NCBI GenBank assembly: GCA_024743015.1
Contig: JANSXJ010000007.1
Coordinates: forward strand, 1-23,365
Length of the DNA: 23,365 bases
Reading direction: 5' to 3'
Source: Hyphomonas sp.
GTDB taxonomy: Bacteria > Pseudomonadota > Alphaproteobacteria > Caulobacterales > Hyphomonadaceae
The position numbers and the translations under genes were made by a program. This document shows, in pieces, positions 1 to 23,365 of the stretch; the stretch's first letter is position 1, and each line of letters opens with the position of its first letter. The notes under the pieces are model-generated. The model was not told the origin of the DNA. It saw only the letters and a list, made by a program, of their open reading frames with translations, and made no database searches.

Positions 1-151
1 AGCGAACAGCCATGATCGAAAGGTTTTCGTCAGCATTTTGCGGTCCTATAGCCACCATGAGGCACGGCTTGAAGCATAGGAAGAGGGACGGCGTAAAGGT
101 TTCTATCTGTTCATCTTTGCGTGCGCGCCAAATAACAGTAGGGCAAGTGGC

Positions 152-826
152 ATGAAACGGCTGTGGCACTGGCCCATCGACCCGCTGGGGCGAACGGTTC
201 GCTTGATGATGAGCGAAAAAGGATGGGCATTTGAGTCCATTGAGATTCGCCCCTGGGTGTCCGATCTGGAACTCGCAGCGCTGGCGCCTGGTGCGAGCGC
301 GCCTGCGCTTCTGGATACCGATGCCGAAGTTAAAACATCCGCCGTCGGCTCGCTGGCCATTTGCGAATACATCGAAGAGGCGCTGCCCAACCCACGTCTA
401 TTGCCTTTTACCCCTATGGAAAAAGCAGAGGCGCGCCGCCTGTGGCAATGGGCCGAAGAGAGCTTTGCCGGGATCAACAACACGCTCCTGGCCGAGCGCG
501 TCACGCAATGGGTCAAGCGCGACCGATCGCCTGATAGCCTGGCGCTTCGCCAGGGCGCGCACGCATTAAAGAACCGAATGACCTTCCTGGACGCCCTGGC
601 CGGAGAACGTGCCTATATGGCCGGGCGAAATTTCTCCATCGCGGATCTCAGCGTCGCGGCGCATCTGTCCTCGTATGACTATTTTGGCGATGTGCCCTGG
701 GATCTGACCCCGGATCTGAAGGCCTGGTATGCCCGAATGAAATCGCGGCCTAGCTTCAGGGGTTTGCTGGAAGACCGGGTTGGCAATGCGAAACCAGTGA
801 AGCACTATACGGACCTGGACTTCTAG
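152..826 (+). CDS. fzlA: FzlA-type FtsZ-binding GST-fold protein
   Basis: This 224-residue protein has a glutathione S-transferase fold: a thioredoxin-like N-terminal half (about 1-80) and a helical C-terminal half (about 90-210). The block YFGDVPWD near 171, the stretch [14 protein letters not shown] and the terminal HYTDLDF match what I remember of alphaproteobacterial FzlA. In Caulobacter, FzlA binds FtsZ filaments and promotes constriction and septal wall synthesis; it is not a detoxifying transferase. The usual catalytic Ser or Cys after the first strand is not evident here, where the sequence reads [12 protein letters not shown]. queG follows 22 bp downstream in the same orientation, a neighbourhood I recall from many alphaproteobacteria. 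The ATG at 152 is the natural start for the fold. The fallback annotation is a generic GST-family protein. Confidence 0.85.
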
Positions 827-848
827 TGTCCGGATCGGATCGCCTGCC

Positions 849-1973
849 ATGTCCAAGGAAACTTTTTTAAAGACCACGGCCAGTGCGCTTGGTTTCGATG
901 ACTGCCGGATATGCCGCGCCGACGAGCCGTGGCCGGCGAGCGAGCGGCTGGAAGCCTTTGTGGAGGCAGGACATCATGGCTCAATGGCGTGGATGGAGAC
1001 CACGCTGGAGCGCCGGAAAACGCCAACATCAATGTGGGAAGGCGCCAAATCCGCCGTGGTCGTCGCCCTTAATTACGGTCCGGATCACGATCCCCTGCGC
1101 TCTCTGGAGCGTACCGGCGAGGGGAATGTCTCCGTCTATGCGCGTGGCAAGGACTATCATGACGTTCTCAAGAAACGTCTGAAACAGCTGGCGCGCGCCT
1201 TCGTCGCTGAAACCGATGCGGAGGTCAAAGTCTTCGTGGACACGGCCCCGCTCATGGAAAAGCCGCTTGCGCATAAAGCCGGTCTTGGCTGGCAGGGCAA
1301 ACACACCAATCTGGTGTCACGCGAACATGGGTCCTGGCTGTTTCTCGGGGTGATGCTCACCGATGCCCACCTTGCCGTGGACGATCCCGAGGTGGATCAT
1401 TGCGGATCTTGCCGGGCTTGCCTGGATATTTGTCCGACAGCCGCATTCCCGGCACCGTATCAGCTGGACGCCCGCCGCTGTATTTCCTATCTCACGATCG
1501 AGCACAAAGGGCCAATTGCGCATGAGTTTCGCGCCGCGATGGGAAATCGCATTTATGGCTGCGATGATTGTCTCGCAATCTGCCCCTGGAACAAGTTTGC
1601 AGAAACAGCGCGCGACGGGGCGTTCTGGGCGCGAGCAGAGCTTAAAGGCCCAGATCTCGATGCGCTTTCTGCGCTGGATGATGCCCACTTCCGAGATGTA
1701 TTTTCCGGATCTCCGATCAAACGTATCGGGCGTGACCGCTTCATCCGGAACGTGCTGATCGCGATCGGGAATTCGGGTGATCCCAGCCTGGTTGAGCACA
1801 GCGTCGTGCCGCATCTGAGTGACGTAAATCCCGTTGTACGTGGTGCTGCAGTCTGGGCGCTATCACGCCTTGATTTAACCCGCTTCGAGACCGAAAAAGC
1901 CGCGCGTTTTGCACAAGAGACGGATACGGACGTGAAGTCGGAGTGGCAATCATTGGGGTTATCGGAAGCATGA
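849..1973 (+). CDS. queG: Epoxyqueuosine reductase QueG
   Basis: QueG reduces epoxyqueuosine to queuosine at the wobble base of GUN tRNAs in the cytoplasm, using cobalamin and two [4Fe-4S] clusters. The protein has 374 residues, the usual length for the family. The ferredoxin-type set C185-x2-C188-x2-C191-x3-C195-P is present, followed by C211 and C238, C241 and C245-P, giving eight cluster cysteines in all. The DTAP motif holds the likely proton-donating Asp131, and [11 protein letters not shown] (about 144-154) is a QueG signature. The C-terminus (about 290-350) resembles HEAT-like helices used in tRNA binding. It follows fzlA by 22 bp, and its stop overlaps the likely mtgA start as ATGA, so the three genes are probably cotranscribed. 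Nothing looks truncated. Confidence 0.95.
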
Positions 1974-2653
1974 AGATCGGGACCTGGATATGGCGTGCAA
2001 TAAAGCTAGCGTTAGCTTGCGTTGTGGCCGTGCATGTCTATGCGCTTGCTCTGATTTTTGTGCCTGTACCGGGAACGCTGAACATGTCCGGGCGGGTGGT
2101 TCAGGGGACCGATGTCTATTATAGCTGGACGAGGTTCGAAGAGATTTCACCGCATCTCATTCGCGCCGTGATCGCGGCTGAAGATACACGGTTCTGCGAA
2201 CACAATGGCGTTGATCTCGATGCCATCAGGACCGCGCTTGATGAACGCCAGGAAAGTGGACGCGTCCGAGGCGCCTCAACACTCACCCAGCAGACTGCCA
2301 AGAACGTCTTTCTGTGGAATGGCGGCGGCTATGCGCGAAAAGGTGCTGAGGCGTGGATGGCAGTTTTTATTGACGGGTTCTGGGGTAAGCGCCGTGTGAT
2401 GGAGGCCTACCTGAACGTCGCCGAGTGGGGGGATGGATTATATGGCGCCGAAGCAGCAGCCTATGGACGCTTTGGCAAGCCCGCACGCGACTTGACCAAG
2501 TTTGAGGCAGCGCGCCTCGCGGCGGTCTTGCCGAGCCCGAATAGGTGGCGTGTGAACCCTGCAGGCCCCTATGTCCGGCAACGCACACAGACAATTCTTG
2601 CGCGCATGGATGTGGTGTCGCGCGACGGTCTTGATGATTGCGTTCTGGATTAG
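1970..2653 (+). CDS. mtgA: Monofunctional peptidoglycan glycosyltransferase MtgA
   Basis: This GT51 enzyme polymerises lipid II into glycan strands at the inner membrane. The call rests on the catalytic Glu in [12 protein letters not shown] (E71), on [12 protein letters not shown] (about 101-112) and on [13 protein letters not shown], all hallmark GT51 motifs. One N-terminal membrane anchor spans about 10-32 and there is no transpeptidase domain. I chose the ATG at 1970 (227 residues), which overlaps the queG stop as ATGA. A GTG at 1943 in the same frame would add nine residues inside queG and seems less likely. The 3' end meets the TPR gene tail to tail with a 4-bp overlap. Its position behind fzlA, a constriction factor, fits a role in division-site wall synthesis, but that link is inference. 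Confidence 0.93.
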
Positions 2654-3303
2654 TTGAGTTCAGACAGCCGGATGGCCTCGCGAATATCGCCTCGCAAGAC
2701 GAGGATATCGATATTTTCAGGCTCAAGCGTGAGCGCTTCTTCCATGTCAATCTTGGCCGCGGGAAGATTCTCTGTCGCTAGATGCGCGCGCGCTCGCAGA
2801 GACAGGGCCTCCGCATCGTGGGAACGAAGCTCCAGGGCGGCGTTCAGATCATCCACGCCTTCCATCCAGCGTTCGACGGCTAGGTAAGCTGCGGCGCGGT
2901 CCTTGTAGATGTCTGGATTGTCCTGCTCAAGCTTCAACGCTTCTGAGAGCGCGACGATCGCCGCATCCGGATAGTTGCCAGCCAGCCAAGCATTTCCGGC
3001 CTGCGCGAGATACAGGATGCGATCTTCAAGTTCGATCGGGTCAGGGGCAGTGGCAAGGGCTTCCAGTCGCGCTGCGCCTTCTTCCAGCCGGTCCAGTGCC
3101 AATAGCGATATCGCGTTGCAATATCGAGCTTTCGGACGGTTGCCACTGCTGAGCCAGGCCAGGGAATCCTCAAACGCTTCTTCGGGTGCAATCTCGGTTT
3201 TTTCGATGCACGCTTGCAAACGCTGCATCTCAGCGCGAGCAATATCCTCTGAAGCCGATTGCGCAATTGGCAGGAGCCCAGATAACAGAACAGATACAAG
3301 CAT
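2650..3303 (-). CDS. Exported tetratricopeptide repeat protein
   Basis: With the ATG at 3303 the protein is about 217 residues. It opens with a signal peptide-like stretch (MLVSVLLSGLLPIAQSAS), so it is probably periplasmic. The rest is helical, with at least three TPR-like units in the second half: AGNAWLAGNYPDAAIVALSEAL, DRAAAYLAVERWMEGVDDL and RARAHLATENLPAAKIDMEEAL-type repeats ending LEPEN. TPR proteins are protein-binding scaffolds; the partner cannot be read from the sequence. An upstream in-frame start at 3363 would put 20 residues ahead of the signal and run into the divergent SDR gene. The 3303 start has a GAGGG Shine-Dalgarno at good spacing and leaves about 60 bp for promoters. 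The stop overlaps that of mtgA within TTAG. Confidence 0.8.
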   Translation of the reverse strand: MLVSVLLSGLLPIAQSASEDIARAEMQRLQACIEKTEIAPEEAFEDSLAWLSSGNRPKARYCNAISLLALDRLEEGAARLEALATAPDPIELEDRILYLAQAGNAWLAGNYPDAAIVALSEALKLEQDNPDIYKDRAAAYLAVERWMEGVDDLNAALELRSHDAEALSLRARAHLATENLPAAKIDMEEALTLEPENIDILVLRGDIREAIRLSELN

Positions 3304-3363
3304 GGACAATCCCTCAGATGCGCCAATATCTATTGCAGTAAGGACACTGAGATACGAGCGCAA

Positions 3364-4200
3364 ATGACAGATCCGTCACAACCTTTGTTTTTGTTTGGCC
3401 CCGGCTATAGCGCCCAGGCCCTTGCGGCGCTCTGGCATGGCCCTGTACTCGGAACCTATCGCTCGGAGGAGCGTCGCCAGATGCTCGAACGATCCGGAAT
3501 TCATCCGGTTTCCGTCAATAGTGAAGCCGACTTGCGCAAGGCGACGGACAGTGCGCACGTGGTGATCAGCGCACCGCCGAATGAAGATGGGTGTCCCGGT
3601 TTTGCGCGGCTTGGCGCATTCGCAGACACGGCGACCAGCCTGACTTATCTTTCAACGACCGGGGTATATGGAGACCTGGACGGCGGATGGGCCATGGAGT
3701 GGTCGCGCCCGAACCCTCAATCGGAGCGCGCCCGTCGCCGTCTCGAAGCAGAGCGGGCCTGGCAGGATGTATCAGACAATCTCTGCATCGTGCGGCTGCC
3801 GGGAATTTATGGTCCCGGACGATCGGCCTTCGATCGCCTGGCGAACGGCCGCGCCCGCAGGATCGTCAAAGAGGGGCAGGTGTTTTCTCGCGCGCATGTT
3901 GACGACATTGCCAGCGGGCTCGACGCGCTCATTCGGACCGGAGCGCGCGGCGTGTTCAATCTTTGTGATGACCTTGCTGCCCCGCCCGAGGATGTCATCA
4001 GCTTCGCCGCTGCGCTGGCGGGTATCGACCCGCCACCGGAAGTCCGGTTCGAAGACGCGGAACTCTCCGCCATGGGCAGGAGCTTTTATTCCGAGTGCAA
4101 ACGCGTGTCGAATGCCCGGCTCAAAGCCGTCACGGGGTGGCGACCGAAATACCCGACCTATCGTGACGGCTTGAGCGCGATCTTTGCTGCCGCCAGCTAG
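3364..4200 (+). CDS. Atypical SDR / NAD(P)-dependent epimerase-like protein
   Basis: This 278-residue protein has an N-terminal Rossmann dinucleotide site (FLFGPGYSAQALA, about 9-21), the SDR landmark YLSTTGVYGD (about 96-105), RLPGIYGPGRSA and a late FSRAHVDDIA segment. Together these mark the YeeZ-like atypical SDR group of nucleotide-sugar-epimerase-type proteins. The canonical YxxxK pair is not intact: Tyr is in the VYGD region and the expected Lys position falls in an Arg-rich helix. The substrate is unknown. I recall this SDR commonly lying near fzlA and queG in alphaproteobacteria; here mtgA and the TPR gene intervene. It is transcribed away from the TPR gene. Its stop overlaps that of the DUF1501 gene within CTAG. 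No strong Shine-Dalgarno is visible before the ATG. Confidence 0.85.
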   Translation: MTDPSQPLFLFGPGYSAQALAALWHGPVLGTYRSEERRQMLERSGIHPVSVNSEADLRKATDSAHVVISAPPNEDGCPGFARLGAFADTATSLTYLSTTGVYGDLDGGWAMEWSRPNPQSERARRRLEAERAWQDVSDNLCIVRLPGIYGPGRSAFDRLANGRARRIVKEGQVFSRAHVDDIASGLDALIRTGARGVFNLCDDLAAPPEDVISFAAALAGIDPPPEVRFEDAELSAMGRSFYSECKRVSNARLKAVTGWRPKYPTYRDGLSAIFAAAS

Positions 4201-5636
4201 GCGCCCGTTCCGTTCATAAAGCCAAGATCGGCGGTATTGAAGTTCGACAGGTTCGGCAATGCGCTGTTCAATTCGGAACTGTTCAGACCGAACCAGGACC
4301 CCATGGTCGCGGCGTACTGTTCCACAGAGGTGGTCGGGATCAAACGACCCCGAGATTTCGTGTACAGGCCATTGTTCAATTCCGGCGTCGGGATGTCGCC
4401 ATAAATATTCTTACCGCGGACCGATCCGCCCGCGACAATATGGTGACCTCCCCAACCGTGATCGGTGCCGTTGCCATTGTCGATAAGCGTGCGACCGAAA
4501 TCAGAAGCCGTGAAGACCAGAACATTGTTCCATTCGCCGATCTCGATCATCGCGTCCCGGAAAGTTGAAATCGCGTTCGCGAGACTTGTGTGTAAATTGC
4601 CCATTTGGGTCGATTGCGATGAGTGCGTGTCATATCCGCCCATCGTCACGTAATACATCTGACGCGAGACATTCAGGAATTGCCGGATCTTGATGGTCTC
4701 GGCAACCGCCGCCATCTGGCGAGACACGCTGGAATCGCTTGAGAAAGATGTACTAAAGGGTGTCGCATTTGCACGCGCTTGTGAATACTGCTCCGAGTTT
4801 TCGACGGCTGCAGCCAATGCAATTGCAGAGTCCTGCTCAAAAATGTTGCGACTGCCAAAGTCTCGTTTCTCAAGGAAAGCACGAATCTTGTCACGAGCCG
4901 CATCGTCGCCATCGCTGAAGCCCAGCAAATTTCGATTGTCATAAAGCTCAGGGCTGGGTGCGTCTCCGCGTGTCACGGTGAATTGCGAGACGTCGTTGCC
5001 CGCGAGGAAGACATCGTTTGCGCTCGTTGCAACGGCTGAAAATGTGCGGTTCTGGTTTGGTGCCGATGCCACCACACGGTCCATGAACTGTCCGCCCCAG
5101 CCCAGTCTGGATCCTTCGGGATCAAAGGACATCCAGGTCGATTGCTGGTCATTATGGGAGAACAGCCGTTTTGGGAGGATTGCCGTATCCGCATCCAATT
5201 GGGCGCGCGTCGTTGGCTCGATCAGCGGCCCTACATTGCCGACCACCGCGAGATCACCGGCTTCAAACATCGTGTGCAACGGTGCGAGTTCTGGCGGCAT
5301 GCCAAACTGTCGCCCGCCAAAGCTTGCCGCATTGTCCGGATTGAGCTGCAACAGGTTTGCCCGATTGCGGGAAGATGCGCTCGACCCGGCATTATACGAT
5401 CCAAACAGACCGCTGCGCAGGCCTTGCAGCTGATTGTAAGAGGTTTGATCATACGGGATGATCGTATCCGCCCCGTCCATACCGCCTTTAAGAAAGATAC
5501 AAATAATCGCTTTGTAGCCGCTCGTGTCAGCGGCCCATGCTCTGTTAAGCCCAAGGCTTGTGAGCCCGCCCATGCTGCTTGCGAACCCGGCCGTGCCGAG
5601 ACCTGCCAGAAGGTGACGTCGTGAAATATTGGCCAT
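4197..5636 (-). CDS. DUF1501 family protein with Tat signal
   Basis: This 479-residue protein begins MANISRRHLLAGLG, a twin-arginine signal (S-R-R-H-L-L), with likely cleavage after AWA near 35, so it is exported folded to the periplasm or cell surface. KAIICIFLKGGMDGADTIIPYD (about 42-63), the FTASDFGRTL segment and the DHGWGGHHIVAGG block are typical of DUF1501, a family remotely related to the alkaline phosphatase/sulfatase superfamily. The His/Asp-rich late block suggests a metal site. The biochemical function is not established. The DUF1800 lipoprotein gene lies 20 bp upstream, and AAGGAG sits about 10 bases before this ATG, so the two are almost certainly one operon. DUF1800/DUF1501 pairing is a known, widespread arrangement. 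Confidence 0.92.
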   Translation of the reverse strand: MANISRRHLLAGLGTAGFASSMGGLTSLGLNRAWAADTSGYKAIICIFLKGGMDGADTIIPYDQTSYNQLQGLRSGLFGSYNAGSSASSRNRANLLQLNPDNAASFGGRQFGMPPELAPLHTMFEAGDLAVVGNVGPLIEPTTRAQLDADTAILPKRLFSHNDQQSTWMSFDPEGSRLGWGGQFMDRVVASAPNQNRTFSAVATSANDVFLAGNDVSQFTVTRGDAPSPELYDNRNLLGFSDGDDAARDKIRAFLEKRDFGSRNIFEQDSAIALAAAVENSEQYSQARANATPFSTSFSSDSSVSRQMAAVAETIKIRQFLNVSRQMYYVTMGGYDTHSSQSTQMGNLHTSLANAISTFRDAMIEIGEWNNVLVFTASDFGRTLIDNGNGTDHGWGGHHIVAGGSVRGKNIYGDIPTPELNNGLYTKSRGRLIPTTSVEQYAATMGSWFGLNSSELNSALPNLSNFNTADLGFMNGTGA

Positions 5637-5656
5637 TCTTGTTACTCCTTCTGAGC

Positions 5657-7459
5657 TTACCAGGTGACCGCGTAAGAGGGTGAATTAAGGACGAGAGCCA
5701 CTGCTGCCTGGACTGCATCTTCCCGGTCGGCTGCGGTGTTCTCGGCAGTATTGGTTCGAATTTCGATCGTGCCTACAATGTCTGCGATGTCGGCCTTCTC
5801 GATATCAGACATGCGACCGCCCGTGAGCAGATCGTCAAGATGATCGACCAGCGCGACTGGCGTATCGAGCAAGGCCAGCTCTTCGCTATAGTCCGGTGCG
5901 TAAGTATCCATCGCGGAATCAACTTCTGATCCGCGCTCGAATGCAAAATCAGTCAGGAAGTTCATGATACCAACCGCACTGCTTGCATTTACTGTCTGAA
6001 ACTCGGGAACAGGGATGCCCTGGTCACCAGATATCGTGCCTGGGGCGACATAGCCCGGTCGATAGAAGTTGAAGACTGAGGGGGCGCGGAAGGCCTGCTG
6101 TCCTAAAGAGACCGCGTTGCTGCGCGTGTCTCGGAGCATGTTTTCATTTCTCGCATCCAACCGCTGAATGTTAAATGCTCTCGCCCAGTGCGTGAATCGC
6201 AAAATCGGCTCTCGAACCTTGCCAAGCGCGAAGTCGGTATTGCTGGACGGGTCGCTGAACAGGGTGGGTTCCAGCAGGATCGCGGCAAGCGTTGACTGCA
6301 GATCGCCGCGCTGTCCGGTTCCGAACTGCTGACCGCCTACGGCGGTAAAACGTCCGGTTTCGAATGCAGTCGCGACGCGTTCGATGTATTCAGGTGACGG
6401 GTTGGACTGCGTGAAACGCTGGATCAACTGGCGCGAGATAAACGGTGCCACATTCGGATGTTCGAATATCGCATCCAGGGCTCGGCTGATGCTCTCATTG
6501 CCCTGCGTCCCTTCGGGAATCGTCGTTCCAAGGAAACTCTTTTCAAGCTGGGAATGGCGATCCTCGATCATTTGCATCCGGCGAATCTGCGCATCGGAAG
6601 TGACGTTTCCCCCGGCGGTGCGAGCCAGATCCAGGCCAGTGAACACCTTCGCCAGACCCACCACATCATCATTTGTGTAGGTTTCGATTTGCTGTCCTTG
6701 GCCATCCAGCTTCGGGGAGCCATCCATGTTGAGCTCAACCACGCCGATGGAAAACAGCTGCAGGATTTCGCGCGCGTAGTTCTCATCCGGCATACGCCCG
6801 GTATTCGGATCCCCCTTTCGATTGCCCCGATAAGTCAGATAATTGCCCATTGCAGGAGAGTATGTGACGGCCTCGAGGACATCTCGGTAATTGCCAAACG
6901 CGTTTTCGATCAGAAGGTCCTGATAGTATGCCCGCACGAGTTGATCCGGATCGTTCACATCCGAGTAAACCAGAATCTGGGACAAGGCGAAGGCCATGCG
7001 CTGCCGGAGCTGGTCATTTGAACCGATCATGTGATCCCAATAAAGGGCGTTGATCACTTTACCCTGGAGATTGCCACTCGAGGTCCGTGGCTGCGCCAGC
7101 AAAACCGGCATCGACAAGGAAGCCGGCTTGGCAAATTCGCGGGCGACCCAGTCAGCAGCGTCAGTGCCTGTAAGAGATGCAATTTCAGTTTTCGATCCAC
7201 CGAATGTGGCGCGTGCGAGGAACCGGGATGCCTGGCTACTTTCACTCACAACAGTGCTGGTCGCGGCGGGCGGGGATCCGTTTCCGGTCGTGCCGCCGCC
7301 GCTGGCGCCGCCACCTCCAGAGCCGCCACCACCAGATCCGCCGCCGCCAACCGGGGCGATGGGCGCAACGGTGGCGTCACCGCCACCGCCGCCGCAAGCG
7401 GCGAGAACAAGTCCTGCTGCGAAGATTGTACTGACTAAGTAGCTCGGCGACTTACGCAT
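5657..7459 (-). CDS. DUF1800 family lipoprotein
   Basis: This 600-residue protein begins with a lipoprotein signal ending LVLAAC (lipidated Cys22). A low-complexity linker (about 23-66) follows, very rich in Gly and Ser and including GGGGSGGGGSGGGG. The DUF1800 domain follows from about 75 to 600. Hallmarks are the ARATFGG region (about 83), RMAFALSQILVYS, MPDENYAREILQLFSIGV and APSVFNFYRPGY. The linker would hold the domain away from a membrane. The family's biochemical role is unknown. It is the first gene of a two-gene operon with the Tat-exported DUF1501 protein. AAGAGGGA stands upstream of the ATG and a candidate CtrA box lies about 104-119 bp upstream. No truncation is apparent. Confidence 0.92.
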   Translation of the reverse strand: MRKSPSYLVSTIFAAGLVLAACGGGGGDATVAPIAPVGGGGSGGGGSGGGGASGGGTTGNGSPPAATSTVVSESSQASRFLARATFGGSKTEIASLTGTDAADWVAREFAKPASLSMPVLLAQPRTSSGNLQGKVINALYWDHMIGSNDQLRQRMAFALSQILVYSDVNDPDQLVRAYYQDLLIENAFGNYRDVLEAVTYSPAMGNYLTYRGNRKGDPNTGRMPDENYAREILQLFSIGVVELNMDGSPKLDGQGQQIETYTNDDVVGLAKVFTGLDLARTAGGNVTSDAQIRRMQMIEDRHSQLEKSFLGTTIPEGTQGNESISRALDAIFEHPNVAPFISRQLIQRFTQSNPSPEYIERVATAFETGRFTAVGGQQFGTGQRGDLQSTLAAILLEPTLFSDPSSNTDFALGKVREPILRFTHWARAFNIQRLDARNENMLRDTRSNAVSLGQQAFRAPSVFNFYRPGYVAPGTISGDQGIPVPEFQTVNASSAVGIMNFLTDFAFERGSEVDSAMDTYAPDYSEELALLDTPVALVDHLDDLLTGGRMSDIEKADIADIVGTIEIRTNTAENTAADREDAVQAAVALVLNSPSYAVTW

Positions 7460-7653
7460 GTCGTCGTCCCTCTTGTTGAACTGTCCCGGCCCGTATGTCG
7501 TGTTTTTTGCGCCTCAAACACCTAAGTCTTCGTAAGACAAACCCCGATGATTTGCGCGATCCGTTAACGCCCTGTTAAACATGGCTTTTTCGAGCGTTAG
7601 TTGAATGAAAATTAATGTTGGAAGCCGTTGGAAATGGCTCAAATCTGTAATGA
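7460..7653. other. Intergenic promoter region of the DUF1800 operon
   Basis: This 194-bp gap is unusually AT-rich in its right half. It holds the CtrA-like box and, closer to the DUF1800 gene, a short inverted repeat GTCTT-CGT-AAGAC (7526-7538). The 3' end of the upstream MDR gene abuts it. I find no convincing terminator for that gene; only a weak 4-bp GC stem is visible. Confidence 0.5.
7563..7578 (-). promoter_or_regulatory. Candidate CtrA-binding box upstream of DUF1800 operon
   Basis: Read on the minus strand the sequence is TTAA-CAGGGCG-TTAAC, a full match to the CtrA consensus TTAA-N7-TTAAC. It points toward the DUF1800-DUF1501 operon, about 104-119 bp before its start codon. CtrA is the cell-cycle master regulator of Caulobacterales and relatives. 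Binding is inferred from sequence alone. Confidence 0.6.
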
Positions 7654-8628
7654 TTACGGGGAGATAATCATTTTCCCGACCACTTTTCGGTCGAGAAGTG
7701 CGCGGAAACCGTCCACTGTCTGATCCAGGGGCAGGCGGTCATGAACATAGGGTCGGGTCTTGCCGTCTCGGGCCCAGGCCCAGATTTGCGCCACGTTTTC
7801 GCGCCCACGATCAGGGAATTGACGCCCATATTCACCGGCACGGACGCCGACAACGGAAAATCCTTTGATCAGCGGCATGTTGGTGGCAACCGACGCGATA
7901 CGGCCTGAGGTAAAGCCAATCACAAGCAATCGGCCATCAAACGCGATGCACCGGACGCTTTCATCGAAAACATCGCCGCCGACCGGATCGTAGATCACGT
8001 CAGCGCCGCGTCCATCGGTAAGGTCTTTGACGGTCTCACGAAACCCATTCGATGTGTTGATGACATGATCGGCACCATAAGATTTCACTTTGGCCAGCTT
8101 CTCGTCAGATCCACCTGTCGCGATAACAGTCGCGCCAAGAAGCTTGCCAACATCGACAGCGGCCATACCGACGCCGCCACTCGCGCCATGGACCAGAAGC
8201 GTCTCGCCAGCCTCCAGGCGTCCGCGGCGGACCAGAGCGACATAGGCAGTGAGATAGGCGGCCGAATAGGCAGCGGCTTGTTCAAACGAAAGCGTGTCGG
8301 GTTTATGCTGAAGCCCTTCGGCTTTGACGACAGCATATTCCGCGAACCCACCAAACCGCGCACCGCCGCAAACGGCGTCTCCGACTTTGAAGCCGTCTAC
8401 ATTGTCTCCGAGCGCCGCGATCGTGCCTGCGATATCCATTCCAGGCGTGAAAGGCGGGGTGAGCTTAAGCTGGTATTTCCCCTGACAGAGCAGGATGTCG
8501 GGGAAGTTGATGCTGGTCGCTTCGATCTTGATCAGCACCTCTCCGGCACCCGGCACCGGCATTTCAACTGCGCGGATACCAACGCCCGACAGATCTTCTG
8601 TAATTTCGTGGCAGACCAGCGCGCGCAT
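7654..8628 (-). CDS. MDR-family NADPH:quinone oxidoreductase
   Basis: This 324-residue protein belongs to the zinc-free quinone oxidoreductase branch of the medium-chain dehydrogenases. Evidence is the GroES-like N-terminal half with SINFPDILLCQGKYQ (about 39-53) and PFTPGMDIAGTI, and the Rossmann site VHGASGGVGMAA (about 144-155) in the second half. The Cys/His zinc-ligand sets of alcohol dehydrogenases are absent. It probably reduces a quinone, enone or enoyl-CoA-like substrate with NADPH in the cytoplasm. Its ATG overlaps the stop of the upstream esterase gene by one base (TGATG), implying translational coupling. It is the last gene of the minus-strand cluster led by the TetR gene or by the monooxygenase. 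Confidence 0.9.
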   Translation of the reverse strand: MRALVCHEITEDLSGVGIRAVEMPVPGAGEVLIKIEATSINFPDILLCQGKYQLKLTPPFTPGMDIAGTIAALGDNVDGFKVGDAVCGGARFGGFAEYAVVKAEGLQHKPDTLSFEQAAAYSAAYLTAYVALVRRGRLEAGETLLVHGASGGVGMAAVDVGKLLGATVIATGGSDEKLAKVKSYGADHVINTSNGFRETVKDLTDGRGADVIYDPVGGDVFDESVRCIAFDGRLLVIGFTSGRIASVATNMPLIKGFSVVGVRAGEYGRQFPDRGRENVAQIWAWARDGKTRPYVHDRLPLDQTVDGFRALLDRKVVGKMIISP

Positions 8629-9662
8629 CAGAGCTTGCTATAGGCGTCGCGGACCATGCCAGCGACTTCCAAACATGCGGTACGCGCCGCCGGAACCACG
8701 GCGGTAAATGCGGTAAAGCCATGTGCGAGACTGTCATAGCATTTGAATGTCACATCGACTCCCGCGGCTTCCAGCTTCCGGGCGTAGGCTGCGCCGTCAT
8801 CGACGAGGGGATCGAAGCCCGCTGTCGCAATAATCGCTGGTGGGAGGCCCTCAAGCCGACTTTCCTGGGCCGGTGACAGTAACACATTGGCGCGATCAAA
8901 CTCGTCCGGCAGGTACTGTTTCATGAACCATTGCATTGTGTCGGTTGAGAGCGGGTAGGTGTCACCATAGGTGGTTGCCGACGGAAACTCCGTCACCAGG
9001 TCGGTCGCAGGATAGAGCAGCAATTGAAGCTCGGGCTTCGGCATACCGCGTCGGGTCGACTCCTGAGCGATGATGGCGCTAAAATTTCCGCCCATACTGT
9101 CGCCGCCAATCGCCACGCGACCTGCCGGGGCGCCGTACTTTTCTGCATTGCTCAGCGCCCACTCATAAGCCGAGATGCAGTCTTCCAATCCGGTGGGGAA
9201 CTTGTGCTGCGGGGCCAATCTGTAATCCACAGACACCACTGGGCATTTCGCCACCTTGGCGATCATGGAGCAAAAGGCGTGGCAGGCCTCGACATTCAGG
9301 ATGACGCCGCCGCCCATATGCCAGTACGCCATCATTGGTGCCGACGCATCCTGATCATCAGGTTGGTAGAGCCGGACAGGGATCTGATGGCCGTCCTTGC
9401 CGGGAATGGTCATGTCTTCGAACCGCACGCCAGGCTCGGGCTTAGCGGCGAACATGCCGAGACCCTCGATCGCAGCGGCCTGAGCAATCTCGGGCTCGAG
9501 CGATGACATGGGCGGTTGGTTGGCTGCACCATGCGCAATGAATTGCAAGTTCGGGTCGAGCGTGCGCCCGCCAATCACAACGGGTTTACCACCCGCCATC
9601 TTGATTTTGACGCTGGCAGGTAGCTTTAATAACAGCTTCGCAATCGTCGCCTGAAGACTCAT
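8628..9662 (-). CDS. HSL-type alpha/beta hydrolase (esterase)
   Basis: This 344-residue carboxylesterase-like protein is of the hormone-sensitive-lipase family. The likely catalytic triad is Ser189 in GGDSMGG, Asp284 in GFDPLVDDG and His314 in LAHGF. The oxyanion loop reads HMGGG (115-119) instead of the usual HGGG, and the nucleophile elbow is GDSMG rather than GDSAG. SVDYRLAPQHKFP (about 144-156) is a strong family marker. GGGAGGG stands 8-10 bases before the ATG. It is preceded by tetR (44 bp gap) and coupled to the MDR gene. Beside a flavin monooxygenase, an esterase could hydrolyse ester or lactone products, which is inference. There is no signal peptide, so it is cytoplasmic. Confidence 0.9.
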   Translation of the reverse strand: MSLQATIAKLLLKLPASVKIKMAGGKPVVIGGRTLDPNLQFIAHGAANQPPMSSLEPEIAQAAAIEGLGMFAAKPEPGVRFEDMTIPGKDGHQIPVRLYQPDDQDASAPMMAYWHMGGGVILNVEACHAFCSMIAKVAKCPVVSVDYRLAPQHKFPTGLEDCISAYEWALSNAEKYGAPAGRVAIGGDSMGGNFSAIIAQESTRRGMPKPELQLLLYPATDLVTEFPSATTYGDTYPLSTDTMQWFMKQYLPDEFDRANVLLSPAQESRLEGLPPAIIATAGFDPLVDDGAAYARKLEAAGVDVTFKCYDSLAHGFTAFTAVVPAARTACLEVAGMVRDAYSKL

Positions 9663-9698
9663 CCACCGACCCTCCCAATTATGATCTGATTGGGATCT

Positions 9699-9720
9699 AA
9701 TCTGACTTAGCGGTCAGATT
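9699..9720. promoter_or_regulatory. Inverted repeat between tetR and esterase gene
   Basis: AATCTGAC-TTAGCG-GTCAGATT has perfect 8-bp arms. It spans the tetR stop codon and lies 37 bp upstream of the esterase ATG. It could be a TetR operator or a transcript hairpin. There is no T-run on either side, which argues against an intrinsic terminator. Confidence 0.5.
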
Positions 9721-10336
9721 TGGCAAGCGCCTCAATGCCCGCGAGCATCAGTTTTGTGGCGAATTCGGTTGCTCCCGCCGCGTCAACCGGGCGACGCTCC
9801 AGCATATGATCGCCCATCTCCCGCGCAATCCCGATTGCGGCGGCGGTTAAATACTCGAGATCGAGATGCGCAAGCCCGATCTTGTCCATGACAATCTCAA
9901 GATCCGCCCGGATTTCATCCGAAACCGTCTGCATTTCGGGTGTATCGATGCGGACACCGATCAGGCTCATATGCGGCGTTCCGGCTTCGATTGCAGGGTC
10001 ATTCTCTTCGGCCAGGAAACTGAAATAGGCGCCAAAGGCCGCATGCAGATAGGATTCAAGATCCTGCGCTTCCTCTCGCACTTTCTGCAAAAGGGGGCGA
10101 AAGCGTTGTACGCTGTCATTGGCGATCGCCTCAAACACTTCTTCTTTGGACTTGAAGTAGTTGTAGAATGTACCGCTGGCGAGATCCGTTTCGCGGATGA
10201 TGTCCCGGATGTTTGCTGCGTCATAGCCAATGCGCGCAAAGACGATACGCGCTGCCTCCAGAATCGCCGTCCGGTTGGCTTCTTTTGCGCGGGCGCGCTT
10301 GCCCATTCGTGCAGCTGGTTCAGCCGTGATCGTCAT
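9707..10336 (-). CDS. TetR/AcrR family transcriptional regulator
   Basis: From the ATG at 10336 the protein has 209 residues, normal for TetR. The N-terminal helix-turn-helix (about 15-65) contains AILEAARIVFARIGYDAANIRDI and the recognition-helix signature ASGTFYNYFKSKEEVF. The C-terminal ligand domain is divergent and its effector unknown. A GTG start at 10363 would add nine residues; I prefer the ATG because the family usually begins shortly before the basic helix and GAGGG lies upstream. It sits between the FMO/M23/DUF6498 genes and the esterase/MDR genes, all on the same strand, and is the natural local repressor. A near-perfect palindrome (10378-10390) lies about 42 bp upstream of its start. 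Confidence 0.92.
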   Translation of the reverse strand: MTITAEPAARMGKRARAKEANRTAILEAARIVFARIGYDAANIRDIIRETDLASGTFYNYFKSKEEVFEAIANDSVQRFRPLLQKVREEAQDLESYLHAAFGAYFSFLAEENDPAIEAGTPHMSLIGVRIDTPEMQTVSDEIRADLEIVMDKIGLAHLDLEYLTAAAIGIAREMGDHMLERRPVDAAGATEFATKLMLAGIEALAKSDR

Positions 10337-10377
10337 GTGATTCCGTATCCCTCTGGAGGACACCTTGTTCAGATTGG

Positions 10378-10421
10378 TGACGGATCGTCAACTTTTAAGT
10401 TGCGCTGCACCGTCAATTTGC
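10378..10421. promoter_or_regulatory. Candidate TetR operator region upstream of tetR
   Basis: TGACG-GAT-CGTCA (10378-10390) is a perfect palindrome with a 3-bp centre. The block GACGGATCGTCAACTT (10379-10394) recurs with one mismatch at 13199-13214, and CGTCAATTTGC (10411-10421) recurs exactly at 13188-13198. Part of the site overlaps the 3' end of the DUF6498 gene. On the minus strand the site also supplies a TTGACG that could be a -35 element. Confidence 0.5.
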
Positions 10422-11065
10422 AACCGCCGTCGAACGCTCAGGAAAACACCCCAGATCGCGCGGAGCAGGATGAGCGCGAGCACACCCCAAAGCGGTTCGC
10501 CGAGCGCGGCCATGGCGAAGGCTCCTGCGAAAATTGCGATATGGAGCACAATCACCCGGCCATATGGCTTCATCATCTCCTGGTCGATTGAGGTCTCTCG
10601 ATACTCTCCCCGCAGGATGAAATCCTGGATGAAAAGAAAAATCTGCACTGCAATTATCGCAAGAACAAAGGTCGGCATGCTGGCCCCGGATTGCAGGGCT
10701 TCCTGCACAAGTCCAACAGGGGTCGGGAAGCTCGGCCCGCCCGATGTGTTCATGTTCGCGAATGCGCTGACAAACACGCCATGTACAAAGCAGAACATGC
10801 CATAGTGAAAGACGAAAAAAGGTCCGATGAACAGCAATCCAAGCGCTCCGATCACGTGCTCTCTGACGCTCGCTGCGACCATTTTCGCGAGCGCGACAGC
10901 GCCGATGATCAGGTTTTCAAGCCAATAAAGGAAGACAAGCGGTGCGGCTCCCCAGCCAAGCGTCAGGACCGCCCAGATCGGAAACAGGTCGACCGCAAGA
11001 ATGACCCAGGCGACCGGATCACGATAGGTGCGCGCAAGTGTGTTTGGATCGAGAAAGCTCAGCAA
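10388..11065 (-). CDS. DUF6498-type integral membrane protein
   Basis: This 225-residue protein has about five to six hydrophobic segments (near 18-45, 48-65, 70-95, 128-150, 170-190 and 193-208). The motif FLYWLENLIIGAVALAKM (about 45-62) and the conserved FFVFHYGMFCFVHGVFV (about 83-99) fit the DUF6498 family as I remember it. Function is unknown; it is an inner-membrane protein. The only usable start is a TTG at 11065: an in-frame TAG lies eight codons upstream and there is no ATG or GTG before the first membrane segment. It starts 17 bp after the M23 gene, so it is probably translated from the monooxygenase-led transcript. Its 3' end overlaps the putative operator of tetR. Confidence 0.75.
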   Translation of the reverse strand: MLSFLDPNTLARTYRDPVAWVILAVDLFPIWAVLTLGWGAAPLVFLYWLENLIIGAVALAKMVAASVREHVIGALGLLFIGPFFVFHYGMFCFVHGVFVSAFANMNTSGGPSFPTPVGLVQEALQSGASMPTFVLAIIAVQIFLFIQDFILRGEYRETSIDQEMMKPYGRVIVLHIAIFAGAFAMAALGEPLWGVLALILLRAIWGVFLSVRRRLQIDGAAQLKS

Positions 11066-11082
11066 TGATCGATGCCCCGAGA

Positions 11083-11763
11083 TCAGCTATTGCCATCCAA
11101 ACCACTCCATCGCTGAAAGTCCAGCGGGTTGTTGGCCTTCAGGCCCCAGGATTTTTTCGGGGTGTTATAATTCCCGGTCAGGATTTCGTAGTGGACGTGA
11201 ACGGCAGTCGCATTTCCCGTGCGCCCCATCATTCCGAGTGGTTGCCCAAACCCGATCTTCTGGCCGGGTGAAAGTCCTTCAGCGAAATAGGCGAGGTGAG
11301 CGTAGCGCGTATAAACGCCGTTTCCGTGTCCGATCAGGACCTGATACCCAAATCCGGATTGTCGGCTGACTTCCAGCACACGCCCGGGGCCTGCAGAATA
11401 TATCGGAACAGCGGGCTTTGCCTGAAGGTCGATGCCTTTATGCATAGAGCTAAAGCGCGGCCCGAACCCAGACGTCATGCAAGCGCCGTTCGCTGGTGAT
11501 GCCGCTAGAATAATACCGTTGGCGACAATCAGAGCGTTATAATTGAGGATCCGACCATATGAGTCCGTTGCTGGCCGGTTTGAAAATGACGGTGTGCAGG
11601 CATAAAGGTGATAGTCCGGTTTGAACGGCCCTTGTTGCGCGCGAGGTGAGCTTGGCGTTGACGACGGAGTCGTGATCGGGCCCTGCGGATACTGAACCGG
11701 AGGTGGCGGAGACGAGCATGCGAAGAGGCTCGCAGCTGCCAGCCCCGCAACGATGGTTCGCAT
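11083..11763 (-). CDS. M23 (LytM-type) peptidoglycan endopeptidase lipoprotein
   Basis: This 226-residue protein has a lipobox ASLFAC (Cys16), then a Pro/Ser-rich linker (about 17-45) and a C-terminal M23 domain. The zinc site is complete: His108 and Asp112 in MHKGID, and His191 in the HVH motif, with likely catalytic His156 (YAHL) and His189. It should therefore be an active endopeptidase that cuts peptidoglycan cross-bridges from a lipid-anchored position in the periplasm, unlike the degenerate EnvC/NlpD activators. It lies 18 bp after the monooxygenase gene and 17 bp before the DUF6498 gene. Why a wall hydrolase sits in a cluster of oxidative enzymes is not evident; it may be a passenger. 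Confidence 0.9.
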   Translation of the reverse strand: MRTIVAGLAAASLFACSSPPPPVQYPQGPITTPSSTPSSPRAQQGPFKPDYHLYACTPSFSNRPATDSYGRILNYNALIVANGIILAASPANGACMTSGFGPRFSSMHKGIDLQAKPAVPIYSAGPGRVLEVSRQSGFGYQVLIGHGNGVYTRYAHLAYFAEGLSPGQKIGFGQPLGMMGRTGNATAVHVHYEILTGNYNTPKKSWGLKANNPLDFQRWSGLDGNS

Positions 11764-11781
11764 TGTCCTGCTCCTGATACT

Positions 11782-13122
11782 CTACACAGACACGCGGGCG
11801 CGTTTTCGTCCCTTCTCGATTTCTTGCATGAGGTCTCTTACATAAGTGTTGAAATCCACCTGCATTGTGTGACGAACTGCCTGATAAAAGTGGCCCATAT
11901 GTGTCTTTTCATCGGCCTCGGTGATCCGATGCATCTCCTGAGCGCTCGGGAGGGCATATTCCCCGGCAACCAGGGCGGTGACGAGTTTTGACTGCTGTTC
12001 CGCAAAATTTACGAGTGTGGGCAGGGGCTGCGCCAGGGCGAGGAAGAACAGATTCTCATATCCGGGCTTCACCATCCGCTTGAATAGCGGGAACCGGTTA
12101 TCTTTCGGCGTCAGCTCGGGATCCTCGAAGAACGGGAAGGAGACTTTGTACCCGGTCGCCCACACAATCGCGTCGATCTCTTCTCGGCTGCCATCGGTGA
12201 AAATGACGGCATTTGGCTCGAAGCGTTCGATTGCGCCTTTGGCGGTGATGTCGCCGCATCCGACCCGGGTCAGGAACTCCCCGGAGACCGATGGATGAGC
12301 ATCGAGCGGCTCATGATCCGGCTTTGGCAGACCATAGTCTTCAGGATTGCCGATCTCTTTCTTGATCTTGGAACGGGCGAGCGCGCGGCCAATACTTGCC
12401 GGCATCCAGCTGGGGAGCACGGCTTTGTCGGCGGGTTGGCCGCCCAGATATTTTGGCAGCACCCAGACACCGCGCCGCATCGAGATGATCAACTTCTCGG
12501 CGATAGGTCGCTGAGACAGCTCCGACGAGATATCCATGGCCGAATTGCCGGCGCCGACAACCAGGATCTTTTTACCGCGAAAGTCATATGGCTCGAACGG
12601 GTCTTCATAATTGTGGCTATGGATCTGGTATCCGGCAAACGTGTCCTGCCCGGGATAGTCGTCCGGCGTGCGAGGATCCCAATGGTGCCCATTGCCGACA
12701 AACAGCCATTGATAGATGCGGGTCTCTCCGTTCGAGAGCGTCACATCCCAATCACCATCGTCCCGCCGCACCGCCTTGTCGACGCTGGTATTGAACGTGA
12801 TCGTTTCGCGCAGGCCGAAATGATCAACATAATCATGGAAGTATTGCAGCAGCTGGCTGTGATGGGGGAAGTCCGGCCAGTCTTCGGGGACGGGGTAATC
12901 CTCAAAGGCCAGGCGCCATTTCGACGTATCGATGTGCAAGCTCTGATAACACGACGACATGCCGTTCGGGTTCTTGTAATACCAGTTCCCACCAATATCG
13001 TCGGACGCCTCGAAACAATCATAGGCGATGCCATAATCTTTCAGCCGCTTGGCCATGGTGAAGCCGCTGCAGCCCGCTCCGATGATGCATGCTTTTCCTG
13101 CCTTTTCAGCATCAAAAGCCAT
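11782..13122 (-). CDS. Flavin-containing (FMO-type) monooxygenase
   Basis: This 446-residue class B flavoprotein monooxygenase has an FAD site GAGCSG (15-20) followed by DDIGGNWYY. It also has the fingerprint F162-x-G164-x3-H168-x3-Y172, an NADPH Rossmann site VVGAGNSAMD (188-197) and the late IVWATGYK motif. The fingerprint ends in Tyr as in FMOs, not Trp as in typical Baeyer-Villiger enzymes, although some FMO-like enzymes also do Baeyer-Villiger chemistry. It would use NADPH and O2 to oxygenate an organic substrate in the cytoplasm. GGGAGGA stands before the ATG. It is the first gene of the minus cluster and diverges from the thioesterase genes across a region bearing the repeated CGTCAA motifs. 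The substrate is unknown. Confidence 0.92.
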   Translation of the reverse strand: MAFDAEKAGKACIIGAGCSGFTMAKRLKDYGIAYDCFEASDDIGGNWYYKNPNGMSSCYQSLHIDTSKWRLAFEDYPVPEDWPDFPHHSQLLQYFHDYVDHFGLRETITFNTSVDKAVRRDDGDWDVTLSNGETRIYQWLFVGNGHHWDPRTPDDYPGQDTFAGYQIHSHNYEDPFEPYDFRGKKILVVGAGNSAMDISSELSQRPIAEKLIISMRRGVWVLPKYLGGQPADKAVLPSWMPASIGRALARSKIKKEIGNPEDYGLPKPDHEPLDAHPSVSGEFLTRVGCGDITAKGAIERFEPNAVIFTDGSREEIDAIVWATGYKVSFPFFEDPELTPKDNRFPLFKRMVKPGYENLFFLALAQPLPTLVNFAEQQSKLVTALVAGEYALPSAQEMHRITEADEKTHMGHFYQAVRHTMQVDFNTYVRDLMQEIEKGRKRARVSV

Positions 13123-13187
13123 GATTGATCCTCCCGTGAGGTTACCGGTTTATCGTTAAGGTGAGATGGTATATCCGCTTACGCCAA

Positions 13188-13215
13188 CGTCAATTTGCGA
13201 CGGAGCGTCAACTTG
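13188..13215. promoter_or_regulatory. Candidate operator in monooxygenase/thioesterase divergon
   Basis: This contiguous block contains CGTCAATTTGC (13188-13198) followed directly by GACGGAGCGTCAACTT (13199-13214). Both blocks recur upstream of tetR at 10411-10421 and 10379-10394. GACG-GAG-CGTC forms an inverted repeat. The block ends 11 bp before the thioesterase ATG, so bound protein should affect that gene and possibly the divergent monooxygenase gene. Confidence 0.5.
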
Positions 13216-13225
13216 TGAGGTCCTG

Positions 13226-13708
13226 ATGGACGAAAGCATTTCCAGCCTGGACAAGCGGATCGAACTGATGCGCCAGCACATGGACGGCATGACTCAGGTC
13301 GTACCATGGGCCCGCGAGACGGGCTTTAAAGTAACCCGCGTTGAGCGGGGTCAGGTCTGGGGCGTACAGCCTTTCGCCGAACATCTGGTCGGAGATGTCG
13401 ATGCGCAAGTGATCCATGGCGGAGCGATCACAACGCTGCTCGACAATCTGAGCGGCATGGCCTGCGCGGCGTCGCTTGAAGAGTTTCGTTTCGTCGCCAC
13501 TCTGGATCTGCGCATCGACTATATGCGCCCAGCAGACAGTGGCCGCGACATTATCGGCGAGGCAGAATGTTATCACGTGACCAAATCCGTCGCCTTTACG
13601 CGGGCCTGGGCGTATCATGACAGCCGGGACAAGGTGATTGCCACCGCGCAAGGTGCCTTCGCAATCAACAAGCCACGCCCGAAGGCCAGCCTGGGAGTTC
13701 CGGAATGA
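13226..13708 (+). CDS. PaaI-family hotdog thioesterase (first of pair)
   Basis: From the ATG at 13226 the protein has 160 residues. It is a single hotdog domain with the active-site motif HGGAITTLLDNLSG (His64, Gly65-66, catalytic Asp73), so it should hydrolyse an acyl-CoA or aryl-CoA thioester in the cytoplasm. GAGG six bases upstream supports this start. An alternative ATG at 13166 would add 20 residues translated from the operator-like repeat and is less likely. Its stop overlaps the ATG of a second hotdog gene (ATGA), so the two are co-translated and may form a mixed oligomer. It diverges from the FMO gene, with about 100 bp between the start codons. Confidence 0.9.
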   Translation: MDESISSLDKRIELMRQHMDGMTQVVPWARETGFKVTRVERGQVWGVQPFAEHLVGDVDAQVIHGGAITTLLDNLSGMACAASLEEFRFVATLDLRIDYMRPADSGRDIIGEAECYHVTKSVAFTRAWAYHDSRDKVIATAQGAFAINKPRPKASLGVPE

Positions 13709-14142
13709 GCGAGACCCTCTCCCGCGGCCAGCAGCTCGAAGGCTTTCTGAAACGCGTCCCGATCGTTCAGACTTTGGGTATGCGCTGTGATATCAAAGGC
13801 GATGACATGACCACGGTCCTGCCATTCCAGGACAAGCTGATCGGCAATTTTACCATCAAGGCGCTGCACGGCGGCGCGATCGGAACCTTTTTGGAAATGA
13901 CGGCTATGGCACAGCTCTTTCTGGTCTCCGATGTCGAGCGCCCCGCGCGCACGATCAACATCACCGTCGACTATTTGCGTCAGGGCAAAGCTGAGGACCT
14001 CTATGGTCGCGCCCGCGTGATCAAACTTGGCCGCCGAATGGCCTCCGTGACGGCCGAGGCCTGGCAAAGCGAACGCGACAAACCGGTGGCAGCTTTGCAC
14101 GGACATTTTCTGCTGAATCGCTCTGGCGAGCAGAGTGGTTAG
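13705..14142 (+). CDS. PaaI-family hotdog thioesterase (second of pair)
   Basis: This 145-residue single hotdog domain has the motif HGGAIGTFLEMTAM (His55, Gly56-57). The catalytic acid position holds Glu64, where the preceding paralogue has Asp73. Both acids are known among hotdog thioesterases, so activity is plausible but the substrate preference may differ. The two neighbours share fold and motif order but little other sequence, so the duplication is old or the genes were brought together. It overlaps the first thioesterase gene by 4 bp, and the HDAC-family gene follows 16 bp downstream. Confidence 0.9.
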   Translation: MSETLSRGQQLEGFLKRVPIVQTLGMRCDIKGDDMTTVLPFQDKLIGNFTIKALHGGAIGTFLEMTAMAQLFLVSDVERPARTINITVDYLRQGKAEDLYGRARVIKLGRRMASVTAEAWQSERDKPVAALHGHFLLNRSGEQSG

Positions 14143-14158
14143 CTCCATATCCCGGGTC

Positions 14159-15049
14159 ATGCTGCCCATCGTCCACCACCCTGACTATGACGCTGCCTCG
14201 GTCGGCGATGATCATCGCTTTCCGATGCGCAAGTATTCGCTCGTGGCAGAGATTTTACGGGATCGCGGGTATGACCTCGAAGCGCCAATCCATGCCTCGC
14301 AAGCTGCGCTCGAGCGGGCGCATGATCCCTCCTATGTGCACGGCGTCCTGACCAGCGCGCTCGATCGCAAGACAGCACGTCGTGTTGGATTTGAGATGAC
14401 GCCCGCGATTGCGGCGCGGACCCGAGCTTCAGTTGGTGGCACAGAATTGGCGGCGCGCCGGGCGCTGGAGGCGGGAGCTGCGGTCAATCTCGCGGGTGGA
14501 AGTCACCACGCGGACGATCAGGGCGGAGCGGGTTTTTGCGTTTTCAACGATGTTGCGGTTGCAGCGCTTAGTCTGCTGGACGAGGCGCGTGTTCAACGCA
14601 TCGCTGTGATTGACCTTGATGTCCATCATGGCGACGGAACCGCCTTGATCTTCGCCAATGATCCGCGTGTGTTCACAGCTTCACTGCATTGCGAGGAGAA
14701 CTGGCCGCGGACCAAACCGCCGTCCGACCTGGACGTGGGCCTGCCGCGCGAGACCGAAGACGACGCGTATCTGGCGGCGGCGCAGAAGCTCGTTCGTGAG
14801 ACGCTGGCCGCAGCCCGTCCAGACCTGGTCTTCTACAATGCCGGGGTCGATCCACACATTGATGACCGGTTGGGGCTGCTCAGCCTCAGTGATCATGGTT
14901 TGAAAGCGCGGGATCGCCTGGTCGCCAATGCCTGCGCCGCGTCCGGGGTTCCAGTGGTTGGAGTGCTTGGTGGCGGCTACAGCAAGGATGCGCGCGCGGT
15001 CGCGCTGCGACACACCTATCTGGTCGACGCGTTGCAAGAAATTGTCTGA
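14159..15049 (+). CDS. Histone deacetylase superfamily (HDAC/AcuC-like) hydrolase
   Basis: From the ATG at 14159 the protein has 296 residues. It shows a complete arginase-fold deacetylase site: tandem His116-His117 in GGSHHADD, GFCVFNDVAVAA (about 125-136), zinc ligands Asp154 and His156 in IDLDVHHGDGT, Asp231 in NAGVDPH, and the transition-state Tyr274 in GGGYS. It should remove acetyl or other acyl groups from lysine side chains or small amines; bacterial members include AcuC and polyamine deacetylases. A GTG at 14135 would add eight residues and overlap the thioesterase gene, but the conserved N-terminus IVHHPDYDA favours 14159. It follows two thioesterase genes and precedes recQ on the same strand. 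The true substrate cannot be told. Confidence 0.92.
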   Translation: MLPIVHHPDYDAASVGDDHRFPMRKYSLVAEILRDRGYDLEAPIHASQAALERAHDPSYVHGVLTSALDRKTARRVGFEMTPAIAARTRASVGGTELAARRALEAGAAVNLAGGSHHADDQGGAGFCVFNDVAVAALSLLDEARVQRIAVIDLDVHHGDGTALIFANDPRVFTASLHCEENWPRTKPPSDLDVGLPRETEDDAYLAAAQKLVRETLAAARPDLVFYNAGVDPHIDDRLGLLSLSDHGLKARDRLVANACAASGVPVVGVLGGGYSKDARAVALRHTYLVDALQEIV

Positions 15050-15102
15050 TCACACGCTCTGATCGCTTGTTTCGTGGCGCGATTCCTTTGACAGCTCTGG
15101 AA

Positions 15103-16941
15103 ATGACCCATGCTGACGATGCCACGCTTCAAAATGCCCGCGACCTATTACAGCGCGTTTACGGTTACGAGGATTTCCGCGGCCTTCAGGCGGATGTCAT
15201 TTCCGATGTGATGGCAGGCCGTGACGCGCTGGCTGTGCTACCGACCGGTGGCGGGAAATCGCTCTGCTATCAGATCCCGTCAATGCTTCGCGAGGGGGTC
15301 GGGATCATCGTCTCGCCGCTGATTGCGCTTATGTCAGATCAGGTTGATGCGTTGAAAGCGCTCGGTGTTCGGGCCGAGCGACTTGATTCCACGATGCTCC
15401 ATGAAGACCGTCTGGCGGCGCTGCAGGCGGCGCGCGCCGGCGAGATGCACATGTTGTACGTCTCACCGGAAGGACTGTCGGGCGGTTTGCTCAACGCACT
15501 CAGTCAGATTCAGGTTTCGCTCATCGCGATCGATGAAGCCCACTGCGTAAGCCAATGGGGACACGATTTCCGGCCCGACTATCGCGCCCTGGGGCGGCTC
15601 AAGACGGCGTTCCCGGGTGTGCCGCGGCTGGCTGTAACGGCGACTGCCGATGATCGCACACGGGACGATATTCTGACGCAGCTCGACCTTGTCGATCCCG
15701 CCGTCCATGTGGCGAGTTTCGATCGACCGAATCTTAGTCTTGGTGCCGAGCCCAAGGCGGGGAACAAGACGGATCGCCTTGTCAGCCTAATTCGGGCGCA
15801 CAAAGGCGAGAGCGGGATCGTCTATTCCGCCACCCGGAAAGGGACAGAACAGCTCGCCGACGCCCTTGAAAAACAGGGGATCGCGGCGCTGGCCTATCAT
15901 GCAGGTCTAGACGCTGAGGAACGGACAGAGCGTCAACGCCGGTTCCTGCTGGAGGACGGCCTTGTCATGTGCGCTACGGTTGCGTTCGGCATGGGCGTCG
16001 ACAAACCGGATGTGCGCTTTGTCATGCATGCCGATCCGCCCAAGACCATTGAGGCTTACTGGCAGGAAGTGGGCCGTGCGGGCCGCGATGGCGAGCCAGC
16101 CGAGGGGTATGCCTTGTTTGGACCTGCGGATTTGCGCCGAAGCTTGATGTGGAGCTATGACAGCGACGCGGAAGAGGCAGTCAAGCGTGTCCAGGTCAAC
16201 AAGACGCGTCAGCTGTTTGCGCTCTTGAATGGCGATACCTGCCGTCGTCAGTCGGTGCGTCAATATTTCGGCGAACATGACGCGAAGCCTTGCGGTGCGT
16301 GCGACAATTGCCAGGCCGAAGACGGAGAGCGTTTTGATGCGACGCGCTGGGCCCAGATGGCGGTGTCTGCCGTGCTGCGCTGCGGTCAGAAGATAGGCCG
16401 TGGACGGCTGATCATCCACTTGATGGGGCAGGCCAAAGACGGGTTCGATGAAGACCTGTCTCAGCAGTCCACTTACGGAATTGGCGCTGATATGCCCAAA
16501 TCTGGCTGGAACGCAGTGTTTGACGAGCTCTTATTCTCTGGGCTTCTGGCAGAAGGGGGTGAGAGCATGCGACCTTTCATCTTCGTTCCGGATCATGATG
16601 TTGCCAAGACCTTGTTCAAAGGTGAGCGAGAAATCCTCCTGCGTAGTGACCCGACGGTGAGACGTGTGCGGTCGCGTGGTGGAAAAACGGCGAGCGCGGC
16701 CTTTGCGGATCTGTCGGCTCGTGATCGCGAACTGTTTGATCTCCTGCGCAACTGGCGGGTCGAGCTTGCAAAAGCGAAAGGCGTCCCACCTTACGTGATC
16801 TTTCACGACAAGACTCTGGCAACGATCGCGACGGAGCGTCCGGCCGATATGGTCGAGTTGCTGCAAATCTCAGGTGTTGGGGAGAAGAAGGCGGGTCGCT
16901 ATGGCGAGGATATCGCGCGCATCGTCCGCGAAGCGGCCTGA
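15103..16941 (+). CDS. recQ: ATP-dependent DNA helicase RecQ
   Basis: From the ATG at 15103 the protein has 612 residues. It is a 3'-5' superfamily 2 helicase for recombination and fork repair. Domains in order are motif 0 (GYEDFRGLQ, about 21-29), Walker A PTGGGKS (47-53), DEAH (144-147) in IDEAHCVSQWGHDFRPDY, the helicase C domain with QEVGRAGRDG (321-330), RQC zinc cysteines C380, C397, C400 and C403, a winged helix (about 410-510) and a C-terminal HRDC domain (about 530-612). A TTG start at 15067 would add 12 residues not typical of RecQ. It follows the HDAC gene by 53 bp. Nothing is missing. Confidence 0.96.
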   Translation: MTHADDATLQNARDLLQRVYGYEDFRGLQADVISDVMAGRDALAVLPTGGGKSLCYQIPSMLREGVGIIVSPLIALMSDQVDALKALGVRAERLDSTMLHEDRLAALQAARAGEMHMLYVSPEGLSGGLLNALSQIQVSLIAIDEAHCVSQWGHDFRPDYRALGRLKTAFPGVPRLAVTATADDRTRDDILTQLDLVDPAVHVASFDRPNLSLGAEPKAGNKTDRLVSLIRAHKGESGIVYSATRKGTEQLADALEKQGIAALAYHAGLDAEERTERQRRFLLEDGLVMCATVAFGMGVDKPDVRFVMHADPPKTIEAYWQEVGRAGRDGEPAEGYALFGPADLRRSLMWSYDSDAEEAVKRVQVNKTRQLFALLNGDTCRRQSVRQYFGEHDAKPCGACDNCQAEDGERFDATRWAQMAVSAVLRCGQKIGRGRLIIHLMGQAKDGFDEDLSQQSTYGIGADMPKSGWNAVFDELLFSGLLAEGGESMRPFIFVPDHDVAKTLFKGEREILLRSDPTVRRVRSRGGKTASAAFADLSARDRELFDLLRNWRVELAKAKGVPPYVIFHDKTLATIATERPADMVELLQISGVGEKKAGRYGEDIARIVREAA

Positions 16942-16960
16942 TCTCACAGCAAGAAAAGAA

Positions 16961-16982
16961 GGGACCGAATTGCTCCGGCCCC
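16961..16982 (-). terminator. Intrinsic terminator of the ammonium channel gene
   Basis: Read on the minus strand, GGGGCCG-(8-nt loop)-CGGTCCC forms a 7-bp GC-rich stem with one imperfect pair, followed directly by TTCTTTTCTT. It begins 20 bp after the amt stop codon. On the plus strand the hairpin lacks a T-run, so it serves amt rather than recQ. Confidence 0.75.
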
Positions 16983-17002
16983 ATCTTCAGGCGTGAGAGG
17001 GA

Positions 17003-18316
17003 TTAGTGCCCGTAGGCAGATTCCCCATGGCTCGCAGTATCGAGCCCGGTTTCCTCGTCTTCAGCTGAGACACGCAGAGGTGTCACGAGCTTCACCAGGA
17101 ACAGTATGATGGCGCTGAACACCGCCGACCAGATACAGACCGACACGACGCCGGTGATCTGAACGATAAATTGTCCCCCCATCGTCTGCTCGCCGAGACC
17201 TGGGGCCATTGGACCAACGCCTGCAAGGAAAGGGATGAGCAAGGTGCCTAGGATGCCGCCGACGCCGTGCACAGCAAAGACGTCCAGACTGTCATCAATC
17301 TTCAGCTTGGTGCGGATCAGAGTCACGGCGTAATAGCACGCGATCGCGGCGAGCGTTCCGATGATGATTGCCGCCAGTGGGCCTACCGAACCCGCTGCAG
17401 GCGTGATCGTGGCGAGGCCTGCAATGGTCCCGGTCGCGGTCCCGACAAGCGTTGGCTTGCCGAACTTGATCCACTCGATGGCCATCCAGACCAGAGATGC
17501 TGTTGCTGCGGAGAGATGTGTAACCAGCATGGCTTGACCCGCGCCTGCACTGGCGCCACCCGCCGAACCTGCATTGAATCCGAACCAGCCAACCCACAGC
17601 ATTGACGCACCCAACATGACGAAAGCCGGGTTGTGCGGCGGTCTCATCTCTTGCGGAAAGCCCGTTCGCTTGCCCATCATCAAAACGAAGACCAGCGAAC
17701 TGATACCGGCAGTGGCGTGAACAACGAGACCGCCTGCAAAGTCGGCGACGCCTTGGTCTGCGAGCCAGCCGCCGCCCCATACCCAGTGACAGACAGGCGC
17801 ATAAACAAGGACCAGCCAGAGCACGGAGAAGAGAAGGACTGCCCCGAAATTGACCCGTTCAACATAGGCCCCCACGATCAAGGCCGGCGTGATGATTGCG
17901 AAGGTCATCTGGAACATCACAAAGACCGATTCCGGGATCGATCCTGTCATCGAGTCAGGGGTGAGTCCGTCGAGGAATGCACCGGACAGACCACCCCAGA
18001 TCAGGCCCATGCCGTCTGCGTCGCCATTCCCGTCGCCAAATGCGATAGAGTACCCGACGGCGACCCAGACCAGCGACATCAGGCACGCCAGAACCAGGCA
18101 TTGCATGAGCACGGACAGAACATTCTTGCCTTGAACCAGCCCGCCATAAAACAAAGCCAGGCCCGGCAAGGTCATGAACAGAACCAAAGCGGTCGATGTG
18201 AGCATCCACGCAGTGTCGCCCGTGTCAGCGAAAGCAGGTGCTGCAAAAAGCGATAGAATTGCAAGAATAGAAAACGAGCGCGCGGCGAGCGCACCTCGGC
18301 GTTTAGTGATTTTCAT
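17003..18316 (-). CDS. amtB: Ammonium channel/transporter AmtB
   Basis: From the ATG at 18316 the protein has 437 residues. It has a cleavable signal peptide (about 1-30, APAFA), then 11 membrane helices. The twin pore histidines are His200 (VVHATAGISS) and His350 (AVHGVGGILG), 150 apart as in E. coli AmtB. PGLALFYGGLVQGKN (about 51-65) is a family signature. It conducts ammonium/ammonia across the inner membrane. A longer reading from 18361 is unlikely because GGGAGGG stands just before the 18316 ATG and the signal begins there. No glnK is adjacent: recQ converges on one side and a MATE gene diverges on the other. I found no sigma-54 promoter in the upstream gap. Confidence 0.95.
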   Translation of the reverse strand: MKITKRRGALAARSFSILAILSLFAAPAFADTGDTAWMLTSTALVLFMTLPGLALFYGGLVQGKNVLSVLMQCLVLACLMSLVWVAVGYSIAFGDGNGDADGMGLIWGGLSGAFLDGLTPDSMTGSIPESVFVMFQMTFAIITPALIVGAYVERVNFGAVLLFSVLWLVLVYAPVCHWVWGGGWLADQGVADFAGGLVVHATAGISSLVFVLMMGKRTGFPQEMRPPHNPAFVMLGASMLWVGWFGFNAGSAGGASAGAGQAMLVTHLSAATASLVWMAIEWIKFGKPTLVGTATGTIAGLATITPAAGSVGPLAAIIIGTLAAIACYYAVTLIRTKLKIDDSLDVFAVHGVGGILGTLLIPFLAGVGPMAPGLGEQTMGGQFIVQITGVVSVCIWSAVFSAIILFLVKLVTPLRVSAEDEETGLDTASHGESAYGH

Positions 18317-18363
18317 TTTTTTCGCCCTCCCGAAGCGATGGGGCAGGCAATGCGGATTCAATT

Positions 18364-18393
18364 GAACGCTGCAAGCGTTCGCTGGGCGCCCAG
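18364..18393. promoter_or_regulatory. Two adjacent palindromes upstream of amtB
   Basis: GAACGCT-GCA-AGCGTTC (18364-18380) has perfect 7-bp arms. It is followed one base later by CTGGGCGCCCAG (18382-18393), a perfect 12-bp palindrome. Both lie 48-77 bp upstream of the amtB start. They may be operators or may fold as hairpins in the leader. Confidence 0.45.
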
Positions 18394-18480
18394 GGTGAAG
18401 ATTTCCGGGGATTGTTCAAATCTTGAGCGGCGATGCTCAGAGATTGGGCGGAAGGCTCGACTCGCTTTCGGGCTGACACA

Positions 18481-18494
18481 ACTGAAAGTTCAGT
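18481..18494. promoter_or_regulatory. Palindrome just upstream of the MATE gene
   Basis: ACTGAA-AG-TTCAGT is a perfect inverted repeat ending 13 bp before the MATE start codon, where it could block transcription or translation initiation. A further repeat TGAGC-N6-GCTCA lies at 18424-18439. Confidence 0.4.
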
Positions 18495-18507
18495 CTAAGC
18501 GGCGCGC

Positions 18508-19833
18508 ATGGCCGAAATAACCCTTTCTCGACTGCGTGTGATGACGCTGGCTGTGCCCGTGATGCTGGCGCAGGTGGCCATCGCCGCGACAGGCGTTGTC
18601 GATACTGCGGTCATGGGGCTCTATGGGGACAAGTCGGATCTTGCGGCTGTCGCCATTGCCAGCGTCGCGTTCAGTTTCATCTATTGGGGCTTCGGTTTCC
18701 TGCGCATGTCGACAACCGGGCTGGTCGCGCAGGCGCTCGGTCGCGATGACCAACCAGAAGCGCGCGCGACGCTGCAGCGAGGCTTGCTGCTCGGGGCAGC
18801 GTTTGGGCTGACCATTTTCCTTCTGTCACCGGTCCTTCGGCTCGGTGTCTTTGCGCCATTCGGGGCGGAGCCGGATGTCGTGGCACTCGCCGATGGATAC
18901 TTCGCTGCGCGCGTCTGGGGCGCACCGGCGCTGCTGACACAATATGCGATTACCGGGTGGCTGCTCGGCACCGGGCGGACCGGGGCATTGCTCGCCATGC
19001 AAGTGGTAATGAACGGTGTGAACATCGTACTCGATATCTGGTTCGTTGCGGGCCTTGGTTGGGGGCCTGCCGGGATCGGGGCAGGAACGGCAATCGCGGA
19101 ATGGGTCGCGCTCATCTTCGGCCTGCTGCTGATCTGGCGCAGCCTGAAACGCGAGAAGGGACTGCTTGATCGTCCCGCCTTGATGGCGCTTTTCAACGCA
19201 AATCGTGACATTCTTATCCGCACCCTGGCTTTACTGTTCGCGTTCGCCTGGTTTGTGCGGTCGGGCGCTCAGCTGGGCACCGCGCAGCTCGCAGGGAACG
19301 AGGTGCTGCTACAATTCATAACCGTTGCCGCTTTTGTGCTCGACGGATTTGCCTTCGTGGCAGAAAAAGAAGTCGGGGAGGCGTATGGCGCGCGCAGCGT
19401 ATCCCGCTTGCGCCGTGCCATGCGATTGACCACTGAGCTCGCGTTCCTTTTCGGGCTATTGATCAGCGTCGCCTATCTGCTTGCGGGGACCGCCTTGATC
19501 GAACGGTTTGTCAGTGACGTAGAGGCGAGAGAGGCAGCGCTGGCTTACTTACCATATTGCGCCGCAGTCCCGTTCATAGGCGTCGCTGCGTTTCAGCTAG
19601 ACGGATTTTTCCTCGGCGCGACGCAGGGAAAGGCGATGCGGAACGCGGCGATCTTTGTCACGCTGTCCTATGTCGCGCTGGATCTGATCCTGCGCCCCGC
19701 ATTTGGAAATGCCGGGGTCTGGACTGCCTTCCTGGGGATGTATGTCCTGCGTGCCGCGGCGCTTGGATATTATCTGCCGAGCCTCATGCGCGCGACGGCA
19801 AATCCGCTCCAACGGCTTCAGACACAGAACTAA
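18508..19833 (+). CDS. MATE family (DinF-like) efflux transporter
   Basis: This 441-residue protein has about 12 hydrophobic helices arranged as two six-helix halves, the MATE fold. VPVMLAQVAIAATGVVDTAVMG (about 15-36) carries the conserved N-terminal helix with an Asp in VVDTA, and TGWLLGTGRTGALL (about 149-162) and VNIVLDIWFV (about 170-179) are family markers. It resembles the DinF branch and probably exports an organic cation or drug in exchange for H+ or Na+; the substrate is unknown. It diverges from amtB across a 191-bp gap with several palindromes. Its last 50 bp overlap the 3' end of pyrD on the opposite strand. The ATG has no strong Shine-Dalgarno. Confidence 0.9.
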   Translation: MAEITLSRLRVMTLAVPVMLAQVAIAATGVVDTAVMGLYGDKSDLAAVAIASVAFSFIYWGFGFLRMSTTGLVAQALGRDDQPEARATLQRGLLLGAAFGLTIFLLSPVLRLGVFAPFGAEPDVVALADGYFAARVWGAPALLTQYAITGWLLGTGRTGALLAMQVVMNGVNIVLDIWFVAGLGWGPAGIGAGTAIAEWVALIFGLLLIWRSLKREKGLLDRPALMALFNANRDILIRTLALLFAFAWFVRSGAQLGTAQLAGNEVLLQFITVAAFVLDGFAFVAEKEVGEAYGARSVSRLRRAMRLTTELAFLFGLLISVAYLLAGTALIERFVSDVEAREAALAYLPYCAAVPFIGVAAFQLDGFFLGATQGKAMRNAAIFVTLSYVALDLILRPAFGNAGVWTAFLGMYVLRAAALGYYLPSLMRATANPLQRLQTQN

Positions 19834-20872
19834 ATCCGTCTGCGCGTAGCAGGTCTGCAAGTTCAGCGTTGATCTTCGCGACAAGTCCCGGGCCGTGATA
19901 GACCAGCGCGGAATAGAGCTGCACCGCGTGCGCGCCTGCTCTGATCTTCGTGTAGGCCTCGGCACCGCTGCTGACGCCGCCGCAGCCGATCAGATCGAAC
20001 TCACCGAACAACTCACTTGCGATCTCCTTGAGGACACGGGTGGACTTCTCAAAGAGGGGCGCGCCTGAAAGTCCGCCGCTCTCGCTCGCATGCTCGCTAT
20101 TGAGGTTGAGCGGTCGATCAAGGGTCGTGTTGGAGATGATCAGGCCGGACAGCCAGTGTCCTGCTCCGCGCACAGTTTCGACCACATCCGCTAGCTGAGT
20201 GTCGTCCAGATCCGGGGCGATTTTCAGGAAGACCGGCTTTTGCTCGCCTGATGGTTTCTGGAGATCTGAATAGGCGTTTCCGCAGCGCTCCAGCAATGCC
20301 TGCAGCGCGTCCTTGCCCTGCAGTCCGCGCAGGCCGGGCGTGTTTGGGCTGGAAATATTGATGGTGATGTACGCGCAGTGAGGAAACACGGCAGCGATCC
20401 CACGCTCATAGTCTGCGACGAAATCTTCGCTTGTCTTGTTTGCGCCAACGTTTGCCCCAACCGGGCAATCGGGTTGCGGGGGCGTTCGGCGTAAACGTCT
20501 GACAAAATAGTCGAGGCCGTGATTGTTGAAGCCCATCCGGTTGATAACGGCATCATCCTCGGTCAGGCGAAACAGACGTGGCTTCGGGTTCCCCGGCTGC
20601 GGTCTGGGCGTAACCGTCCCGCATTCGAGGAAGCCAAATCCGAACCGTGCCATCGGGCGATGCACTTCGGCATTCTTGTCAAATCCCGCGGCGAGCCCGA
20701 CTGGATTTGCGAGATTGAGCCTGGATTTGGGAAGTTCGACGGGGGTTTGCCAGCTGTCAGGGGCGATCCTTGGCAGTCCAATCCCAAGCTTCAAGCCGTT
20801 GACCGTGGCGACATGAGCCGTCTCCGGAGACAGCTTCTTGACGAAGGGCAGGGCGAGATCGGGAAGGCTCAT
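19784..20872 (-). CDS. pyrD: Dihydroorotate dehydrogenase (quinone), class 2
   Basis: PyrD oxidises dihydroorotate to orotate in pyrimidine synthesis, passing electrons through FMN to membrane quinone. The protein has 362 residues. A class 2 N-terminal membrane-associating extension is present (about 1-45). GFDKN (63-67), FLECGTVTPRPQPGNPKPRLFRL (81-103), NRMGFNN (111-117) and NISSPNTPGLRG with catalytic Ser175 all match the E. coli enzyme, including the Ser numbering. The C-terminus overlaps the convergent MATE gene by 50 bp. Its ATG overlaps the stop of the DUF952 gene (ATGA), so the two form an operon, an order I recall from other alphaproteobacteria. Confidence 0.96.
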   Translation of the reverse strand: MSLPDLALPFVKKLSPETAHVATVNGLKLGIGLPRIAPDSWQTPVELPKSRLNLANPVGLAAGFDKNAEVHRPMARFGFGFLECGTVTPRPQPGNPKPRLFRLTEDDAVINRMGFNNHGLDYFVRRLRRTPPQPDCPVGANVGANKTSEDFVADYERGIAAVFPHCAYITINISSPNTPGLRGLQGKDALQALLERCGNAYSDLQKPSGEQKPVFLKIAPDLDDTQLADVVETVRGAGHWLSGLIISNTTLDRPLNLNSEHASESGGLSGAPLFEKSTRVLKEIASELFGEFDLIGCGGVSSGAEAYTKIRAGAHAVQLYSALVYHGPGLVAKINAELADLLRADGFSSVSEAVGADLPSRA

Positions 20873-21228
20873 CGGTCGATATCTGCAGGCAATTCAGGAA
20901 CGCCATCTGCGTCGAGCTGCAAAGTCCAAACACGCTTCGCGCCGTTGATCTGCAAGGTCGAATAGAGATGCGGGAAGAGCTGCCCGCCTCGGCTTTCCTC
21001 CCACCTGATTGGCTGACCCATTTCTTCGACAATGTACTCCAGTAGACGAACCTGCTCTTGTCCTGGATAATGCAGCCTAAGCGTTTCTAGGACTTGTTCA
21101 CGGGTGGAGAGGTGGACATAGCCGTCGCCTTCATCCAATGCGGTCTTGGTATGGCCGAGTTGCTCAGCGACGGCCCAATCCTGCGGGCTGAGAATTTTGT
21201 AAACACGCGTACGTTGCAGCATCACCAT
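20869..21228 (-). CDS. DUF952 domain protein
   Basis: With the ATG at 21228 the protein has 119 residues, the usual DUF952 size. RVYKILSPQDWAVAE (about 8-22) and GDGYVHLSTREQVLETL (about 33-49) are the family signature, followed by the EESRGGQLFPHLY segment. The GDGYVHLST pocket resembles that of ADP-ribosyl-handling proteins in outline, but no function is established. A much longer reading (to 21414) would cross the palindromic operator and the divergent repressor's start, so it is rejected; GAGG lies about 13 bases before 21228, and a second ATG at 21222 is possible. It is coupled to pyrD by ATGA. Its promoter probably lies in the palindrome region shared with the divergent repressor. Confidence 0.85.
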   Translation of the reverse strand: MVMLQRTRVYKILSPQDWAVAEQLGHTKTALDEGDGYVHLSTREQVLETLRLHYPGQEQVRLLEYIVEEMGQPIRWEESRGGQLFPHLYSTLQINGAKRVWTLQLDADGVPELPADIDR

Positions 21229-21295
21229 GCCCGCGTCTTCACCTCTTTTTGCCCGTGAATGCAAGGGGTTTGCGCCGCGGATTTGATGAGACTTC

Positions 21296-21312
21296 ATTCC
21301 TATGATAGGAAT
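21296..21312. promoter_or_regulatory. Perfect 17-bp palindromic operator candidate
   Basis: ATTCCTAT-G-ATAGGAAT has perfect 8-bp arms around one base. It lies between the DUF952-pyrD genes and the divergent XRE/S24-like repressor gene, 38 bp before the latter's ATG. Its core TATGAT is a good -10 element on the plus strand, and TATCAT on the minus strand. A dimeric repressor here would block promoters in both directions. Confidence 0.7.
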
Positions 21313-21350
21313 CTGCCGGTCGTTCACCACCATTCTCGAGGCCAACGACC

Positions 21351-21962
21351 ATGCAACATGGGGACATTTGGCGCGGAATAGATTTACTGGCCAAGCATCA
21401 CGGATTATCGACATCCGGGTTGGCGAAGCTGGCAGGCTTGGACGCTACCGCGTTCAACAAATCGAAGCGCCTTCCAAAAGATGGCCGGCCACGCTGGCCG
21501 TCGACTGAGAGTATATCACGCATCCTGACGGCGGTCGGCGCGGACTTTGAATCCTTTGCATTGCTCGTCTCGGGAAGAGATCTCGTCGCGGTTCCGTCGA
21601 TCCTTCAATCGGATCTCGAAAACATGTCGTCTCCGCCCGGCACCAATGGCGCAGGCGCTCAGGCCGTCCAGACATTCACCCCGCCATGCCTGGTCGATAT
21701 TGAGCGTTGTATTGCTGTCGAGATTTGCAACGATGAACTCGCCCCGATCTATACGATTGGCGATCGCTTGATCGCATCCTGCGGGGCTGATCTGGACGAG
21801 GGTGACAGGGTCATCATAAAAGCCAAGGGCCGCCGCGCTCTGATCGGGGCGCTTTGTATGATCTCCGATGACCAGTTGGAAATCGATACCTATCCAAATC
21901 GACAAGTATTCGATCGGACCGCACTCGAATGGACCGCGCGCATTTTGTGGATCAGCCAGTAG
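21351..21962 (+). CDS. XRE-type HTH repressor with S24-like domain lacking the cleavage dyad
   Basis: This 203-residue protein has an N-terminal helix-turn-helix (about 8-70) with LAKLAGLDATAFNKSKR and GRPRWPSTESISRIL, a signature of an alphaproteobacterial S24-type regulator family. A C-terminal LexA-like fold (about 115-203) ends EWTARILWISQ. The family norm as I recall it is GDSMEP for the nucleophile Ser and MAKEL for the catalytic Lys. Here these read NDELAP (Glu129 in place of Ser) and LIGAL (Gly166 in place of Lys), so self-cleavage should be impossible. The protein probably represses constitutively or senses something else through the C-domain. The perfect palindrome at 21296-21312 is its likely operator. 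Divergent DUF952-pyrD is a possible co-target. Confidence 0.85.
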   Translation: MQHGDIWRGIDLLAKHHGLSTSGLAKLAGLDATAFNKSKRLPKDGRPRWPSTESISRILTAVGADFESFALLVSGRDLVAVPSILQSDLENMSSPPGTNGAGAQAVQTFTPPCLVDIERCIAVEICNDELAPIYTIGDRLIASCGADLDEGDRVIIKAKGRRALIGALCMISDDQLEIDTYPNRQVFDRTALEWTARILWISQ

Positions 21963-22049
21963 GCAAAACAGGCAGGCGGTTGAAAATTCGCATTTCTTTT
22001 AGGTCATGGGCTTGCGCCTTGGGCCCGTCCTGTGGAAGGACTGCGCGTC

Positions 22050-22952
22050 ATGGATTGGGATAAGCTGAAGTCATTTCACGCGGCCGCAGAAGCCGGTAGT
22101 CTTACGGCGGCAGGGGAGCGCCTGGGGATTTCTCAATCGGCTGTCTCTCGTCAAATAGCGGCACTTGAAGAGCAGCTGGGCGTATCCTTGTTTCAGCGCC
22201 ATGCTCGCGGACTGGTACTGACCGATGCCGGACACACGCTGCACCGCTCGACCGTCGATATGGCGACAGCTGCGCAGGGGGCCAGCGCCGCCCTGAAGGA
22301 TCAGCAAGACGTTGCGCAAGGTGAACTGATCGTCACGGCGCCTGTCGCTTTCGGCTCGACCTGGCTCGTGCCGCGCCTTGGCGCATTTGTCAGTCAGCAT
22401 CCAGAAATGCGCATCGATCTGCGCCTGGATGATGGCGAGCACTATGATCTCCTGAAACTGGAGGCCGAGTGCGCCATCCGATTGTGGGCGGCTGACAAGG
22501 CGGACCTCATTCAGCGAAAGCTCGCGACGGTTGCGACCAACCTTTATGCCTCGCCGGAATACATCAAACAGCATGGAATGCCGCGTACGCCGCAGGATTT
22601 GGATAATCATCGCATTATCGCCTATGGCGCAGCCGACAGCCCGATCACGGCCATGAGCTTCGCTGAACGGGTTGGACGCGACGATGCCGGCCCGCGAAAA
22701 GCGGCTCTGACGGTGAACAATGTCTCTGCCATGCTGCGCGCGGCGGAGGCGGGGCTTGGGATTGCCGATCTTCCGGATTACATGGTCAGCGCCGTTCCGC
22801 GGCTTGTTCGGGTACTTGAAGACTTCACAGGCCCGAGTTTCGATCTCTACTTCATCTATCCCAGCGACTTGAAGCGATCGAAGCGAATTGGCGCGTTTCG
22901 GGACTTCCTGACCGGTCAGGTCGAGGCGTTCCGGTCTTCACCCTTGCGGTAA
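22050..22952 (+). CDS. LysR family transcriptional regulator
   Basis: From the ATG at 22050 the protein has 300 residues. The N-terminal winged helix (about 1-60) has WDKLKSFHAAAEAGSLTAAGERLGISQSAVSRQIAALEEQLGVSLFQR in LysR order. The effector domain (about 90-295) has two alpha/beta lobes, beginning GELIVTAPVAFGSTWLVPRL. A GTG at 22032 is in frame, but GGAAGGA at 22034-22040 is ideally placed for the ATG at 22050. No divergent partner gene is present, since the upstream repressor gene runs in the same direction, so its target is not suggested by position. The ligand is unknown. Confidence 0.93.
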   Translation: MDWDKLKSFHAAAEAGSLTAAGERLGISQSAVSRQIAALEEQLGVSLFQRHARGLVLTDAGHTLHRSTVDMATAAQGASAALKDQQDVAQGELIVTAPVAFGSTWLVPRLGAFVSQHPEMRIDLRLDDGEHYDLLKLEAECAIRLWAADKADLIQRKLATVATNLYASPEYIKQHGMPRTPQDLDNHRIIAYGAADSPITAMSFAERVGRDDAGPRKAALTVNNVSAMLRAAEAGLGIADLPDYMVSAVPRLVRVLEDFTGPSFDLYFIYPSDLKRSKRIGAFRDFLTGQVEAFRSSPLR

Positions 22953-23011
22953 AGAATATTGACTCTCTGTAATCTATGCGAAATTGCATGTCGCTTTTGC
23001 GCACTTGCATG

Positions 23012-23041
23012 TTGCAATTACAACTAAGAAGCCCATATACC
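23012..23041 (+). promoter_or_regulatory. Candidate promoter of the small RNA
   Basis: TTGCAA (23012-23017) and ATATAC (23035-23040; or TATACC one base on) are spaced by 17-18 bp, a plausible housekeeping-sigma -35/-10 pair. Transcription would begin near 23046-23048, shortly before the structured RNA. Confidence 0.45.
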
Positions 23042-23046
23042 CCCCG

Positions 23047-23156
23047 TGTTGAGGTTCCGGACACGACCCGATCATTCCTCCGATTGGGTGTTTCCTCCCC
23101 CAGACGGAACCAAACTTTAAGGCCTGGCTGCGTATCGCGCCGGGCCTTTTTTCTTA
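23047..23156 (+). ncRNA. Probable trans-acting small RNA with anti-SD motifs
   Basis: A transcript of about 105-110 nt is predicted in the gap after the LysR gene. GGTTCCG (23053-23059) pairs perfectly with CGGAACC (23105-23111). Inside, ACCCGAT (23066-23072) pairs with ATTGGGT (23083-23089), presenting a loop with TTCCTCC. The stretch TTTCCTCCCCC (23091-23101) stays single-stranded. Both C/U-rich motifs can pair with Shine-Dalgarno sequences. A strong intrinsic terminator closes the RNA. The UUUCCUCCC motif and the hairpin/motif/terminator order resemble the MmgR (alpha-r8) family of alphaproteobacterial sRNAs as I remember it. No open reading frame with a ribosome site is visible. The 5' end is estimated from the promoter. 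Confidence 0.65.
23119..23156 (+). terminator. Strong rho-independent terminator
   Basis: AAGGCCTGGC (23119-23128) pairs with GCCGGGCCTT (23139-23148), 10 pairs with one G-U. The loop can extend the stem by GCG/CGC. TTTTTTCTTATTT follows. The orientation is plus, so it ends the sRNA (or LysR readthrough) and abuts the stop codon of the convergent TadG-like gene. There is no T-run on the minus side. Confidence 0.85.
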
Positions 23157-23365
23157 TTTGCTGATCCGAACCAGAGTCGTCAGGAGCGAGTTGAACGCAA
23201 TTCCGATTTCGCCCGACGAGATGTTGTAGAAATCAGCCTCAGAACTGGCACACTGCTTGAGATAAGAGATCGCGGTGGAGTCATTGATGTCCACGGCAAT
23301 TGTGTAGAGCTGAACGCCGTACTGTGTTTTCATCTGCTCGCAGGAATCGAGCATCAGATTGTCGA
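23154..23365 (-). CDS. TadG-like pilus-assembly/VWA protein, C-terminal fragment
   Basis: Only the last 70 or so codons lie in the window; the gene continues past the right edge, so no start is assigned. The visible end contains a DSCEQMKTQYGVQLYTIAVDI strand-helix unit, LKQCASSEADFYNISS and a closing SLLTTLVRISK. This is the usual tail of TadG-type proteins, where a von Willebrand A domain ends with a CA(S)S motif after a small-molecule or protein-binding fold. TadG is a membrane-anchored component of the Flp/Tad pilus system. The stop codon lies against the terminator of the small RNA. Confidence is limited by truncation; another VWA-domain protein is possible. Confidence 0.75.
   Translation of the reverse strand, partial: DNLMLDSCEQMKTQYGVQLYTIAVDINDSTAISYLKQCASSEADFYNISSGEIGIAFNSLLTTLVRISK

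Follow-up and report, generated by a model that had tools for sequence, protein, structure and literature searches.

In Rhizobiales, the gene for the small RNA AbcR1 is reported to be flanked by that of an LsrB/VtlR regulator (PMC8844928, PMC7486931, PMC10746234). Sinorhizobium meliloti LsrB is described as binding TGCA-N6-GCAT at positions -72 to -57 of nfeR1 and activating this gene, and a matching LsrB site precedes abcR1 (PMC10746234). The papers conflict on abcR1 itself, with one stating that S. meliloti AbcR1 requires LsrB (PMC8844928) and another that LsrB is uninvolved (PMC7486931). The latter also gives a VtlR box, GCAT-N3-TG-N3-T, and describes the trxB-vtlR order as well conserved across the class (PMC7486931); a section heading elsewhere terms LsrB an LTTR unique to Rhizobiales (PMC11975290). 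For alpha-r8 (MmgR/SisA-D, RF00519), the usual single copy is reported to adjoin an FGase gene, while Caulobacter carries four siblings and extra paralogs elsewhere are allowed (PMC12559287).

We analyzed a 23,365-nt stretch of DNA (the window) from a marine Hyphomonas sp. (GCA_024743015.1, contig JANSXJ010000007.1). A small RNA gene (23046–23158, plus strand) is located between a lysR gene and a convergent TadG-like gene, of which a 69-codon C-terminal part is present (23154–23363; the name is that of an earlier reader). Elsewhere, the window contains a DUF1501/DUF1800 gene pair (4197–7459). An earlier note had proposed an independent small RNA at this site, and the comparisons below support it. 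The RNA is likely to be an AbcR-like, trans-acting sRNA that is controlled by an LsrB/VtlR-type regulator and has a new, pseudoknotted body.

The regulator and its candidate operator

The lysR gene (22032–22952, plus strand; likely start ATG at 22050) encodes a LysR-type regulator of LsrB/VtlR type with Pfam HTH_1 and LysR_substrate domains. Its product matches A. tumefaciens LsrB (PDB 9HH1) with an E-value of 2.2e-75 and 256.7 bits, the next structure scoring 107.8. Orthologs were found in 106 of 190 genomes of the class at E<=1e-50, with one match each except for three genomes with two; these counts fit class-wide conservation, unless they include close paralogs. Regulator and RNA are neighbors at 118 of 125 loci; the loci come from partly overlapping collections and hence do not represent 125 genomes. 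The regulator match ends 107–256 nt (mostly 135–160) 5' of the RNA core. The seven nonadjacent cases are L083, L101, L102, and L139 (short upstream DNA), L141 (contig end), L154 (regulator ~1.6 kb off), and L158, which is not a family member. Among 61 family genomes in the order sample, RNA and regulator occur together in 56 and are both missing in five. Just 5' of the regulator, a TrxB-type CATCDG signature is encoded in 24 of the 28 loci that score best outside the family, and it is absent in both Hyphomonadaceae loci tested (L200 and L201).

A palindromic candidate operator, ATGCG-AAAT-TGCAT (22976–22989), lies at ~-70 to -57 of the probable start, and a second, weaker copy, TTGCGCACTTGCAT, can be read at 22997–23010. 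The promoter-like pair of the earlier note is present on the plus strand as TTGCAA (-35-like, 23012–23017) and, 16 nt away, CATATA (-10-like, 23034–23039), the latter occurring at a similar position in relatives by eye. Consensus scanners called neither a promoter nor a terminator over 22500–23365. The promoter scanner uses the sigma-70 consensus, from which TTGCAA/CATATA is far removed, and the terminator scanner allows loops of at most 8 nt, as against 10 nt here. Of 54 aligned loci, 51 have a palindrome that matches ATGCA-N4-TGCAT in 9 or more of 10 letters precisely at the RNA site, and in 49 of these it lies 113–117 nt before the core. The exceptions are L013 (7 letters), L018 (8 letters), and L102, which has no upstream DNA. 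A wider count, in which some rows were read at the wrong core or are nonmembers, gives 62 of 73; mononucleotide shuffles yield the palindrome in 16 of 4200 cases. Over 12 genomes the pattern has 31 matches in 11 genomes, of which eight (both strands counted) are at the RNA locus, so that the operator pattern alone defines no regulon. The published VtlR box did not look conserved when compared by eye in a few loci.

By analogy with S. meliloti, the LsrB/VtlR-type regulator probably activates the RNA, for which it would bind ATGCA-N4-TGCAT centered at ~-63. Its signal is perhaps redox, as in Agrobacterium, and the circuit would correspond to that of Rhizobiales in which LsrB/VtlR acts on AbcR1 or NfeR1. 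The RNA gene is on the same strand as lysR and begins 93 nt past its stop codon, as would fit a product released by RNase E from the lysR 3'-UTR with no promoter of its own. Small RNAs derived from 3'-UTRs exist, SorX being an example. However, the conserved candidate operator and the -10-like element separate lysR from the RNA, and we give this origin little credence. The RNA is instead expected to be ~105–113 nt in length, to be transcribed from its own promoter, and to act in trans.

A predicted pseudoknot around the inner hairpin

The RNA has a predicted folding energy of -47.1 kcal/mol (z -4.96), which 0 of 200 shuffles equaled. It contains an H-type pseudoknot in which GTGTT/GACAC (S1, five pairs) crosses GGTTCCG/CGGAACC (S2, seven pairs). 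The 5' arm of S1 (23046–23050), identified by covariation and a comparative scan, is followed after a 2-nt loop by the 5' arm of S2 (23053–23059), which is located within the S1 loop. The 3' arm of S1 (23060–23064) comes next with zero intervening nucleotides, giving the order GTGTT-GA-GGTTCCG-GACAC, and the 3' arm of S2 lies further 3' (23105–23111); these three arms were assigned by covariation, and all features of the RNA are on the plus strand. Enclosed by the pseudoknot are the inner hairpin S3 (23066–23089; ACCCGATC at 23066–23073 and GATTGGGT at 23082–23089) and a second segment, TTTCCTCCCCC (23091–23101). The S3 loop, ATTCCTCC (23074–23081), is by fold and sequence the first anti-Shine-Dalgarno module and is the TTCCTCC-containing loop of the earlier note. 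The TTTCCTCCCCC segment is the second module and is single stranded provided that S1 and S2 both form. An intrinsic terminator (23119–23159) ends the gene, its 10-pair stem (23119–23128 and 23139–23148) and T tract being found by sequence and fold, in agreement with the earlier reading.

The seven-pair closing stem that had been described before is S2. It is a real helix, and it constitutes one half of a pseudoknot, S1 having been missed. The finding of S1 makes the structure a pseudoknot and shifts the probable, predicted transcript start from 23047 to ~23046. The position of the S2 5' arm within the loop of a second hairpin was noticed in a side-by-side reading of relatives.

Both crossing helices covary. 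The S1 letters change together (GTGTT/GACAC, ATGCC/GGCAT, ATGCG/CGCAT, TAGCC/GGCTA, and GCCG/CGGC), as do those of S2 (GGTTCCG/CGGAACC, GGTCTCG/CGAGACC, GGGTCCCG/CGGGACCC, GGGTCCTG/CAGGACCC, and GGGCCCCG/CGGGGCCC). Changes on both sides of a pair are seen in the alignment for 4 of 5 S1 pairs and 7 of 8 S2 pairs. In alignment A1, 92.9% of cells are paired, as compared to 86.6% in shuffles and 23.7–52.2% with slid partners, and 16 pairs changed on both sides versus 9.0 in shuffles; none of the whole-structure measures on A1 was reached by shuffles (0/500). The compensatory changes called for by the earlier note were counted on a tree of the neighboring regulator protein (48 of 54 rows, >180 residues; single parsimony reconstruction, midpoint root), and the stems are preserved. 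For S2, 14 compensatory events stand against 6 breaks; the corresponding counts are 12 and 6 for the terminator and 1 and 4 for the inner hairpin. S1 gives a weak tree signal, with 3 events and 5 breaks, in part because the rows of one Henriciella clade are misaligned by one column. In that clade, S1 has just three pairs (GCC/GGC) and S2 is one pair shorter.

Distant relatives are stronger evidence for the pseudoknot than the tree-based S1 counts. With a permissive scan the null was 31–45%, which made it uninformative, and a stricter, fixed rule was used in its place (S1 of at least 4 pairs, S2 of at least 5 pairs, S2 arm at most 18 nt past the core). By this rule, the pseudoknot is found in 13 of 15 distant members (shuffle null 5.7%), its letters there being unrelated, as in TGCATGA/TCATGCA crossing GTCTC/GAGAC and AGCGAG/CTTGCT crossing TGCCTC/GAGGCA. 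Hyphomonas and other loci have it in 22 of 27 cases (null 2.8%). The figures are 13 of 26 for Henriciella loci, rising to 25 of 26 if an S1 of three pairs is allowed (null 4.1 and 12.5%), and 1 of 3 for divergent Henriciella loci, rising to 3 of 3 (null 9.8 and 26.8%). Genome G033 carries two tandem RNA copies 3' of the regulator (L152), one of which has the pseudoknot by the fixed rule.

Each helix is favorable by itself, with an energy gain over S3 plus terminator of -10.3 kcal/mol for S2 and -4.2 kcal/mol for S1, and S1 and S2 might be mutually exclusive folds of a switch rather than parts of a stable pseudoknot. We regard such a switch as rather improbable, as the H-type junctions are near-constant even where the letters differ entirely: the gap before S2 is mostly 2 nt in the family and 0–3 nt in distant loci, and 0–1 nt follow S2. 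Two open frames, of 62 and 24 codons, run across the RNA, but single-base length changes in A1 break the frame while the helices are kept, leaving a negligible chance that the stretch encodes a small protein. In the nested fold, TTTCCTCCCCC, which the earlier note took to be single stranded and which is indeed present, is partly paired (unpaired probability 0.08–0.97 across its first five bases), and the single-stranded core is in part masked by bases belonging to the 3' arm of S1. Formation of S1 would free this core. The pseudoknot may enclose the inner hairpin together with an unpaired UUUCCUCCCCC segment, protecting the 5' end and presenting the two CCUCC modules.

Distribution and relation to alpha-r8

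A DNA similarity search matched 27 of 61 genomes, the window genome included. An exact 24-base pattern across both CCTCC motifs was found in 52 contigs of named species genomes and in no virus contig searched. Nearly all of the 52 are Henriciella, Hyphomonas, other Hyphomonadaceae, or unplaced Alphaproteobacteria. Two are labeled otherwise, one as a Rhodobacterales MAG and the other as Ca. Sulfopaludibacter, which probably reflects misnaming or contamination of the bins; the Sulfopaludibacter record (L084) carries a typical Hyphomonadaceae locus, and contamination is probable. A family covariance model built on 54 distinct rows has matches in 83 of 105 genomes and 6 of 10 genera of the family, which is Hyphomonadaceae by its named matches. 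Across the order it matches 71 of 299 genomes, with those matches near 30 bits that were inspected being mostly other alpha-r8-like RNAs.

Motif conservation was counted on the 27 similarity-found loci alone, the 52 contigs being preselected for both motifs. The loop TCCTCCGATTG is kept in 26 of these loci (L016 is the exception) and GTTTCCTCCC in all 27. Of the model-found Henriciella loci, L141 and L142 have no loop motif and L143 and L144 retain CCTCC. In distant loci (genera g3 and g6, family f3), the loop CCTCC is missing in 13 of 14, L159 having one, whereas the CCTCC core is retained in 14 of 14. The loop motif is a lineage-specific addition, as suspected earlier of the double motif. 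The expectation that both UCCUCC motifs persist in relatives holds for the CCUCC core in the relatives examined and does not hold for the loop. The closing stem had likewise been thought lineage specific; as distant loci keep the core but not the loop CCUCC, this stem is more widespread than the double motif.

No Rfam family matches the window at gathering level. At the same level, 20 RNA or regulator loci of the order returned a tRNA only, and 20 class-level loci returned no match. The earlier note pointed to a resemblance to MmgR/alpha-r8 RNAs, and the Rfam comparison it suggested does not bear out membership of that family. The window RNA scores 27.4 bits against suhB/MmgR (RF00519; E 0.0007 for 281 bases), as compared to a gathering value of 41; further scores are 23.7 bits for anti-hemB, 21.7 for ar14, and 12.1 for SorX. 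A better suhB match, the best in the window genome, lies on a separate contig (G000:C408), scores 40.2 bits, just below the cut-off, and adjoins an FGase gene (PF05013, 1.2e-70). This FGase-linked alpha-r8 gene (L160, 5887–5962, minus strand) is convergent with the FGase gene and has a PhaR-like TGCAGTGCA upstream. The PhaR motif of S. meliloti is reported to contain YGCRNYGCR (PMC12542648), and by analogy the PhaR–MmgR link of that organism may exist at the FGase-linked copy. For the window RNA, TGCA-rich upstream DNA had hinted at PhaR control, which was rejected, the spacing of its palindrome differing from YGCRNYGCR.

The window RNA and alpha-r8 share the order hairpin, GGGCGUUUCCUCCC (GGGUGUUUCCUCCC in the window), ACUU, and terminator. 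Of the alpha-r8 motif UUUCCUCCCU that follows the hairpin, the window has UUUCCUCCCC (9 of 10 letters, predicted to be single stranded), and UUUCCUCCCU itself is present in a second Henriciella clade. These likenesses would suit a paralogous alpha-r8 member that gained a closing stem and loop motif; suhB/MmgR is also the best Rfam near-miss, sibling genes are described in Caulobacter (four; PMC12559287), and the cut-off argument is weak, in that the FGase-linked copy falls short as well. Still, paralogy seems unlikely to us. The FGase-linked copy is separate in the window genome, and the family model gives this canonical copy 18.6 bits only. The pseudoknot is at chance level by the fixed rule in canonical alpha-r8 loci (2 of 29; null 6.7%), and the regulator is adjacent to 0 of 31. 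The window RNA differs from alpha-r8 in not being FGase linked, in its other upstream site, in being pseudoknotted, and in scoring well under the Rfam cut-off. It is probably not the MmgR/alpha-r8 gene, and membership was not accepted on the grounds of the sub-cut-off score, the separate FGase-linked copy, and the chance-level pseudoknot of canonical copies. Given the common core GGGCGUUUCCUCCC, a remote common origin with alpha-r8 may exist.

Other suhB-like loci have the pseudoknot by the fixed rule in 2 of 21 cases (null 5.7%). In Henriciella, another suhB-like RNA (L186, L187, L188, and L197) has a hairpin ending in GAAGCG, followed by TTTCCTCCC-AGACTTCC and a terminator, and L190 and L191 have an RNA of similar type. 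At L196 (~154–200), two TTTCCTCCC segments stand in tandem between two strong hairpins, in a stretch that resembles an RNA.

Titles and abstracts of open-licence literature on sRNAs of Hyphomonas and Hyphomonadaceae gave no account of the window RNA, nor did those on AbcR1, LsrB, or VtlR in Caulobacterales (best 10 of 11) or on pseudoknotted sRNAs of Alphaproteobacteria (best 12 of 17). Among the papers listed there was likewise no sRNA study devoted to Hyphomonas or Hyphomonadaceae.

Candidate targets, regulator loci across the class, and described counterparts

The UUCCUCC loop and the free segment would base-pair with target mRNAs at their purine-rich ribosome-binding sites and block translation, with Hfq probably bound at the U-rich terminator tail. 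A search for GGGAGGAAA-N2..9-ATG in six genomes gave 78 matches, as compared to 4 with a reversed control. Thirty of the 78 loci were inspected, and 27 have frames of at least 40 codons. Some candidate targets resemble, by eye, TonB-dependent-receptor and catabolic-enzyme genes, and one similar pair was found between genomes; no strongly conserved target emerged among the inspected loci of the six genomes. Such complementarity upstream of ATG is expected for any anti-Shine-Dalgarno-type RNA.

The half-sites of the operator are spaced by N4 in the window and by N5 in loci of the class beyond the order, where 14 of 28 loci have the same half-sites N5 apart. By eye, 18 of these 28 class loci have a CCUCC-bearing RNA and a terminator within 420 nt and 10 have none; 16 of the 18 combine a CUCCCA-type hairpin with CCUCCCUG or a slight variant of it. 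Eight such loci were compared with Rfam, the best score being 42.6 bits to SorX (cut-off 46.6); suhB and SorY matched more weakly at the positions of the SorX matches. In class loci outside the order (L204–L228), the LsrB-type gene is followed by an RNA whose end, ACGTCTCCCAGACGTGAAGCCTCCCTG with a terminator, is widely shared; this end has no Rfam match at cut-off. In Caulobacterales families f3 and f4, an RNA is visible by eye at 9 of 20 regulator loci and none at 11. Of three f3 RNAs, L236 and L239 have the pseudoknot by the fixed rule and L233 does not. The f4 RNAs have TCCTCCCC in or near hairpin loops; among them, L240, L241, L244–L246, and L249 carry different TCCTCCCC-loop RNAs after the regulator, some with an N4 operator.

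We hold it an even chance that regulator and operator form a fixed 'socket' across Alphaproteobacteria, an ancient module in which the anti-Shine-Dalgarno RNA body has repeatedly been rebuilt or replaced as an exchangeable effector. In such a scheme the effector would be AbcR in Rhizobiales; other orders would have SorX-like double-CUCCC RNAs, one Caulobacterales family would have hairpin-loop RNAs, and the window would carry a new pseudoknot-locked Caulobacterales effector family. Two questions become testable, namely whether the AbcR circuit is older than Rhizobiales and whether a regulator and its operator can outlive the RNA under their control. An sRNA family with no Rfam match in the tested loci also gains a structure, a probable regulator, and a comparison set.

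Among described RNAs, AbcR1/AbcR2 (alpha-r15) resemble the window RNA in their position directly 3' of an LsrB/VtlR-type regulator, in a TGCA-rich dyad at ~-70 to -57 with the same half-sites, and in two anti-Shine-Dalgarno modules (in the window, the loop and the single-stranded CCUCC). Unlike AbcR, the window RNA is pseudoknotted, its operator is one base shorter, and the family loci L200 and L201 have no trxB signature. No AbcR-type family was among the Rfam matches to E 10, and Rfam 15 may hold no such model. NfeR1 (alpha-r14, cuckoo RNAs, RF02344), reported to be LsrB activated (PMC10746234), similarly has an anti-Shine-Dalgarno sequence in a hairpin loop; the window RNA differs in having one UUCCUCC loop rather than three CCUCCUCCC and scores 21.7 bits versus a cut-off of 58.8. 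SorX (RF02784) is dissimilar to the window RNA itself (12.1 bits versus a gathering value of 46.6), whereas the RNAs that follow the regulator in several of the eight class loci are SorX-like. RydC of enterobacteria is likewise a pseudoknotted sRNA, one whose pseudoknot is reported to be required for its stability (PMC4337610), but it uses its 5' end to pair with cfa mRNA and has no known sequence relation to the window RNA. The window RNA may stand beside RydC as a further case of a pseudoknot that possibly protects or presents the seed of a bacterial sRNA.
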